Assembly: GCA_900467185.1 (NCBI GenBank)
Contig: UBPA01000005.1
Span: forward strand, 1 to 64,000
DNA: 64,000 bases
DNA from: Hyphomicrobiales bacterium
GTDB taxonomy: Bacteria > Pseudomonadota > Alphaproteobacteria > Rhizobiales > Rhizobiaceae
Direction: 5' to 3'
The notes under the pieces: generated by a model
The model's input: only the letters and a program-made list of their open reading frames with translations
Database searches by the model: none
What the model was told of the DNA's origin: nothing
Part shown: positions 1-64,000 of the stretch, in pieces
Layout: every line of letters starts with the position of its first letter
Position numbering within the stretch: position 1 is the first letter of the stretch
Made by a program: the position numbers and the translations under genes

Positions 1-266
1 GCGACGGCGGCGTCGCGGGCGCGCTTCAGCCCGTCCACTTCCGCCTCCAGCGCCTTCAGCCGGCGATCCACCTCGGAAAGTTCGTCCGTCACCATGATGG
101 CCGCCATCACCGTCAGCCGGAGATCGCCGATCTCGCCGAACTGGCCCTTGAGGTGGCTGACATACTGGTCGAAGCGCAGAGCGAGGTCGGTGAGATGCCC
201 CTCCTGCCCCTCCTCGCAGGCCATGCGGTAGGCCTTGCCGTCGATCGTCACGGTGACTTGCGCCAT
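1..266 (-). CDS. zapA: Cell division protein ZapA (partial, C-terminus outside window)
   Basis: The minus-strand reading from ATG 266 begins MAQVTVTIDGKAYRMACEEG and continues for 88 codons to the window edge, so the C-terminal part is missing. The N-terminal strand-turn-strand with the VTIDGKAYRM pattern, followed by a charged helix, is the ZapA layout. ZapA binds and bundles FtsZ at midcell. The helix after residue 60 is rich in Glu, Arg and Leu, which fits the coiled-coil dimerisation region of the family. The DUF4164 gene lies 56 nt upstream on the same strand, and the two are probably co-transcribed. The call rests on the visible N-terminal half only. Confidence 0.85.
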   Translation of the reverse strand, partial: MAQVTVTIDGKAYRMACEEGQEGHLTDLALRFDQYVSHLKGQFGEIGDLRLTVMAAIMVTDELSEVDRRLKALEAEVDGLKRARDAAV

Positions 267-322
267 TGGCTAACTCCCGGCCCGAGGCCCGTTGACGGAC
301 GACATCTGGATCATCGGCGGGA

Positions 323-595
323 TCACCGGTCGAGAACCGCTCGAATGGTTTCCATGGCGGTCACGAGACGGCGCGATACCTCGCGGTTGACCTCTTCGAG
401 ACGATTGGCGCGGAACTGCGACTGGTCGAGTTCCTGCGCGAGCCGCGCCCTGTCCGTATTGACCCGGCGGACCTCGCCCTCGATCTCCACCCGGTCGCGT
501 TCGCGGTCCAAGCGGCCGTCGATCACGCTCTCCAGACCGGCCACCGCCCCCTTCAGCTCGTCGATTGCCGCCCTGACTGTCTTCCCTGCCGCCAT
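323..595 (-). CDS. DUF4164 family coiled-coil protein
   Basis: This small protein of 90 residues has no recognisable catalytic motif. It is almost all helix, with heptad-like spacing of Leu, Val and Ile and many Glu and Arg residues, so a coiled coil is likely over most of its length. It matches the DUF4164 family, which in Rhizobiales lies just upstream of zapA, as here. I chose ATG 595 (MAAGKTVRAA) over the longer reading from 637 because the extra residues look non-conserved and out of character. Its position suggests a role near ZapA or FtsZ, but that is inference from context. Confidence 0.75.
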   Translation of the reverse strand: MAAGKTVRAAIDELKGAVAGLESVIDGRLDRERDRVEIEGEVRRVNTDRARLAQELDQSQFRANRLEEVNREVSRRLVTAMETIRAVLDR

Positions 596-696
596 CGTGT
601 CTGCTTCCAATCCATGGCCGGGGCACCGAATCGGCACGCTGCGCCCTTGTCAAAGCCAATCGCACTATTAGACTCAATCCATCGGGCGACACAACG

Positions 697-751
697 CCAG
701 CCTGTCAGCATCAGGCTGGAAGCTGTGGATCAAGCACGATTTTTCGTGCTT
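697..751. other. Two tandem hairpins in the DUF4164-tkt divergent region
   Basis: There are two perfect 8-bp inverted repeats. CCAGCCTG (697-704) pairs with CAGGCTGG (712-719) around a 7-nt loop. AAGCACGA (732-739) pairs with TCGTGCTT (744-751) around a TTTT loop. Neither is followed by a long T tract on the plus strand. They could be protein-binding sites or leader hairpins for the minus-strand operon. Confidence 0.5.
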
Positions 752-780
752 CGACACGGCCCCGGCGCCTGCCGTCTTTG

Positions 781-808
781 TTGACTCCACCGGGCGAGGT
801 GCTATGTC
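781..808 (+). promoter_or_regulatory. Likely sigma-70 promoter of tkt
   Basis: TTGACT at 781-786 is separated by 16 nt from TATGTC at 803-808. This resembles the rhizobial housekeeping consensus (CTTGAC, about 17 nt, CTATAT). It would give a start near 815 and a leader of about 65 nt before the tkt ATG at 880. Confidence 0.5.
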
Positions 809-879
809 TCACCCGCTTCCGATGCGGTCTTTGGAGGATAGAGACCGTTCCCTGATCATCAAGCTTAAGCGGAACAGTC

Positions 880-2862
880 ATGATCTCGAATGAACAACAC
901 GACCGGATGGCGAATGCGATCCGTTTTCTGGCCATGGATGCGGTGGAGAAGGCCAATTCCGGCCACCCCGGCCTGCCCATGGGCGCGGCCGATATCGCGA
1001 CCGTCCTTTTCACCAAGTACCTGAAATTCGACCCGAAGAACCCCAACTGGCCCGACCGCGACCGTTTCGTCCTGTCGGCCGGCCACGGCTCGATGCTGCT
1101 CTATGCCCTGCTCTACCTCACGGGCTATCCGGACATGACCATCGAGGACATCAAGCAGTTCCGCCAGCTCGGCTCCAAGACCGCCGGCCACCCGGAATTC
1201 GGCCATGCCACGGGCATCGAGACGACCACCGGCCCGCTCGGCCAGGGCATTGCCAATGCCGTGGGCATGGCGATCGCCGAGCGCAAGCTCGAACAGGAGT
1301 TCGGCTCGGACCTGCAGGACCACTACACCTACGCGCTCTGCGGCGATGGCTGCCTCATGGAAGGCATCAGCCATGAAGCGATCGCGCTGGCCGGCCACCT
1401 GAAGCTGAACAAGCTCGTGCTCTTCTGGGACAACAACTCGATCACCATCGACGGCGCCGTATCGCTGTCGGACTCGACCGACCAGATTGCCCGCTTCAAG
1501 GCCGTGCACTGGAACACGATCGAGGTCGACGGCCACGACCAGAAGGCGATCTCCGACGCGATCGAAGCCGCCCATAAATCCGACCGCCCGACCTTCATCG
1601 CCTGCAAGACCGTCATCGGCTTCGGCGCTCCGAACAAGGCCGGCACCCACAAGGTCCACGGCTCGCCGCTCGGCGCGGAAGAAATCGCCGCAACGCGCAA
1701 GGCGCTGAACTGGGAAGCGGAAGCCTTCGACACGCCCGCCGACGTTCTCGACGCCTGGCACAGTGCCGGCGAGCGTTCGGTCCAGGCCCGCAAGGCTTGG
1801 GAAGCGCGCCTGGCGTCCACCGACGAAGCGAAGAAAGCCGAGTTCACCCGCCGCTTCGCCGGCCAGCTGCCGGCCGGCTTCGACAAGGCGATCGACGACT
1901 ACAAGAAGACGCTCGCCGAAAAGCCGCCGACCATCGCGACCCGCAAGGCGTCCGAGGATGCGCTGGAAGTCATCAACGGCTTCCTGCCGGAAACGCTGGG
2001 CGGCTCTGCCGACCTGACGCCGTCCAACAACACCAAGACCAGCCAGATGACGTCGATCACCCCGACGGATTTCGGCGGCCGCTACATGCACTGGGGCATC
2101 CGCGAACACGGCATGGCCGCGGCCATGAACGGCGTCGCGCTCCATGGCGGCCTGATCCCCTATTCCGGCGGCTTCATGATCTTCTCGGACTATTGCCGTC
2201 CGTCGATCCGCCTGGCCGCGCTGATGGGCATCCGCGTCATCCACGTGCTGACGCATGACTCAATCGGCGTGGGCGAAGACGGCCCGACGCACGAGCCGGT
2301 CGAGCACATGGCGGCGCTGCGGGCGATCCCGAACCTTCTGATGTTCCGCCCGGCCGACGCCGTGGAAACGGCCGAGTGCTGGCAGCTGGCGCTGGAAGAC
2401 GGCAAGCGGCCCTCGGGCCTGGCGCTGACCCGCCAGAACCTGGCCCCGGCCCGCACCACCTACAGCGCGGAAAATCTCTGCGCCAAGGGAGCCTACGAGC
2501 TGATCGCGGCCGACGACGCCAAGGTCTCGATCTTTGCCTCCGGCTCCGAAGTCGAGATCGCCGTCAAGGCGGCCGCCGACCTCAAGGCCAAGGGCATCGC
2601 CGTCCGCGTGGTTTCCGTGCCGTGCTTCGAGCTCTTCGAAGACCAGCCGGACGACTACAAGACGGCCGTGATCGGCACCGCCCCCGTCAAGATCGCGGCG
2701 GAAGCCGCCGTCCGCCAGGGCTGGGATCGCTTCATCGGCTCCGACGGTGCCTTCGTCGGCATGCACTCCTTCGGTGCGTCCGGCCCTGCCAAGGACCTGT
2801 TCAAGCACTTCGGCATCACCTCGGACGCGATCGTCGCGGCCGCGGAAGCCAAACTCTCGTAA
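880..2862 (+). CDS. tkt: Transketolase
   Basis: This 660-residue protein has the full transketolase length. Substrate and cofactor motifs are visible: GHPGLPMG near residue 28, the thiamine-diphosphate motif GDG at 155-157 followed by CLMEG, and in the pyrimidine domain the [11 protein letters not shown] segment with its cofactor-contacting histidine. It transfers two-carbon ketol units between sugar phosphates in the cytosolic pentose phosphate pathway. It heads a same-strand run with gap, pgk and aldolase, which suggests coordinated carbon flux. A promoter-like pair lies 65-100 nt upstream. The start is the only ATG that gives the conserved N-terminus. Confidence 0.97.
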
Positions 2863-2949
2863 ACACATCCCGGAAGGGCATGCGCATCCGCGCATGCCCG
2901 ATGACCACGACCTGAACCCATTCCGCCTTCTCAAAGGGAGAGAGCCCTC

Positions 2950-3960
2950 ATGACAGTGAAAGTCGCCATCAACGGCTTCGGCCGCATCGGCCGCAACGTG
3001 CTCCGCGCCATCGTCGAGTCCGGCCGCACCGACATCGAAGTCGTCGCGATCAACGACCTCGGCCCGGTCGAAACCAATGCGCACCTGCTGCGCTACGACA
3101 GCATCCACGGCAAGTTCCCCGCGACCGTCGAAGTCCAGGGCGACGCGATCGTCATCAACGGCGGCAAGCCGATCAAGGTGACGGCCGTGCGCAACCCGGC
3201 CGAACTGCCGCACAAGGATCTCGGCGTCGATATCGCGCTCGAGTGCACCGGCATCTTCACCGCCCGCGACAAGGCCGCAGCCCACCTGCAGGCCGGCGCG
3301 AAGAGCGTCATCATCTCGGCCCCTGCCGACGGTGCCGACCTGACCGTCGTCTACGGCGTCAACCACGACCAGCTGACCAAGGAACACACGGTCATCTCCA
3401 ACGCGTCGTGCACCACGAACTGCCTGGTACCGGTGGTCAAGGTTCTGAACGACGTGATCGGTATCGACCACGGCTTCATGACGACGATCCACTCCTACAC
3501 GGGCGACCAGCCGACGCTCGACACCATGCACAAGGACCTGTATCGCGCCCGCGCCGCAGCCCTGTCCATGATCCCGACCTCCACCGGTGCCGCCAAGGCC
3601 GTGGGCCTCGTGCTGCCGGAACTGAAGGGCAAGCTGGACGGCACGTCGATCCGCGTTCCCACGCCGAACGTCTCCGTCGTCGACTTCAAGTTCGTCGCCA
3701 AGCGCGACACGAGCGTCGCCGAAATCAACGATGCCATCAAGGCTGCCGCTGACGGGAAGCTGAAGGGCATTCTCGGCTACACCGACGAGCCGCTGGTCTC
3801 GCGCGACTTCAACCACGACAGCCATTCCTCGATCTTCGCCATCGACCAGACCAAGGTTCTCGAAGGCAATTTCGTGCGCATCCTGTCCTGGTACGACAAT
3901 GAATGGGGCTTCTCCAACCGCATGTGCGACACGGCCGTCGCCATGGGCAAGCTGCTCTGA
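2950..3960 (+). CDS. gap: Glyceraldehyde-3-phosphate dehydrogenase, type I
   Basis: The product has 336 residues, the standard length. The Rossmann motif GFGRIGR is at residues 9-15 and the catalytic Cys154 sits in SNASCTTN. The usual sugar-phosphate-binding segments (STGAAKA, and RVPTPNVSV near the C-terminal third) are present. It oxidises glyceraldehyde-3-phosphate to 1,3-bisphosphoglycerate in the cytosol. It starts 87 nt after tkt behind AAAGGGAGAG, a strong ribosome binding site, and ends just before an intrinsic terminator. Asp at the end of the second strand (AINDL) is consistent with NAD preference, but cofactor use is not proven by sequence. Confidence 0.97.
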
Positions 3961-3970
3961 GACCATGACG

Positions 3971-4006
3971 AGCCCCGGGCGCCACAGGCGTTCCGGGGCT
4001 TTTTTT
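3971..4006 (+). terminator. Intrinsic terminator after gap
   Basis: AGCCCCGG (3971-3978) pairs with CCGGGGCT (3993-4000), with extra GCGCC/GGCG pairing inside, followed by a run of seven T residues. It lies 10 nt after the gap stop codon. Confidence 0.85.
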
Positions 4007-4083
4007 CATCTGCGGCCCGCGCGGCGCACCTGCAGCCTGCGATGTCCCGGCAAATCCAAGGCAAGACGAGGCAAGGATCCCCG

Positions 4084-4656
4084 ATGTTTCGCCCGCTGCA
4101 GCAAAGGACCGTGCGCTGGCGCCCGTTCGAGGACGAGGGCCTGGAGCATCTGACGCTGATGCCGCTGTCCGGGCCGTGGCCCGGCATCCGCATCGCGTCG
4201 GTCGTCATCGGCGCGCGCGGTGGCACGACCTATGGCGTGCGCTACACGATCGACTGCGACCCGCACTGGACGACGACATCCCTGACGCTCGAGACCACGA
4301 CCGGCATCCGCCTCTCGCTCGTCTCGGACGGGCTCGGCCACTGGCAGGATGGCGAGGGACAGGCGCTGCCCGCCTTCGACGGCTGCATCGACGTCGATCT
4401 CGCCGGCACGCCCTTCACCAACACGCTGCCGATCCGGCGGCTCGCCCTGCGCCCCGAGGACGGCACCCGCAGCCTCGACATGCTCTACATCCCGTTCGAC
4501 ACCTTCGAGCCGCTGCGCGACGGCCAGCGCTATACCTGCCTTGCCGAGGATCGGCTCTATCGCTACGAGGCCGCCGACCGCAGTTTTACGGCGGAGCTTC
4601 CGCTGGACGCGGACGGGCTCGTGCTCGACTACCCCACGCTTTTCATTCGAACCTGA
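4084..4656 (+). CDS. Putative glycolipid-binding family protein (DUF1089)
   Basis: The product has 190 residues. It looks like the glycolipid-binding/DUF1089 family: beta-rich, with [11 protein letters not shown] near residue 57, a central [23 protein letters not shown] segment, and a C-terminal [17 protein letters not shown] stretch. No signal peptide is visible, so it is probably cytosolic. I prefer ATG 4084 (MFRPLQQ), which has AGGA 8 nt upstream, over the in-frame ATG at 4042. It sits between gap and pgk, and pgk starts 28 nt after its stop, so it may be co-transcribed with pgk. The ligand is unknown. Confidence 0.7.
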
Positions 4657-4684
4657 CCCGATCAGACGCAACCGGAGACGACAC

Positions 4685-5884
4685 ATGACCTTCAAGACCC
4701 TTGACGACCTGACCGACATCGCCGGCAAGCGCGTGCTCGTGCGCGTCGACCTGAACGTGCCGACCAAGGACGGAAAGGTGACCGACGCGACCCGCATCGA
4801 ACGCGTCGTACCGACGATCCGCGAACTGTCGGAAAAGGGCGCCAAGGTCATCCTGCTTGCCCATTTCGGCCGCCCCAAGGGCGAGCCGGTCGAGGAGATG
4901 TCGCTGAAGCCGATCGCAGCCGCGGTCGAGGATATCATCGACCAGCGCGTTCACTTCGCCGCCGACTGCATCGGCGAAGCCGCGGCAACGGCCGTGGCCG
5001 GCCTTGCGAACGGCGATATCCTGCTGCTCGAAAACACCCGCTTTCACAAGGGCGAGGAAAAGAACGACGCCGACTTCACCAAGGCGCTGACCGCAAACGG
5101 CGACGTCTACGTCAACGACGCGTTTTCTGCCGCGCACCGCGCCCATGCCTCGACCGAAGGCCTTGCGCATCTGCTTCCGGCCTATGCCGGGCGCACCATG
5201 CAGGCCGAACTGGAAGCGCTGGAAGCCGGTCTCGGCAACCCGAAGCGTCCGGTCGTCGCCATCGTCGGCGGCGCCAAGGTCTCGACCAAGATCGACCTTC
5301 TGACCAACCTCGTGAAGAAGGTCGATGCCCTCGTCATCGGCGGCGGCATGGCCAACACCTTCCTCGCCGCCCAGGGCATCGACGTCGGCAAGTCGCTCTG
5401 CGAGCACGACCTCGCGGAGACCGCGCGCAGCATTCTCGCTGAAGCGGAAACATCGGGCTGCGCCATCGTGCTGCCGGTGGACGGTGTCATCGCGCGCGAA
5501 TTCAAGGCGGGCGCCGCCAACGAGGTGGTCGACATCAAGGCGATCCCAGCCGACGCCATGGTTCTCGACGTCGGGGCGAAGTCGATCGCAGCCGTCAACG
5601 ACTGGGTGAGCAAGGCGGAAACGCTGGTCTGGAACGGCCCGCTCGGCGCCTTCGAGATCGCCCCCTTCGACAAGGCGACGGTGGCCGTCGCCCGCCATGC
5701 GGCCTCGCGCACCAAGAGCGGCGCGCTCGTCTCGGTCGCCGGCGGCGGCGACACGGTCTCGGCCATGAACCATGCCGGCGTCGCCGACGACCTGACCTAC
5801 GTCTCCACGGCTGGCGGTGCCTTCCTGGAATGGATGGAAGGCAAGCCGCTCCCGGGCGTCGATATCCTCCATCAGCAGAAGTAG
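4685..5884 (+). CDS. pgk: Phosphoglycerate kinase
   Basis: The protein has 399 residues. The N-terminal signature [11 protein letters not shown] is at residues 16-26, and the [17 protein letters not shown] and [12 protein letters not shown] segments follow. The C-terminal nucleotide domain has SVAGGGDT and [13 protein letters not shown]. It carries out the first ATP-forming step of lower glycolysis. The start at ATG 4685 (MTFKTLDDL) follows GGAGACG. The longer open frame extending upstream from this ATG belongs to another reading frame of the preceding gene and should not be taken as N-terminal sequence. Regulation is probably shared with the DUF1089-type gene just upstream. Confidence 0.97.
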
Positions 5885-5950
5885 TCGGACCCATCGCCCG
5901 CAGGGAGGCGGATGGTCCGCCATGCGCCTCCCGCGTGTAGAATATCCAAA

Positions 5951-5978
5951 GCGCTTGCAGAACATTTGCTGCAGGCGC
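5951..5978. other. Hairpin between pgk and aldolase
   Basis: GCGCTTGCAG (5951-5960) pairs with CTGCAGGCGC (5969-5978) over 10 bp with one G-T pair and an 8-nt loop. No T tract follows, so it is a weak terminator at best. It is followed by a markedly AT-rich 70-nt stretch (about 5990-6060) that probably holds the aldolase promoter. Confidence 0.5.
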
Positions 5979-6083
5979 TCACGGAAACAACAAGTATTTC
6001 AAACGATTAAATTATATTCAATCGGTTTAAATATTTTAAAATATTTTGCATCCGCGTCGCCGTCTGCTATCCAAAGAGGAGAG

Positions 6084-6110
6084 ATGCAGAGCCAGAGAGA
6101 ACGATCATGA
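6084..6110 (+). CDS. Possible 8-codon upstream ORF overlapping the aldolase start
   Basis: An ATG at 6084 follows AAAGAGGAG and opens a reading frame MQSQRERS. Its TGA stop (6108-6110) overlaps the aldolase ATG (6107-6109) in an ATGA arrangement. Such coupling is typical of translational re-initiation. The spacing between GGAG and the ATG is short (2 nt), and the aldolase has only a weak AGAGAGAA site of its own. It could be chance or a true coupling peptide. Confidence 0.35.
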   Translation: MQSQRERS

Positions 6111-7132
6111 CCGAGAGACTGGAAGATATTGCCGCAGCGATGATGGCAAAGGGACAGGGTCTTCTGGCCGCCGACGAATCCACCGCGACGATCGGCAAGC
6201 GCTTCGACACAATCGGCCTTGCCTCTAGCGAGACCTCGCGCCGCGATTATCGCGAGATGCTGTTCCGCGCCGACGAGGCGATGAAATCGCATATTTCCGG
6301 CGTCATCCTCTATGAGGAAACCCTGTTCCAGGCGGCGGCCGACGGCACGCCTTTCGTCGAGATCATCCGCGCCGCCGGCGCCGTTCCCGGCATCAAGGTC
6401 GACACGGGCGCAAAGCCGATGGCGAAGTTTCCGGGCGAGACGATCACCGAAGGCCTCGATGGCCTCGCCGACCGCCTGAAGAACTACTACGAGGCCGGCG
6501 CCCGCTTCGCCAAATGGCGCGGCGTCATCGCCGTCTCCGACACGCTGCCGAGCTTCGGCTCGGTGAAGGCCAATGCCCAGGCGCTGGCCCGCTACGCCGC
6601 GCTCTGCCAGGAGGCCGGCATCGTGCCGATCGTCGAGCCCGAAGTGCTGATGGACGGCACGCCTGGCGACCACTCCATCGAACGCTCCGCCGAGGTGACC
6701 GAGGAAACGCTGCGCATCGTCTTTGCCGAACTCGCCGACGCCCGCGTCTCGCTCGAAGGCATGATCCTGAAGCCGAGCATGGTGATCGACGGCAAGAAGG
6801 CGCGCAAGGCGAGCGTCGAGCAGGTCGCCGAGCGCACCGTCGCGGTTCTCAAGCGCACTGTCCCCTCCGCCGTTCCCGGCATCGCCTTCCTGTCCGGCGG
6901 CCAGTCCACGGAAGAAGCGACCGCCCACCTCTCCGCCATGATCGCCGGCTACGACCTGCCTTGGGCCATGACCTTCTCCTATGGCCGCGCGCTGCAGACC
7001 GAAGCGCTGAACGCCTGGCAGGGCAAGGCCGAAAACGTCGCCGCCGGCCAGCGCGCCTTCACCCACCGCGCCCGCATGTGCGGCCTCGCGGCACAGGGCG
7101 GCTGGAAGAAAGACCTGGAAAAGGCGGCCTGA
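6107..7132 (+). CDS. Fructose-bisphosphate aldolase, class I
   Basis: The protein has 341 residues and the class I (Schiff-base, metal-free) layout. Motifs include GLLAADEST at 18-26, GIKVDTGAKP at 95-104, KWRGV from Lys136, VEPEVLMDG near 176, and the Schiff-base Lys222 in MILKPSM. The C-terminal phosphate loop is LSGGQSTEEA. It cleaves fructose-1,6-bisphosphate to two triose phosphates. It closes the tkt-gap-pgk run and is followed by a clear terminator. An AT-rich region of about 70 nt upstream suggests its own promoter. The class I type beside gap and pgk fits rhizobial chromosomes. Confidence 0.95.
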   Translation: MTERLEDIAAAMMAKGQGLLAADESTATIGKRFDTIGLASSETSRRDYREMLFRADEAMKSHISGVILYEETLFQAAADGTPFVEIIRAAGAVPGIKVDTGAKPMAKFPGETITEGLDGLADRLKNYYEAGARFAKWRGVIAVSDTLPSFGSVKANAQALARYAALCQEAGIVPIVEPEVLMDGTPGDHSIERSAEVTEETLRIVFAELADARVSLEGMILKPSMVIDGKKARKASVEQVAERTVAVLKRTVPSAVPGIAFLSGGQSTEEATAHLSAMIAGYDLPWAMTFSYGRALQTEALNAWQGKAENVAAGQRAFTHRARMCGLAAQGGWKKDLEKAA

Positions 7133-7205
7133 TCGCCGCCGATCCGACACAGTTTCGGGCTGTCCGCTGACGAGACCCGCAAGCCCCTTCTGGGAGGGAG
7201 GGAGA

Positions 7206-7236
7206 CCTGGCCGCCACCGTGCGGCCGGGTTTTTTT
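7206..7236 (+). terminator. Intrinsic terminator after aldolase
   Basis: CCTGGCCGC (7206-7214) pairs with GCGGCCGGG (7221-7229) around a 6-nt loop, followed by seven T residues at 7230-7236. Confidence 0.85.
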
Positions 7237-7418
7237 GTGCCGGTTGCAGGCTAGCGACAACGGCGCGCAGCGGCCTGTCCGACATTGTCACGGTCACAAG
7301 TCTGCCGTTTCGCACCGGCCGACATCCGGGATAGCTGTTGTACGAAGTGTCGACGATAGACCCCCTCGGTGTCTGTCATCGGCACTTGGTCCTACACCGC
7401 ATCACCGGAGCCCGCGCC

Positions 7419-8345
7419 ATGACCACGTTCGACTACGTCACCCTCGATGTCTTCACCAAAGAGCGCTTCCGCGGCAATCCGCTCGCCGTGATCGCCGATG
7501 CGCGAGGGCTCGACGGCGAGACGATGCAGGCGATCGTGCGCGAGTTCAACTATTTCGAGATCACCTTCGTGCTGCCGCCGGCAAACCCCGACAATACGGC
7601 CGAGGTGCGGATCTTCACGCCGACCATGGAACTGCCCTTCGCCGGCCACCCCAATGTCGGCACGGCCTTCGCGCTTGCCCGCGCCGGCCATGTCTTCGGC
7701 AAGCCGGTCGGCGACCGGCTGCGCTTCGAGGAGAAGGCCGGCATCGTCGAGGTGAGCGTGGAGCGCGACGCCGGCGGGCGGGCGACCGGGGCCAGCATAC
7801 AGGCGCCGCAGAGGCTCACCGTCGCGGACGGCCTGCCGGTCGAGACGCTCGGCCCGATGGTCGGCCTTGCCCCGTCGAGGATCGCCACCGGCAATCATGC
7901 GCCGCTTGTCCTCTCGGTGGCCCTGCCCTTCCTCATCGCCGAACTGCCCGACCTGGAGACACTCGCGGCGGCAGCGCCGGACACGAGCCTGTTTGCCGCA
8001 GCCAAGCACGCGCACGGCCTCGATCCGGCCGATGGCCGCCTGTCGGTCTTTCTGTATGTCCGCTCCGGCAACAATCCGCTTGCGCTGCGCGCCCGCATGT
8101 TCGCGCCGCTCGACAACATCCCCGAAGACCCCGCGACCGGCAGCGCCTCGGCAGCCCTCGCTGCCTATCTCGCCACCAGCCTGCCCGCCGCACCGGACAC
8201 GGTGCACCTGACGATCGACCAGGGCGTGGAAATGGGCCGGGCCAGCCACATCCGCCTGCGGGTGGCGATGTCGGACGGCAAGCCCGCAAGCGTGCGCGTC
8301 ATCGGCGACTGCGTGGAGGTCATGCGCGGCACCCTCGCGGTCTGA
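7419..8345 (+). CDS. PhzF family isomerase/epimerase
   Basis: The protein has 308 residues with the PhzF double hot-dog pattern: FRGNPLAVIADA near residue 14, the general-acid glutamate region REFNYFEITFV, FTPTMELPFAGHPNVGTA, and the C-terminal repeat EDPATGSASAAL. PhzF itself isomerises a phenazine precursor, but most family members outside phenazine operons have unknown substrates. No phenazine genes are nearby, so phenazine synthesis should not be inferred. I chose ATG 7419 (MTTFDYVTLDVF), the family-typical N-terminus, over the open frame from 7338. Confidence 0.85.
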   Translation: MTTFDYVTLDVFTKERFRGNPLAVIADARGLDGETMQAIVREFNYFEITFVLPPANPDNTAEVRIFTPTMELPFAGHPNVGTAFALARAGHVFGKPVGDRLRFEEKAGIVEVSVERDAGGRATGASIQAPQRLTVADGLPVETLGPMVGLAPSRIATGNHAPLVLSVALPFLIAELPDLETLAAAAPDTSLFAAAKHAHGLDPADGRLSVFLYVRSGNNPLALRARMFAPLDNIPEDPATGSASAALAAYLATSLPAAPDTVHLTIDQGVEMGRASHIRLRVAMSDGKPASVRVIGDCVEVMRGTLAV

Positions 8346-8362
8346 CGCGCGGTCGGGGGCCG

Positions 8363-8518
8363 TTACGGGCGGATCAGCACCGTCAGCATCATCACGGCAA
8401 TGGCGGCCACCGCGATCTTCCAGAAATCCCGGCGATAACGAAGCCCCGGCCAGCCCAGAGGCTTCACGAGCTGGACCGTCATCAGGGCGAGAAGCAGGAG
8501 GGCGAGCGCTTTGGACAT
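8363..8518 (-). CDS. Small predicted membrane protein
   Basis: A 51-residue reading from ATG 8518 begins MSKALALLLLALMTVQLV and ends VMMLTVLIRP. It has two hydrophobic segments of about 17 residues separated by a basic stretch (GLRYRRDFWK), which suggests two membrane passes with the loop facing the cytoplasm. It ends 17 nt beyond the convergent PhzF gene. I do not recognise a family. The composition is more protein-like than the overlapping frames, and similar tiny genes are common in Rhizobiaceae, so I list it with moderate confidence. Confidence 0.5.
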   Translation of the reverse strand: MSKALALLLLALMTVQLVKPLGWPGLRYRRDFWKIAVAAIAVMMLTVLIRP

Positions 8519-8674
8519 CGCCGCGACCATAGACCAAACAGGGACGGCATGCGACGCGCTTTCCGCCAAGCGGCAGGCCTCGTGACGAGACGACAGGACC
8601 GTTCGGTCTCCGCCGCGCGGCGTCGCGGCTGGTGCCGCAGCAGCCGTGTCGACATCGTAGGAAAAGGAATGCTC

Positions 8675-8690
8675 AAACCGATTCCGGTTT
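8675..8690. promoter_or_regulatory. Palindromic candidate operator upstream of the MFS gene
   Basis: AAACCG-ATTC-CGGTTT is a perfect 6+4+6 inverted repeat 50 nt before the transporter ATG. A related AACCG-GAA-CGGTT dyad lies upstream of the MotA-like gene (17314-17326). Confidence 0.35.
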
Positions 8691-8740
8691 CGGGAAATTT
8701 GCAGTAGGTTCGCGGGCACGTCCGGAACAAGCGGAGTCTC

Positions 8741-10090
8741 ATGACCAGAAACCTCCTCCCCGTCGCGGCCCTTCTCCTTGGAACGCTGTTCCTGTTTCTC
8801 GGAAACGGCCTTCACAGCCTGCTCCTGCCGATGCGCGGCACCACGGAAGGCTATTCGGCCACGCTGCTCGGCCTGCTCGGTACGTCCTGGGCGAGCGGCT
8901 TCGTGCTCGGCTGCCTGACGGCGCCGGCGATCGTGCGGCGCGCGGGCCATATCCGCGCCTTCAGCATCTTTGCGGCCATCCTCGCCATCGTCGCGCTGAT
9001 GACCGGCATCCATGTCGATCCCGTCTGGTGGGTGGTCCTGCGCGCCTTCACCGGCTTCTGCACCGCCGGTACATCGATGATCATCGAGAGCTGGCTGAAC
9101 GAGCGCGCCACGAATGAGAGCCGGGGGGCGATCTTCTCGCTCTACATCGCCATCACCCTCTTCGGCGTGGTGGCCGGCCAGATGATCGTGCCCTTCGGCG
9201 ACACCAACACGGCCGTGCTCTTCATGGTCTGCGGCATCGTCTATTGCGTGGCCATGCTGCCGACCCTGATGTCGACCGCGGTCTCGCCCCAGCCGCTGAA
9301 GCAGGTTCGCCTAGATCTCGCCGGCCTCTACCGCAACTCCCCCGTCTCGTTCCTCGGCATCCTCATGGTCGGCATCGCCAACGGCGCCTATGGCACGCTC
9401 GCCGCCGTCTTCGGGCGCCAGGCCGGCCTGCCGGATGCGGATGTCGCCGTCATGGTCAGCACCGTGATCTTTCTGGGCGCGATCATGCAGTTTCCGGCCG
9501 GCCGCCTCTCCGACCGGATGGACCGCCGCTACGTGCTCGCCGGCATCTCGGCCGTCGCCGCGCTGGCGGGGCTGCTGATCTTCCTGTTCGAGCCGGCGGG
9601 CAAGGTGTCGCTGCTGATCATGGTCGGCCTTTACGGCGCCATGTCGAACGCGCTCTACCCGATCGCCGTATCCCATGCCAACGACTTCGCGGCGCCCGAG
9701 GATTTCGTAAAAGTCTCCGGCGGCCTGCTGCTGCTCTACGGCATCGGCACGATCATCGGCCCGACCGTGGGCGGCCCGGTCATGACGATGATGGGCCCCT
9801 ATGCGCTCTTCATGATCACCGCCTGTGCCCACATCATCGTCGCCGCCTATGCCCTCTTCCGCAGCCGCCGCCGCGCCGCCGTTCCCGTCTCGCAACGCGA
9901 CCCCTTCCCGGCCACCATGTCGAACGGGCCGCTGATGGCGACGCCCGAAAGTCTGCAGATGTCGCCGCGCGCAGCACAGGCGACGCCGGCCGACCCGTCA
10001 CCGGCAGAGGCCGGCGAACCGGATGTCGCGGCGGAAACCGTGGTCCGGGAGGACACCGGCGACCGGGAGGACCCGGCACGCACGCTGTGA
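8741..10090 (+). CDS. MFS transporter (YcaD-like)
   Basis: The protein has 449 residues and about twelve hydrophobic segments, starting with MTRNLLPVAALLLGTLFLFLG. The cytoplasmic loop between segments 8 and 9 carries GRLSDRMDRRYV, the second copy of the MFS motif A. LNERATNESRG follows segment 4. It resembles the YcaD-like subfamily of inner-membrane transporters, whose substrates are mostly unknown. The last 65 residues are Pro, Ala and Glu rich and look disordered, longer than is usual in the family. GGAG lies 8-11 nt upstream of the ATG. Function beyond transport cannot be inferred. Confidence 0.85.
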   Translation: MTRNLLPVAALLLGTLFLFLGNGLHSLLLPMRGTTEGYSATLLGLLGTSWASGFVLGCLTAPAIVRRAGHIRAFSIFAAILAIVALMTGIHVDPVWWVVLRAFTGFCTAGTSMIIESWLNERATNESRGAIFSLYIAITLFGVVAGQMIVPFGDTNTAVLFMVCGIVYCVAMLPTLMSTAVSPQPLKQVRLDLAGLYRNSPVSFLGILMVGIANGAYGTLAAVFGRQAGLPDADVAVMVSTVIFLGAIMQFPAGRLSDRMDRRYVLAGISAVAALAGLLIFLFEPAGKVSLLIMVGLYGAMSNALYPIAVSHANDFAAPEDFVKVSGGLLLLYGIGTIIGPTVGGPVMTMMGPYALFMITACAHIIVAAYALFRSRRRAAVPVSQRDPFPATMSNGPLMATPESLQMSPRAAQATPADPSPAEAGEPDVAAETVVREDTGDREDPARTL

Positions 10091-10198
10091 GCGCGCAACA
10101 GGCCGCCCGAATCGCACCCGAGCGTCGCGCCGTTGAAAGATGAACGAAACACTAAGCTTCCGGAAAATGTTTCAAATCACGATGGGAACACTATGTTT

Positions 10199-10213
10199 TT
10201 AACCGGATGTTAA
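10199..10213. promoter_or_regulatory. CtrA box 1 (TTAA-N7-TTAA)
   Basis: TTAA at 10199-10202 and TTAA at 10210-10213 are separated by 7 nt (CCGGATG), a perfect full-site match to the alphaproteobacterial CtrA consensus. A TATACA -10 candidate lies at 10225-10230, which places the box centre about 31 nt upstream of a start near 10237, as in CtrA-activated promoters. Confidence 0.6.
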
Positions 10214-10236
10214 GCATTCCGGTTTATACATCATCC

Positions 10237-10333
10237 CATCCAGTTCGCTCTGGACTCAGACATTTCACCATCGGCGAATGCTCTGATTTTCTCCCTGTTT
10301 TACCTTGAGAGCCGCTTTTGCGGCTCTTTTTTT
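10237..10333 (+). ncRNA. Candidate small RNA with intrinsic terminator
   Basis: No convincing ORF covers this stretch, yet it ends in a textbook terminator: AGAGCCGC (10308-10315), loop TTTT, GCGGCTCT (10320-10327), then T residues to 10333. Upstream are a TATACA -10 candidate and a full CtrA box. The predicted transcript is about 95 nt, and the segment before the terminator hairpin (TTTTCTCCCTGTTTT) is single-stranded and pyrimidine-rich, as in anti-ribosome-binding-site sRNAs. The stretch could instead be only the trailer of the MFS transcript. The start position is predicted, not observed. Confidence 0.5.
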
Positions 10334-10379
10334 GCCTTAATGCGGCCGCGAGCGGGGCGTAATCACAGAAGTGTGGATG

Positions 10380-10394
10380 TTAACCCTTTCTTAA
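10380..10394. promoter_or_regulatory. CtrA box 2 upstream of rcdA
   Basis: TTAA at 10380-10383 and TTAA at 10391-10394 flank CCCTTTC, giving a second perfect TTAA-N7-TTAA site 124 nt before the rcdA ATG and 181 bp from box 1. Confidence 0.6.
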
Positions 10395-10517
10395 GAATAG
10401 ACTTGCGTGAAATGCGCTATGAGACCATTCTTCACCTTGAGAAGAGCGGCGTTAGAAACTTTTTATCGACCCGCCCGTTACCTGACTGAGTGAATGCGTC
10501 TAACCAGGGAATGAACC

Positions 10518-11036
10518 ATGTCCGAACGCGGATTGAACACCGTCAGTTTTGCAGGCCACGCCGCAGCATCGGCACAGTTCAAGGCGCTCTACGCTGAGGG
10601 CATGGGTCTGGTCGAGGAAACCGCAAGCTACCTCGACGGTCACGGTCGTGCGGCCTCCAAGGTTCTGCCGCGCATGGCATCGGTTCTCTACGCCGCGGAA
10701 TCGATGCGTCTCACCACGCGCCTGATGCAGATGGCCTCCTGGCTGCTTCTTCAGCGCGCCGTCAACAATGGCGAGATGACCCGCGATCAGGTGCTGTCGG
10801 AAAAGAACAAGGTCCGTCTCGACAGCTTCAACGTCGATCGCACGGCACCCGGCTGGTCCGACCTTCCCGAAGGCTTCCGCGACCTCATTGACCGCTCGCT
10901 CCGCCTCCAGAACCGGGTCGCCCTGCTCGACCGTGAAATCTACCGCCCCCAGGAAGCCGGCAATTTCGTGCCCGACAACCAGAACGGCGTGAAGGCCCAG
11001 CTGAACCTGCTGCAGACGGCATTCGGCGCGAGCTGA
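10518..11036 (+). CDS. rcdA: RcdA/DUF1465 family: adaptor for CtrA proteolysis
   Basis: The protein has 172 residues, predicted all-helical, with the DUF1465 pattern: FAGHAAASAQFKALYAEGM near the N-terminus, VLYAAESMRLTTRLMQMASWLLLQRAV in the middle and LLDREIY towards the C-terminus. In Caulobacter this family is RcdA, an adaptor that brings the cell-cycle regulator CtrA to ClpXP. RcdA is also studied in Sinorhizobium. Assignment as a functional orthologue is inference from family membership, supported by two perfect CtrA boxes upstream. That arrangement would allow a feedback loop in which CtrA controls its own degradation factor. The start ATG 10518 follows CAGGGAATG-type spacing. Confidence 0.8.
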   Translation: MSERGLNTVSFAGHAAASAQFKALYAEGMGLVEETASYLDGHGRAASKVLPRMASVLYAAESMRLTTRLMQMASWLLLQRAVNNGEMTRDQVLSEKNKVRLDSFNVDRTAPGWSDLPEGFRDLIDRSLRLQNRVALLDREIYRPQEAGNFVPDNQNGVKAQLNLLQTAFGAS

Positions 11037-11065
11037 AGTTTCAGACGGTCAGATCGGATGGATTG

Positions 11066-11087
11066 AGCCCGGCATGCCGGGCTTTTT
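11066..11087 (+). terminator. Intrinsic terminator after rcdA
   Basis: AGCCCGGC (11066-11073) pairs with GCCGGGCT (11076-11083), a perfect palindrome with a tight loop, followed by TTTTT. Confidence 0.75.
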
Positions 11088-11150
11088 CGTGTCTGGGTGA
11101 TCGGGTGATGTCGCATTCTGCGGGATGCCCGCAACGATAATGGTTGGGGC

Positions 11151-11335
11151 AGCCCCTCATCCGGCTGCCGCCACCTTCTCCCCGCAGGCGGGGAGAAGGG
11201 ACTGTGCCGTGGGCGTCTCGGTCTCATAATCGGCAGAGTTTGCGAGGAGGAGGTGTCTGTGTAACGTCGCACCGGCGCCCCACGTCCCTTCGCCCCGCGC
11301 GCGGGGAGAAGGTGCCGGCAGGCGGATGAGGGGCT
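11151..11335. repeat. RIME-like palindromic repeat, copy 1
   Basis: The terminal arms 11151-11185 and 11301-11335 are inverted repeats of 35 bp with only two mismatches, beginning AGCCCCTCATCCG. Each arm also contains or abuts a smaller hairpin (CTCCCCGC with GCGGGGAG). This is the structure of the Rhizobium-specific intergenic mosaic elements. Two further, more diverged copies occur at 14939-15078 and 37098-37247. Confidence 0.8.
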
Positions 11336-11376
11336 GGCGCACCCAGAGGCCTCTCTCAAAATGACCCCGGCAAACG

Positions 11377-11399
11377 CAAAAAAGCCCGGCGAACCGGGC
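11377..11399 (-). terminator. Intrinsic terminator of rpmE
   Basis: On the minus strand GCCCGG (11399-11394) pairs with CCGGGC (11389-11384) around a TTCG tetraloop, followed by six T residues. It is correctly placed for rpmE. Confidence 0.8.
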
Positions 11400-11457
11400 T
11401 TTTCCAATAAATCACTGCATCCAGCGCGCCGATGCGACGCACTGTCCAAAGCGGATC

Positions 11458-11679
11458 TTAGAGGCCGAGGCCTTCGAAGCGCTTCTTGAACTTGGAGACG
11501 CGGCCGCCGCGGTCCATGAGCTGCTGGTTGCCGCCGGTCCAGGCCGGGTGCGACTTGGGGTCGATTTCAAGGTTCATGGTCTGGCCTTCGGAGCCCCAGG
11601 TCGAGCGGGTCTCGTACTCGGTGCCGTCGGTCATGACCACCTTGATCATGTGGTAAGCGGGATGGATATCAGCCTTCAT
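11458..11679 (-). CDS. rpmE: 50S ribosomal protein L31, cysteine-free form
   Basis: The product has 73 residues beginning [19 protein letters not shown] and ending KKRFEGLGL. These are alphaproteobacterial L31 features, with the usual [18 protein letters not shown] block near residue 43. It contains no cysteine, so it is the zinc-independent (C-minus) form. It is a component of the large subunit that bridges to the small subunit. It is divergent from the ABC exporter gene and has its own terminator. The start ATG 11679 is preceded by AGGAAG on the minus strand. The other short ribosomal protein in the window, L36, is also cysteine-free. Confidence 0.97.
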
Positions 11680-11925
11680 AACACTCTTCCTGCAGTTCCC
11701 GGGTCCATTTGTCGCAACCACTTGCGGCTGCGGGACCGAACACGATAATGAAGCCGCAGACCGCATTTCGGCCAACGTCTTTTCAATTGGATGCGGTGCC
11801 TATACATGAAGGCCCAAGAGATAACAAGGGCCATCGCAGGGCCCGAGAGCAAAGCGGGATTTCGACGATCCCGCTGCGAGACGCGTGAAATGTTTCGCCC
11901 GGATGCTGGGCGACGGGAGGACAGT

Positions 11926-13728
11926 GTGGCGATCGACAACGACAAGGCGACAGGGGCCACGCGAAACGTCCGCCCGCTGGCCGGGCTGCTTCCCTATGTG
12001 AAACGCTATCGCGGCCTGATGACCGGGGCCGCCATCTGTCTCGTGGCGGCGGCGCTGACCACGCTGACGCTGCCGCTGGCCGTGCGCCGCATGATCGACC
12101 ACGGCTTCTCCAATTCCGACAGCGCCTTCATCAATACCTATTTCGCCATGCTGATGGTGCTCGCCATCGTGCTGGCCCTGGCGAGCGCCGGCCGGTACTT
12201 CTTCGTCATCACACTTGGCGAGCGGGTGGTGGCCGATATCCGGCGCGAGGTGTTCGATCACATCACGCGGCTTTCCCCGGCCTTCTTCGACGTCAACCAG
12301 TCCGGCGAGATCGTCTCGCGGCTGACGGCGGACACGACGCAGATCAAATCGGCGGTGGGCGCAACCGCCTCCGTCGCGCTGCGCAACATCATCCTCTGCC
12401 TCGGGGCCATCGCCATGATGGTCTATACCAGCCCGAAACTGTCGAGCCTGGTGCTGATCGCGATCCCCGTCATCGTCTTTCCACTGGTTGCCTTCGGCCG
12501 CAACGTCCGCCGCCGCTCGCGGCAAGCCCAGGACAGGCTGGCCGGCGCGTCCGCCTATGCCAGCGAGGCGATCGGCGCGATCCGCACCGTTCAGGCTTTC
12601 AACGGCGAGGCAACCGCCATGGCGCGCTACGGAGCCACGGTGGAGGACGCCTACCGAGCCGCGCGCGGCGCGATCACCGCGCGCTCGGCGCTGACCGCCT
12701 TTGCCATCACCATGATCTTCGGCAGCATCGTCGCCGTGCTCTGGTTCGGCGCGCAGGACGTGCTGGCCGGCACGATCTCGCCCGGCACGCTCGGCCAGTT
12801 TTTGCTCTATTCCGTCTTTGCGGCCGGCAGCCTTGGCGCGCTGTCGGAGGTCTGGGGCGAGCTTTCGCAGGCGGCCGGTGCGGCCGAGCGGCTGCGCGAG
12901 CTGCTGCAGGAACGGCCCGCAATCACGAAGCCGGACCACGCGACGGCCCTGCCGCAGCCCGCCATCGGCCGGGTCGCATTCGAAACGGTCCACTTCGCCT
13001 ACCCGACGCGGCCGCTCCAGAAAAGTCTGAAGGGCTTGAGCTTCGCGGTGGAGCGGGGCCAGACCGTGGCGATCGTCGGGCCCTCCGGCGCGGGCAAGAG
13101 CACGCTCTTCTCGCTGCTCCTGCGGTTCTACGATCCCGACAGCGGGACGATCCGGCTCGACGGGATCGACATCCGCGATCTCGCGCCGCAGGCCTTGCGC
13201 GGACGGGTGGCGATCGTGCCGCAGGACGTGACGATCTTTGCGGCCGCCATTCACGAGAACATCGCCTTCGGCACCCCGGGCGCCACGCGGGCGGCGGTGG
13301 AGGCGGCGGCGATCGCCGCGCAGGCCGATCCCTTCATCCGGGCCATGCCCGAGGCCTACGACACGCCGGTCGGCGAGCGCGGCATCACCCTGTCGGGCGG
13401 CCAGCGCCAGCGCATCGCCATTGCCCGCGCCATCCTGAAGGATGCGCCCGTGCTGCTGCTCGACGAGGCGACCTCCGCGCTGGATGCCGAAAGTGAGACG
13501 CTGGTGCAGACCGCGCTCGACGGGTTGATGCGCACGCGCACGACGCTGGTCATCGCCCACCGGCTGGCGACCGTGCTGAAGGCCGACCGCATTCTGGTGA
13601 TGGATCAGGGGCGCATCGTCGAGGACGGCACCCATGCCGCGCTGGTGCGCCAGGGCGGGCTCTATGCGCGCCTTGCGCGTCTGCAGTTCGACCAAGGCGC
13701 ACAGGCGCTGAACGTCGCCAATCTCTGA
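11926..13728 (+). CDS. ABC exporter, fused permease and ATPase (half-transporter)
   Basis: The protein has 600 residues with about six membrane segments in the first 310 and an ATPase domain after about 345. Walker A GPSGAGKST is at 385-393, the signature LSGGQ at 489-493, Walker B VLLLDEA at 509-515, and the switch histidine is in VIAHR. This is the ABCB/MsbA-type exporter layout, active as a homodimer or heterodimer in the inner membrane. The substrate is unknown. I chose the GTG start at 11926 because GGGAGG sits 5 nt upstream and the longer frame from 11791 has no similar site. A large hairpin or operator pair follows the stop codon. Confidence 0.9.
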   Translation: MAIDNDKATGATRNVRPLAGLLPYVKRYRGLMTGAAICLVAAALTTLTLPLAVRRMIDHGFSNSDSAFINTYFAMLMVLAIVLALASAGRYFFVITLGERVVADIRREVFDHITRLSPAFFDVNQSGEIVSRLTADTTQIKSAVGATASVALRNIILCLGAIAMMVYTSPKLSSLVLIAIPVIVFPLVAFGRNVRRRSRQAQDRLAGASAYASEAIGAIRTVQAFNGEATAMARYGATVEDAYRAARGAITARSALTAFAITMIFGSIVAVLWFGAQDVLAGTISPGTLGQFLLYSVFAAGSLGALSEVWGELSQAAGAAERLRELLQERPAITKPDHATALPQPAIGRVAFETVHFAYPTRPLQKSLKGLSFAVERGQTVAIVGPSGAGKSTLFSLLLRFYDPDSGTIRLDGIDIRDLAPQALRGRVAIVPQDVTIFAAAIHENIAFGTPGATRAAVEAAAIAAQADPFIRAMPEAYDTPVGERGITLSGGQRQRIAIARAILKDAPVLLLDEATSALDAESETLVQTALDGLMRTRTTLVIAHRLATVLKADRILVMDQGRIVEDGTHAALVRQGGLYARLARLQFDQGAQALNVANL

Positions 13729-13734
13729 CCCCTC

Positions 13735-13783
13735 TGGGTAGCTTTCCACCCATATCGAGCCCGCGTGGGTGAAAGGCCACCCA
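13735..13783. promoter_or_regulatory. Two tandem TGGGT-N8-ACCCA dyads
   Basis: TGGGT-N8-ACCCA occurs at 13735-13752 and again at 13766-13783. The start-to-start distance is 31 bp, close to three helical turns, so two proteins could bind on one face. The two copies are also nearly inverted relative to each other and could fold as one long hairpin after the ABC exporter gene. Confidence 0.45.
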
Positions 13784-13866
13784 TGCCGGACAGCCGGCGC
13801 CGGCACGCGGCGGCTTTCACGCCGGAAGACGGTTGTCGGCGCCCTCCCCCCGATGTCACTCTGCAG

Positions 13867-13902
13867 TCCGGCTCGGCGCTTCGGAGAATGCGCCGAGCCG
13901 GA
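13867..13902 (+). promoter_or_regulatory. Strong 13-bp hairpin in the leader of the TctC-like gene
   Basis: Thirteen perfectly paired bases (arms 13867-13879 and 13890-13902, core CCGGCTCGGCGC) enclose a 10-nt loop. The hairpin ends 26 nt before the start codon. No T tract follows, so it is a leader structure or operator, not a terminator. Confidence 0.5.
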
Positions 13903-13928
13903 TCTCAGACAGTGACGGGAGGAACGCG

Positions 13929-14918
13929 ATGTCTGTCTTCAAATCCTTTTTGACCGGAACGCTGCCGGCGCTTGCTCTGGCCTTGCCGCTGGCTATGGCC
14001 ACGGGCCATGCGCGGGCGCAGGACTTTCCGGAGCGCACCGTGACCATGGTCGTGCCCTTTGCGGCGGGCGGCTCGACGGACGTGGTGGCGCGCATCGTCG
14101 CGCAGAAAATGTCGGACGATATTGGGCAGCAGGTCATCGTCCAGAACGTCGCGGGTGCCGGGGGCAATCTCGGCGCGACCAACGTCGCCCGCGCCGATGC
14201 GGATGGCTACACGATCCTCATGGGCACGGTCGCCACGCACGCGCTGAACCCGCTGATCCTGAAGACCAAGCCTTATGACCCAGAGACGGACTTTGCGCCG
14301 GTCTCGCTTCTCGTGCTGGTGCCCAACGTCCTCGTCGTCAATCCGGAGCTGCCGGCAAAGACGGTGGCTGAGCTGATCGCTCTTCTGAAGGCCGATCCTG
14401 AAAAATACTCCTATGCCTCTTCCGGCAACGGCACGCCGCTGCATCTCTCCGGCGAACTCTTCAAGAAGATGGCCGGCGTCAGCATGCAGCACATTCCCTA
14501 CAAAGGGTCAGGCCCGGCGCTGAACGACGTGATCGGCAATCAGGTGCCGATCATGTTCGACAACCTGCCCTCGTCCTCCGGCCACATCAAGGCCGGCACG
14601 CTGCGGGCCCTCGGCGTCACCACGGCCGAACGCGCGGCCTCCTTCCCCGACGTGCCGACGATCGCCGAGACCGTTCCGGGCTACGAGACCTATACCTGGA
14701 ACGCCCTCTTCGCCCCGGCCGGCACGCCCGAACCCGTCATCGCCCGCCTGAACGCGGCGGCGAAGAAGGCCATGGCCGATCCCGATGTCGTCGCCCGCAT
14801 GAAAGACTTCAGCGCCACCATCGTCGCCTCGACGCCGGAGGAACTGAAGACGCATGTGAAGGCGGAGATCGACAAGTGGACGCCGGTGGTGAAGGACGCG
14901 AATGTGACGCTGGATTGA
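13929..14918 (+). CDS. TctC/Bug-type periplasmic solute-binding protein
   Basis: The protein has 329 residues. The N-terminus is a signal peptide (MSVFKSFLTGTLPALALALP, cleavage near ARAQD), so the protein is periplasmic. The Bug/TctC pattern is clear: ERTVTMVVPFAAGGSTDVVAR near residue 36, NVAGAGGNLG, and the HIPYKGSGPALND segment that lines the carboxylate pocket. Members bind citrate, aromatic carboxylates or other small acids. The membrane partners TctA and TctB are not in this window, so it is an orphan that works with a distant transporter or as a sensor. GGGAGGA precedes the ATG. Confidence 0.9.
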   Translation: MSVFKSFLTGTLPALALALPLAMATGHARAQDFPERTVTMVVPFAAGGSTDVVARIVAQKMSDDIGQQVIVQNVAGAGGNLGATNVARADADGYTILMGTVATHALNPLILKTKPYDPETDFAPVSLLVLVPNVLVVNPELPAKTVAELIALLKADPEKYSYASSGNGTPLHLSGELFKKMAGVSMQHIPYKGSGPALNDVIGNQVPIMFDNLPSSSGHIKAGTLRALGVTTAERAASFPDVPTIAETVPGYETYTWNALFAPAGTPEPVIARLNAAAKKAMADPDVVARMKDFSATIVASTPEELKTHVKAEIDKWTPVVKDANVTLD

Positions 14919-14938
14919 GAGGTCGTCTTTACCCGACC

Positions 14939-15078
14939 AGCCCCTCATCCCGGCTGCCGCCACCTTCGCCCCGCATGCGGGGCGAAGGGACTCGTCGCAG
15001 CGCCTCACCTCACATGAAACACCGAGCAGGGCACGTCCCCTCGCCACGCAGGCGGGGAGAGGGTTAGGGTGAGGGGCT
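14939..15078. repeat. RIME-like palindromic repeat, copy 2
   Basis: The left end reads AGCCCCTCATCCCGGCTGCC and the right end is the inverted variant ending GGTGAGGGGCT. Internal CGCCCCGC/GCGGGGCG and CGCAGGCGGGGAGAGG hairpins are present. It is shorter and more diverged than copy 1. Confidence 0.75.
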
Positions 15079-15115
15079 ATCGCCAGCGCGAAATGTTTGC
15101 CGTGCCCCGCTCCCT

Positions 15116-16144
15116 CTACTTCTCCGTCAGCTTCAGCTCGATCCGGCGGTTTTGGTCGCGGGCTTCCTTGGTGTCGCCTTCGGCGATCGGCTGGAACTCG
15201 CCGAAGCCGGCGGCGACCAGGCGGCCGGGGGGGACGCCCTTGGAGATGAGGTATTTGACGACCGACGTGGCGCGAGCCGACGAGAGTTCCCAGTTGTCGA
15301 CATAGCGGCCGGCGCCCGACAGCGGCACATTGTCCGTGTGGCCATCGACCCGCAGCACCCAGTTGATCTCGGCCGGAATTTCCTTGGCGAGATCGAGCAG
15401 CGCCATCGCGAGCTTGGCCATCTCCTCCTGCCCCGCCGGGTTCAGCTCGTTGCCGCCGGAGGGAAAGAGAACTTCGGACTGGAAGACGAAACGATCGCCG
15501 ACGATGCGGATGTTTTCGCGGTCCGACAGGATTTCGCGCAGGCGGCCGAAGAAGTCGGAGCGGTAGCGGTTGAGCTCCTGCACGCGCTGGGCCAGAGCCA
15601 CGTTCAGACGGCGGCCGAGATCGGCGATCTTGGTCTGGGAGGTCGTGTCGCGCGCTTCGGAGGCCTGGAGGGCGCTCTCGATGGCGGCGATCTGGTTGCG
15701 CAGGGCCGCGATCTGCTGGTTGAGGAGATCGATCTGGCTCATCGCCCGGCCGCTTGCCTGCTGTTCGGCTTCCAGCCGGCCCGTAAGGTCGCCGATGCGC
15801 TGGTCGGCCGCAGCCGTGCTGCCGCTGCCCTGATCGAGCAGGGATTGCAGCCGCGAGCGCTCGCCCTCCGACGTCGCCAGCGACGCCTGCAGATTGGCGA
15901 GCGAATCCTCCAGATCCTGCTTGCCGCTCTTTTCCAGCGCCAGAAGCTGGGTCAACTCGTTGATCTGGCTGTTCAGCCGCGTCAGCACCTCGTCCTTGCC
16001 GCTGATCTCGCGGCTGAGCAGGAACTGCGCCATCACAAAGACGGAGAGCAGAAACATGATGGCGAGCAGCAGCGTCGACAGGGCATCGACGAAGCCGGGC
16101 CAGTAATCCACGGTGCGCTGGTGGCGACCCCTGCGAAGCGCCAT
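15116..16144 (-). CDS. OmpA/MotB-like peptidoglycan-binding stator protein with long coiled coil
   Basis: The protein has 342 residues. After a short basic cytoplasmic tail there is one membrane segment starting just after Asp20 (GFVDALSTLLLAIMFLLSV). That is where MotB, ExbD and TolR carry their proton-relay aspartate. Residues about 50-195 are a Gln, Leu and Asp-rich coiled coil. The C-terminal part (about 225-342) is an OmpA-type peptidoglycan-binding domain with RVDGHTDNVP and SSARATSVVKYL. The start overlaps nothing but lies 1 nt from the MotA-like stop, so the two are co-translated partners. Probably an ion-driven envelope motor of unknown task. Confidence 0.8.
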   Translation of the reverse strand: MALRRGRHQRTVDYWPGFVDALSTLLLAIMFLLSVFVMAQFLLSREISGKDEVLTRLNSQINELTQLLALEKSGKQDLEDSLANLQASLATSEGERSRLQSLLDQGSGSTAAADQRIGDLTGRLEAEQQASGRAMSQIDLLNQQIAALRNQIAAIESALQASEARDTTSQTKIADLGRRLNVALAQRVQELNRYRSDFFGRLREILSDRENIRIVGDRFVFQSEVLFPSGGNELNPAGQEEMAKLAMALLDLAKEIPAEINWVLRVDGHTDNVPLSGAGRYVDNWELSSARATSVVKYLISKGVPPGRLVAAGFGEFQPIAEGDTKEARDQNRRIELKLTEK

Positions 16145-16145
16145 C

Positions 16146-17225
16146 TCAGTCCTGTCCCGTCTCTTCGTTCGCCCGCCGCGGCGTCGGCAATGTCTTCCGA
16201 TCGTTGTCCGAAAGTCGGGCGGCCAGCTTGTCGAGCGTGCGGCGCATGGAGCGCGCCTCTTCCTGCTGCGCCTCGATCCAGTCGCGCAGCATCTGCTGCT
16301 CGCCGCGCATGTTCTTCACCAAGCCCTGAATGCCCTCGGCAAGGCTGGCCATGGCAGCCGTCGTGCGCTGGCTGGTGCCGCCCTCCTGCGTCATGCGGCT
16401 CAGCTCCTCGGCGATAAGCCGCAGGTCTTCGGAGCGATCGCCCGTTCCCGCATCCGAGCGCACGTTCACGTCCGAGCTGACATCGGTGACGGAAGACAGC
16501 CAGTTTTCGAGTTCGGTATAGAAGCGGCTCTGCGCCCGGCCGGCCTGCAGGTCGAGGAAGCCGAGGACCAGCGAGCTCGCCAGACCGAAGAGCGAGGTGG
16601 AAAAGGCCGTGCCCATGCCGGTCAAGGGTGCGGAGAGGCCGGTCTTCAGCGCCGAGAGCACGTCTTCCGTGCTGCCGCTGCCGGCATCCAGCGACTGGAT
16701 GACGGTGTTGATGGAGCCGATGGTGCCGAGCAGGCCCCAGAAGGTGCCGAGCAGACCGAGAAAGACGAGAAGGCCGATGAGATAGCGCGACGTGTCGCGC
16801 GATTCATCGAGCCGGGTGGCGATGCTGTCGAGAATGGAGCGGAGCGCGGCGGTGGAGATCGCCATCGAATGCCGCTTGCCGATCAACGCGCGCATGGGGG
16901 CGAGGAGAACCGGATCGCGCCCGACCTTGTCGGCGCTGCCGGCGGCGCGGAAGCTGTTGAACCAGCGCACTTCGGGCCTGAGCGCCAGAACATGGGTGAA
17001 GACGAGGAGGATGCCGATCAGCAGCACGCCGAGGATCAGCCCGTTGAGGCCGGGATTGCTCAGGAAGGCGGCCTGCGCCTGCCGGAACAGGATGGCCCCG
17101 ACGAAACCGACGATGATGAGGAAGATGACCATGGTCCAGAAGAACACCATGGGGCTCGTCAGCTTGTTCGGATTATAGTCCCCGCCCTGCTCCGCATCCC
17201 AGCCAGACAATGTCAGTTTCGCCAT
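16146..17225 (-). CDS. MotA/TolQ/ExbB-like proton channel subunit
   Basis: The protein has 359 residues with four hydrophobic segments: about 28-48, 63-83, a pair around 145-170, and 205-230. The LLVFLGLLGTFWGLLGTI segment is the MotA/TolQ/ExbB channel signature. The last 110 residues are cytoplasmic, Gln, Glu and Arg rich. With the OmpA/MotB-like gene 1 nt downstream it forms a two-gene motor unit. No TolA, TolB, TonB or flagellar gene is nearby, so this is not a standard Tol, Ton or Mot system. Zorya defence ZorA/ZorB look similar, but the effector genes are absent here. Confidence 0.8.
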   Translation of the reverse strand: MAKLTLSGWDAEQGGDYNPNKLTSPMVFFWTMVIFLIIVGFVGAILFRQAQAAFLSNPGLNGLILGVLLIGILLVFTHVLALRPEVRWFNSFRAAGSADKVGRDPVLLAPMRALIGKRHSMAISTAALRSILDSIATRLDESRDTSRYLIGLLVFLGLLGTFWGLLGTIGSINTVIQSLDAGSGSTEDVLSALKTGLSAPLTGMGTAFSTSLFGLASSLVLGFLDLQAGRAQSRFYTELENWLSSVTDVSSDVNVRSDAGTGDRSEDLRLIAEELSRMTQEGGTSQRTTAAMASLAEGIQGLVKNMRGEQQMLRDWIEAQQEEARSMRRTLDKLAARLSDNDRKTLPTPRRANEETGQD

Positions 17226-17483
17226 GCCGCTTCTCTCGATTCCCAGCCGGCCGCCCGGTCATCTCTCGGCCGGGCCCGGCCATATGGCGCAGACCCTACT
17301 GCATAATTGACCAAACCGGAACGGTTCGCGCGCATATTCTGCAGGAGATCAACGACCTAGGCAGGCCCCGGGTAACCGCGGCGCCGGGGGGATATCGACG
17401 CGGGAAAACGGCGGAAATGGGACGTGCCGGCGCGAGCTCCGGCAGGTCCGAGCGTGGTGACGTTCCCGGATTACGTGCCCGAA

Positions 17484-18284
17484 TTACTTGCCCGGCATCG
17501 GGCGGTGCAGGACCTCGTGCAGCGCCTTGCGGATATATTCGTTGCCGGCGATGATCGAGCCGTCCTCGATCGGCTTGTTGCCGCCGTCGATATCGGCGAT
17601 CCAGCCGCCCGCCTCGCGCACCATCAGGATGCCGGCGGCCAGATCCCACGGCATCAGGTCGCGTTCCCAGTGGCCGTCGAACCGGCCGGCCGCGACATAG
17701 GCGAGTGCCAGCGACGGCGAGCCGAGGCTGCGCACGCCGGCGACTTCGCCCATCACATGCCGCAGTTCGATGAGGTGGTTGCCGTGGTGGCCGCGGCCGA
17801 GGAACGGCGTGCCCGAGGAAATGACGGCATCCGACAGGCTGCGGCGAGCGGCCACACGCAGACGGCGATCGTTGAGGAAGGCCCCGCCGCCGCGCTCGGC
17901 CGTGTAGAGTTCGTCGGTCGCCGGGTTGAGGATGACGGCCGTGACGATTTCGCCCTGACGCTCCAGCGCGACCGTGATGGCGAAATGGGGAATGCCGTGC
18001 AGGAAGTTGGCGGCGCCGTCGAGCGTATCGACGATCCAGCGATGCGCGCCATCCGTGCCCACGACCTCGTCGCCGTCCTCGCCGAGATAGCCATAGGTCG
18101 GGCGGGCCTTCATCAGCTCCTCGCGCAGGATCTTCTCGGCCTTGCGATCGGCCTGCGACACGTAGTCGCCCGGCCCCTTCATGGAGACCTGCAGGTTCTG
18201 CACCTCGCCGAAATCGCGGGACAACGACTTGCCCGCCTTGAAGGCGGCCTGGACCATGACGTTGAGAAGGGCGGAACGGGCCAT
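17484..18284 (-). CDS. suhB: SuhB-like inositol monophosphatase family protein, altered active site
   Basis: The protein has 266 residues, the usual SuhB length, starting MARSALLNVMVQAAFKAGKS. The metal-binding residues are largely kept: GDYVSQAD, the first Glu of GED, both Asp of the D-x-x-D motif, and PWD near the C-terminus. However, the family signature D-P-[IL]-D-G-T reads D-T-L-D-G-A here, so the catalytic threonine (Thr95 in human IMPase) is Ala. The glutamate pair GEE is GED. The protein may have low or no phosphatase activity. SuhB also works in ribosomal antitermination, so a non-enzymatic role is possible. ATG 18284 was chosen over the unconserved extension to 18389. Confidence 0.85.
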   Translation of the reverse strand: MARSALLNVMVQAAFKAGKSLSRDFGEVQNLQVSMKGPGDYVSQADRKAEKILREELMKARPTYGYLGEDGDEVVGTDGAHRWIVDTLDGAANFLHGIPHFAITVALERQGEIVTAVILNPATDELYTAERGGGAFLNDRRLRVAARRSLSDAVISSGTPFLGRGHHGNHLIELRHVMGEVAGVRSLGSPSLALAYVAAGRFDGHWERDLMPWDLAAGILMVREAGGWIADIDGGNKPIEDGSIIAGNEYIRKALHEVLHRPMPGK

Positions 18285-18504
18285 TTCGGGCTTCCTCTGA
18301 AAAAAGCGCCGGAGAGAGGACCGGCAGATCGCGGGGCTGTCACAGAACGGTCGGCGACGACGGCGTCCTTCAAGGAGACCGGGGATCAAGCCGACAACGC
18401 GGCGGATCGTCCTGACGATCCACCGGGCGGCGCTTCAAGACCACAGATCCCGGCGCATTTCAAGTCCCTGGACGCAGCCGGTGCGGCCCGAGGGCGCGGC
18501 AGGC

Positions 18505-19737
18505 TCAGCCCCGAACGGCCCGAAAGCGGTTCGCCGCCTCGCGGGCCGCCTTCTGCTGCTCTTCGCCGATGCCGAGATAGAAGTCCTCGAGATCGTCGTC
18601 CTTAAGGCCCGCGCGGCGCGACAGCACGTACCACTTGGCCGCCTCCACGGGATTGGGCCGCGTGCCGATGGCGTTGATATAGAGGTGCGACAGCTTGTTC
18701 TGCGCGACGACATTGCCGGAGTTCGCCGCGCGCAGCATCCAGCCGAACCCCTGCTCGAGGTTGCGGCTGCCGCCGACTCCGTCCACGAGCCAGATGCCGG
18801 CATCGAGCTGGGCCGTATCCACCCCGGCGGCGGCGGCCCGCAACAGCCACTCCCGCGCCCGCGCCCGCTTCTCGTCGGGAATGCCGTCGACATTCAGATA
18901 GATCTGCGACAGCGCATATTGCGCATCGGCAATGCCCTGAACGGCGGATTTCTCGTAATAGGGCAAGGCCGCCTTCAGCCCGGCCTGACCCGGCTGGTCG
19001 GCGACCAGCAGCTGGCCGTAATTGAACTGCGCGGACGCATTGCCCCGGTCGGCCGCCTTCTTCATCAGCTCCTCGGAGCGGGCCTTGTCGCGCGGCACGT
19101 CCCGCCCCTCCATCAGGAGGATTGCATATTTGAACATGGCGGAGGGGTCGCCGGAGGCCGCGGCCTGCCCGTACCAGAAGGCGGCATCCTTCGGTTTGCG
19201 CGGCACGCCGAGCCCTTGGGCGAAAATTTCCGCCACCAGCGTCTGCGCCGAGGCATCGCCCAGCTGCGCGCGCGGCAGGGCGAGCTCCATGGCCGTGAGG
19301 TAGTAGCCGCGCTGGAACGCGCCATAGGCGTCGTCCGCCTTGCCCTCGAAGGGCTTTTCCGCCGGAAGTGCCGGAAGGGCGACGCCCATGCGCTCCAGCA
19401 CGTTGACGCCGCCGGACGGCGCGATCTTGCCGTCGGCAGGCCTCGCCTCGCCGCCCGGCCGCTGCAGCGCCGGGATTTCGTTTTCCGGAAGGGCTGCGCC
19501 GTTGAAGGGGGTGATGCGGCCGCGCTTGGCCGTCACGCCGGTGTCGCCCGTCGCCTCCGTCTCCGGCGCGGTCGCGGCATCCGTCTCAGCCGCCGCCGGT
19601 GTTTCGGCCGGGGCGATGATGGCCGTGTCGGGCTCGACGCCCGGAAGCGCATCCTGCGCACCGGCAGGCAGGCCCGCCACGCTCAGAGAGAACAGGGCAG
19701 CGGAAAAAAGGCGGAGACGGGGCAAACGATCCAGCAT
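18505..19737 (-). CDS. Secreted Sel1-repeat (TPR-like) protein
   Basis: The protein has 410 residues. It begins with a signal peptide (MLDRLPRLRLFSAALFSLSV, cleavage near GAQD), then an acidic, Ala and Pro-rich disordered region to about residue 125. At least six Sel1-like repeats follow, recognised by A-x-x-x-x-G-x-x-x-A-Q-x-x-L-G spacing (for example GNASAQFNYGQLLVADQPGQ). Such repeats make a protein-binding superhelix in the periplasm. It ends in a charged tail (EEQQKAAREAANRFR). It lies 8 nt after the ThiE-like gene on the same strand and 220 nt before suhB. A cell-envelope scaffold role is likely but unproven. Confidence 0.8.
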   Translation of the reverse strand: MLDRLPRLRLFSAALFSLSVAGLPAGAQDALPGVEPDTAIIAPAETPAAAETDAATAPETEATGDTGVTAKRGRITPFNGAALPENEIPALQRPGGEARPADGKIAPSGGVNVLERMGVALPALPAEKPFEGKADDAYGAFQRGYYLTAMELALPRAQLGDASAQTLVAEIFAQGLGVPRKPKDAAFWYGQAAASGDPSAMFKYAILLMEGRDVPRDKARSEELMKKAADRGNASAQFNYGQLLVADQPGQAGLKAALPYYEKSAVQGIADAQYALSQIYLNVDGIPDEKRARAREWLLRAAAAGVDTAQLDAGIWLVDGVGGSRNLEQGFGWMLRAANSGNVVAQNKLSHLYINAIGTRPNPVEAAKWYVLSRRAGLKDDDLEDFYLGIGEEQQKAAREAANRFRAVRG

Positions 19738-19745
19738 GCCCGGTC

Positions 19746-20399
19746 TTAAGCGCCAAACCGTGGCGCTTTTTCGTCAAGCAACGCATTGACCTCGGCAATG
19801 ACGGCGGCAGCCCGCTCCGGCACCTCGAAAACGGCCCGGTGCAGCGCGACGAATTCGGCACCGCTTTCGGCGACCACGAGGGCAGAGGCCGGGTCGGCAC
19901 CGCCCATGACGATGCAGGGGATCTCGATCATCGACGACCACCATTCGCCGAGCGCCACGTTCTTCGCATGCGCCTCCGGCTTGATGTCGCCGTTCAGCTT
20001 GCCGAAGAAGATATAATCGGGCTTCGCCTCGCCGATCTCCAGCGCATGATGCCGGTCGGCCGCATTGCCGCCGCCGACGATGAGCTTCGGCGAGAATTTC
20101 TCCATTGCCTCGCTCATGGCCTCGTGATTGCCCTCGACATGCAGGCCGTCGGCGCGGGCCCGCCCGGCAACGCGGGTATCGCCCGCGACGAGCGCCGCGG
20201 CGCCGGCCTCCTGAATGATCGGGACGAGCGCTTCGGCGTGTTTCTGGAAGGCCTGGTCGTCCAGCCCGTATTGCGGCACGATGACGGAGGCGACATCGCC
20301 TCCCTTCAGGGCATCGCCGACGATGCGGGCGCGCTCCGCGGCATCCGCGATATCGGGAACGATGAGGACGAGGCGGCAGCGATTGTCGGTCAGGCTCAT
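19746..20399 (-). CDS. ThiE-like protein (thiamine phosphate synthase superfamily), divergent
   Basis: The protein has 217 residues and the phosphate-binding barrel layout of ThiE/TenI, with GGDVASVIVPQYG, ADGLHVEG and a C-terminal VMGGADPASALVVAESGAEFVALHRAVFE. Compared with typical ThiE, several signature positions are changed: the R-x-D-V-A-x-x-x-x-A-D-G-V-H-L-G-Q stretch reads RVAGRARADGLHVEG, and no clear pyrophosphate loop G-P-x-x-x-T-x-T-K is present. No thi operon or THI-box riboswitch is visible upstream. It may be a paralogue with another phosphorylated substrate. The stop lies 8 nt before the Sel1 gene. ATG 20399 gives the family-like N-terminus. Confidence 0.65.
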   Translation of the reverse strand: MSLTDNRCRLVLIVPDIADAAERARIVGDALKGGDVASVIVPQYGLDDQAFQKHAEALVPIIQEAGAAALVAGDTRVAGRARADGLHVEGNHEAMSEAMEKFSPKLIVGGGNAADRHHALEIGEAKPDYIFFGKLNGDIKPEAHAKNVALGEWWSSMIEIPCIVMGGADPASALVVAESGAEFVALHRAVFEVPERAAAVIAEVNALLDEKAPRFGA

Positions 20400-20643
20400 G
20401 AAGGTGCTCCGGCAGGCGACGGGGACGTGCGTCTGCGTGTTGTCTGTGCGCCCAGCGATACCCGCTCGCGGGTCGGGGATCAACCATGCCAGGACAACCC
20501 TCCCGACGGGGCAACTCTACCTGTGAGAGAAAATCGCGAAAAAACATGCTCGCGAACGGCGAGCATTAGCAAGTTGCGAAAAATAGGTTGCAGCAACGCA
20601 CAATTTACTTGATGACAATGTGCATTTCTAATAACGTTCTAAT

Positions 20644-20904
20644 ATGTCAAATCTGTCACCCTTCAATGCCATCGCAGACCCAAATCGCCGCTACCTGCTC
20701 GAGGAGCTTCGGCGTGCGCCGAAAACCGTCAACGAGCTCGCCGAAGGCTTACCGATCAGTCGTCCGGCGGTTTCGCAGCATCTCAAGGCTCTGCTCGATT
20801 CCAACCTCGTTTCCGTCTCGCCCAACGGGACCAAGCGCATCTACCAGATCAACAAGCCGGGGTTCGACGTCGTCAATCTCTGGCTGGATCAGTTCTGGGC
20901 CTAG
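20644..20904 (+). CDS. ArsR-type winged-helix regulator (short)
   Basis: An 86-residue single-domain protein. The winged helix-turn-helix is complete: RRYLLEELRRAPKTVNELAE, the recognition helix region ISRPAVSQHLKALLDSNLV, and a wing with RIYQINKP. It has no metal-binding cysteine pair, so it is probably not a metal sensor. It resembles the small ArsR proteins that pair with SRPBCC or transporter genes, but no such partner follows here: the next 800 nt hold no clear gene. The region upstream is AT-rich (20,560-20,640), which suits a promoter. Start by the first ATG, as the helix begins within seven residues. Confidence 0.85.
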   Translation: MSNLSPFNAIADPNRRYLLEELRRAPKTVNELAEGLPISRPAVSQHLKALLDSNLVSVSPNGTKRIYQINKPGFDVVNLWLDQFWA

Positions 20905-21299
20905 TTGTCCCTGCGCATACGGCTATCGGCCGCGCGCCGACCGCGACGTGTCGGCTCGCGCCTGGAGATAGCCGCCGCAGCGAGGGCAAAGCCTGAACCC
21001 GCCACCGGAACCCGCCTTCGGGCGCTTGCCGCAAAAGCCTGAGCCGTTCCCGCTGTCGTGCACGGTCTGCGCGACGTGCGTCGGACAAGGCTGCGACACG
21101 CGCACCTCGGCGTCGCACGGCGAACCCGATTTTCGGGGGAATTGCCGGCGTCAAGCGTGGACTGCCTGCGATGTTCGAGAGCTCGCCGACGTCGTGCAGG
21201 TGTGGCATTCGCAGATTTCAGGACAGCCGGCCTGCCGCAATGTTCGCTGCTGCTGCGCGGCGACGATGACCGCCTCTGCCTGCGCGATATCCCGTCATA

Positions 21300-21490
21300 A
21301 TTCACGCCTCGGCTTACCCTGCACCCGCCATCGTCATGCATTCGGACGACGCCTGTTCCGGGACGAGGTGTCGTGCACGGTCGTCCGACTCCCGCCTCGC
21401 CGGCGGCAGGTCGAAGGGCGGGGCGAGGCGAAGTCCGCCCCAATCCCTCATCCCGACCACTCCCGTTCCTGCAGGGGCAGCAGAATCACC
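21300..21490. repeat. Degenerate dispersed-repeat remnants
   Basis: Two stretches read on the minus strand are similar to each other: GGAACGGGAGTGGTCGGGAT near 21475 and GGAACAGGCGTCGTCCGAAT near 21360. Both carry the CATCG/CGATG and CCCGG-type segments often seen in short rhizobial palindromic repeats. The copies are too worn to define ends. Confidence 0.3.
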
Positions 21491-21600
21491 CGACATAGTC
21501 CGAGCTTGAAAGATGGTGGACGCGAAGAACGTCGGTCGGCCGATCGCCGGGATCGGCGCTCCGATGCCGGACGCACCGTTTTTCGCGCGCCGGAAAAGCC

Positions 21601-21639
21601 GACGCCTCGCAGACGGCGTTGACCGATCTGCGAGGCGTC
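21601..21639. terminator. Perfect 13-bp hairpin, possible terminator
   Basis: GACGCCTCGCAGA (21601-21613) pairs with TCTGCGAGGCGTC (21627-21639) around a 13-nt loop. On the plus strand TTGCTTC follows, and on the minus strand GGCTTTTCC follows. It could terminate the YdcH-type gene on the minus strand, 88 nt after its stop. Confidence 0.5.
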
Positions 21640-21726
21640 TTGCTTCAAAAGCGCGGACCTGGCGCCGTCATGATCGGCTGGGTCCGGCTATCCCGTGAAT
21701 TTCTCTGGAGAGAATGCTTTACGTAA

Positions 21727-21900
21727 TCAATGAGTCGTCGAACGGATCTTCGTGATCTCGTCCTTCAAACGCAGCTTCCGACGCTTGATCGTGGCAATAT
21801 ACTCGTCTTCCACAGACGGTCTCGTGAGAGCCGAATGCAGTTCTTCTTCGAGAGCACCGTGTTTTTTCTCAAGCGTTGCAAGATGAGCCTCAATGTTCAT
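21727..21900 (-). CDS. YdcH family protein (DUF465), copy A
   Basis: The product has 57 residues: MNIEAHLATLEKKHGALEEE followed by a second helix ending KLRLKDEITKI. This is the DUF465/YdcH helical hairpin, a small cytosolic coiled-coil family of unknown function. A strong AAGGAAGGGAC site precedes ATG 21900, which decides against the longer frame from 21927. A second DUF465 gene is transcribed divergently 298 nt away. The two share the closing L-x-[IL]-K-D-x-I-T-K-I motif but differ elsewhere, so they are paralogues, not a recent duplication. Confidence 0.85.
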   Translation of the reverse strand: MNIEAHLATLEKKHGALEEELHSALTRPSVEDEYIATIKRRKLRLKDEITKIRSTTH

Positions 21901-22198
21901 GTGGCAGTCCCTTCCTTTTGCTTGCATCCGGTCGCCAGGCGCCGGATGTTCAGGTTCTAACCGGGGAAGTGTGCCATGCGTTTGCCGATTTGTCGAAGGC
22001 GAAATCGCAGAAACGGATAACTTCCCGTGAACGATCGTTCTATGCTAGAGGATCGCGCCTTGGATGAATCACGCACGGGGCCGGAAGGTTCCCGCCGTGT
22101 CGCGATGATCCGAAGCGGCCGCGTGAGACCGTGCGGCCACGCACCCATTTTCTTACCCGACGACAGTTCTGCCGCCGGATGCCGACAGGGAAATCCTC

Positions 22199-22402
22199 AT
22201 GCCCGATCAGGACCAGGCCGAACTCAGACTGAGCGTTGCGCGTCTGCGGCAGGAGCACGAGGATTACGATGTCGCCATCAACGCGATGATCCAGACCGGC
22301 TGCGACGCGCTGCGCATTCAGCGGATGAAGAAGAAAAAGCTGGCCATCAAGGACAAGATCACCAAGATCGAGGATGTCATCATTCCCGACATCATCGCCT
22401 GA
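22199..22402 (+). CDS. YdcH family protein (DUF465), copy B
   Basis: The product has 67 residues, with MPDQDQAELRLSVARLRQEH as the first helix and RMKKKKLAIKDKITKIEDVI as the second, matching the DUF465 helical hairpin. It is divergent from copy A. The intergenic region holds a perfect palindrome GAACGATCGTTC at 22025-22036. The start is the first ATG after AGGGAAATCCTC. It precedes purE by 104 nt but is not clearly in its operon. The function is unknown for the family. Confidence 0.85.
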   Translation: MPDQDQAELRLSVARLRQEHEDYDVAINAMIQTGCDALRIQRMKKKKLAIKDKITKIEDVIIPDIIA

Positions 22403-22506
22403 TCCGGGCGTGATGCGGATCCGAGACACGACGAGCCTGAACCCCTTATTTCCAGCGCGGGCATGCGTGACGGCCGGCGCGAATCTCTCTCCAAGGAGTG
22501 CCAGAC

Positions 22507-23007
22507 GTGACGAACCCCGGTCCGCCCCCCGTCGCCATCATCATGGGAAGCCAGTCCGACTGGGAAACCATGAAGAATGCCGCCGACACGCTCGATTCGC
22601 TCGACATTCCCTATGAAGCGCGCATCATTTCCGCCCACCGCACACCCGACCGGCTGGTGACCTTCGCCACCTCCGCCCGCGAGGAGGGCTTCAAGGTGAT
22701 CATCGCCGGGGCCGGGGGCGCCGCCCATCTTCCCGGCATGACCGCCGCCATGACCCCCCTGCCCGTCTTCGGCGTGCCGGTGCAGTCGAAGACCATGTCC
22801 GGTCAGGACAGCCTGCTCTCCATCGTCCAGATGCCGGCCGGCATTCCCGTGGGCACGCTCGCCATCGGCCGGGCCGGCGCCATCAACGCAGCGCTCCTGG
22901 CCGCGGCCGTGCTTGCGCTGTCCGATCCGGATCTCGCCGACCGGCTGGATATCTTCCGCGCCGAGCAGAGCACCGCGGTCGCCGAATATCCGGTCGATCC
23001 GGCATGA
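22507..23007 (+). CDS. purE: N5-carboxyaminoimidazole ribonucleotide mutase
   Basis: The product has 166 residues. The class I PurE motifs are MGSQSDW near residue 13, [10 protein letters not shown] near 40, and [11 protein letters not shown] near 71. It moves the carboxyl group of N5-CAIR to CAIR in purine synthesis. I chose the GTG at 22507: AAGGAG (22493-22498) is 8 nt upstream, whereas the earlier GTG at 22498 overlaps that site. Its stop overlaps the purK start by 4 nt (ATGA), so the two are translationally coupled, as their sequential reactions suggest. Confidence 0.95.
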
Positions 23008-24053
23008 TGACGCTCGGCATCATCGGTGGCGGCCAGCTCGGCCGCATGCTCGCCATGGCCGCCGCACGCCTCAACGTCCGCACCGTCATCCTCGAGCCGC
23101 AGGCGGACTGTCCGGCAGCGCAGGCCGCCAACCGGCAGATCAGGGCACCGTATGACGACGAGGCCGCGCTCGACGCCCTGGCGGACGCCTGCGATATCGT
23201 CACCTACGAATTCGAGAACGTGCCCGTCGCCGCCGCCGCGCGCCTTGCGCGCACTCTGCCGGTCTACCCGCCGCCGAAGGCGCTGGAGGTCGCGCAGGAC
23301 CGCGTGACAGAAAAACGGTTCCTCAATGCCTGCGGACTCGAGACGGCCCGGTTCCACGCGGTGGACAGCGCCGCGGAGCTGGCCGCAGCGCTCGCGGATT
23401 TCGGCGGCAAGGGCGTGCTGAAGACCCGTCGCCTCGGCTATGACGGCAAGGGCCAGCATGTCTTTCGCGATGGCGGGGAGGATGCAGCGGGTGTCTACGC
23501 GCGCCTGGGCGCGGTGCCGCTGATTCTGGAAAGCTTCATCACCTTCGACCGGGAAATCTCCATCATCGCCGCACGTGGCACCGACGGCGCGTTCGCGGCC
23601 TTCGATCCGGCGGAGAACGTTCACCGCAACGGTATTCTGCACACCTCCACCGTTCCCGCCACGATCGATGCCGCGGCGACGCAGGCCGCGACCGCTGCCG
23701 CAAAGGCTATACTCGAAACGCTGGATTACATCGGCGTCATCGGCGTCGAGTTCTTCGTGCGGCCGGATGGCGGGCTCGTCGTCAACGAGATCGCGCCCCG
23801 CGTGCACAATTCCGGCCACTGGACGGAAGCCGCCTGCGTGGTCTCGCAGTTCGAGCAGCATATTCGCGCCGTTTGCGGCCTGCCGCTTGGGCATACCGCC
23901 CGCCATTCGGACGCGGTGACGCAGAACCTCATCGGCGACGACATCCACGACCTGCCGCGCTGGCTGCAGGAAGCCCGCACGCTCGTTCATCTCTACGGCA
24001 AGGAGGAGGCCCGGCCGGGTCGCAAGATGGGCCATGTGACGGTGCTGACCTGA
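23004..24053 (+). CDS. purK: N5-carboxyaminoimidazole ribonucleotide synthase
   Basis: The product has 349 residues. It starts [20 protein letters not shown], a dinucleotide-fold-like N-terminal domain, followed by ATP-grasp elements: [12 protein letters not shown] near residue 140, [13 protein letters not shown] near 180, and GVEFFV with [14 protein letters not shown] near 255-285. It makes N5-CAIR from AIR, bicarbonate and ATP, feeding PurE. The overlap with purE indicates one operon. No terminator follows directly. A promoter-like pair and a hairpin lie between it and rpmJ. Confidence 0.95.
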
Positions 24054-24120
24054 GGCTTTCGCCGGATGTCGCCAGCCTGCCGAAAACCGGGCTTTCCGGC
24101 CAAAATCACTGCCCTTATGG

Positions 24121-24149
24121 TTGACAGCGGCCCGGGCTCGGGGTATTTG
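24121..24149 (+). promoter_or_regulatory. Near-consensus sigma-70 promoter upstream of rpmJ
   Basis: TTGACA at 24121-24126, a 17-nt spacer and TATTTG at 24144-24149. The -35 element is a perfect match. The predicted start is near 24156, only about 9 nt before the hairpin below. Confidence 0.6.
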
Positions 24150-24164
24150 CCAGCCACCGTAAAG

Positions 24165-24203
24165 AGCGCGCTCAGCCCTGACAGGCTCGCAGGCGCGCTT
24201 TTT
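24165..24203 (+). terminator. Hairpin with T tract in the rpmJ leader (attenuator or sRNA end)
   Basis: AGCGCGC (24165-24171) pairs with GCGCGCT (24193-24199), with an inner AGCC/GGCT stem, followed by TTTTT. It stands 50 nt downstream of a strong promoter and 55 nt before rpmJ. Confidence 0.6.
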
Positions 24204-24257
24204 GATTGTTTAGACCCTGTGCGAATGTGCATTCGCCGCAACCTGCGGATCAGAAAG

Positions 24258-24383
24258 ATGAAGATCAAAAATTCGCTTAAGTCGCTGAAGGCCCGTCATC
24301 GCGAAAACCGTCTGGTTCGCCGCAAGGGCCGCGTCTACATCATCAACAAGCTGAACCCGCGTTTCAAGGCCCGTCAGGGCTGA
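24258..24383 (+). CDS. rpmJ: 50S ribosomal protein L36, cysteine-free (YkgO-type)
   Basis: The product has 41 residues: [20 protein letters not shown], then [20 protein letters not shown] as the closing part (these overlap in V). It has none of the zinc-binding Cys and His residues of standard L36, so it is the zinc-free type. It is a tiny protein of the large-subunit core. AGAAAG precedes ATG 24258. A strong promoter and a terminator-like hairpin in its leader suggest regulated read-through. This and the cysteine-free L31 indicate that these two ribosomal proteins do not hold zinc in this organism. Confidence 0.97.
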
Positions 24384-24502
24384 GGCAATCTGCCGAAGCG
24401 GGACTGCTGTGACCGTCGCCTCGATCTCCGATCGAGAGGCATGTCATAAAATTGATTTGATCTGAGGCCATGGCGGGATACCTTCTCACCATGGCCTTTT
24501 TC

Positions 24503-25147
24503 ATGTCCCGTCTCCTGATTCCCGCACCGTCTCGCCTCGTGCCTCTGGTTGCGGCATGCCTGGTCCTGTCGTCCCTTGCCCCTGTCCGGGCGGCGGACAC
24601 CGCGCCGGTGCCGACGGTGGAAACGCCTGCCGCAAAACCTGCCGAGCCGGAAAAGCTTCCGACGCGGGCCGAGAGGCTCGACACCCTGTTCGCCGCGCTG
24701 AAGCGCGAGCGGGATGCCGAGAAGGCGCGCGGCATCGCCGAGCAGATTCGTCTGGAATGGCAGGATTCGGGTAGCGCCACCGTGAACCTGCTGATGCAGT
24801 GGGCGGCCAAGGCCGTGGCCGACAGCAAGCAACCGAGCGCGCTCGACCTCTACGACCAGGTCATCGCGCTGGCGCCCGACTATGTCGAAGGCTGGAACCA
24901 GCGCGCGACACTGCACTACCAGATGAGCAACTACCGGAAATCCATGTCCGACATCAACCGCGTGCTGGCGCTGGAGCCGCGGCACTTCGGTGCGCTTGCG
25001 GGAATGGCGGCGATCCTGACCGCCTCCGGCAAGGACGAACTGGCCCTGCGCGCCTGGGAACAGTTCCTTGCCGTCTACCCCGCCGAGCGCAAGGCGCAGG
25101 AGCAGGTGGGCGAGCTGGAAGAGAAGCTGGCTGGCAACCGGACCTGA
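24503..25147 (+). CDS. Secreted TPR-repeat protein
   Basis: The protein has 214 residues from ATG 24503. The signal peptide runs through MSRLLIPAPSRLVPLVAACL with cleavage near VRAAD, then a Pro and Ala-rich linker. Three TPR units fill residues about 75-205, with the W/A-x-x-x-G/A-x-A-L pattern, for example VEGWNQRATLHYQMSNYRKS and LEPRHFGALAGMAAILTASG. It is expected in the periplasm as a protein-binding scaffold. In-frame ATGs at 24470 and 24491 are possible starts but would add a hydrophobic stretch before the signal peptide. No partner is evident next to it. Confidence 0.75.
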   Translation: MSRLLIPAPSRLVPLVAACLVLSSLAPVRAADTAPVPTVETPAAKPAEPEKLPTRAERLDTLFAALKRERDAEKARGIAEQIRLEWQDSGSATVNLLMQWAAKAVADSKQPSALDLYDQVIALAPDYVEGWNQRATLHYQMSNYRKSMSDINRVLALEPRHFGALAGMAAILTASGKDELALRAWEQFLAVYPAERKAQEQVGELEEKLAGNRT

Positions 25148-25304
25148 CAGCGTGGCCCACGAAAGCCGCCCCTGCGATCTCCGCCGGTGAACCGTTCAGC
25201 CGGTCTCTCCGTATGACTTCGGCAATCCGATACCCGACCCGAAGCCGTGCCAGCGCTGCGGCCGTCGGCGCCGGGATCGCAAACGATGTGACGACGACGG
25301 ACCC

Positions 25305-26339
25305 ATGCCTCCCTTCCCGCGTTTCAGGACCATTATGCTTTCGACGCTCGCCGCCTTTCTCATCCTGATGGCCGTGGGGCTCGGCGCCGGAACCTATCAG
25401 GCATCCGCCTTCGAGCGGACCAGCGGCCATGACGGCGAACTGACCGATGTCGGCGGCTACCGCATGAACAGCGTTCACGTGCCCCGACCGCCCGGCGCAG
25501 ACCTCCCGCCTATCGTCTTCATCCACGGCGCCAGCGCCAACCTCAACGATCCGATGTCAGCCTTTCGCGCCAAGCTGGAAGGTCGGGCCGAGATGCTGTT
25601 TCTCGATCGTCCCGGCTTCGGCTATTCCGAGCGCGGCGGGCCGCGCAACGCCTATCCGGACGGACAGGCGGATGCGGTCGCCGCCTTGATGAAGAAGCAA
25701 GGGATCCGGAAAGCGATCATCGTCGCCCATTCCTTCGGCGGCGCGATTGCCGCCACCTTCGCACTGAACCACAGGGACATGGTGGCCGGCCTCGTCTTCC
25801 TCTCCCCCGCCACCCATCCCTGGCCGGGCGGCATCGAATGGTATTATGACGTCACCAAGACGCACCTTCTCGGAGATCTCTTCGCGACCCTCGTCGCACC
25901 CACCGTCGGCCGCCTGCTGGTGGATAAGGCGACCCGCAGTGTCTTTGCGCCCAACCACCGGCCGGACGACTACATCGCCGAGAGCAAAACCTATCTGGCG
26001 CTTCGTCCGGCAACCTTCCGCAACAATGCGATCGATATCGCCAACCTGCTCGCCTATGTGACGAAAGTCGCGCCGCGCTATGCCGAGATCACGGCGCCCA
26101 CCGTCATCATCACCGGCGACCGGGACAAAGTCGTCCTGCCGGACATTCATTCGCGCCAGCTGCACGAGGCGATTGCAGGCTCACGCCTCGTCACCATCCA
26201 CAATCTCGGCCACAAGCCCGACTACATCGTTACCGACGTCGCCATCGCGGCGATCGAGACCGTTGCCGGCCAGACGCCCGATCTCGACGGGATCGCCCGC
26301 ACGGCGGAGAAGCGAATCGCCGGCGACAGCGAGGACTGA
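25305..26339 (+). CDS. Alpha/beta hydrolase, membrane-anchored or exported
   Basis: The protein has 344 residues. The N-terminus has one hydrophobic segment (MLSTLAAFLILMAVGLGAGT, 11-30), so it is probably anchored in or exported across the inner membrane. The hydrolase core is clear: oxyanion motif VFIHGAS near 71, DRPGFGYSERGG near 101, nucleophile Ser143 in AHSFGGA, acid in TGDRD, and His in LGHKPD near the C-terminus. Substrate specificity cannot be read from sequence. The start codon could also be ATG 25335 (second Met). An inverted repeat terminator follows. Confidence 0.85.
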   Translation: MPPFPRFRTIMLSTLAAFLILMAVGLGAGTYQASAFERTSGHDGELTDVGGYRMNSVHVPRPPGADLPPIVFIHGASANLNDPMSAFRAKLEGRAEMLFLDRPGFGYSERGGPRNAYPDGQADAVAALMKKQGIRKAIIVAHSFGGAIAATFALNHRDMVAGLVFLSPATHPWPGGIEWYYDVTKTHLLGDLFATLVAPTVGRLLVDKATRSVFAPNHRPDDYIAESKTYLALRPATFRNNAIDIANLLAYVTKVAPRYAEITAPTVIITGDRDKVVLPDIHSRQLHEAIAGSRLVTIHNLGHKPDYIVTDVAIAAIETVAGQTPDLDGIARTAEKRIAGDSED

Positions 26340-26345
26340 ACGCGA

Positions 26346-26379
26346 AAACGCCGCGTCCCTGTGAGGGAACGCGGCGTTT
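26346..26379. terminator. Bidirectional terminator between hydrolase and pyk
   Basis: AAACGCCGCGT (26346-26356) pairs with ACGCGGCGTTT (26369-26379) with extra CCCT/AGGG pairing inside. It stands between the convergent hydrolase gene and pyk and could serve both. Confidence 0.7.
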
Positions 26380-26403
26380 CGTTGTTTGACAGATGTGTTT
26401 CGC

Positions 26404-27843
26404 CTAGACGCCGCCGGCGCCGTCTTCGCTGATATAGGCGATGCGCAGCATATTGGTGGCGCCGGGCGTGCCGAGCGGGACGCCGGCCGAGATGATGATG
26501 CGATCGCCCGGATCGGCAAGACCTTCCGAGGCGACGATGCGGCAGGCGCGATTGACCATGTCGTCAAGGTCGGTCGCATCGCTGGTGACGACGCAGTGCA
26601 TGCCCCAGACCACCGAAAGCCGGCGCGCCGTCTGGATGACGGGCGAGAGGGCGAGGATCGGCACCTGCGGGCGCTCGCGCGCCGTGCGCAGGCCGGTATT
26701 TCCCGACGACGTGTAGCACACGATGGCCGACAGCTTCAGCGTTTCGGCGATCTGGTGGGCGGCAAGCGAGATGGCGTCCGCACCGGTGGCTTCCGGCGGC
26801 GTGCGCTGGGCGTAGATGATGCCGGAATAATGCGGGTCGGTTTCGACCTTGCTGGCGATCGACGACATGGTCGCGACGGCCTCGACCGGGTAATCCCCGG
26901 AGGCGGACTCGGCCGACAGCATGACGGCATCGGCACCTTCGAACACGGCGGTGGCGACGTCGGACACTTCGGCGCGGGTCGGAACCGGCGCCGAGATCAT
27001 CGATTCCAGCATCTGCGTGGCGACGACGACCGGCTTGCCGGCGCGGCGGCAGGCGCGGATGAGCTGCTTCTGCAGGCCGGGCACGGCCTCGAGCGGCATT
27101 TCCACGCCGAGATCGCCGCGGGCGACCATCAGCGCATCCGAAAGTTCGATGATCTCGTCGATCCGCTCGATCGCCTGCGGCTTCTCGATCTTCGACATCA
27201 GGCCGACGCGACCGCCGGAGATCTTGCGGACCTCCACCAGATCCTCGGGACGCTGGACGAAGGAGAGCGCTACCCAATCGACTTCGTTGGTGGCGAGCAC
27301 GGCGTCGAGATCGGCGCGGTCCTTGTCGGTCAGCACGCCGACGCCGAGCAGCGTATCGGGCAGGCTCACGCCTTTGCGGTCGGAAATCTTCGTGCCGGAC
27401 ACGACGGTGCAGACGATGCTCTTGCCGTCGGCGCTTTCGGCCTTCAGGTGCAGCTTGCCGTCATCGATCAGCAAACGGTCGCCGGCCTTGACCGCTTCGA
27501 GAATTTCGGGATGCGGCAGGAAGACGCGCGTCTTGTCGCCGAGCGCCTCGTTGTCGTCGAGCGTGAAGGTCTGGCCGGGAACGAGATCGACCTTGCCGTC
27601 AATGAACTTGCCGACGCGCAGCTTCGGGCCCTGAAGGTCCGCGAGAATGCCGATGGGGCGGCCGCAACGGGCCTCGACGGAGCGGATGCGCGCGATGAGC
27701 GTGCGCATCATGTCGTGGCTGGCATGGCTCATATTGATGCGGAAGAGATCCGCACCCGCCTCGTGCAGCTTCTGGATCATCGCCTCTTCGTTCGACGCCG
27801 GTCCCAGCGTCGCGAGGATCTTGGCTTTTCTATTCCGTCTCAT
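26404..27843 (-). CDS. pyk: Pyruvate kinase
   Basis: The protein has 479 residues from ATG 27843. Motifs: ILATLGPAS near residue 8, FRINMSHAS near 33, ADLQGPKLRVG near 64, the active-site lysine region LMSKIEKPQAI near 215, and the signature MVARGDLGVEMP near 240. It converts phosphoenolpyruvate to pyruvate with ATP formation. The start overlaps the stop of the DUF1036 gene by one base (TGATG), so the two are translationally coupled. An in-frame TTG at 27846 is not needed. Only 24 nt separate the stop from the terminator hairpin on the minus strand. Confidence 0.96.
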   Translation of the reverse strand: MRRNRKAKILATLGPASNEEAMIQKLHEAGADLFRINMSHASHDMMRTLIARIRSVEARCGRPIGILADLQGPKLRVGKFIDGKVDLVPGQTFTLDDNEALGDKTRVFLPHPEILEAVKAGDRLLIDDGKLHLKAESADGKSIVCTVVSGTKISDRKGVSLPDTLLGVGVLTDKDRADLDAVLATNEVDWVALSFVQRPEDLVEVRKISGGRVGLMSKIEKPQAIERIDEIIELSDALMVARGDLGVEMPLEAVPGLQKQLIRACRRAGKPVVVATQMLESMISAPVPTRAEVSDVATAVFEGADAVMLSAESASGDYPVEAVATMSSIASKVETDPHYSGIIYAQRTPPEATGADAISLAAHQIAETLKLSAIVCYTSSGNTGLRTARERPQVPILALSPVIQTARRLSVVWGMHCVVTSDATDLDDMVNRACRIVASEGLADPGDRIIISAGVPLGTPGATNMLRIAYISEDGAGGV

Positions 27844-28286
27844 CAATTCTGGCCTTCTTGAGTCCCGGGCGTATCGGAAAGCTGAACCATCCAGCTGCCT
27901 TGGCGGCCCGTGTCATATTCCTTGAAGCCCATGCGCTGGAAACCGCGCGCGAAACAGTCCTGAACGCCGGTGATCTTGAACTCGTTTTCAGCGACGCACA
28001 TGTTGACGTTGCCTGTCCACCGGCCACCACGCGCCGCATCCTCGGCGTAGAGATAATAGTAGCGGGACTGCAGTTCGCCCTCGATCAGCGTCGCGCAGGT
28101 GGTGGCAGGTACCTGCCACCAACCCTCGGTGATCCAGCCTTCCTTGGCACGGTAGCCGATGGCGACCCCGACAAGGTTCTGCGTACCGTTGCAGACGCGA
28201 AATTCGGCGCGGGCCTCCGTTGCCACGAGGGGCGAGGCGAGCGCGAGCGCGAAGACAGTCAATCCACCGAGAGACAAGCGACGCAT
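27843..28286 (-). CDS. DUF1036 family secreted protein
   Basis: The product has 147 residues. It has a signal peptide (MRRLSLGGLTVFALALASPL, cleavage near ARAE) followed by a single DUF1036 domain: FRVCNGTQNLVGVAIGYRA, EGWWQVPATTCATLIEGEL and YYYLYAEDAARGG. Four cysteines could form two disulfides in the periplasm. The function is unknown. The gene is coupled to pyk through a TGATG overlap, an arrangement known in alphaproteobacteria, which may reflect shared expression more than shared function. ATG 28286 was preferred over the long upstream frame to 28427. Confidence 0.85.
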   Translation of the reverse strand: MRRLSLGGLTVFALALASPLVATEARAEFRVCNGTQNLVGVAIGYRAKEGWITEGWWQVPATTCATLIEGELQSRYYYLYAEDAARGGRWTGNVNMCVAENEFKITGVQDCFARGFQRMGFKEYDTGRQGSWMVQLSDTPGTQEGQN

Positions 28287-28417
28287 GTTCGACGAGGAGA
28301 GAAGATGTCGAGACACGGTTTCCAATGGTGCTCCATTGCATTTTGTCGAGGCACTTTCTTGCGACGGTGCGGGGCGAAAGTCAACGGACGTGTAAGCCCT
28401 CATTTCCGGCTTTTTCC

Positions 28418-28451
28418 AGGCAGGCACGGAGCGGTGCCGATGCGCCTGCCT
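28418..28451. other. Hairpin in the DUF1036-amidohydrolase divergent region
   Basis: AGGCAGGC (28418-28425) pairs with GCCTGCCT (28444-28451) around an 18-nt loop with a partial inner stem (CACGGAGCGGTG). There is no T tract, so it could be an operator or leader hairpin. It lies 61 nt before the amidohydrolase ATG. Confidence 0.35.
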
Positions 28452-28511
28452 TGCGATCGCCTTTTCGGCATGTCATCAAAATTGTAAAGGCATGCAAAGA
28501 GGTTGAACCCC

Positions 28512-29306
28512 ATGGCCGACGAGGCGCCGTTCGAGATCATCAGAGGCGACATGCGCAGCGGGCTCGTGCTGCTCGGCGACCACGCGACCAACCGGCTGCC
28601 GCCCCGCTACGGCACGCTCGGCCTGCCCGAAAGCGCCTTTGCCCGGCACATCGCCTACGACATCGGCGTGGAGCCGCTGATCCGCGGATTGGCCGCGCGC
28701 CTGAATGTGCCGGCCGTGATGAGCCGCTATTCCCGACTGCTGATCGACCCGAACCGCGGCGAGGACGATCCGACCCTGATCATGAAGATTTCCGACGGCG
28801 CGATCATTTCCGGCAATCATCCTTTATCGCCGGACGAAGCCGAGGCGCGCCTCGAGCAGTTTCATCGCCCCTATCACCGGGCCGTGGCCGAGACCCTCGC
28901 GGAGGTTGCGCGGACAGGCGGGCGCACGCCGCTCGTCCTGTCGCTCCACTCCTTCACCCCGGCCTGGAAGGGCGTGCCCCGCCCCTGGCACGTCACCGTG
29001 CTCTGGGACAGCGACGCCCGCGCCGTGCTGCCGCTTCTCGCGGCGCTGCGCGAACCGGGCGACGTCGTCGTCGGCGACAACGAGCCCTATGACGGCGCCC
29101 TGCGCGGCGACACGCTCTACCGCCACTGCATGGAAACCGGCATGCCGCATGCGCTGATCGAGGTGCGCCAGGACCAGATCGGCACGCCGGAGGGGGTGGC
29201 CGCCTGGATCGATCATCTGGCCCCGATCTTCGAAGGACTGAACGCCCGCGCCGACCTGCATCGCACGGAGATGCATCCGTCCCGCACGGGTCCCTACGCC
29301 GCGTAA
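28512..29306 (+). CDS. N-formylglutamate amidohydrolase family protein
   Basis: The protein has 264 residues. The family motifs are GDHATNRLPPRYG near residue 19, SRYSRLLIDPNRGEDDP near 71, and VLSLHSFTPAWKG near 140. The conserved His and Asp residues are in place for metal-dependent amide hydrolysis. Family members act on N-formylglutamate in histidine breakdown or on related acylated amino acids. No hut genes are nearby, so the histidine pathway is not supported. I start at ATG 28512 (MADEAPFEI), with AAAGAGG 12 nt upstream, though 28503 is in frame. DUF1244 follows within 53 nt. Confidence 0.85.
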   Translation: MADEAPFEIIRGDMRSGLVLLGDHATNRLPPRYGTLGLPESAFARHIAYDIGVEPLIRGLAARLNVPAVMSRYSRLLIDPNRGEDDPTLIMKISDGAIISGNHPLSPDEAEARLEQFHRPYHRAVAETLAEVARTGGRTPLVLSLHSFTPAWKGVPRPWHVTVLWDSDARAVLPLLAALREPGDVVVGDNEPYDGALRGDTLYRHCMETGMPHALIEVRQDQIGTPEGVAAWIDHLAPIFEGLNARADLHRTEMHPSRTGPYAA

Positions 29307-29359
29307 CGCATCAGGATCGGCGCGCCTTGCCCGCTCCCATGACCAAGAGGACACGACCC

Positions 29360-29689
29360 ATGGCCGACACGAACCCCAGCCCGATGCCCGACCTGACGCC
29401 GGAGCAGCGAACCGCCTTCGAAGCCGCCGCCTTCCGCCGCCTGCTGGCCCATCTCGACGCGCGGGGCGACGTGCAGAACATCGATCTCATGAACCTTGCC
29501 GGCTTCTGCCGGAACTGCCTCTCCAACTGGTATCGCGATGCGGCAGAGGCGAGCGGGCAGCCCCTGACCAAGGAGCAATCGCGCGAAATCGTCTACGGCA
29601 TGCCGTATGACGAATGGCGCGAGAAGCACCAGCGCGCGGCAAGCGCCGACCAGCAGGCGGCCTTCGAGATCAACCGCCCGAAAGCGTGA
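29360..29689 (+). CDS. DUF1244 family protein
   Basis: The product has 109 residues. It shows the DUF1244 sequence block: AFRRLLAHLDARGDVQNIDL, MNLAGFCRNCLSNWYRDAA, and IVYGMPYDEWREKHQ. Two closely spaced cysteines (CRNC) could bind metal or be redox-active, but the function is unknown. No signal peptide is visible. It lies 53 nt after the amidohydrolase-family gene, with AAGAGGA upstream, so the two are probably co-transcribed. ATG 29360 was chosen over the in-frame codon at 29327. Confidence 0.9.
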   Translation: MADTNPSPMPDLTPEQRTAFEAAAFRRLLAHLDARGDVQNIDLMNLAGFCRNCLSNWYRDAAEASGQPLTKEQSREIVYGMPYDEWREKHQRAASADQQAAFEINRPKA

Positions 29690-29897
29690 GCACCCTGCCG
29701 GCGGCCACGGCGCACGGCAATCTTTGCGCAAAGTGACTTGACCTCGACGCCGCTTCGCGGCAGGTGACGGCCCAGCCGGGCATGAGGCCCACAAGGCCGG
29801 AAAGCTCCCGAAATTCCCGCATCCCGTCTTCGCCCTCCCCGGCCCGACGGCGAGGCGTATGGTCAATCAAACAGCCTGAACGAAAAGGACAACAGGA

Positions 29898-30164
29898 ATG
29901 GACGAGAGAACAATCCCGGAAACGGGCGTGGAGAACGTCGCCGCTGCCGAGCTTCGCCAGTTCATCGAGCGTATCGAGCGCCTGGAAGAAGAGAAGGCTG
30001 CGATTGCCGACGACATCAAGGACGTCATGGGCGAGGCCAAGGGCCGCGGCTACGACACCAAGGCGATCCGCACGATCATCCGGCTGCGCAAGAAGGATGC
30101 CAACGAGCGCATCGAGGAAGAAACCATCCTCCAGACCTACATGGCCGCCCTCGGCATGGAATAG
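29898..30164 (+). CDS. gapR: GapR-family nucleoid-associated protein (DUF2312)
   Basis: The product has 88 residues, with [20 protein letters not shown] and a second block [20 protein letters not shown]. This is the DUF2312/GapR domain. In Caulobacter GapR is a DNA-binding tetramer that clamps overtwisted DNA ahead of replication forks and helps chromosome replication and division. The first two helices form the dimerisation coiled coil and the basic RLRKKD region contacts DNA. Orthology is inferred from the family. AAAAGGACAACAGGA precedes the ATG. Upstream, CTTTGCGCAAAG (29722-29733) is a perfect palindrome just ahead of a CTTGAC -35-like element. Confidence 0.88.
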
Positions 30165-30192
30165 CCTGCCGCGGTCAACCGCCGGCAGGACG

Positions 30193-30226
30193 AACGCCGC
30201 CCGTCGGGACCGACGGGCGGCGTTTT
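30193..30226 (+). terminator. Intrinsic terminator after gapR
   Basis: AACGCCGCCCGTCG (30193-30206) pairs over 14 bp with CGACGGGCGGCGTT (30211-30224) around GGAC, followed by TTTT. It lies between convergent gapR and luxR-type genes. Confidence 0.8.
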
Positions 30227-30274
30227 GCGTTTGACGTCCGGCGCTGCGGCCAGCGCAGACAGCGGAGCCGGGTT

Positions 30275-31003
30275 TCAGTGGATGAGATTGCGCCGGATGG
30301 CATCGGCGATGGCGTGGGTGCGGTTTGCGGCGCCCAGCTTCTTGATCGCCGATTTGATATAGCTGTTGACCGTATCGTTCTGGTAGCCCGTCGCCCGCGC
30401 GATGCCCTCGCTGGTCAGGCCACGGCTCGCCTGCATCAGACAGGCGACCTCGCCGCGCGACAGCCGCAGGTGCGAGACGGCGAAGCGCTCCATCAGCGGC
30501 CGTGTGACGGCCGTGTGCAGGAAGGGCGCGATCAGCGTGAGAAACGCAAGCTCCTCGCTGTCGAAGGGCGTCTCCCGCATGAAGGTGACGGCGCCGTAGA
30601 TCACGGATGTTCGCATGACCGGCACGAGCGTTCGATTGTGCACGTTGAACGTCGATGTCACGCGCTCGAGCAGCGCCGGCCTCGGCGTCTGCGCGAAAAC
30701 CTCGGACTCGATGACGAGCTTGCCGGAAAGCGCAGCCTGGACGAAGGGATCGATCTCGTAGAGCCGTTCGCGCGCATAGGTCTCGACATAGGCCGGCGGC
30801 AGGTCGGTGTCCACGGAGACGCCGCGTCCGAAATTATAGCCTTCGAGATCGAGCCCGCTGACAGCGATGTGGTCGAAGGGCACGGCACGCCTGAGGCGAT
30901 CGACGACGGGATCCGACGCGAAAAAACGATGCTGGGGGACGGCGGTCAGATCGCGCCACTCGATATGCGATGGGGAGAGCGACGAAAACGCCTTACTGGC
31001 CAT
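30275..31003 (-). CDS. LuxR-family regulator (orphan), non-canonical autoinducer domain
   Basis: The protein has 242 residues with an N-terminal autoinducer-binding-like domain (about 15-165) and a C-terminal LuxR helix-turn-helix (about 178-240: GLTSEGIARATGYQNDTVNS, KLGAANRTHAIADAI). No LuxI synthase is near, so it is an orphan or solo. By alignment to TraR-type proteins, Asp (IDPFV) and one Tyr are kept, but the two binding tryptophans (TraR W57 and W85) are replaced by Tyr and Ser/Glu, so it may bind a non-AHL ligand or none. GGAG precedes ATG 31003. A dyad at 31024-31038 could be its own operator. Confidence 0.8.
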   Translation of the reverse strand: MASKAFSSLSPSHIEWRDLTAVPQHRFFASDPVVDRLRRAVPFDHIAVSGLDLEGYNFGRGVSVDTDLPPAYVETYARERLYEIDPFVQAALSGKLVIESEVFAQTPRPALLERVTSTFNVHNRTLVPVMRTSVIYGAVTFMRETPFDSEELAFLTLIAPFLHTAVTRPLMERFAVSHLRLSRGEVACLMQASRGLTSEGIARATGYQNDTVNSYIKSAIKKLGAANRTHAIADAIRRNLIH

Positions 31004-31023
31004 GACCGAACTCCGAATGCAGA

Positions 31024-31038
31024 CTGACGGTACGTCAG
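31024..31038. promoter_or_regulatory. CTGACG-GTA-CGTCAG dyad before the LuxR-type gene
   Basis: A perfect 6+3+6 inverted repeat 21-35 nt upstream of the start codon of the LuxR-type gene. Such a site fits autoregulation, but the binding protein is not known. Confidence 0.4.
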
Positions 31039-31112
31039 GCAGACGGTGTCAAATTTCGCCCAAGTTTACAACCAAAAGATCTATTTTTAGGGGATTTACC
31101 GTATCGAGACAG

Positions 31113-31138
31113 AAATGCCCCGGATTTCCGGGGCATTT
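31113..31138. terminator. Hairpin after the DUF882 gene
   Basis: AAATGCCCCGG (31113-31123) pairs over 11 bp with CCGGGGCATTT (31128-31138) around ATTT. The flanking T residues are few. It is placed 50 nt past the DUF882 stop on the minus strand. Confidence 0.6.
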
Positions 31139-31189
31139 TCGTATCAGGGCGCGGGAAAGACGGCAGTTTCGCCGCATGCGCTGCGACTA

Positions 31190-33166
31190 TCAGTTGAAAC
31201 GCTGGACTTCCATGAAATTCACGGCCGTGCCGCTGAACTTCGCCGTATCGGCCACGGCCGGACGGTTGGTGAACCCGGCGGAGTAGACCGTCGTCGGCGA
31301 GGCACGCAACGAGCTGGACACGAAGCGCGGCGCCTTGACCGGCTTGGACAATGTCGCCATGCGGCTGGTGGACAACGCCCATTCCGCAATGATTTTCTGC
31401 GTCAGCTTCGGCTCGGTGCGCACGGACGAGCGGTGCGCGGCATCGGCCTGGACCTTCTTCGGACGGGCGGCCTTGACCGGAACCTCGGCGGGCACATCGA
31501 AGGCGCTGCCGAACGGGTCGCGCGGCGCCGACGACGGCGCGGGAGCATAGGACGCAAGCTCGACCGGCGGCGTGGCCGGGCGAACCGGTGCCGTGGCGAT
31601 GCGGGTCGGATCAGGGGCGGGCACGGCCGGCGGCGTCTGCGCCATGGCCACGGCGCCGGGCCTTGCTGCAGGGGTGGCGACGGTCGGGGCCGCAAGCGCA
31701 ACCTTGGCGCCGGCTTCCGCCGCTGTCTCGACGGGGGCCTGAGCGGTCGCGATCACGGCCGGGGCCGTCGTCGTCGGGGTGGGCAGCGGCTCGGCCGCCA
31801 TGCCGGCGGTCGCGCCGGCGACATCGGCCTGGGCCACGGCCATCAGGGCGGCCTCGCCGGCCGGACGAAGGGCGGGCACGGGCACGAAGCCGAGAGCTTC
31901 GGAATCCTCGGTCATCGCATTCGGATCGGCACTGGCGAGCAATGCCTCGCTTCCCTGCGGATCCGTCTGGCGCGCCATCGGCACGGGAACCTTGTAGCTC
32001 CGCAGATCGGCAAACTGCTCGCCGGTCGTCGCCGGGCCAGCCGCGGGATCGGGAAGCGCTGCGGCAAGGGCATCCTGCGCGGCATTCCTGGTCGGCGCCA
32101 CGAGCGCCGTCTGAACGGCCGTGTCGGCTTCCTGGAAGGCAGGACGAACGAGCGGAACCGGCGCCTTGACGGTCTGTTCGGCGACCACGGGGCCTTCGTC
32201 GGCTCCCTCTACGCCGGCAAGAACCGGCTGCTGGACCGGGGCGGTCGCGGGCTTGGTGGTGCGGGCGGGTCCCTGGGCAGGTGCTTCCGAATCGTCGCTC
32301 TCGGAACCGCCGGGGGCGCCGCTGGCAATCGCCGTTGCATCCTCGTCCTCGTCACCGCCGCCAAACAGCATGGCAAAGAGGTTCTTGCCGCCGCGCTTGG
32401 TGTCGCGGTCGCCGGCGCCTCTGGCCCCGCCGCCGGCCACTTCGATGGCGCTGGAACCGACGCGACGCTTGTAGTCCGCCACCGCCTGCTCATAGCCGGG
32501 AAGCGGCGAGCCGTCGGAGGGAAGGTGCATAGTTTTGCCGTCCGGGAACAGGCGAACGAGTTCGCCGCGGCTCATGCGCGGCCAGGCCCGAACGCCGCCG
32601 ACGTCCATATGGACGAAGGGCGAACCGGATGTCGGATAGTATCCGACGCCGCCGACCTGGAATTTCATGCCGATTTCGCGCAGCGTCTTCAGCTTCACGT
32701 CGGGCAGGTAGAAGTCCATCGCCTTGCCGAGCATGTGCTGGCTCTTCTTGGCGACACCCTTGGTGCGCGAGCGCAGCATGCCGTTGGTGGCCGGCGAGCG
32801 GTAGGCGGAGACGACGTGGATGTAATCGCGCGAGCCGCTCTTCTGGTAGACTTCCCAGATCAGGTCGAGAAGACGCGGATCCATCTTCGTCGGCTCGTTG
32901 CGGCGCCAGTCGCGCAGCATGTTGTTGACCTGCTGCAGACCCTTGGGGTCGTAGCGGCCATTGCGCTTGAAGGTGATTTCGGCCTTCTCGCGGGTGTGGA
33001 TGAAATAGATCTTGAGCGTCCGGGTCTGTCCGGCGGCCTCGACGGCGGGCACGATGCCAGGCGTCACCATGGATGCGGCAATGACCAGCGACCCGAGAAG
33101 ACGCGGCATGCGGCCGGCCCAACGGCGGCAAAGGTCGCGCACTTTGGCGCCGAAAGGCGTTATCAT
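31190..33166 (-). CDS. DUF882/peptidase M15-like protein with long Pro/Ala tail
   Basis: The protein has 658 residues from ATG 33166. An N-terminal membrane segment or signal peptide (LLGSLVIAASMVTPGIVPAV) is followed by the DUF882 domain, about residues 45-215. Its zinc-peptidase motif is visible: SQHMLGKAMDF (H-x6-D) and FVHMDVG (third ligand). The domain is related to M15 D,D-carboxypeptidases and probably acts on peptidoglycan. The remaining 440 residues are Ala, Pro, Val and Thr-rich and low in complexity, typical of a periplasm-spanning spacer, with a conserved-looking basic C-terminus. An in-frame ATG at 33256 and a GTG at 33208 are possible starts. A good promoter lies at 33286-33314. 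Confidence 0.75.
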   Translation of the reverse strand: MITPFGAKVRDLCRRWAGRMPRLLGSLVIAASMVTPGIVPAVEAAGQTRTLKIYFIHTREKAEITFKRNGRYDPKGLQQVNNMLRDWRRNEPTKMDPRLLDLIWEVYQKSGSRDYIHVVSAYRSPATNGMLRSRTKGVAKKSQHMLGKAMDFYLPDVKLKTLREIGMKFQVGGVGYYPTSGSPFVHMDVGGVRAWPRMSRGELVRLFPDGKTMHLPSDGSPLPGYEQAVADYKRRVGSSAIEVAGGGARGAGDRDTKRGGKNLFAMLFGGGDEDEDATAIASGAPGGSESDDSEAPAQGPARTTKPATAPVQQPVLAGVEGADEGPVVAEQTVKAPVPLVRPAFQEADTAVQTALVAPTRNAAQDALAAALPDPAAGPATTGEQFADLRSYKVPVPMARQTDPQGSEALLASADPNAMTEDSEALGFVPVPALRPAGEAALMAVAQADVAGATAGMAAEPLPTPTTTAPAVIATAQAPVETAAEAGAKVALAAPTVATPAARPGAVAMAQTPPAVPAPDPTRIATAPVRPATPPVELASYAPAPSSAPRDPFGSAFDVPAEVPVKAARPKKVQADAAHRSSVRTEPKLTQKIIAEWALSTSRMATLSKPVKAPRFVSSSLRASPTTVYSAGFTNRPAVADTAKFSGTAVNFMEVQRFN

Positions 33167-33285
33167 TCCCGACAAATCCTGCAAACCTTCTTCCCCGTCG
33201 ACGGACACGCCGCTCCCTGTGGCTGTCCAGTTGACTGTCAAATACGGTGACAGCATGGCATTTATGCCACAGTCGTCCCTTATCC

Positions 33286-33314
33286 TTATAATATAGTGAA
33301 CGGATCACTAACAA
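33286..33314 (-). promoter_or_regulatory. Promoter of the DUF882 gene with an internal dyad
   Basis: On the minus strand TTGTTA (33314-33309), 17 nt, TTATAA (33291-33286). The spacer contains the inverted repeat AGTGA-TCCGT-TCACT (33309-33295, one base shared with the -35), a candidate operator within the promoter. Confidence 0.4.
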
Positions 33315-33379
33315 GGTCTAAACGACACCGCACGTTTTTGACGAAAGCGTAAGGCAAGCTTGTCTCAACAGGGCGTGAC

Positions 33380-34945
33380 TCACGCGGCTTCCGAGAACGG
33401 ATCGTCCGGATCGATCCCGTAATCCTTGAGCTTCCGATAGAGCGTCGAGCGCCCGATGCCGAGCTTGCGCGCCACTTGGCTCATCTGCCCGCGATAGAAT
33501 TTCAGCGCGAACCGGATCAGCTCCTCCTCTACCTCGGCCAGCTTGCGCACATTGCCACCGGCATCGACGCTCGGAATGGCCGAATCGGTCACCGTGTCCG
33601 CAGACCGCATGGCCCGCCGCTCGGCAGGCGAGAGCGATGCTGCGCCCTGCGCCGGGCCGGGATGCGGCATCGCGCCGAACGGCGCATGCACGCCCGCCGT
33701 CGCTTCGCCACGCATCGGCTCGGGCGAAAGATGCGGCACCACGCCATGCGCGTGCCCGTCCGGCAGCGTGACGGCCAACTGCGGAAAATCCGTGACGTCG
33801 AGTTCGGAATGTTCCGCCATGACGACGGCGCGGTAGATGGCGCTTTCCAGCTCGCGAATATTGCCCGGCCAGTCATAGGCCGTCAGAAGCGCCATCGCGC
33901 CGTGACTGACGGTGCGTGTCTTGGCCAGCCGCTGCTCGCTGGAGAAGATCTCCACGAAATTGCGCACCAGCAGCGGAATATCCTCCTTGCGGCGGCGCAG
34001 TGCGGGAATGGCGATGGGGAAGACGTTCAGCCGGTAATAGAGATCTTCCCGGAACCGGCCCTCGCGGACTTCGGTGATCAGGTCCTTGTTGGTGGCCGAG
34101 ATCAGCCGCACATCCACCTTCTGCGGCAGGCGCGCACCGACGGTCTCGATTTCGCCCTGCTGCACGGCGCGCAACAGCTTTACCTGCACGGCGAGCGGCA
34201 GATCGCCGATCTCGTCGAGAAACAGCGTGCCGCCATCCGCCTCGACGAACTTGCCGGCATGCTTTTCGGTCGCGCCCGTGAAGGCGCCCTTCTCGTGGCC
34301 GAAGAGGATGCTCTCCACGAGATTGGCGGGGATCGCGCCGCAATTGACGGTGATGAAGGGCTTGCCCGCCCGGTCGCTACCGGACTGGATGGCACGCGCC
34401 ACCATCTCCTTGCCGACGCCCGATTCGCCTTCGAGCACCACGGGAATGCTCGACTGGGCGGCGCGCTTTGCAAGATCAAGCACGCGGATCATCGCTTCGC
34501 TGGCGGACACCACATCCTCGAAACGCACGACATCGCCGCGGCTGCGCCGGCTGGTCGAGCCGCGCGCTGGCCGGCCGGATTGCTTCAGGGCATTGCCGAT
34601 GGCCACGGCCAGCCGCTCCGGCGAAACCGGCTTCACCACGAAATCGAACGCTCCGGCCTGCATGGCGAGCACCACCGTCTCGATGCCGCCCTGCCCGGTC
34701 TGGACGATGGCGGGCGTGGTGATGTTGCGCTCGGCGAGCGCCGCGAGCACCGCATGGCCGTCCATTTCCGGCATCATCAGGTCGAGGAGAATGACGTCGA
34801 TCCGTGCGCCGCGGCGCAGAAGCACATCGAGCCCGGCGCGACCGTTTTCCGCGACATGCGCGACATGGCCGAGCCGCTCGATCATGCCCGTCAGGATCCG
34901 CCGCTGGACCGGATCGTCCTCGATCACGAGAATCTGCGCTGCCAT
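33380..34945 (-). CDS. Sigma-54-dependent response regulator (NtrC family)
   Basis: The protein has 521 residues in three domains. The receiver domain (1-125) has Asp55 as phosphoacceptor in VILLDLMMPEMDG. The AAA+ sigma-54 activator domain (about 145-385) has Walker A GESGVGKE, the sigma-54 contact loop GAFTGA, and FLDEIGDLP. The C-terminus has a Fis-type helix-turn-helix (QMSQVARKLGIGRSTLYRKL), preceded by an unusually long 90-residue Pro and Ala-rich linker. The family activates RpoN-dependent promoters. It resembles TacA-type regulators, but no cognate kinase is in the window. The M3 peptidase gene is divergent 240 nt away. Confidence 0.93.
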   Translation of the reverse strand: MAAQILVIEDDPVQRRILTGMIERLGHVAHVAENGRAGLDVLLRRGARIDVILLDLMMPEMDGHAVLAALAERNITTPAIVQTGQGGIETVVLAMQAGAFDFVVKPVSPERLAVAIGNALKQSGRPARGSTSRRSRGDVVRFEDVVSASEAMIRVLDLAKRAAQSSIPVVLEGESGVGKEMVARAIQSGSDRAGKPFITVNCGAIPANLVESILFGHEKGAFTGATEKHAGKFVEADGGTLFLDEIGDLPLAVQVKLLRAVQQGEIETVGARLPQKVDVRLISATNKDLITEVREGRFREDLYYRLNVFPIAIPALRRRKEDIPLLVRNFVEIFSSEQRLAKTRTVSHGAMALLTAYDWPGNIRELESAIYRAVVMAEHSELDVTDFPQLAVTLPDGHAHGVVPHLSPEPMRGEATAGVHAPFGAMPHPGPAQGAASLSPAERRAMRSADTVTDSAIPSVDAGGNVRKLAEVEEELIRFALKFYRGQMSQVARKLGIGRSTLYRKLKDYGIDPDDPFSEAA

Positions 34946-35188
34946 GGGACCTCCTGCCTCAACGTCATCGGCGCACCGTCATGCGCGCCACCTTCAGCGT
35001 CCATTCCTGGCACAAAGGGTTGAACACGGTGTTTGGCGAAAGACTTGCATTTTAACCAACGGGGACGTTAGGTTCCGGCCCCGCGCAATGCCCGGCCGAG
35101 CGCCCCGCACCGTGCCCTCGACGGCCTGTGGCCGACCTCACGAAATGTCCGGCCGCCGCCCCGGCGCCGAAGCAAGCGAGTGACCGCA

Positions 35189-37063
35189 ATGACCCTTTCT
35201 CCCCGGACGTCGTCTTTTCCCGAGCGCCTCCTGAGCCCCGCGGATGCGGCAATGGTCGATGCCGCGACGATCGACGCGGCCTTGGGCGATCTGCCGCGCT
35301 GGAAGCTGGAGGATCTCTATCCCGCACCGACGTCGCAGGCCTTCCGTGACGACATGGAAAAAGCCGGCGCCGAATGCCGGGCCTTCGAGGCAAGGTGGAA
35401 GGGCCGCCTCACGGACGCGGCCGGAAAGACCGGTGACGACGGCCTGGGGAAGGCCGTGCAGGAATTCGAGACGCTGGAAGACCGCATGGGCCGCATCGGC
35501 TCCTATGCCGGGCTCACCTATTATACGGACACCTCGGACCCCGAGATCGGCAAGTTCTTCGGCGATGTGCAGGCCAAGCTCACGGACGATGCGAGCCACC
35601 TCCTGTTCTTCGCGCTGGAGCTGAACCGGATCGACGATGCCGTGATCGAGGCGGCGCTCGCCGCGGACGCGCTGGCCGCCCATTACCGCCCTTGGATTCT
35701 CGACCTGAGGATGGACAAGCCCTATCAGCTGGACGACCGGCTGGAGCAGCTGTTCCTCGAAAAGTCGATGACCGGTGCCGGCGCCTTCAACCGCCTGTTC
35801 GACGAGACCATGGCCGCGCTGACCTTCACCGTGGACGGCGCGGTGCTGCCGCTGGAGCGCACGCTGAGCCTGCTGCAGGAGCCGGATCCGGACACGCGCC
35901 GCAAGGCCGCGCAGGCGCTGGCCGCGACGTTCAAGGCGAACATCCGCACCTTCGCGCTCATCACCAACACGCTGGCCAAGGACAAGGAAATCTCCGACCG
36001 CTGGCGCGGTTTCACCGACATCGCCGACAGCCGGCACCTTGCCAACCGGGTGGAGCGCGACGTGGTGGACGCACTGGCGCAGGCCGTGCGCGAGGCCTAT
36101 CCGCGCCTCTCGCACCGCTACTACGCCATGAAGGCGAAGTGGCTGGGCATGGAGCGGATGAACTTCTGGGACCGCAACGCCCCCTTGCCGGAAACGCCGA
36201 ACCATCTGATCCCCTGGAGCGAGGCGCGCGAGACGGTGCTCTCGGCCTATGGCGCCTTCGACCCCGAAATGGCCGCGATCGCCCGCCGCTTCTTCGATGG
36301 CGGCTGGATCGACGCGCCGGTGCGCCCCGGCAAGGCGCCGGGGGCCTTCGCGCATCCGACCGTGCCGTCTGCCCACCCCTATGTGCTCGTCAACTACATG
36401 GGCAAGCCGCGCGACGTGATGACGCTCGCCCACGAACTCGGCCATGGCGTGCACCAGGTGCTGGCTGGCGAACAGGGCGCCCTCATGGCCTCGACGCCGC
36501 TGACGCTGGCGGAAACCGCCTCCGTCTTCGGCGAGATGCTGACCTTCCGCGCACTGCTGGCGCGCACGACGGACAAGCGCGAACGCAAGGCGATGCTCGC
36601 CCAGAAGGTCGAGGACATGATCAACACGGTCGTGCGCCAGATCGCCTTCTACGAATTCGAGCGCAAGCTGCACACGGCGCGCAAAGACGGCGAGCTGACG
36701 CCCGAGGCCATCGGCCAGCTCTGGCTGTCGGTGCAGGCGGAAAGCCTCGGCCCGGCCATCGCGATTTCGGAAGGCTATGAGACCTATTGGGCCTATATCC
36801 CCCACTTCATCCACTCGCCCTTTTACGTCTACGCCTACGCCTTCGGCGACTGCCTGGTGAACTCGCTTTATGCCGTCTACGAGAAGGCCGAAGGCGGGTT
36901 CCAGCAGAAGTATTTCGAGATGCTGAAGGCCGGCGGCAGCAAGCACCATAGGGAACTCCTCGCCCCCTTCGGCCTCGACGCCACCGATCCCGCCTTCTGG
37001 GAAAAGGGCCTTTCGATGATCGAGGGCCTGATCGACGAGCTGGAGGCCCTGGACGCGGCGTGA
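35189..37063 (+). CDS. M3 family oligoendopeptidase (PepF-type)
   Basis: The protein has 624 residues from ATG 35189 (MTLSPRTSSFPERLLS), with a GTG at 35180 as an alternative. The zinc-binding motif is HELGH in TLAHELGHGVHQ, near residue 415. The third ligand Glu is in LAETASVFGEM about 26 residues later. The N-terminal helical domain (LPRWKLEDLYPAPTS) is that of oligoendopeptidase F. It cuts short peptides in the cytosol, so signal peptide turnover or peptide recycling is likely. The gene is divergent from the sigma-54 regulator and is followed by a RIME-like repeat. Confidence 0.93.
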   Translation: MTLSPRTSSFPERLLSPADAAMVDAATIDAALGDLPRWKLEDLYPAPTSQAFRDDMEKAGAECRAFEARWKGRLTDAAGKTGDDGLGKAVQEFETLEDRMGRIGSYAGLTYYTDTSDPEIGKFFGDVQAKLTDDASHLLFFALELNRIDDAVIEAALAADALAAHYRPWILDLRMDKPYQLDDRLEQLFLEKSMTGAGAFNRLFDETMAALTFTVDGAVLPLERTLSLLQEPDPDTRRKAAQALAATFKANIRTFALITNTLAKDKEISDRWRGFTDIADSRHLANRVERDVVDALAQAVREAYPRLSHRYYAMKAKWLGMERMNFWDRNAPLPETPNHLIPWSEARETVLSAYGAFDPEMAAIARRFFDGGWIDAPVRPGKAPGAFAHPTVPSAHPYVLVNYMGKPRDVMTLAHELGHGVHQVLAGEQGALMASTPLTLAETASVFGEMLTFRALLARTTDKRERKAMLAQKVEDMINTVVRQIAFYEFERKLHTARKDGELTPEAIGQLWLSVQAESLGPAIAISEGYETYWAYIPHFIHSPFYVYAYAFGDCLVNSLYAVYEKAEGGFQQKYFEMLKAGGSKHHRELLAPFGLDATDPAFWEKGLSMIEGLIDELEALDAA

Positions 37064-37097
37064 ACTTTGGATTGAAATGACACTCTTCGCCTACCTC

Positions 37098-37247
37098 CAC
37101 CCCTCGCCCTGACGCTCTCCCCGCTTGCGGGCGAGGGGACGTGGCATGCTCACAGTCTGAGCGAGCGGCCAACCTCACGTTCCTTCTCCCCGTCAAGCCT
37201 TCCCCCCATCAAGACGGGAGACGGTGGCGGCAACCGGATGAGGGGCA
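37098..37247. repeat. RIME-like palindromic repeat, copy 3
   Basis: The left part reads ACCCCTCGCCCTGACGCTCTC and the right end is the inverted form ending CAACCGGATGAGGGGC. It is more diverged than the other two, and the pabB start codon follows 21 nt after it. Confidence 0.65.
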
Positions 37248-37268
37248 GGCCACAACCCGGAAACCCCG

Positions 37269-38435
37269 ATGCCCACCGACCCGTTCATCCTCTTCAGCGA
37301 CGACACGACGCAGACCGTGACGCTCTTTGCCGAGCCGCTGGAGATCATCACCGCCCGCACCCGCGCCGAGGTCGCCACCGCCTTTGCCCGCATGGAAGCG
37401 GCGAAGGCGCAGGGCAGGTGGCTGGCGGGGTTCCTGGCCTATGAGGTGGGCTATCTGTTCGAGGAGCGGCTGGCGCCGCTCGCGCCCGAACACCGGGAAA
37501 CGCCGCTCCTCTGCTTCGGCGTCTTCGAGCGTCCGGCCGACGCCGCCCATCCCCTGGCGGCCCCGCGCCGGCGGCGGGACAACACGCCCTTTCTCACCGC
37601 GCCGCGCGCCGCCTGGGATTTTGCCGCCTATCGCGACCGCTTCGACAGGCTGCACCGGCACCTGCGGCAGGGCGACTGCTATCAGGCGAACCTCACCATG
37701 CCGATCACGGCCCGCTGGAACGGCGATCCGCTCGACGCCTTCTGGTCGCTGATCGAGCGCCAGCCGGTGCGCTACGGAGCCCTCGTCCATCTCGATGGCC
37801 CGACACTGCTGTCGCGCTCGCCGGAGTTGTTCTTCAGAATCGCGGACGGGATGATCGAAACGCATCCGATGAAGGGCACCGCGCCGCGCGGCGCATCCCT
37901 TCTGGAAGACGAGGCGATCGTTGCGGCCATGCTGGCGGACGGCAAGACCCAGGCGGAAAACCGCATGATCGTCGATCTGCTGCGCAACGACATCTCGCGC
38001 ATCACCGAGGTCGGCAGCCTCGACGTGCCCCGCCTGTTCGACATCGAGACCTACCCGACCGTCCACCAGATGGTGAGCCATGTCCGGGCGAGGCTCTCCC
38101 CCGGCCTTTCCATCGCCGACATCTTCCGGGCGCTTTTTCCCTGCGGCTCGGTGACGGGCGCGCCGAAGATCCGGGCGATGGAGATCCTGAGCACGCTGGA
38201 AACGGGACCGCGCGACGCCTATTGCGGCGCCATCGGCCACATCGCGCCGAACGGCGACATGCGTTTCAGCGTGGCCATCCGCACCCTGTCGCTGTTCGCT
38301 ACCGGCGAGGCGATCTTCAACGTCGGCGGCGGCATCGTCTATGATTCCACCGCCGAAGCCGAATATGCCGAATGCCTGCTGAAGGCCCGCTTCGCGCTGG
38401 GTGACGAGGCCCCGGCGCTGGGCACTGCGCCATGA
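37269..38435 (+). CDS. pabB: Aminodeoxychorismate synthase component I
   Basis: The product has 388 residues. The chorismate-binding enzyme motifs are FLAYEVGYLFEERL near residue 52, QGDCYQANLTMPI near 134, SRSPELFFRI near 181, ETHPMKGTAPRG near 197, and the C-terminal GSVTGAPKIRAMEI near 293. It makes aminodeoxychorismate for folate, using ammonia from a glutaminase partner. That partner (PabA/TrpG) is not in the window. It overlaps the pabC-like gene by 4 nt (ATGA), so the two are coupled. The start lies right after a RIME repeat, so its promoter may be inside that repeat or further upstream. Confidence 0.93.
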   Translation: MPTDPFILFSDDTTQTVTLFAEPLEIITARTRAEVATAFARMEAAKAQGRWLAGFLAYEVGYLFEERLAPLAPEHRETPLLCFGVFERPADAAHPLAAPRRRRDNTPFLTAPRAAWDFAAYRDRFDRLHRHLRQGDCYQANLTMPITARWNGDPLDAFWSLIERQPVRYGALVHLDGPTLLSRSPELFFRIADGMIETHPMKGTAPRGASLLEDEAIVAAMLADGKTQAENRMIVDLLRNDISRITEVGSLDVPRLFDIETYPTVHQMVSHVRARLSPGLSIADIFRALFPCGSVTGAPKIRAMEILSTLETGPRDAYCGAIGHIAPNGDMRFSVAIRTLSLFATGEAIFNVGGGIVYDSTAEAEYAECLLKARFALGDEAPALGTAP

Positions 38436-39085
38436 ACGACTTCACCCTGATCGAGACGCTGCGATACGAACCGCCTGAACGTCTTGAGACAGGGCTCGAC
38501 ACGGGCTTCGTCCGTCTGCGCCTGCACATGGCGCGCCTCTCCCGCTCCGCCCGGCGTCTCGGCTTCACTCTGCCGGACGACGTGACCGCCCGGCTCAAGC
38601 ACGCCGTCGCACAGGCGACCGCCCTCTCGCGGGTCCGCCTGGAACTGACGCGCGACGGCCGCCTCGACATCGCCGTCGTGCCCTTCGCGGCCCAGCCGCC
38701 GGGCACGGTCTGGCGCGTCCGCATCGCCGAAACCCGCCTCGCCTCGACCGATCCGCTGCTGCGCTACAAGACGAGCCGGAGGCACGCCTATGACGCGGCG
38801 CGGCGCGAATGGCCGGCCGACGAGGCCGAAGAGGTGCTGCTGCTCAACGAGCGCGGGGACCCCTGCGAGGGGACCATCACCTCGCTGTTTCTGGACGACG
38901 GATCGGGCATCCTGAAAACCCCGCCGATCGCCTGCGGCCTGCTGGCCGGCGTGTTGCGCACCGAGCTGATCTGCGCCCGCCGCGCCCGCGTCGAACGCCT
39001 GACGCTCGATGCCGTGCGGGCGGGGCCACTCTTCATGGGAAATGCGCTGCGCGGCCTCATTCCGGCCCGGCTGATCGACCCCTGA
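38432..39085 (+). CDS. pabC: Class IV aminotransferase family, probable aminodeoxychorismate lyase
   Basis: The product has 217 residues, shorter than typical PabC (about 270). It has the fold type IV PLP pattern: the lysine in LLRYKTSRRHAYD near residue 111 and LLNERGDPCEGTITSLF near 133, with GLLAGVLR near 169. It releases pyruvate from aminodeoxychorismate to give p-aminobenzoate. The assignment rests on its overlap with pabB. The short N-terminal part is worth noting but is common to this subgroup. Confidence 0.85.
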   Translation: MNDFTLIETLRYEPPERLETGLDTGFVRLRLHMARLSRSARRLGFTLPDDVTARLKHAVAQATALSRVRLELTRDGRLDIAVVPFAAQPPGTVWRVRIAETRLASTDPLLRYKTSRRHAYDAARREWPADEAEEVLLLNERGDPCEGTITSLFLDDGSGILKTPPIACGLLAGVLRTELICARRARVERLTLDAVRAGPLFMGNALRGLIPARLIDP

Positions 39086-39130
39086 GCCCCTCGGCACCGC
39101 GAAACCTGTCATTTAAGGGATCGGCGAAAG

Positions 39131-39178
39131 ATGCCGGCCCTTTATTGTGACATCGATTTATGATCTAGGGGCCGGCAT
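39131..39178. promoter_or_regulatory. Inverted repeat flanking an AT-rich core before hss
   Basis: ATGCCGGCCC (39131-39140) and GGGCCGGCAT (39169-39178) are perfect 10-bp inverted repeats 28 nt apart, 67 nt upstream of the hss ATG. The core TTTATTGTGACATCGATTTA is AT-rich. It could be an operator pair around the promoter or a leader stem. Confidence 0.45.
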
Positions 39179-39244
39179 ATTGCCCGGAGCCGACCGAACC
39201 CGGATCGGCTTGCCACGAAAAGAAGACATTCAGGAGAAGACCCT

Positions 39245-40696
39245 ATGGCGGAAGCCTCTCATCCGGTTTACGGCGAAATCACCGGCCCGATCGTCATGAT
39301 CGGTTTCGGTTCCATCGGCCGCGGCACCCTGCCGCTGATTGAGCGGCATTTCACCTATGACAAGAGCCGGATGGTCGTCATCGACCCGCGTGACGACGCG
39401 GCCGACCTGAAGATCCTCAAGAAGCACGGCATCAAGCACATCAAGGCCGCCGTCACCAAGGAAAACTACAAGGAACTGCTGAAGCCGCTTCTCACGGCCG
39501 GCGGCGGCCAGGGCTTCTGCGTCAACCTGTCGGTGGATACCGGCTCGGTCGATCTCGTAAAGCTCTGCCGCAAGCTCGACGTTCTCTACATCGACACGGT
39601 CGTCGAGCCCTGGCTCGGCTTCTATTTCGACAAGAGCATGAAGAACTCCGAGCGCACCAACTACGCGCTGCGCGAGACCATGCGCCACGAGAAGAAAAAG
39701 AACCCGGGCGGCACGACGGCCGTTTCCACCTGCGGCGCGAACCCGGGCATGGTCTCCTGGTTCGTCAAGCAGGCGCTTGTCAACCTTGCCAACGATCTCG
39801 ACATTAAGTTCGACGAGCCGGACCAGCACGACCGCGAAGGCTGGGCGAAGCTGATGAAGAAGGTCGGCGTCAAGGGCATCCACATCGCCGAGCGCGACAC
39901 GCAGCGCGCGAAGAACCCGAAGCCGCTCAACGTCTTCTGGAACACCTGGTCGGTCGAAGGCTTCATCTCGGAAGGCCTGCAGCCGGCCGAACTCGGCTGG
40001 GGCACCCATGAAAACTGGATGCCGAAGAACGCCAAGAAGCACAAGAAGGGCTGCCAGGCCGCCATTTATCTGGAACAGCCCGGCGCCAACACGCGCGTGC
40101 GCACCTGGTGCCCGACGCCTGGCCCCCAGTACGGCTTCCTCGTGACGCATAACGAGTCGATCTCGATCGCCGACTACTTCACGGTTCGCGACAAGGACGA
40201 CGACGTCACCTTCCGCCCGACCTGCCACTACGCCTACCATCCGGCCAACGATGCCGTTCTGTCGCTGCACGAGATGTTCGGCAATGGCGGCACGCCGCAG
40301 CCGGTTCTCCACGTCCTCGACGAGAACGAGCTGGTGGACGGCGTCGACGAACTCGGCGTCCTGCTCTACGGCCATGACAAGAATGCCTACTGGTACGGTT
40401 CGCGCCTGTCGCTGGAAGAAACCCGCCGCATCGCGCCTTACCAGAACGCGACCGGCCTGCAGGTCACCTCGGCCGTCCTCGCCGGCATGGTCTGGGCACT
40501 GGAAAACCCGAAGGCCGGCATCGTGGAAGCCGACGAGATCGACTACAAGCGCTGCCTGGAAGTGCAGACGCCGTATCTCGGCCCCGTCGAAGGCCACTAC
40601 ACCGACTGGACCCCGCTCGACGGCCGCCCGGGCCTCTTCCCGGAAGAGATCGACGAGAGCGACGCCTGGCAGTTCAAGAACATTCTGGTTCGCTAA
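39245..40696 (+). CDS. hss: Homospermidine synthase
   Basis: The protein has 483 residues, the full bacterial length. The NAD-binding motif GFGSIGRGTLP is at residues 20-30, followed by VVIDPRDDAADLK. The central STCGANPGMVSWFVKQAL and HENWMPKNAKKHKKG stretches are typical of bacterial homospermidine synthase. The enzyme makes sym-homospermidine from two putrescines, an NAD-dependent reaction without net redox change. Homospermidine is a main polyamine in many rhizobia. It has its own terminator and an inverted repeat in front. ATTCAGGAGAAGACCC gives a strong ribosome binding site. Confidence 0.95.
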   Translation: MAEASHPVYGEITGPIVMIGFGSIGRGTLPLIERHFTYDKSRMVVIDPRDDAADLKILKKHGIKHIKAAVTKENYKELLKPLLTAGGGQGFCVNLSVDTGSVDLVKLCRKLDVLYIDTVVEPWLGFYFDKSMKNSERTNYALRETMRHEKKKNPGGTTAVSTCGANPGMVSWFVKQALVNLANDLDIKFDEPDQHDREGWAKLMKKVGVKGIHIAERDTQRAKNPKPLNVFWNTWSVEGFISEGLQPAELGWGTHENWMPKNAKKHKKGCQAAIYLEQPGANTRVRTWCPTPGPQYGFLVTHNESISIADYFTVRDKDDDVTFRPTCHYAYHPANDAVLSLHEMFGNGGTPQPVLHVLDENELVDGVDELGVLLYGHDKNAYWYGSRLSLEETRRIAPYQNATGLQVTSAVLAGMVWALENPKAGIVEADEIDYKRCLEVQTPYLGPVEGHYTDWTPLDGRPGLFPEEIDESDAWQFKNILVR

Positions 40697-40721
40697 GTCA
40701 CGACCTTTAAGAAGATGCAAG

Positions 40722-40748
40722 GCCCGGAGCACAACACTCCGGGCTTTT
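40722..40748 (+). terminator. Intrinsic terminator after hss
   Basis: GCCCGGAG (40722-40729) pairs with CTCCGGGC (40737-40744) around a 7-nt loop, followed by TTTT. Confidence 0.85.
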
Positions 40749-40908
40749 CTCTGCGCAGATCGCCCCTAACTGTCTCCCGAAAGCCGCGCTTGATGGTTTG
40801 CAGCGATCGCCGCCACGACCGCGATGCCCGCACCGCTTGCAAACAAGTGTCGATCACGTCATGGTTTTTCGACTTTCAGACTGTTCCGAGCACCACGGAG
40901 ACCCTGCT

Positions 40909-41280
40909 ATGAACCCCAAAGCCGTCATGACCGCCCTTGCCGTCGCCGCGTCACTCGCTTCGTGCCAGTCGGCCCCGCGCGAGGTCAGCCAGATGCCGCA
41001 AAGCCAGGCCATGCCGGTGGGCGTCGAGGGAACCTGGGCCGATCCGAACGGCATCGTCTCGACCTTCGCGAGCGGCACCTTCTCCACCCGCACGACCGAC
41101 ACGAACCAGCTTCTCGCCTCCGGCAGCTATGTCAGCATCACGCCGAAGCTGGTCGAGATCAACATGACCTCGATGGTCCGCAAGACGCAGCAGAAGGTCA
41201 ACTGCGCCATGGTCACGACCTCCCAGCTCAACTGCACGACCGACACCGGCGCCCAGTTCTCGCTCTCGCGCCGCGCGTAA
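40909..41280 (+). CDS. omp10: Outer-membrane lipoprotein Omp10 family
   Basis: The product has 123 residues. The lipobox is LASC with Cys19, so the mature protein is a lipoprotein. The body matches Brucella Omp10 closely: GVEGTWADPNGIVSTFASGT, TRTTDTNQLLASGSYVSITP and VEINMTSMVRKTQQKVNCAM, ending FSLSRRA. Omp10 is an abundant outer-membrane lipoprotein of Rhizobiales with no known enzymatic activity. Two cysteines after the lipobox (VNCAM and LNCTT) could form a disulfide. The start ATG 40909 follows ACGGAGACC. The gene stands alone, with a terminator before it and 139 nt to the next gene. Confidence 0.93.
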   Translation: MNPKAVMTALAVAASLASCQSAPREVSQMPQSQAMPVGVEGTWADPNGIVSTFASGTFSTRTTDTNQLLASGSYVSITPKLVEINMTSMVRKTQQKVNCAMVTTSQLNCTTDTGAQFSLSRRA

Positions 41281-41419
41281 ACCAGACGACGCGCCTGCAG
41301 CAAAAATCGCGGGGCGCGCGCTCTTTCTCCTTGATGTCGGGACGGCGGGATGAAACGATCCCGTTGTCCGGTGCCGGATCTCCGGCAGCGGGCCTGCGTT
41401 CGACAAAGAGGAGATCGTG

Positions 41420-43483
41420 ATGATCCGCACCCTGCAGACCGGCCTGATGGCTGCGTCCCTGCTGGCCCTGTCCACAGGTGCCGCTTTTGCCGATTACGAA
41501 CTGAACATCCTTCATATCAACGACTTCCACTCCCGCATCGAGGCGATCAACAAGTCCGATGCGACCTGCTCCGCAGAGGAGGAAGCCAAGAACGCCTGCT
41601 TCGGCGGCGCCGCCCGCCTGCTGACCGCCATCAACACCACGCGCGGCGCGCTGGATGGCGCGGGCAAGAACACGCTGTTGCTGAATGCCGGCGACAATTT
41701 CCAGGGCTCGCTCTTCTACACGACCTACAAGGGCGCGACGGAAGCCGAGGTGCTGAACGCCATGAAGTTCGACGCCATGACCGTCGGCAATCATGAGTTC
41801 GACGACAGCGACGACGTGCTCGCAACCTTCCTCGACAAGGTGCAGTTCCCCGTCGTCACCGCCAATGTCGTTCCCGCTGCCGCCGCCAAGATCGGCGACC
41901 GCATCAAGCCTTCCATCGTCATCGAGAAGGGCGGGCAGAAGATCGGCATCGTCGGTGCCGTCACCAACGATACGCCGGATATCGCCAATCCCGGCCCGAA
42001 CATCACCATCGCCGACGATGTCGCCAAGATCACCGAGGCGGTCGCGGCCCTGAAAGCGCAAGGCGTCAACAAGATCATCGCGCTCACCCATGTCGGCTAC
42101 CCGCGCGACCTCTCGGCCATCGCCAAGATCCCCGATGTCGACGTCGTCGTCGGCGGGCATTCCCACACGCTGTTGTCGAACACCGTCGAGGGCGCCGAAG
42201 GCCCCTATCCAACCTGGGTGGACAATCCCGACGGCCACAAGGTGCCGGTCGTGCAGGCCTTCCAGTACAGCCGATATCTGGGCGACCTCAAGATCGTCTT
42301 CGACGATGCGGGCGTGGTGAAGGAAGCGACCGGCGAGCCGATCCTGATCGACAGCAAATTCCAGCCCGACGCCGCGATGACGGCACGCATCAACGAGTTG
42401 AAGGCGCCCATCGAGGAACTGAAGCAGAAGGTGGTCGGCGAGACCTCCGGCCCCATCGAGGGCGACCGGAAGGTCTGCCGCGCCAGGGAATGCAGCATGG
42501 GCAATCTCCTGGCCGACGCCCAGCTCGACCGCGTGAAGGACCAGGGCATCACCATCTCCCTGCAGAACGGCGGCGGGCTGCGCGCGCCGATCGATGCCGG
42601 CCCGGTAACCATGGGCGAAGTGCTGACCGTGCTGCCCTTCCAGAACACCATCGCCACCTTCCAGCTGACCGGCGCCGATCTGCTGACGGCGCTCGAAAAT
42701 GCGGTGAGCCAGGTGGATGACGGCGGCGGTCGCTTCCTGCAGGTCGCCGGCCTGAAATATGCCTTCGACCGGTCGAAGCCGGTCGGCAGCCGCATCAGCG
42801 CCGTCGAGGTGAAGGAGGGCGATGCTTTCACGGCGATCGATCCCGCCAAGACCTATGGCGTCGTCTCCAACAACTACGTGCGCGGCGGCGGCGACGGCTT
42901 CAAGATCTTCGCAACCAACGCGAAGAACGCCTACGACTTCGGTCCCAATCTGGAAGAGGCCGTGGCCGCCTATCTCGGCGCCCACAATCCCTACACGCCC
43001 TATACCGACGGCCGCATCACCGACCTGACGCCGGCAAGCTACGTGCCCCCGGCAAAGCAGGCCCCCGCCGCCCCGCCGGCCGCAACGCCGACGACGACCG
43101 CTCAAGACCCCGCAACGGCTCCGGCGGCACCCGCAGTACCCGCAACACCGCCTGTAACGGCTCCGGCAGCACCGGCCCCCGCACCCGCAGCCCCTGAACC
43201 GGCAACACCTTCCGCCCCAGTAGCGCCCGCTCCTGCAACGCCTGCGCCTGAAACGACACCGGCACCGACAGAGCCCGCAGCAGCCGCACCAGCCACGCCG
43301 GAACCAGCAGCCACGGCACCGGCCGAAACCCGCCACGTCGTTGTCAAGGGCGATACGCTGTGGGACATCGCCAAGTCCGTCTACGGCGATGGCGAAAAGT
43401 GGAAGACGATTGCCGGGGCAAACGGCAATCCGGTTCCCGAAAGGCTGCATGTCGGCACGGAACTGACCCTGCCGCCGCGCTGA
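41420..43483 (+). CDS. 5'-nucleotidase/metallophosphatase with C-terminal LysM domain
   Basis: The protein has 687 residues. The signal peptide is MIRTLQTGLMAASLLALSTG (cleavage near AFAD). The metallophosphatase domain has LNILHINDFHSRIE, AGDNFQGS, NHEFD and GGHSH, in the order expected for UshA-like enzymes. The 5'-nucleotidase C-terminal domain covers about 315-520 (GNLLADAQLD, NGGGLRAPID, GGGDGFKIF). Residues about 540-635 are a Pro, Ala and Thr-rich spacer. A LysM domain (HVVVKGDTLWDIAKSVYGDG) then closes the protein. It acts on nucleotides in the periplasm, anchored to peptidoglycan. AGAGGAG precedes ATG 41420. Confidence 0.9.
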   Translation: MIRTLQTGLMAASLLALSTGAAFADYELNILHINDFHSRIEAINKSDATCSAEEEAKNACFGGAARLLTAINTTRGALDGAGKNTLLLNAGDNFQGSLFYTTYKGATEAEVLNAMKFDAMTVGNHEFDDSDDVLATFLDKVQFPVVTANVVPAAAAKIGDRIKPSIVIEKGGQKIGIVGAVTNDTPDIANPGPNITIADDVAKITEAVAALKAQGVNKIIALTHVGYPRDLSAIAKIPDVDVVVGGHSHTLLSNTVEGAEGPYPTWVDNPDGHKVPVVQAFQYSRYLGDLKIVFDDAGVVKEATGEPILIDSKFQPDAAMTARINELKAPIEELKQKVVGETSGPIEGDRKVCRARECSMGNLLADAQLDRVKDQGITISLQNGGGLRAPIDAGPVTMGEVLTVLPFQNTIATFQLTGADLLTALENAVSQVDDGGGRFLQVAGLKYAFDRSKPVGSRISAVEVKEGDAFTAIDPAKTYGVVSNNYVRGGGDGFKIFATNAKNAYDFGPNLEEAVAAYLGAHNPYTPYTDGRITDLTPASYVPPAKQAPAAPPAATPTTTAQDPATAPAAPAVPATPPVTAPAAPAPAPAAPEPATPSAPVAPAPATPAPETTPAPTEPAAAAPATPEPAATAPAETRHVVVKGDTLWDIAKSVYGDGEKWKTIAGANGNPVPERLHVGTELTLPPR

Positions 43484-43660
43484 CGAGATCTCCACGCGGT
43501 CATCTCTCGATGGCCGCATGGTCCCGGTGGAACACGAAGGCTTCGTAGCCGACCCACGACAGCGGGAAAACAGCCCGGAGACCCCGCGCTTTCAGCAAAC
43601 GTCACCTCGTGGCAAACGCCATCCGGCCAGCCAATGAGACAATCGGCCTCATCCTATCGC

Positions 43661-43695
43661 ACCGGCCCGGGCTTCCCCGGGCCGGTTTTTGTTTT
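43661..43695 (+). terminator. Intrinsic terminator after the 5'-nucleotidase gene
   Basis: ACCGGCCCGGG (43661-43671) pairs over 11 bp with CCCGGGCCGGT (43676-43686) around CTTC, followed by TTTTTGTTTT. Confidence 0.85.
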
Positions 43696-43770
43696 ACATA
43701 AGGCGATATGAACCGATGCAGGCAGCATTCGTACCGGATGCCGTCTCCATCTCTTGCCCAGGGAACCGCC

Positions 43771-44862
43771 ATGAACATGACCGTCACGCCCCTCCCCGCC
43801 GACCACCCGAAGGTGGCCTTTGGAAAAGTCGGCGTCCTCCTGGTCAATCTCGGCACGCCGGATGGCACCGACAAGGTGTCGATGCGGCGCTATCTCAAGC
43901 AGTTCCTGAGCGACAAGCGCGTCATCGAATGGTCGCGCGTCTTCTGGTATCCGATCCTTTACGGCATCGTGCTCAACACGCGCCCGGCCAAGGTGGGCAA
44001 GGCCTATGAGACGATCTGGAACAAGGATCTCGACGAAAGCTATCTGCGCACCTACACGCGCAGCCAGGCCGAGAAGATGGCGGCGAGCCTTGCCGGTCAC
44101 GACAATCTCGTGGTGGACTGGGCGATGCGCTACGGCCAGCCGTCGATTCCCGAGCGCATGGAGGCGCTGAAGCAGGCCGGCTGCGAGAAGATCCTGCTCT
44201 TCCCGCTCTATCCCCAATATGCCGCAGCCACCACGGCGACCGTCAACGACGAGGCCTTCCGCCTGCTGCTCAAATCCCGCTGGCAGCCGGCGCTGCGCAC
44301 CGTTCCGCCCTATCACGACGATCCGGTCTATATCGAAAGCCTCGCCAACTCGATCCAGAAGCATCTGGCGACGCTCGACTGGGAGCCGGAGGTGGTGCTC
44401 ACCTCCTTCCACGGCATTCCCCAGTCCTACTTCAAGAAGGGCGACCCCTATCACTGCCAGTGCTACAAGACGGCGCGGCTGCTGCGCGAAAGGCTCGGCT
44501 GGTCGAAGGACAAGCTGCAGGTGACCTTCCAGTCGCGCTTCGGCCCGGAAGAGTGGCTGCAGCCCTATACGGACAAGACCGTGGAGGCGCTCGGACAGAA
44601 GGGCATCAAGCGGATCGCGGTGATGAATCCCGGCTTCGTGTCTGACTGTCTGGAAACGCTGGAGGAAATCGCCGTGGAGGCGGCCGAGACCTTCCACCAT
44701 GCAGGCGGCGAAAAGTTCACCCACATCCCCTGCCTCAACGACAGCGACGACGGCATGCGCGTCCTCGAACACATCGTGCGCCGCGAGCTGGGTGGCTGGG
44801 TGGATGTGGCAGCACCGCAGGCCGTTTCACTGGACAGGGTGCTGGGCGCACCGAGCATCTGA
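43771..44862 (+). CDS. hemH: Ferrochelatase
   Basis: The product has 363 residues from ATG 43771 (MNMTVTPLPADHPKV). The motifs are KVGVLLVNLGTPDGTD near residue 21, TPxxYPQYAA-type LFPLYPQYAAATTA near 146, the metal-site His in TSFHGIPQSYFKKGDPY near 211, and GFVSDCLETLEEIA near 288. It inserts ferrous iron into protoporphyrin IX, the last step of heme synthesis. Other in-frame starts (43708, 43777) are possible. The gene precedes the SPFH gene by 87 nt. Confidence 0.95.
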   Translation: MNMTVTPLPADHPKVAFGKVGVLLVNLGTPDGTDKVSMRRYLKQFLSDKRVIEWSRVFWYPILYGIVLNTRPAKVGKAYETIWNKDLDESYLRTYTRSQAEKMAASLAGHDNLVVDWAMRYGQPSIPERMEALKQAGCEKILLFPLYPQYAAATTATVNDEAFRLLLKSRWQPALRTVPPYHDDPVYIESLANSIQKHLATLDWEPEVVLTSFHGIPQSYFKKGDPYHCQCYKTARLLRERLGWSKDKLQVTFQSRFGPEEWLQPYTDKTVEALGQKGIKRIAVMNPGFVSDCLETLEEIAVEAAETFHHAGGEKFTHIPCLNDSDDGMRVLEHIVRRELGGWVDVAAPQAVSLDRVLGAPSI

Positions 44863-44949
44863 TCCCCGCCGTTCCCACGTCGCGGGAACGGCACGGTTCC
44901 GCATTGCGCCCCGACATGCTAAGCCGGGGCCAATCGATACACGGAGAAG

Positions 44950-45969
44950 ATGATTTTGGGCGGATTCGATATCGTTGTGGTGGCCTTTGCGGTCCTGGTC
45001 ATCCTCGTGCTCATCGCGGGCATCAAGACGGTCCCGCAAGGCTATCGCCATACGATCGAGCGCTTCGGCCGCTACACGCGCACGCTGGAGCCGGGTCTGA
45101 ACCTGATCATTCCCTTCATCGACCGTGTCGGCGCGCGCATGAACGTCATGGAGCAGGTGCTGGATGTGCCGACCCAGGAGGTCATCACCAAGGACAATGC
45201 CAGCGTGTCGGCCGATGCGGTCGCCTTCTACCAGGTGCTGAACGCCGCCGAGGCGGCCTATCAGGTCGCCAACCTCCAGAGCGCAATCCTCAACCTCACC
45301 ATGACCAATATCCGCTCGGTCATGGGCTCGATGGATCTGGACGAACTCCTTTCCAACCGTGACACGATCAACGACCGCCTGCTGCGCGTCGTGGACGAAG
45401 CGGTCGGCCCTTGGGGCATCAAGGTCACCCGTGTGGAGATCAAGGACATCCAGCCGCCGAAGGACCTGGTGGACGCCATGGCGCGCCAGATGAAGGCCGA
45501 GCGCGAGAAGCGCGCGCAGGTGCTGGAAGCCGAGGGCTCGCGCAATGCGCAGATCCTGCGCGCCGAGGGCGCCAAGCAATCGGCGATCCTCCAGGCCGAA
45601 GGCCAGCGCGAGGCGGCCTTCCGGGATGCCGAGGCGCGCGAACGACTGGCCGAGGCCGAGGCCAAGGCGACCCGCATGGTCTCCGAGGCGATCGCGGCCG
45701 GCGATGTGCAGGCCATCAACTACTTCGTCGCCCAGAAATACACCGAGGCCGTCGCCGCGATCGGCACCGCCCCCAACTCCAAGATCGTGCTGATGCCGAT
45801 GGAAGCCTCCGCGCTGATCGGCTCGCTCGGCGGCATCGGCGCCATCGCCCGCGAGGTCTTCGGCGATGCCCAGACCCCGCCGGAACGGCCGCGCGGCCCG
45901 ACGCGGTCCGTGCCCCCGACCACGCCGGGCACGCCCTCGCCCTTCGCCCCGCCGCGGACCGGCGTCTGA
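44950..45969 (+). CDS. SPFH/Band 7 membrane protein (QmcA/stomatin-like)
   Basis: The protein has 339 residues. One N-terminal membrane segment ([20 protein letters not shown]) is followed by the SPFH domain: [20 protein letters not shown] near residue 30 and the stretch [21 protein letters not shown] charged coiled coil, [20 protein letters not shown], comes near residue 180. It fits the paraslipin or QmcA group. These proteins make large rings in the membrane and help place or degrade other membrane proteins. It overlaps the NfeD-type gene by one base, the standard pairing for this family. The last 50 residues are Pro and Arg-rich. Confidence 0.93.
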
Positions 45970-46436
45970 TGGTCGCGCGCGTCATAGAGGAGCTCGGCCC
46001 CTGGGCCTGGTGGGTGCTCGGCCTCGTGCTGCTTGCGGCCGAAATTTTTGTTCCCGGCGTCTTCCTCGTCTGGATCGGCATGGCGGCGATCCTCACCGGC
46101 GCGCTGGCGCTGATCTTCTGGAATGCGGAGCTCTTCGGCTGGCACGTGCAGCTGCCGCTGTTCGCCGTCCTCTCCGTCGTCTGCGTGATCGTCGGCCGCC
46201 GCCTGCTGGCCCGCTTCGATCACGCCTCCGATGCCCCGCTCTTGAACCAGCGCGGGCGCAGCCTCATCGGGCGCACCGCCATCCTCGAGGAGCCGATCGC
46301 CGAAGGGCGCGGCCGCGTTCGCCTCGGCGATACGACATGGCCCGTCAGCGGCCCGGACCTGCCGACCGGCGCCCGGGTCCGCGTCGTCGCGGCAGACGGC
46401 CAGTGGCTTCGCGTCGAGGAGGCTCCGGCCGACTGA
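45969..46436 (+). CDS. NfeD family membrane protein
   Basis: The product has 155 residues. The membrane part (WAWWVLGLVLLAAEIFVPGV and a second segment near 50-75) is followed by a C-terminal OB-fold domain (SLIGRTAILEEPIAEGRGRV, ending GQWLRVEEA). This is the NfeD/YbbK layout, the partner of SPFH proteins. The start ATG 45969 overlaps the stop of the SPFH gene (TGATG), so the two are translated together. It acts with its SPFH partner at the inner membrane. Confidence 0.93.
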   Translation: MVARVIEELGPWAWWVLGLVLLAAEIFVPGVFLVWIGMAAILTGALALIFWNAELFGWHVQLPLFAVLSVVCVIVGRRLLARFDHASDAPLLNQRGRSLIGRTAILEEPIAEGRGRVRLGDTTWPVSGPDLPTGARVRVVAADGQWLRVEEAPAD

Positions 46437-46534
46437 GACAGAAGCCTGGCCGCCGAAGGCTTCCGGATAAGGATTGGTTAACCACAAGCGTTTACGATTG
46501 CGAAACAATTGCTTCGAGCTTGCGGACCCGGCAT

Positions 46535-48058
46535 ATGGCGCCTTTTCATTTCCTGGACACCGATGCGTGTGCCCTTCGGCCCGCTCGTGCCGCCATGGCC
46601 ATTCTGCTGCTGTCCTCCGTCTGCCTGACCGTGCTTGCCCTGCCGGGCGCGGCCCGGGCGCAGGCGGTCGAAGAGGACGCAGGCGATGCCGACCTTGCAG
46701 GACCGCAGGATCCGACCGCGGGACCCATGAGCCCGCAGGCCGCCGGCGCCGCCGCAGCGGCCGTGCCTGCGACGGGCGGCGTCGCGCCGGCAACCGACGA
46801 CGCCGATATTACCGGTGCCATCGGCGATGATGCCGTGGTCGGCGGCGGGCTGCTGCGCGATCAGGACCTGATACGGTCCAACCTCCGGGAAACCAGCGTC
46901 GATGGCCTGAGATCGGCGCTCGCCGACGATGACGACGTGCCCGGCACTCCGCTCGGCACCTTCACCCTCAAGCCCTCGATCGGCCAGACGGTGAACTCGG
47001 AGACGACGCGCAGCGGCGACAGCCGCGAGCGGCGCACCTATACCGAAACCGGCCTCAAGGGCACGCTGACCTCCGACTGGTCCCGCCACCAGCTGAGCAT
47101 CACCGGCGAGGGCTACTGGCAGCGCAACCTCTCCGGCACGGGCGAGACCAAGCCGCGCGCCGATATCGACGCCGCCCTTCGCCTCGATATCAGCCGCGAC
47201 ACCATCGCCACGCTGCGCGCCGGCTACAGCTTCGACCGCGAGGATGCGACGGACCCGAACGCGATCGACGGCGCGGAAACGCAGGCCGGCGTGAACCAGT
47301 ATTCGCTCGGCGCCGGCATCGAGCACGATTTCGGCATTCTGCGCGGCTCGGCCAAGGTCGATGTCAACCGCCTCACCTATTCCGATGTCGATCTCTCCTC
47401 CGGCACCGCGCTGTCGCAGAAGGACCGCAACCGCGATGTCGGCACGCTGACGACGCGCATCGGCTACGAGCTGTCGCCAGCCCTCATCCCGTTCATCGAG
47501 GCCTCCATCGGCCGCGGCATCTACGAGCTGCGCACGGACAGTCTCGGGTATAGCCGATCCTACAAGACCTATTCCGGCCGCGCCGGGGTGGAAGCCGATC
47601 TCGGCGAGAAGCTGAAGGGCGAGCTGGCGCTCGGCTACAACACCTATCGCTTCAACGACGCGCGGCTGAAGACCCTGAACGGCGCCACCATCGACGGCCT
47701 CGTCAACTGGTCGCCGCAGCGCGGCACGGATGTCTCGACCGGTCTCTCTACGACGCTGGAGCCTTCCACCACCTCGGGCGAAAGCGGCGCGCTTGCCTAT
47801 ACGCTGTCGAGCCGGGTCACGCACGAGCTGCGCTCGGCCCTCGTGGCGCGGCTCTCCAACAGCCTGACCTTCCGCAACTACCCCTCCGGCAGCGTCTCGT
47901 CGGACACCAAGGTCTGGCTGACCGGCGCCGGCCTGACCTACGACATCAACCGCTATCTCGCGCTCACCGGCGACGTCAGCTACGAGCGGACGACGCCGGA
48001 CCGCGGGCAGGCCACCTCGGTTGCCCGGATCGGCGTCGGGCTGACGCTGCGGCGCTGA
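46535..48058 (+). CDS. Outer-membrane beta-barrel protein (BBP2-like)
   Basis: The protein has 507 residues. A signal peptide (LRPARAAMAILLLSSVCLTV, cleavage near RAQA) is followed by an acidic disordered segment to about residue 115. The rest shows regular alternating short strands with Tyr, Leu and Gly (for example QYSLGAGIEHDFGILRGSAK) and a C-terminal aromatic or Arg strand ending LTLRR. This is the pattern of the BBP2_2 barrel family. Exopolysaccharide export proteins and related porins are in this family, but the ligand is unknown. galU lies convergent next to it, which is compatible with a surface-polysaccharide role. Confidence 0.75.
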   Translation: MAPFHFLDTDACALRPARAAMAILLLSSVCLTVLALPGAARAQAVEEDAGDADLAGPQDPTAGPMSPQAAGAAAAAVPATGGVAPATDDADITGAIGDDAVVGGGLLRDQDLIRSNLRETSVDGLRSALADDDDVPGTPLGTFTLKPSIGQTVNSETTRSGDSRERRTYTETGLKGTLTSDWSRHQLSITGEGYWQRNLSGTGETKPRADIDAALRLDISRDTIATLRAGYSFDREDATDPNAIDGAETQAGVNQYSLGAGIEHDFGILRGSAKVDVNRLTYSDVDLSSGTALSQKDRNRDVGTLTTRIGYELSPALIPFIEASIGRGIYELRTDSLGYSRSYKTYSGRAGVEADLGEKLKGELALGYNTYRFNDARLKTLNGATIDGLVNWSPQRGTDVSTGLSTTLEPSTTSGESGALAYTLSSRVTHELRSALVARLSNSLTFRNYPSGSVSSDTKVWLTGAGLTYDINRYLALTGDVSYERTTPDRGQATSVARIGVGLTLRR

Positions 48059-48133
48059 GCATTTCCGGCCGAAGCGGAATTGCCTCGGCTTCGGACAATG
48101 CAACAAAAAACAGACGAGACCCATCCGGAAACG

Positions 48134-48169
48134 AAAAGAGCCGCGCTGCTGATGCAACGCGGCTCTTTT
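48134..48169. terminator. Bidirectional terminator between barrel gene and galU
   Basis: AAAAGAGCCGCG (48134-48145) pairs with CGCGGCTCTTTT (48158-48169) over 12 bp around a 12-nt loop. It has A and T tracts on both sides and serves two convergent genes. Confidence 0.8.
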
Positions 48170-48186
48170 CGTTCGGTATCGATCGA

Positions 48187-49068
48187 TCAGCGGGCGAGAA
48201 GGGCCTTGAGGGGACCTTCGACCGACCCGCGAATGTCGTCGCGCGACAGCGCGAAGGCGACGTTGGCGAGGATGAAGCCGTCCTTGGCGCCGCAGTCGTA
48301 GGTTTCGCCGCGGAAGACGTAGCCGGCGAAATCCTGGCTCTTCAGGAGCTTCAGCATGCCGTCGGTCAGCTGAATCTCGTTGCCGGCGCCGCGCTCCTGG
48401 GTTTCCAGGATCTCGAAGATCTCCGGCTGCAGAATGTAGCGGCCGTTGATGAAGTAGTTGGACGGAGCGGTGCCGGCGGCCGGCTTCTCGACCATGGCAT
48501 TGATGGCAAAGCCTTCGCCGATCGTCTCGCCAACGCCGACGATGCCGTATTTGTGGGCCACTTCCGGCGCACATTCCTCGACGGCGAGCACGTTGCCGCC
48601 GCTCTGCTCGTACAGCTCGACCATGCCCTTGAGGCAGCCCTTTTCGCCACGCATGATCATGTCGGGCAGGAGAACCGCGAAGGGCTCGTTGCCGACGATA
48701 TCGCGGGCGCACCAGACAGCATGGCCAAGGCCGAGCGGCGCCTGCTGGCGGGTGAAGCTGGCCATGCCGGCCTTGGGCAAAATATCGGCCAGAAGCGTCA
48801 GCTCGGCGGTCTTGCTGCGCTCGCGCAGCGTCTGCTCGAGCTCGGTCTGGATGTCGAAATAGTCCTCGATGACGCCTTTGCCGCGGCCCGTCACGAAGAT
48901 CAGATGCTCGATGCCGGCTTCCAGAGCCTCATCGACGACGTACTGGATGACCGGCTTGTCGACCACCGTCAGCATTTCCTTCGGGACAGCCTTGGTGGCG
49001 GGCAGAAAACGCGTGCCGAGGCCGGCAACAGGAAAGACGGCCTTTCTGACCTTACGCTTCTCACTCAT
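48187..49068 (-). CDS. galU: UTP-glucose-1-phosphate uridylyltransferase
   Basis: The product has 293 residues from ATG 49068 ([20 protein letters not shown]). Motifs are [22 protein letters not shown] (nucleotide-binding loop, read in two pieces), [15 protein letters not shown], and [11 protein letters not shown]. It makes UDP-glucose, the precursor for exopolysaccharide and lipopolysaccharide glycans. ExoN is the equivalent name in some rhizobia. GGAG lies 11 nt upstream. A 20-bp perfect palindrome lies 43-62 nt upstream of the start codon and may be an operator. The terminator downstream is shared. Confidence 0.95.
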
Positions 49069-49110
49069 CAAAAATCTCCAGTTCTCAGTCATTCTTAAAA
49101 TGAACGGTTC

Positions 49111-49130
49111 GGATCGGCGATCGCCGATCC
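49111..49130. promoter_or_regulatory. 20-bp perfect palindrome upstream of galU
   Basis: The sequence 49111-49130 (GGATCGGCGA followed by its reverse complement) is perfectly palindromic. It lies 43 nt upstream of the galU ATG, a typical place for an operator or for a dimer-binding regulator. Confidence 0.5.
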
Positions 49131-49647
49131 ACCGTGGCGTGATGTTGTCATACCGGAAACCGGCTTAAAATGAACGTCGATCCCGATGTTCCCGTTCTTG
49201 GCGGTTCCCGTTTCCACGGGATGGCCGCGCATCTTTTCCGTAAGCTCGATGACAAGTGGACACGGATCTATCGGACTTCCTCGCCATGTCCAGAGCGCGA
49301 ACCTCCATCCCCGGATGCGGGGCCGGACGGGCGCTCTGCCTGCATCGCCTAGATGCACGATCCCCGGTGAATGCCCGGTGAACATGCAGCACGCCCGTCA
49401 CAAGAACGTGAACGTTTCTAGGGGTGAAAGGCTATTTTTTCCCTAAGCAAGACGCAAGTCCTTCGGCATGGTAAAGAACTTGTTGACCTCATTCCGATAC
49501 ATTTCTTCAAACCGGCTCTTGCACCAGAGCCGGCACTCGTCGGATCCGTCACCGGCAGCGCAAGATGGGACGGTTCTGGAATGGTACAGTGATGTCGCGC
49601 CCGTCGCCCCCGACGCGCGCGACCGAGATTACGGAAACGACAGACCG
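49131..49647. other. Gene-free stretch before the lytic transglycosylase
   Basis: I see no gene in these 517 nt. The short readings are low in complexity and unlike protein. A T-rich run (GGCTATTTTTTCCCTAAGC) near 49430-49449 and TTGTTGACC near 49481 may belong to a promoter for the transglycosylase gene. Confidence 0.5.
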
Positions 49648-50868
49648 ATGAACAGCAACAGTCTGCCCCTTCGCCGCCGCCTCCGCGCCGCCCTTGTTGC
49701 CGCCGCCGCGTTCCTCGCCACCACGCCCGCTTTCGCCGATGCCGGCTTCCAGACGTGGATCAACGGCTTTTATCCGACGGCCGCCAAGGCCGGCATCTCC
49801 GAGAGCACCTATCGCAAGGCCTTTGCCGGCGTGAAGACGCCCGATGCGACCGTGATCGAGAAGGCCAATTACCAGCCGGAATTCAAGCACAAGATCTGGG
49901 AATATATCGACAGCCGCGTGAACCCCTACACGCAGAAGGTCGGCCAGGAAATGTCGGTGAAGCATCGCCGCACGCTGGATGCGATCGAAAAGCATTTCGG
50001 CGTCGATCGCAACGTGCTGCTCGCCATCTGGTCGATGGAATCCAATTACGGCGCGGTCCTGGAGAAGGACGACCGGCTGCATTACGTGCCGCGGGCGCTA
50101 GCGACCCTTGCCTATGCCGATCCGAAACGGGCGAAGTTCGCCAAGACCCAGCTGATCGCCGCGCTGAAGATCCTGCAGTCGGGCGATGTGAGCCCACGCG
50201 AACTCAACGGATCCTGGGCCGGCGCCATGGGCCACACGCAGTTCATTCCCACGAGCTACCTGCTCTATGCGGTCGATGCCGACGGCAACGGGCACCGCGA
50301 TATCTGGAACTCGATCCCCGATGCGCTGGCGACGGCGGCCAATCTCCTGAAGAAGAACGGCTGGCAGCCTGGCATGACCTGGGGCTACGAGACGGCCGTT
50401 CCGGCCGGCGGCTCCGACCTTCAGGGCCAGACGAAGACGCTCAAGCAGTGGGCAGCCCTCGGCTTCACCCGCCCGAACGGCAAGGGCTTCCGCGACGGCA
50501 GCATTCGCGCCACGCTGAAGATGCCGGGCGGCAGCGGCAGCCCGGGCTTCCTGATGACCAAGAACTTTTCCGTCATCAAGCGGTATAACGCCTCGGATTC
50601 CTACGCCCTCGGCGTCGGTCTTCTTGCCGACGAAATTGCCGGCTATGGCGGCATGCAGCAGGCCTGGAGCCGGCCGGACGGCACGCTCGACGTCAAGCAG
50701 AAGTTCGAGCTGCAGTCGCGCCTGAAGGAACTCGGCTACTACGACGGCGAGGTGGACGGCAATTTCGGCTCCGGCTCCAAGGCCGCCATCCAGGCGTTCC
50801 AGAACCGCAACGGCATGACCCCCGACGGCCAGCCGACGCAGAACCTTCTTCGCGCCCTGCGGGATTGA
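49648..50868 (+). CDS. Lytic murein transglycosylase (MltB-like) with peptidoglycan-binding domain
   Basis: The protein has 406 residues from ATG 49648 (MNSNSLPLRRRL). Signal peptide to about ATTPAFAD. The catalytic domain (40-330) has the glutamate in LLAIWSMESNYGAVLEK and GAMGHTQFIPTSYLLYAVDADGNG (read as two blocks). The last 70 residues are a PG_binding_1 domain (VKQKFELQSRLKELGYYDGE). It cleaves glycan strands of peptidoglycan in the periplasm without water. It precedes the DUF459 gene, and both lie next to galU, which suggests envelope metabolism. The long frame from 49468 has no ribosome binding site. Confidence 0.92.
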   Translation: MNSNSLPLRRRLRAALVAAAAFLATTPAFADAGFQTWINGFYPTAAKAGISESTYRKAFAGVKTPDATVIEKANYQPEFKHKIWEYIDSRVNPYTQKVGQEMSVKHRRTLDAIEKHFGVDRNVLLAIWSMESNYGAVLEKDDRLHYVPRALATLAYADPKRAKFAKTQLIAALKILQSGDVSPRELNGSWAGAMGHTQFIPTSYLLYAVDADGNGHRDIWNSIPDALATAANLLKKNGWQPGMTWGYETAVPAGGSDLQGQTKTLKQWAALGFTRPNGKGFRDGSIRATLKMPGGSGSPGFLMTKNFSVIKRYNASDSYALGVGLLADEIAGYGGMQQAWSRPDGTLDVKQKFELQSRLKELGYYDGEVDGNFGSGSKAAIQAFQNRNGMTPDGQPTQNLLRALRD

Positions 50869-50951
50869 ACAGCTGCGGCGCGCGGGGCAGGTCCTCGTGT
50901 CGATCTGGCGGAAATGAAGAGGACCGGGCAGGACGCCCGGCCGGAATGCAG

Positions 50952-52373
50952 ATGTCGAGACCACGAGCCGTGACACCACGCGCTGACCCGAGCAACGTTC
51001 TGCCGCACCGGACCCGGCACGCTCCTCTGCGCCGGCTTGCGGTCTTCCTGCTCGCCCTCGTCATCGCCCTGCCGACTGTCGCATTTCTTCCCCCTGTCGG
51101 CCGCGCCGAAGCGCAGGAACGGCGCACGATCCTCGACATGTTCTTCGGCCGGCCGCGCCAGCAACAGCGCGTCTACGAGGATTATGGCGACGGCAGGAAC
51201 ATCTACCGCGAGGCCCCGCCGCCGGTGCGGCGCCAGCCGAAGCCGCAGCGGGCGAAAGCCCGTCCCGCACCCGTCGAGACCCCGGCACCCGAGATCGTCG
51301 CAAAGCAGGCGAATGCCAAGACCGTGCTCGTCGTCGGCGACTTCATCGCCGGCAGCCTCAGCGATGGCCTGCAGACCGCCTTCGCCGACAGCCCGGGCAT
51401 CGTGGTCGAGAATCGGAGCGAGGGCTCGTCCGGCATGGTGCGCGACGACTACTTCGACTGGCCCAACATGCTTCCCGTCTATGCCGACGATGTGAAGCCG
51501 GCCCTGATCATCGTCAGCTTCGGCGCCAACGACCGCCAGCAGATGAAGATCGGCGCGGTGCGGGAGAAATACCGCACGGATGCCTGGATGGCGGAATATA
51601 CACGGCGCGTCGCGCGCTTCGCAGCCCTCGCCCGCAGCCGCAACGTGCCGCTTCTCTGGGTCGGCATGCCGTCATTCCAGTCTCCCGCCATGACGGCGGA
51701 CATGGTGACGTTCAACGGCATCTTCCGCACCGAGGCAGAGAAGGTCGGCGGGCAGTTCATCGATATCTGGGATGGCTTCGTCGACGAGCAGGGCAAGTTC
51801 GTGACGACCGGCTCCGACATCAACGGCCAGCAGGTTCGCCTGCGCGGTGCCGACGGCATCAACCTGACGCCGGCCGGCAAGCGCAAGCTTGCCTTCTACG
51901 TGGAAAAGGACATTCGCCGCCTTCTGGGCGAGACAGCTGCGCCCGGTAGCGACATTCCCGATCCGAGCGACATGAAGGACCTCGTGGTCACGGCCCCGAC
52001 CAGCGACACCATCATCAAGACCCAGCCGATCAGCCTTGTCGATCCAGACCTCGACGGCGCGTCCGCGCTGCTGGACGACGCCAGCCTGCCGGCGAGCACG
52101 GGGCGCAGCGCGCGGGATCTGCTGATCGAGAAAGGCGAGGCCCCGCCCGCCCCGTTCGGGCGGATCGACGATTTCCGGCTGGTGAAGACCGCGCTGGCGC
52201 CGCCGCCAGCGGCGGCAGCGCAGGCCACCGCACCAACATCGGAACCGTTGCCCGCAGATGCCGCACCTTCACCACCGACGGCAGCACAGTCGGCAACGGT
52301 GCCGCCGGCGAAGACCGGAACCGGCCCCCGGCTCGGCGCCGCGCCGCCGTGGCAGGCCGTTCCGCTCCGATAG
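50952..52373 (+). CDS. DUF459/SGNH-fold protein, degenerate active site
   Basis: The protein has 473 residues from ATG 50952. The signal peptide (RLAVFLLALVIALPTVAFLP) ends near AEAQE. A Pro and Arg-rich spacer follows, then an SGNH hydrolase fold from about residue 115: block I VLVVGDFIAGSLSDGL, block III SFGANDRQQM, and block V ADGINLTPAGKRKL. In functional SGNH enzymes block I is GDS and block V is D-x-x-H. Here Ser is Phe and His is Asn, so the catalytic dyad is missing. The long C-terminal tail is Pro and Ala-rich. It follows the lytic transglycosylase by 84 nt and is probably co-transcribed. The ATG at 50946 is an alternative start. Confidence 0.8.
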   Translation: MSRPRAVTPRADPSNVLPHRTRHAPLRRLAVFLLALVIALPTVAFLPPVGRAEAQERRTILDMFFGRPRQQQRVYEDYGDGRNIYREAPPPVRRQPKPQRAKARPAPVETPAPEIVAKQANAKTVLVVGDFIAGSLSDGLQTAFADSPGIVVENRSEGSSGMVRDDYFDWPNMLPVYADDVKPALIIVSFGANDRQQMKIGAVREKYRTDAWMAEYTRRVARFAALARSRNVPLLWVGMPSFQSPAMTADMVTFNGIFRTEAEKVGGQFIDIWDGFVDEQGKFVTTGSDINGQQVRLRGADGINLTPAGKRKLAFYVEKDIRRLLGETAAPGSDIPDPSDMKDLVVTAPTSDTIIKTQPISLVDPDLDGASALLDDASLPASTGRSARDLLIEKGEAPPAPFGRIDDFRLVKTALAPPPAAAAQATAPTSEPLPADAAPSPPTAAQSATVPPAKTGTGPRLGAAPPWQAVPLR

Positions 52374-52498
52374 GCTCCGAGCAGCGCGGCATTGGGTTGG
52401 AATGTTTCCGCATTTCTCCGAAACGCAAAAACACTCCATCTCACCTTTTCAACGCAATTCCGGACGCAAAACCGCTGCGCACATTTGCAGGAATTGCT

Positions 52499-53110
52499 CT
52501 ATGCGGCCTTCAGCGTGGCGACCGTCTCAAGTGCCGCCTTGGTTGCGGCTTCCCGCGGCTCGGCCCCGAGCGCCAGGCCTTCGGCCACGATGACCTCGGG
52601 ATTGGCGACGCCGATGAAGGCGAAGACCGAACGCAAATAGGTCTCGGCATGCTCGAAGGACTGCGACGGCGTGCCCGGACCGTACAGACCGCCCCGCGCA
52701 ATCGTCAGGATGACGCGCTTGTCGCCCGCCAGACCTTCTGGACCGGCTTCGGTGTAGCGAAACGTCTTGCCGGCCACGCAGATGCGGTCCACCCAGCTTT
52801 TCAGCTGGCTCGAGATCGTGAAATTGTAGAGGGCCACGCCGATCACGACGACATCGGCTGCGAGAAACGCGTCCAGCACCTTGCCGCCGAGCGCCAGATC
52901 GTCCTGGAGCGCCTGATCGTGTTGCACATCGTCGCTCTGGCCGGCGAGGTAGCGACCGGTGAGATGGGCGATCGGTTCGGCGACGAGATCGTGATAGGTG
53001 ACCTCGATGTCGGGATTGCCTGCCGTGATCCGTTCCACGGCAGCCATGGACAGCGCGCGGCTGACGGAGTGGTCGCCGAGAATGCTGGAGTCGAGGTGGA
53101 GGAGTTTCAT
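52499..53110 (-). CDS. azoR: FMN-dependent NADH-azoreductase family
   Basis: The product has 203 residues. The flavodoxin-like fold shows the FMN-binding segments LHLDSSILGDHSVSRAL near the start, ALYNFTISSQLKSWVDRI near 93, and the GGLYGPGTPSQSFEHAETYL block near 140. It is a cytosolic dimeric flavoenzyme that reduces quinones, azo dyes and similar compounds with NADH. The gene is divergent from an HxlR-type regulator and separated by 121 nt that contains an inverted repeat. HxlR-family proteins often control neighbouring azoreductase genes in response to electrophiles, so regulation by the neighbour is likely. Confidence 0.92.
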   Translation of the reverse strand: MKLLHLDSSILGDHSVSRALSMAAVERITAGNPDIEVTYHDLVAEPIAHLTGRYLAGQSDDVQHDQALQDDLALGGKVLDAFLAADVVVIGVALYNFTISSQLKSWVDRICVAGKTFRYTEAGPEGLAGDKRVILTIARGGLYGPGTPSQSFEHAETYLRSVFAFIGVANPEVIVAEGLALGAEPREAATKAALETVATLKAA

Positions 53111-53181
53111 ATGTCTATCCTTTGGTGCACCATGTGCCGGTCGTTCGAAGAAGGTCCGCAGGAAAAGCCGGAGCCCCGCGT

Positions 53182-53200
53182 CGTCACCGATTGTGTGACG
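53182..53200. promoter_or_regulatory. Candidate operator in the azoR-hxlR divergent region
   Basis: CGTCAC-N7-GTGACG is a 6+7+6 inverted repeat centred in the 121-nt divergent region. It is the most regular dyad there. Confidence 0.45.
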
Positions 53201-53231
53201 TCTGGGAGTTACTTTTCCATACCGAGGCACT

Positions 53232-53660
53232 ATGAATGACGTGAATGAGCATGCGCAAGGAGGCACATTCTTGACACCTGCAAATACGGACATGACGCTG
53301 GAAACGCTGCACGAGACGCATGACTGCCGTCTGGCGAGCGCCCTCCTCTCCCGGATCGGCGACAAATGGTCGGTGCTGGTGGTGATGTTGCTGACGCCGG
53401 GGCCGAAGCGGTTCAACGCGCTCAAGCGCGCCCTCGGCAGCATTTCCCAGCGCATGCTGACACTGACGTTGCGCAACCTGGAGCGTGACGGGCTGGTGAC
53501 GCGGACGATCTATCCGACCATTCCGCCGAAGGTGGAATACGCGCTGACCGATCTCGGACAGTCGCTGCGCGAGCCCGTTCAGGCGCTCGGCAATTGGGCG
53601 TTCGAGCATCAGGAGACGATCGACAAGGCGCGCCTGGCCTACGACCAGCGGAATGCCTGA
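53232..53660 (+). CDS. HxlR family transcriptional regulator
   Basis: The product has 142 residues with an HxlR-type winged helix: [40 protein letters not shown], and the wing [21 protein letters not shown] conserved cysteine near residue 32 (HDCRL) is in the place used for redox or electrophile sensing in several family members. It is divergent from azoR, and the dyad in between is a likely binding site. Two in-frame starts are possible: 53232 (MNDVNEH), and 53292 (MTLETLHE), which would give a shorter 122-residue protein nearer the family norm. Confidence 0.88.
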
Positions 53661-53729
53661 GAGATAGGCTCGCCGTCGAGGACGCCCGGCTTTCGCCGGA
53701 CGTCCGTCTGTCGAGAGCGTGTGTCGGGA

Positions 53730-55184
53730 TCAGCGCGGCAGGACGCTCGCGCCCATCAGGGCCTCGTCGATCGCCCGCGCTGCCTGACGGCCTTCGCGGA
53801 TCGCCCAGACGACGAGCGACTGGCCGCGGCGCACGTCGCCGGCCGCCCAGACCTTGTCGACCGATGTCCGGTAATCCTTGTCGTCGGCGATGACGTTGCT
53901 GGAGCCGCGACGGTCGGTGTTGATGGCGAGCGCATCGCCGAGCTCTTCCAGAACGCCGGTCTTCAACGGGCCGCTGAAGCCGATGGCGATGAAGGCGAGG
54001 TCGGCCTTGATGACGAACTCCGTGCCGGGAACCGGCTTGCGGCGATCGTCGACCTGACAGCACTTCACGCCGGTCAGAACGCCGTCTTCACCGACGAATT
54101 CGAGCGTCGCGACCTGGAACTCGCGCACCGCGCCCTCCGCCTGCGAGGAGGAGGTCCGCATCTTCGTTGCCCAGAACGGCCAGACGGCAAGCTTGTCTTC
54201 CTTTTCCGGCGGCTGCGGGCGGATGTCGAGCTGCGTCACCTTGACGGCTCCCTGACGGAAGGCCGTACCAACGCAGTCGGACGCCGTATCGCCGCCGCCG
54301 ACGACGACGATGTGCTTGCCGCCGGCAAGGATCGGATCCGAGGGCCAGCCGACGCTGTCGATATTTTCGCGGCCGACGCGGCGGTTCTGCTGGACGAGAT
54401 AGGGCATGGCATCGTGCACACCGGCGAACTCGCCGCCGGGAAGGCCCGCATCGCGGGGCGTCTCGGAGCCGCCGCAATAGAGCACGGCATCATGCTCCTC
54501 GCGCAGGCTCTCCACCGTGCGGTCCACGCCGATATTGACGCCGTAATGGAAGGTGACGCCTTCGCCGGTCATCTGCTCGACGCGGCGGTCGATGAAGTTC
54601 TTCTCCATCTTGAAGTCGGGAATGCCGTAGCGCAGCAGGCCACCGGCCTTGGTCTCGCGCTCGTAGACATGCACGGCATGGCCGGCGCGGGCCAGCTGCT
54701 GGGCCGCCGCCATGCCGGCAGGACCCGAACCGATGATGCCGATCGACTTCCCGGTCTTCGTCACCGCCGGCTTCGGCACGATATAGCCCATCTCATAGGC
54801 CTTGTCGGCGATCGCCTGCTCGATGGTCTTGATGGTGACCGGCGCGTCTTCGAGGTTGAGCGTGCAGGCTTCCTCGCAGGGCGCGGGGCAGATGCGGCCG
54901 GTGAACTCCGGGAAATTATTGGTCGAATGCAGGTTGCGGATCGCCTCTTCCCAGTTGCCGCTGTAGACGAGATCGTTCCAGTCGGGGATCTGGTTGTGCA
55001 CCGGGCAGCCGGTCGGGCCATGGCAGAAGGGGATGCCGCAATCCATGCAGCGCGCCGCCTGCTTCTGCACCTCCGGCTCCGACATCGGGATCGTGAATTC
55101 CCGGAAATGGCGGATACGATCGGAGGCCGGCTGATACTTTGCCAGCTGCCGGTCGATTTCCATGAAACCTGTAACCTTGCCCAT
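53730..55184 (-). CDS. gltD: Glutamate synthase (NADPH) small subunit
   Basis: The protein has 484 residues from ATG 55184 (MGKVTGFMEIDRQLAKYQP). The N-terminal Cys clusters for two 4Fe-4S centres are clear: CMDCGIPFC, CPVHN, and CPAPCEEAC. Two dinucleotide-binding motifs follow (GSGPAGMAAAQQLARAG for FAD and VVGGGDTASDCVG for NADPH). It supplies electrons to GltB. Its gene is separated from gltB by a polysaccharide pyruvyl transferase-family gene on the same strand. It has its own start about 155 nt after that gene, so it may be expressed from a second promoter. Confidence 0.96.
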   Translation of the reverse strand: MGKVTGFMEIDRQLAKYQPASDRIRHFREFTIPMSEPEVQKQAARCMDCGIPFCHGPTGCPVHNQIPDWNDLVYSGNWEEAIRNLHSTNNFPEFTGRICPAPCEEACTLNLEDAPVTIKTIEQAIADKAYEMGYIVPKPAVTKTGKSIGIIGSGPAGMAAAQQLARAGHAVHVYERETKAGGLLRYGIPDFKMEKNFIDRRVEQMTGEGVTFHYGVNIGVDRTVESLREEHDAVLYCGGSETPRDAGLPGGEFAGVHDAMPYLVQQNRRVGRENIDSVGWPSDPILAGGKHIVVVGGGDTASDCVGTAFRQGAVKVTQLDIRPQPPEKEDKLAVWPFWATKMRTSSSQAEGAVREFQVATLEFVGEDGVLTGVKCCQVDDRRKPVPGTEFVIKADLAFIAIGFSGPLKTGVLEELGDALAINTDRRGSSNVIADDKDYRTSVDKVWAAGDVRRGQSLVVWAIREGRQAARAIDEALMGASVLPR

Positions 55185-55339
55185 GACGTAACCCTCAATC
55201 GTCGCCGTGGAAGCGCTGATGCCACCCGCTCCGCGTCCACCCGTTTCTGTTCCTGACTGCCGGAGGTCCGGCAGGCTTTTCGTCGCATTGTCGCCAGATC
55301 GGGCGAACACTCAATCGAATTTCAAGGCCATGAGACGTT

Positions 55340-56410
55340 TCATGACCGTTCCCTGAAGAACCGGTCCGCCAGCCCCTCGATGAAGGCCTGGCCCGGAAGC
55401 CGTTTTCGCTGCGTCGGCAGCGCGGCGATCAGCGGCGCATCGAAGGCGCTTCCGCCGGCGCCCTTGCCCATCATGGCGAGCGGCAGCGGGAAAGACTCGA
55501 TCAGCGGCTTGTCGTCGAACGCCTTCGGCGCCCAGACCCGGTCGATGGCGTCGATCACGGCCTGCCAGTTCGTCTTCACCTGCCGCGGCTGGTACCAGAT
55601 GTCGAGGTCCGACAGACCGAGACCACGATAGAGATCGACGAAGCGCAGGTCGATGACGCCGCTCTCGTCGGAGAGATCGATGCGTCCGAGCCCGGTGCTG
55701 CGCGACCGTGGCGAGAAATAGAGGCAGGGAATGCCGTAGGATTCGGCAAAGACCATGCCGTGCAGGCTGGTCGAGACGATCCGCTTGCACGACAGGATCT
55801 CGTCCAGTCGTTCGCGCAGCGCGGCAATCGTCGTCGGCGTGACCGTGTTGATCAGCTTCACCGAGCCCATCTCCGACGGCGCCACGTGATGGCGGCCCTC
55901 GGTGTCCTTCGGCCGGGCGTCGAAGGTGCGCTCGGACAGTTCCGCCAGATGCAGGATGACGCCGAGTTCATGAGTCTTCTTGACGGGCGCATCGTGAAAA
56001 TGCGGCAGCAGCCAGAGCGGATCGCCATAGACGGCAGGCCCGTCGCTGCCGAGCACGCGGCGGCTGAACGGCCCGCGCGTCGCATGGAAGGTGAAGCGCG
56101 TGCCGGCCGGACGGGTGTAGGGAATCTTCTCCTCGCCATGCTGGCCGGGATTGAGGTTGGGCGACGTGCCCGTTCCCCAGACATGCACATGCCCGCCCGC
56201 CATCATGTGACCGATGGTGCCGACGGCGGCCAGACGGGTCTGGCGGCTCTTGCTCGGCGCATGCGTCACCGGCAACCCGGACATCATCGAGACGATCACC
56301 GGAGACAGCGCGTCACCGAGATTGAGATAGTTCTCGCCCACCGGCGGCGTCACCCAGGAGACCGGGATGGCAGCCTTCGACGCGACGATGTCGAGAAGGT
56401 CACTGGACAC
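55340..56410 (-). CDS. Polysaccharide pyruvyl transferase family protein
   Basis: The protein has 356 residues. It has the PF04230-type pattern: GENYLNLGDALSPVIVSMMS near residue 25, HVWGTGTSPNLNP near 75, and C-terminal STSLHGMVFAESYGIPCLYF near 212. Family members add ketal pyruvate to exopolysaccharide or teichoic-acid units. Here it lies between gltB and gltD on the same strand, away from any polysaccharide cluster, so its acceptor is unknown. In the operon it may simply be carried along. There is no membrane segment. The start ATG follows GTGTAACGTGTCC with a weak site, so the start is tentative. Confidence 0.8.
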   Translation of the reverse strand: MSSDLLDIVASKAAIPVSWVTPPVGENYLNLGDALSPVIVSMMSGLPVTHAPSKSRQTRLAAVGTIGHMMAGGHVHVWGTGTSPNLNPGQHGEEKIPYTRPAGTRFTFHATRGPFSRRVLGSDGPAVYGDPLWLLPHFHDAPVKKTHELGVILHLAELSERTFDARPKDTEGRHHVAPSEMGSVKLINTVTPTTIAALRERLDEILSCKRIVSTSLHGMVFAESYGIPCLYFSPRSRSTGLGRIDLSDESGVIDLRFVDLYRGLGLSDLDIWYQPRQVKTNWQAVIDAIDRVWAPKAFDDKPLIESFPLPLAMMGKGAGGSAFDAPLIAALPTQRKRLPGQAFIEGLADRFFRERS

Positions 56411-56629
56411 GTTACACCATGTTCATTCTTGCGCGGGTCGGGCTGCGCATATTTCGAGGTTTCGCGAGAACGCCAGAGCCGGATCGGGCGTAGCCCCATC
56501 GGCTCCTGGCAAGACCCGCATGAGAGGCCGGATCGGCGCGCAGCCGACCCGCCGAAGGGACAGGCGAGACGCGTGGCCGGAGGGTCGAACCGGGGCCGCG
56601 ACCGGCGCCGCCCCGGACGGGGCTATCGA

Positions 56630-59600
56630 TTACTCGGCAGCCTCCGCCATTTTCATCCGCTCCATGTCCTCGAGCGCACGACGGTACTCGACCGGCATGA
56701 CCTTGCGGAATTTCGGCCGGAAGTCCGCCCAGTTGTCGAGGATCTCCTTGGCACGGGGCGAACCCGTGTAGTGGAGATGGTTGGAGATGAGCTGCACCAG
56801 CCGCTCCTCATCATGACGTGTCATGTCGCCGGACACGTCCACCATGCCCTTGTGCATGAGGTCGCCACCGTGATGATGCAGCTTCTCCAGCATGTCGTCT
56901 TCCTCCGGCACCGGCTGCAGCTCGACCATGGCCATGTTGCAACGCTGCGGGAAGTCGGCGCTCTCGTCCAGCACATAGGCGACGCCGCCCGACATGCCGG
57001 CCGCGAAGTTGCGGCCCGTTTCGCCGAGCACGACCACCACGCCACCCGTCATGTATTCGCAGCCATGGTCGCCCACGCCCTCGACCACCGCGATGGCGCC
57101 GGAGTTGCGCACGGCAAAACGTTCGCCGGCCACACCGTTGAAGTAGCATTCGCCCGAGATCGCGCCGTAAAGCACCGTGTTGCCGACGATGATCGACTCA
57201 GCCGCCTTGATCTTCGACGCCTCGGAGGGACGCACGACGATGCGGCCGCCGGAGAGGCCCTTGCCGACATAGTCGTTGCCGTCGCCGATCAGGTCAAACG
57301 TGATGCCGCGCGCGAGGAACGCGCCGAACGACTGGCCCGCCGTGCCGCGCAGCGTCACGAAGATCGTGTCGTCCTTCAGCCCCTTGTGGCGCCAGCGCTT
57401 GGCCAGCTCGCCCGACAGCATCGCGCCGGCCGACCGGTCGACGTTCTTGATCGTCGCCTCGATCTTCACGGGGGTCTTGGATTCCAGCGCCGGCATCGCT
57501 TCCGCGATCAGCTTGCGATCAAGAATGTCGTGGATCGGGTGGTTCTGCTTCTCCGTCCAGTAGGTCGCGGCCTTCGGCGCATCGACCTTGTAGAAGATGT
57601 TGGAGAAATCGAGCCCGTTCGCCTTCCAGTGCGAGATCAGCGTGTCCTTCTCCAGCAGTTCCGACGCGCCGATGATGTCGTCGAACTTCGACACGCCGAG
57701 CGAGGCGAGGATCTCCCGCACCTCTTCGGCGACGAAGAAGAAGTAGTTGACGACGTGCTCGGGCGCACCCTTGAAGCGCTTGCGCAGGACGGGGTCCTGC
57801 GTCGCCACGCCCACCGGACAGGTGTTCAGGTGGCACTTGCGCATCATGATGCAGCCGGCCGCAATCAGCGGCGCGGTGGAGAAGCCGAACTCGTCGGCCC
57901 CCAGAAGCGCACCGATGATGACGTCGCGGCCGGTCTTCAGGCCGCCATCGACCTGCAGGGCGATGCGCGAGCGCAGGCCGTTCAGCACCAGCGTCTGGTG
58001 CGTCTCGGCAAGGCCGATTTCCCAAGGGCTGCCGGCATGCTTGAGCGAGGTCAGCGGCGAAGCACCGGTGCCGCCGTCATAGCCGGAGACCGTGATGTGG
58101 TCGGCGCGCGCCTTGGCAACGCCGGCAGCAACCGTGCCGACGCCGACTTCCGAGACGAGCTTGACGGAGACGTTTGCCTCCGGATTGACGTTCTTCAGGT
58201 CGTAGATCAGCTGCGCCAGATCTTCGATCGAGTAGATGTCGTGGTGCGGCGGCGGCGAGATGAGACCGACGCCGGGCGTCGAATGCCGGGTCTTGGCGAC
58301 GGTCGCGTCCACCTTGTGGCCGGGCAGCTGCCCGCCCTCCCCGGGCTTGGCACCCTGCGCCACCTTGATCTGCAGCATGTCGGCATTGACCAGATATTCC
58401 GTCGTCACGCCGAAGCGACCCGAGGCCACCTGCTTGATGGCGGAGCGTTCCGGGTTGGCGGAGCCATCATGGAGCGGGAAGTAGCGATCGCTCTCCTCGC
58501 CGCCCTCGCCGGTGTTCGACTTGCCGCCGATCCGGTTCATGGCGATGGCGAGCGTCGTGTGCGCCTCGCGCGAGATGGAGCCGAACGACATGGCACCGGT
58601 CGAGAAGCGCTTGACGATCTCGGAAGCCGGCTCGACCTCGTCGATCGAGATCGGCGTGCGGCCGAGACCTTCCGCACCCTTGATGGTGAAGAGACCGCGA
58701 ATGGTGTTCATGCGCAGCGCGTCGCCATTCACCATGTCGGCGAACTCGCGGTAGCGGTCCTGCGCATTGCCGCGCACGGCATGCTGGAGCGAGGCGATCG
58801 AATCCGGCGACCAGGCATGGCCCTCGCCGCGCATGCGGTAGGCATATTCGCCGCCGACGTCGAGCGTGTTGGTCAGCACCGGATCGGGACCGAAGGCCGC
58901 CTGGTGACGGTTGAAAGTCTCCTCGGCGATTTCCTTGAGGCCGATGCCTTCGATCTGCGTGGCCGTGCCGAAGAAGTAGCGTTCGATCAGCTGGCTCGAC
59001 AAACCCACGGCATCGAAGATCTGCCCGCCGCAATAGGACTGGTAGGTCGAGATGCCCATCTTGGACATGACCTTGAGGATGCCCTTCCCCACGGCCTTGA
59101 TGTAGCGGTAGACGATTTCGCTGCTGTCGACTTCCTTGGGGAACTCGCCGCGCTTGTGCATGTCGGTCAGCGTGTCGAAGGCGAGATAGGGGTTGATCGC
59201 CTCGGCACCGTAGCCGGCGAGAAGCGCGAAATGGTGAATTTCGCGCGGCTCGCCCGATTCCACCACGAGGCCGACCGAGGTGCGAAGACCCTTGCGGATG
59301 AGGTGGTGGTGCACGGCGGCGGTCGCGAGCAGCGCGGGAATGGCGATGCGGTCAGGACCGACCTGGCGATCGGAAAGCACGATGATGTTGTAGCCGCCCT
59401 TGACGGCGGCCTCCGCACGCTCGCAGAGCCGGTCGAGGATTTCCGGCATGCCTTCGGCGCCGCGCGCGACATCATAGGTGAAGTCGAGCGTCTTGGTGTC
59501 GAACCGGTCTTCCGTATGGCCGATGGAGCGGATCTTTTCGAGATCGCCATTGGTCAGGATCGGCTGGCGCACTTCCAGCCGCTTGGCGTGGGATGCCCCG

Positions 59601-61381
59601 ACATGGTCGAGAATGTTCGGCCGCGGCCCGATGAAGGAGACGAGGCTCATCACCAGCTCTTCGCGGATCGGGTCGATCGGCGGGTTGGTGACCTGCGCGA
59701 AGTTCTGCTTGAAATAGGTGTAGAGCAGCTTCGACTTCGACGACATGGCCGAAATCGGCGTATCCGTCCCCATCGAGCCGATCGCTTCCTGGCCGGTCGT
59801 GGCCATCGGCGACATCAGGATCTTGGTGTCTTCGAGCGTGTAGCCGAAAGCCTGCTGGCGATCGAGCAGCGACACGTCGCGGCGCAGCGCCCGCGGCTCC
59901 ACGGGCTTCAGCTCCTCGAGGATCAGCTGCGTGTTGTCGAGCCACTTGCGATAGGGGTGCTGGCCGGCGAGCGAGGACTTCACCTCCTCGTCGGAGATGA
60001 TGCGGCCTTCTTCCATGTCGATGAGCAGCATCTTGCCCGGCTGGAGGCGCCACTTCTTGACGATGCTCTCTTCCGGCACCGGCAGCGTGCCGGCTTCGGA
60101 GGCGAGGATGACGCGGTCGTCATCGGTGACGAGGTAGCGGGCCGGACGCAGACCGTTGCGGTCGAGCGTCGCACCGATCTGGCGGCCGTCGGTGAAACAG
60201 ACCGCTGCCGGTCCGTCCCACGGCTCCATCAGGGCGGCATGGTACTCGTAGAATGCCTTGCGCTCGGCCCCCATCAGCTGGTTTCCGGCCCAGGCTTCCG
60301 GGATCAGCATCATCACCGCATGCGAGAGCGAATAGCCGCCCTGCACGAGGAATTCGAGCGCGTTGTCGAAGCAGGCCGTGTCCGACTGGCCTTCGTAGGA
60401 GATCGGCCACAGCTTGGAAATGTCGTCGCCGAACAGCGGCGAGGACACGGAGGCCTGGCGCGCCGCCATCCAGTTGACGTTGGAGCGCAACGTGTTGATT
60501 TCGCCGTTATGGGCGACCATGCGATAGGGATGCGCGAGCTTCCAGGACGGGAAGGTGTTGGTGGAGAAACGCTGGTGCACGAGCGCGACCGCGCTCTCGA
60601 ACCGCGGATCTTCCAGATCCTTGAAGTAGGCGGCGACCTGATAGGCGAGGAACATGCCCTTGTAGATGATCGTCTTCGTCGACAGCGATACGGGATAGAA
60701 GCCGGTTTCCGCGCCCTTGTAGGCGTCGTAGATCCGGTTGGAGATGACCTTGCGCAGCGTGAAGAGACGACGCTCGAACTCGGCATTCGTCGCGGCATCG
60801 CGGCCGGCGCCAATGAACACCTGCACGTGGCGCGGCTCTGTGGCGGCGATGTGCGGCGCCTTCGACAGCGAGGTATTGTCGACCGGGACATCGCGGAAAC
60901 CGAGCAGGGACTGGCCCTCTTCGGCAACGACATCGGCGATGACCTGCTTGAAATGCGCGACCTGCGCCTCGTCCTGCGGCATGAAAAGGTAGCCGACGGC
61001 ATAATCGCCGGCCTTCGGCAGGGTGACGCCCTGGGCCGCCATTTCCTCGCGGAAGAAACGGTCCGGGATCTGCACCAGAATACCGGCGCCGTCGCCCATC
61101 AGCGGATCGGCGCCCACGGCGCCGCGATGCGTCAGGTTTTCCAGGATGAACAGGCCGTCGCGCACGATCTGGTGCGACTTGACGCCCTTCATATGCGCGA
61201 CGAAGCCGACGCCGCAGGCATCGTGCTCGTTGCGCGGATCGTAGAGACCCTGCTTTGCCGGAAGGCCGCTCTTGTACGTATTGTCCGGGAAGGCTTTCGG
61301 GAACACGGCCGTCGTCGTCGCGGCGGCCGGGGCCTCTGCGCGATGGGATGCGGCGTCATGTGATGGCGTGATCTGCGTCAT
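56630..61381 (-). CDS. gltB: Glutamate synthase (NADPH) large subunit
   Basis: The protein has 1583 residues, the normal length. The N-terminal class II amidotransferase domain has Cys56 in HDACGVGF, so about 55 residues are probably removed to free this nucleophile. The central domain and the FMN-binding barrel ([16 protein letters not shown] near 960, [17 protein letters not shown] near 1020) follow. The 3Fe-4S cluster cysteines are in [13 protein letters not shown] near 1180. The C-terminal GXGXG domain closes the protein. It makes two glutamates from glutamine and 2-oxoglutarate. The transcript has a long, structured leader (see 61543-61697). Confidence 0.97.
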
Positions 61382-61542
61382 CGTCTTCCCTCCAGTTGCG
61401 GCCCTTCTCTCTCGGGCCTGCCGTCGTCGGGGCGCACTCGCGGCTTCAACCGCGTTGTGACGCCCGGTCTATCGTTGCATGATCCTGTGCCGCTCGCAAA
61501 CGAAGCTTGGCGGTGTCGGGTCAGATGATCCGCGACCATGTG

Positions 61543-61697
61543 ACAGGGAACACCGGCGTCAAGCCGGACACGCGAAAGAGCCGCAAGGCTCGCCGCATGA
61601 AAAGGTGTTTCCCTGTTCAGGCCCCGCGCCGCTTGGATGTGCGCTTCGGGCCATTCGGTCTGAAGACCGAAATAGGACAGCAAGCCTGTCCTATTTC
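61543..61697 (-). promoter_or_regulatory. Highly structured 5' leader of gltB (candidate regulatory RNA)
   Basis: Read on the minus strand from the predicted start near 61697. First comes a perfect 11-bp hairpin (61696-61686 with 61680-61670, loop GCTTG), then a 7-bp hairpin (61671-61665 with 61660-61654, loop TTCA). Further on is a three-way-junction-like unit: an outer stem (61616-61606 with 61552-61543, one bulge) enclosing two inner hairpins, GAGCC/GGCTC (61591-61578, loop TTGC) and CCGGC/GCCGG (61567-61553). None of the hairpins has a T tract. The unit lies about 160-315 nt before the gltB ATG. Confidence 0.45.
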
Positions 61698-61703
61698 ACA
61701 GGC

Positions 61704-61732
61704 TCTATGCCAGAAAGCTCCGGTGACTGCAA
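61704..61732 (-). promoter_or_regulatory. Likely promoter of gltB
   Basis: On the minus strand TTGCAG (61732-61727), a 17-nt spacer, CATAGA (61709-61704). The start predicted near 61697 is the base just before the first leader hairpin. Confidence 0.5.
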
Positions 61733-61971
61733 GGGAGAGCGCTTAAATAATCGGCGTCGCCGATCCGAAAATGTCGAGTTTTTCAAGATGGACGAAAGAA
61801 TATTGCGCGAATGAACCCGCAGCTTTCCTTTGGTTTCAAACTGGTCTGCAATTGTCCTGATCATCGCTCATCGGCATTGGATTGCCGACACCGGCTCAGT
61901 ATGGTCGTGTTCTGGTTCGGCGCGCGGTCGCGACACGGACCGCCCTCGTCTCTCGACCATCGGAAGCCCCC

Positions 61972-63027
61972 ATGATCTTCTCCTCCGACAACTGGGCCGG
62001 TGCCCATCCTCTCATTGCGGAAAGCCTGGTCAAGGCAGCCCCCGGCTTTGCCCCCGCCTATGGCACGAGCCCGCTCGACCGCCGGGTGGAAGCGATGCTG
62101 GCGGAGGTGTTCGAGCGGGAGGTCGCCGTATTCTTCGTCGGCACCGGCACGGCGGCGAATTCGCTGGCCTTTGCCAGCTTCACCCGCCCCGGCGGCCACG
62201 TGTTCTGCCACCGCGAGGCGCATGTGAATTCCGACGAATGCGGCGCGCCCGAATTCTTCTCGCTCGGCGCACGCATGGCGCCCGTCGATGGCGCCTTCGG
62301 CAAGATGGAGCCGGAGCGGCTGGAGGCCGAGATCAAGCGCTTTCCGCCGGGCTTCGTTCATGCAGGCCAGCCGATGGCGGTGACGCTGACACAGGCGACG
62401 GAGGCCGGCACGGTCTACACGCTCGACGAGATTTCCGCGATTTCCGACATCGCCAAACGCTATAACCTGCCGCTGCACATGGACGGCGCGCGCTTTGCCA
62501 ATGCGCTGGTCGCGCTGGACGCGACGCCGGCGGAAATGACCTGGAAGCGCGGCGTCGATATCCTCTCCTTCGGCGGCACCAAGAACGGCTGCTGGTGCGC
62601 CGAAGCGCTGATCCTGTTCGACCCCGCAAAGACCGGCGACATGCCTTACCTGCGCAAGCGCTCGGCCCAGCTGTTTTCCAAGACCCGCTTCGTTTCGGCC
62701 CAGCTCGAGGCCTATCTCGACAACAACCTCTGGCTCGACCTCGCGCGACACGCCAATGCCATGGCCAAGCGTCTGGCCGACGGGATCGCCGACAGCAACA
62801 GCGCCCGCCTTGCCTGGCCCTCGAATGCCAACGAGCTCTTCGTGATCCTGAAGACCGCCAATGCCGATGCGCTGAAGGAAAAGGGCGCGCTCTTCTACGA
62901 CTGGCCCGTACCGCATGCGCTGGCCGGCTCGCTTGCTACCGACGAGGGCCTCTATCGGCTCGTCACGAGCTTCGCCACCGAGCCGGCCGACGTCGACGCC
63001 TTCCTCGAAGGCTGCCGCAGCGCGTGA
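61972..63027 (+). CDS. ltaE: Low-specificity L-threonine aldolase family
   Basis: The product has 351 residues. The PLP-lysine is in ILSFGGTKNGCWCAEAL near residue 201. MDGARFANALVAL near 171 and SDNWAGAHPLIAESLVKAAP near the start are the family motifs. It splits threonine or allo-threonine into glycine and acetaldehyde in the cytosol. It is divergent from gltB, with 590 nt between the start codons. ATG 61972 was chosen over the open frame from 61882 because the family starts at MIFSSDNWAG. Confidence 0.9.
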   Translation: MIFSSDNWAGAHPLIAESLVKAAPGFAPAYGTSPLDRRVEAMLAEVFEREVAVFFVGTGTAANSLAFASFTRPGGHVFCHREAHVNSDECGAPEFFSLGARMAPVDGAFGKMEPERLEAEIKRFPPGFVHAGQPMAVTLTQATEAGTVYTLDEISAISDIAKRYNLPLHMDGARFANALVALDATPAEMTWKRGVDILSFGGTKNGCWCAEALILFDPAKTGDMPYLRKRSAQLFSKTRFVSAQLEAYLDNNLWLDLARHANAMAKRLADGIADSNSARLAWPSNANELFVILKTANADALKEKGALFYDWPVPHALAGSLATDEGLYRLVTSFATEPADVDAFLEGCRSA

Positions 63028-63037
63028 GGCCGACAAC

Positions 63038-63066
63038 GAAAAACGGCGCCCCTTGCGGGACGCCGT
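63038..63066 (-). terminator. Intrinsic terminator of the hsp20 gene
   Basis: On the minus strand ACGGCG (63066-63061) pairs with CGCCGT (63048-63043), with an inner CCC/GGG pairing, followed by TTTTT (63042-63038). It lies 28 nt past the hsp20 stop. On the plus strand it could also end the ltaE transcript weakly. Confidence 0.75.
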
Positions 63067-63093
63067 CTCCTTCATCAGGCGATAGGCCGTCGA

Positions 63094-63570
63094 TCAGTTG
63101 ACGCTGGCGTCCACATGGTTCGCCTCGATCTGCTTCGGCGCGCTCTGCGCGGCCGAGATCTCGATGCGGCGCGGCTTGGCGGCTTCCGGGATCTCGCGCA
63201 GGAGATCGATGTGCAACAGGCCGTTCTTCAGGGACGCGGAGCGGATTTCCACATATTCGGCCAGCTGGAAGCGGCGCTCGAAGGCGCGCTTGGCGATGCC
63301 GCGATACAGGAACTGGTTTTCGGCCGTCTGTTCCTCGCTTTTTTCACCCTTGACCGTCAGCGTATGTTCCCGTGCCTCGATCGAAAGCTCGCTTTCGTCG
63401 AAGCCGGCAACCGCCATGGTGATCCGGTAGGTGTTGTCGCCGGTCCGCTCGATATTATAGGGCGGATAGCTCTGCGACTGGTCGGGCTGGCCGAGGCTGT
63501 CGAGCATGGTGAACAGCCGGTCGAAGCCGACGGTGGAGCGGTAAAGGGGAGAAAAATCAACGTGACGCAT
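63094..63570 (-). CDS. Small heat-shock protein (Hsp20 family)
   Basis: The product has 158 residues from ATG 63570 (MRHVDFSPLYRSTVGFDRLF). The alpha-crystallin domain covers about 35-135, with YRITMAVAGFDESELSIEAR, VKGEKSEEQTAENQFLYRGI and FERRFQLAEYVEI; the C-terminal tail is short. It is an ATP-independent chaperone that binds unfolding proteins under heat stress. A sigma-32 promoter (63677-63707) and a ROSE-type thermometer hairpin cover the ribosome binding site. GAGGA at 63579-63575 is 4 nt upstream of the ATG. Confidence 0.95.
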   Translation of the reverse strand: MRHVDFSPLYRSTVGFDRLFTMLDSLGQPDQSQSYPPYNIERTGDNTYRITMAVAGFDESELSIEAREHTLTVKGEKSEEQTAENQFLYRGIAKRAFERRFQLAEYVEIRSASLKNGLLHIDLLREIPEAAKPRRIEISAAQSAPKQIEANHVDASVN

Positions 63571-63573
63571 GGT

Positions 63574-63593
63574 GTCCTCACTATTCGAGCAAC
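63574..63593 (-). promoter_or_regulatory. ROSE-type RNA thermometer hairpin over the hsp20 ribosome binding site
   Basis: On the minus strand GTTGCTC (63593-63587) pairs with GAGGAC (63579-63574) around a GAATAGT loop, with the G of TTGCT bulged. This is the TTGCT opposite AGGA arrangement of the ROSE family, where heat opens the ribosome binding site. Two further hairpin-forming stretches (GGGCCCGGCC/GGCCC) lie upstream in the same leader (63600-63670). Confidence 0.75.
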
Positions 63594-63676
63594 GTGTTGC
63601 GGTTCTCTGGCCCGTCATCCCGTAAGCGGCGATGGCAGGGCCGGTGGCCGGGCCCTCTTCGGCGCCCGTGACCCTG

Positions 63677-63707
63677 AGATGGGAACGGCCATTTCGACCG
63701 TCAAGAG
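63677..63707 (-). promoter_or_regulatory. RpoH (sigma-32) promoter of hsp20
   Basis: On the minus strand CTCTTGAC (63707-63700), 17-nt spacer, CCATCT (63682-63677). This matches the rhizobial RpoH pattern (CNCTTGAA, 17 nt, CCANAT) at nearly every position. It gives a leader of about 100 nt. Confidence 0.7.
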
Positions 63708-63875
63708 GCGTTCCAACGACAAAACCGCAGGCACCGAATTTTTTTCCGCGTCCTCCACCGTCAAGCCAAGCCCTTGATTTCGCAGGATGGCGTCACCATG
63801 CGAACGCGCGGAAGCGGACATAAACCGCAGATGAACGGCCGGTTCCGTTTCGGTTCACCTGAGCTGCGCTAGAAC

Positions 63876-63998
63876 AGGGTCATCGAGACAGGAGCAAGAC
63901 AGCAGCCGGATCGTCCCTGAAAGGCTGCACTCCCCGTTGCGCTCCTGTTTCGCCCTTCCGGGCCGGACGCGGTTCCCCGCCGCTCCGGCCCCTTTTTA
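63876..63998 (+). ncRNA. Candidate small RNA at right edge
   Basis: No protein is supported between the hsp20 promoter and the window end. A terminator is clear: GGGCCGGA (63960-63967) pairs with TCCGGCCC (63984-63991), followed by TTTTT. Upstream are GCAGCC/GGCTGC (about 63902-63930) and a pyrimidine-rich single strand (CTCCCCGTTGCGCTCCTGTT), the common layout of rhizobial trans-acting sRNAs. TAGAAC (63870-63875) could be a -10 element, but I see no convincing -35, so the 5' end is tentative. Confidence 0.35.
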
Positions 63999-64000
63999 TT

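Follow-up and report, generated by a model that had tools for sequence, protein, structure and literature searches.

The rcdA gene serves the destruction of CtrA, the master switch of the bacterial cell cycle. In S. meliloti rcdA is essential and its promoter was among those bound by CtrA in ChIP-seq, the passages cited not specifying which box was bound, and yet CtrA depletion left rcdA without a significant change by qPCR and with lacZ fusions (PMC4433202). CtrA motifs upstream of rcdA have already been predicted (PMC2877005, PMC3616915, PMC10469942), and for agrobacteria the sections cited give rcdA more than one transcription start site (TSS) in each of the three lineages examined there, with predicted CtrA sites upstream (PMC10469942).

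Two described RNAs come closest to the one considered here. BjrC1505 (RF02356), reportedly first found in Bradyrhizobium japonicum, appears in the literature that we searched as a list entry, and RF02356 does not appear there at all. SmelC671 occupies positions 2986421–2986520 of Rm1021 (100 nt; PMC2873474), and its family model, according to the part cited, ranks with the most widely spread ones and has a terminator, while its microsynteny is extensive (PMC3927594). A table in a 2020 review gives expression of SmelC671 in nodule zone II only and leaves its sigma-factor motif blank, as it does for EcpR1 and GspR (PMC7143759); since EcpR1 has a sigma-70 promoter and yet a blank motif entry, the blank for SmelC671 says little. 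No report of a link between the BjrC1505/SmelC671 RNA and CtrA was found in the literature searched. The RNA and the CtrA motifs upstream of rcdA are each already known, and what appears new against that literature is that the conserved box would belong to the RNA. We consider it likely that positions 10199–10333 of the window (the whole 64-kb stretch of DNA that we analysed) are a CtrA-activated gene for a trans-acting sRNA, which ends at its own terminator upstream of a separately transcribed rcdA, which would put this known RNA directly under the control of the cell-cycle switch.

A predicted BjrC1505-type RNA between an MFS gene and rcdA

The intergenic region holds two boxes, the predicted RNA and the predicted rcdA promoter (Table 1). 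An earlier note, made from the letters of the window alone, had described two perfect TTAA-N7-TTAA boxes, a ~95-nt RNA with a terminator, and rcdA. Of these, rcdA is confirmed by its DUF1465 match, the boxes are the only two in the window (mean of 100 shuffles 0.00) and are both conserved in relatives, and the length of the RNA stands; the RNA itself is supported by its fold, its covariation and its homology to known transcripts. Beyond rcdA, in the gap before rpmE (11150–11340), the eye picks out two apparent inverted copies of one GC-rich block (CCTCATCCG..CGGGGAGAAGG), perhaps a dispersed intergenic repeat.

Table 1. Features of the MFS–rcdA region, in window coordinates.
Feature	Position	Strand	Basis
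MFS transporter gene	8741..10090	+	PF07690, E 1e-29; upstream of the intergenic region
CtrA box 1, TTAACCGGATGTTAA	10199..10213	+	exact match; predicted to sit at −35 of the sRNA promoter, centred near −31
-10-like TATACA of the sRNA promoter	10225..10230	+	sequence; putative assignment; AT-rich block at the same distance kept in 83 listed named loci
sRNA, ~96 nt, BjrC1505/SmelC671 homologue	10238..10333	+	RF02356 and R1 matches; ends predicted
Stem-loop 1 (ATCCAG..CTGGAC)	10238..10255	+	folding and pair covariation
Stem-loop 2	10256..10286	+	folding and covariation; sequence swapped between clades, pairing retained
Unpaired linker TTTTCTCCCTGTTTTACCTT, anti-Shine-Dalgarno-like core CUCCCUGU	10287..10306	+	CTCCCTGT: every base >=90% conserved, n=69
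Intrinsic terminator of the sRNA	10307..10333	+	terminator scan (stem 10307–10328, then T run); conserved
CtrA box 2, TTAACCCTTTCTTAA	10380..10394	+	exact match; 5′ of the rcdA promoter, predicted centre about −52
rcdA promoter: −35 CTTGCG 10402–10407, N18, −10 CATTCT 10426–10431	10402..10431	+	predicted; positional conservation
rcdA (DUF1465)	10518..11036	+	PF07323, E 8e-59

A folding energy of −30.4 kcal/mol (z −4.19) was computed for the 97 nt that begin at 10240, and none of 200 shuffles was as stable. The terminator-like stem and T run came from a scan of 701 nt in which 0.9 such sites are expected by chance, so that the scan match alone is no evidence of a terminator; the same scan gave no E. 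coli-type sigma-70 promoter. No Rfam family reached its cut-off in the window. The RNA does match RF02356 over the full model (1–140 of 140, at 10193–10333), the sole match in its genome, with 36 bits where the gathering cut-off is 50. The RF02356 consensus opens with a CtrA-box-like stretch, UUuAC-N6-AUUaa, and the published model therefore seems to take in part of the promoter.

A covariance model (R1) built from 19 sequences of other clades, with none from the window's own clade, recovered all 21 of the window-clade sources given, including the window (10232–10334, 42.6 bits, E 7.4e-8, again the sole match in its genome) and S. meliloti 4H41. In the helices 92.4% of cells are paired, and both sides have changed in 11 of 21 pairs, which 1 of 500 shuffles reaches. 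The covariation score of 0.258 compares with 0.155 for the shuffles (0 of 500 as high) and also exceeds that of six slid versions, a control biased in favour of the structure because the structure was derived from the tested sequences. Stem-loop 2 is the clearest compensatory case, with GAGTGG/CCACTC, GAGTGAC/GTCATTC, CAGAGCGAC/GTTGCTTTG and GACGGA/TCCGTC next to TCAGAC/GTCTGA in the window clade, while the linker CTCCCTGT and the terminator are strongly conserved across 69 aligned RNAs. This set combines 39 of 41 Rhizobiaceae loci with 30 loci from the order, the two left out being L122, in which no terminator was found, and L125, which is unrelated. Alignment A1 holds 18 of 20 window-clade sequences and no count rests on it; alignment A2 holds 19 of 32 sequences, some trimmed at the 5′ end. 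By these comparisons the RNA is a divergent homologue of BjrC1505, a member of an ancient and widely conserved family. In its 5′ part lies GACTC (10253–10257), which we take to be a CcrM-type GANTC site; GANTC is found there in 73 of 119 listed named loci (27 after one shuffle) and in 28 of the wider set of 69.

RF02356 matches were found in 126 of 150 Hyphomicrobiales genomes, 107 of them above the cut-off, and in none of 14 control genomes, Caulobacter vibrioides included; among 289 genomes drawn from the whole class there are 30 with a match, three of which belong to Hyphomicrobiales. DUF1465 is present in 136 of the 150. Of the 121 genomes with both, 118 have the RNA immediately 5′ of rcdA and in the same orientation, the end of the RNA and the DUF1465 match being a median of 221 nt apart; the other three are draft assemblies with RNA and rcdA on different contigs, which may be assembly breakage. 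Adjacency to rcdA also marks 29 of the best 30 RF02356 loci (89 to 132.8 bits), and in six of the seven loci examined from the other 27 class-level matches the RNA precedes rcdA. An exact 25-nt RNA motif, searched in named genomes, gave at least 120 loci, and among those listed rcdA follows the RNA in all 109 with room, 11 more ending at the locus edge. For the 15 genomes with rcdA but no RF02356 match, R1 finds the RNA in six and the motif filter alone passes three (L033, L035, L046); four gave no RNA match, and two could not be judged (one masked, one at a contig end).

Close linkage on one strand would also suit a different reading, in which box 1 is a remote rcdA site and the RNA a long, prematurely terminated rcdA 5′ leader or attenuator. 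The several rcdA TSSs described for all three agrobacterial lineages (PMC10469942) lend this some support, but they are also consistent with one of the starts being that of the RNA. Against it stand the conserved terminator, the conserved promoter that rcdA has of its own in Rhizobiaceae, the three drafts with separate contigs (subject to the same caution about breakage) and five genomes without detected DUF1465 (G017, G131, G120, G121, G050) that retain the RNA together with its box. G017 has two RNA copies, giving six such loci (L283–L288), of which three (the G017 pair and G131) have an exact box and the remaining three a box with a single mismatch. Three other extra RNA copies were seen, one (G024) with a box carrying one mismatch and two (G097, G049) with none. 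Taken together, we judge the leader reading quite improbable and retain an independent sRNA gene as the preferred one.

Conservation of the CtrA boxes and promoter anatomy

Box 1, the box of the RNA, is exact in 45 of the 69 aligned RNAs and has one mismatch in 22. Its half-site columns are conserved and six of its seven spacer columns much less so, the first spacer position being C in 55 of 69. Among 119 listed named loci it is exact in 78, with one mismatch in 30 and two in 11 (the pattern read backwards gave 0 exact and 14 with one mismatch), and where the listed named loci of the window clade extend far enough to show box 2, it is exact in all 109 (backward control 3 of 109). Across the whole 5.04-Mb genome there are 40 TTAA-N7-TTAA places, compared with nine for the backward pattern. 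So many boxes could mean that the TTAA repeats are simply part of AT-rich promoters and not used by CtrA, but against this stand the conserved half-sites around a much less conserved spacer, the lower backward controls, and the CtrA binding recorded at the S. meliloti rcdA promoter in the ChIP-seq data cited (PMC4433202). We therefore hold this explanation to be very unlikely indeed and treat both boxes as candidate CtrA sites.

Outside Rhizobiaceae the two boxes part company. Within that family, 35 of 38 loci carry the box of the RNA with no more than one mismatch (control 3 of 38), and 35 of 38 also have an exact rcdA box (control 1 of 38). Elsewhere in the order the box of the RNA is found within one mismatch in 58 of 59 loci (backward control 11 of 59), whereas between RNA and rcdA a box within one mismatch occurs in 9 of 59 against 7 of 59 for the control, which is chance level. 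The motif filter behind this comparison took 28 of the 87 loci from the order and 5 of the 43 from Rhizobiaceae out of the count, and R1 found the RNA in 16 of 23 filtered-out order loci and in none of four from Rhizobiaceae (L122, L125, L130, L131); two of the Rhizobiaceae loci share a genus. Counting exact matches only, 34 of the 87 order loci have a box (backward control 8 of 87), a weaker signal outside Rhizobiaceae, and the 43 Rhizobiaceae loci divide into 29 with two boxes, 12 with one and two with none. Because a box is conserved order-wide at the RNA and kept in genomes without a detected rcdA, while the rcdA box is at chance outside Rhizobiaceae, the ancestral CtrA box, as read from these alignments, is the one that goes with the RNA, and the rcdA box is a Rhizobiaceae feature. 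The two boxes of the earlier note are both conserved, but unequally so. A CtrA link to the RNA, also raised there, is strongly indicated, with TTAA-N7-TTAA conserved at the predicted promoter position.

When the 83 listed named window-clade loci are anchored on box 1, what is conserved is the box itself, TTAAGC and an AT-rich block ~13 nt on, and no other conserved −35 element is seen before the RNA in these loci. The −10-like block and stem-loop 1 place the probable start of the RNA at ~10236–10238, so that box 1 does precede it, as had been noted, but by some 24 nt rather than about 31. Anchored on box 2, 110 of 112 listed named loci have CTTG at +22 from the box start, and 110 of 112 have CAT at +46, that is, 18 nt after CTTGCG. 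Loci with the box in Rhizobiaceae at large have [CG]TTG at +22 in 39 of 40 and CAT at +46 in 30 of 40. This pattern suggests that rcdA has a separate promoter, CTTGCG/CATNNT, and that CtrA would take the −35 position at the promoter of the RNA and sit near −52 at that of rcdA. Just 5′ of box 2, TGTGG (10372–10376) is present in all 112 listed named window-clade loci; in a comparison within Rhizobiaceae it occurs in 20 of 20 loci of the window clade but in only 1 of 20 others, and another protein may bind there. An overlap of box 2 with a DnaA box was considered and dropped, as the DnaA match has two mismatches in all 112.

The sign of the regulation at box 1 bears on the model. CtrA can both activate and repress, and a box in the −35 position is one from which it could in principle repress, so that the RNA would appear only as CtrA falls; a dual role of CtrA has been speculated on for gcrA in the section cited (PMC3616915). 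The window clade, however, offers no independent conserved −35 for CtrA to block, and we regard repression from box 1 as unlikely and activation as the favoured reading.

Possible targets of the linker

The linker raised the question of pairing with rcdA itself. CAGGGA, the complement of UCCCUG in the RNA, is present in the rcdA leader of 13 of 20 window-clade loci (shuffled mean 0.4), in none of 19 clade-2 Rhizobiaceae loci and in 2 of 56 other loci (shuffled mean 2.1). Shortened to CAGGG, the motif occurs in eight of the 19 clade-2 leaders (shuffled mean 3.1, largest 9). Among the listed named window-clade loci, CAGGGA is found in 74 of 100 rcdA leaders compared with 10 of 360 other leaders; 92 of the 100 contain CAGG, which in 85 of these lies 9–11 nt before the ATG. 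The median duplex energy is −14.8 kcal/mol for rcdA leaders. For 291 other leaders it is −9.8 kcal/mol, and 11% of them pair equally well. These leader counts come from related sequences with rough start-codon calls, and from leaders listed for 100 of 120 named loci. The window itself is unremarkable, with a six-pair core at −10.6 that ranks 22nd of 34. Pairing with the rcdA ribosome-binding site is accordingly rejected as a general mechanism, since clade 2 lacks CAGGGA and the rest of the order shows it no more often than shuffles do, and the linkage of RNA and rcdA is, by the same token, probably older than any such pairing. From its leaders, rcdA may be a candidate target in the window clade only. 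The rcdA ribosome-binding site there is mostly CAGG(G)A, and GGAG appears in 0 of 100 listed rcdA leaders versus 125 of 360 other leaders.

The complement AACAGGGAGGCG was found in 53 of 71 genomes. Of 30 complement loci 27 were viewed, and 16 were the opposite strand of the RNA itself (14 labelled, two by eye); no recurrent mRNA target was seen in this shallow check, in which the 11 others were viewed only for a nearby open frame.

Proposed model and comparison with known RNAs

In the model that we propose, phosphorylated CtrA would bind box 1, stand in for the missing −35 and recruit RNA polymerase, and the ~96-nt RNA so made would end at its own terminator. The unpaired CUCCCUGUU between stem-loop 2 and the terminator could then base-pair with ribosome-binding sites on mRNAs encoded elsewhere and reduce their translation, Hfq presumably sitting on the U tail. 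rcdA would be transcribed from its separate sigma-70-type promoter, which in Rhizobiaceae the second CtrA box at about −52 may tune rather than switch. In Rhizobium-Sinorhizobium, where the rcdA leader often carries CAGGGA, we speculate that the RNA might also hold back RcdA while CtrA is high. The S. meliloti ChIP binding without an rcdA response (PMC4433202) and the listing of SmelC671 for nodule zone II alone (PMC7143759) speak for the model. Counting against it are the single mismatch in box 1 in about a third of sequences and the RF02356 score under its cut-off.

This arrangement could account for CtrA being bound at the rcdA promoter with no response of rcdA in S. meliloti, and so offers a possible answer to a published puzzle. 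The earlier idea that CtrA drives its own degradation factor is weakened by the same data: the rcdA promoter is indeed bound, but rcdA was unchanged on CtrA depletion in the S. meliloti experiments cited (PMC4433202). A fuller version is tentative, and in our estimate rather doubtful: the sRNA, one of the most widely conserved in Hyphomicrobiales, would be a direct CtrA-dependent output, the rcdA ChIP peak would largely be that of the RNA, and in Rhizobium-Sinorhizobium the RNA would pair with the rcdA ribosome-binding site (UCCCUG/CAGGGA) in an incoherent loop. If that were true, CtrA would act both on rcdA and on a translational brake upon rcdA. More broadly, the analysis proposes a likely regulator for a conserved sRNA that is an orphan in function, lays out its promoter and sets it in the context of the cell cycle. 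Predictions of CtrA sites that are restricted to the regions before protein-coding genes, such as the one cited here (PMC3616915), would credit the box of the RNA to rcdA.

Several known RNAs resemble the window RNA in part. CcnA of Caulobacter is, in the account available, likewise a non-coding RNA in the CtrA circuit. EcpR1 (SmelC291), which the earlier note had raised as a possible identity, is also a conserved rhizobial sRNA tied to the cell cycle, but it lies between divK-pleD and rpmG and has a sigma-70 promoter (PMC4414408), whereas the window RNA sits between the MFS gene and rcdA; by this comparison of loci EcpR1 is rejected. GspR (SmelC775), a rhizobial sRNA in the CtrA network, is rejected because its locus is between SMc03844 and SMc03845; it is 143–144 nt long (PMC5928217) and is probably confined to Sinorhizobium according to the review section cited (PMC7143759). 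MmgR/AbcR (RF00519) shares a CUCCCU segment before the terminator but differs in its 5′ half and its locus, and scores 25.1 bits where the cut-off is 41.

The window RNA belongs instead with BjrC1505 and SmelC671. In S. meliloti 4H41 the locus is laid out alike, again with two exact boxes, and the RNA predicted there has 100 nt when counted from ATCCGG through the last T. In this strain 6S RNA, the RNA and mmgR agree in order and strands with Rm1021 SmelC671, but the distances to 6S RNA and mmgR disagree (about 12.4 vs 14.2 kb and 77 vs 60 kb), which makes the identity with SmelC671 very probable rather than proven. BjrC1505 has the order of stems, the linker and the terminator of the window RNA, matched over 140 positions, and differs in stem-loop 2, which the window copy has replaced, without the CUCCUGU loop; the window copy scores 36 bits. 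SmelC671/Sm84 (SMc06875) and ReC71 of R. etli are described, in the parts cited, with the same 100 nt, wide spread, terminator and microsynteny (PMC3927594, PMC2873474, PMC7143759), and by length, distribution and gene order, rather than by sequence, the window RNA is very probably the counterpart of SmelC671/Sm84.
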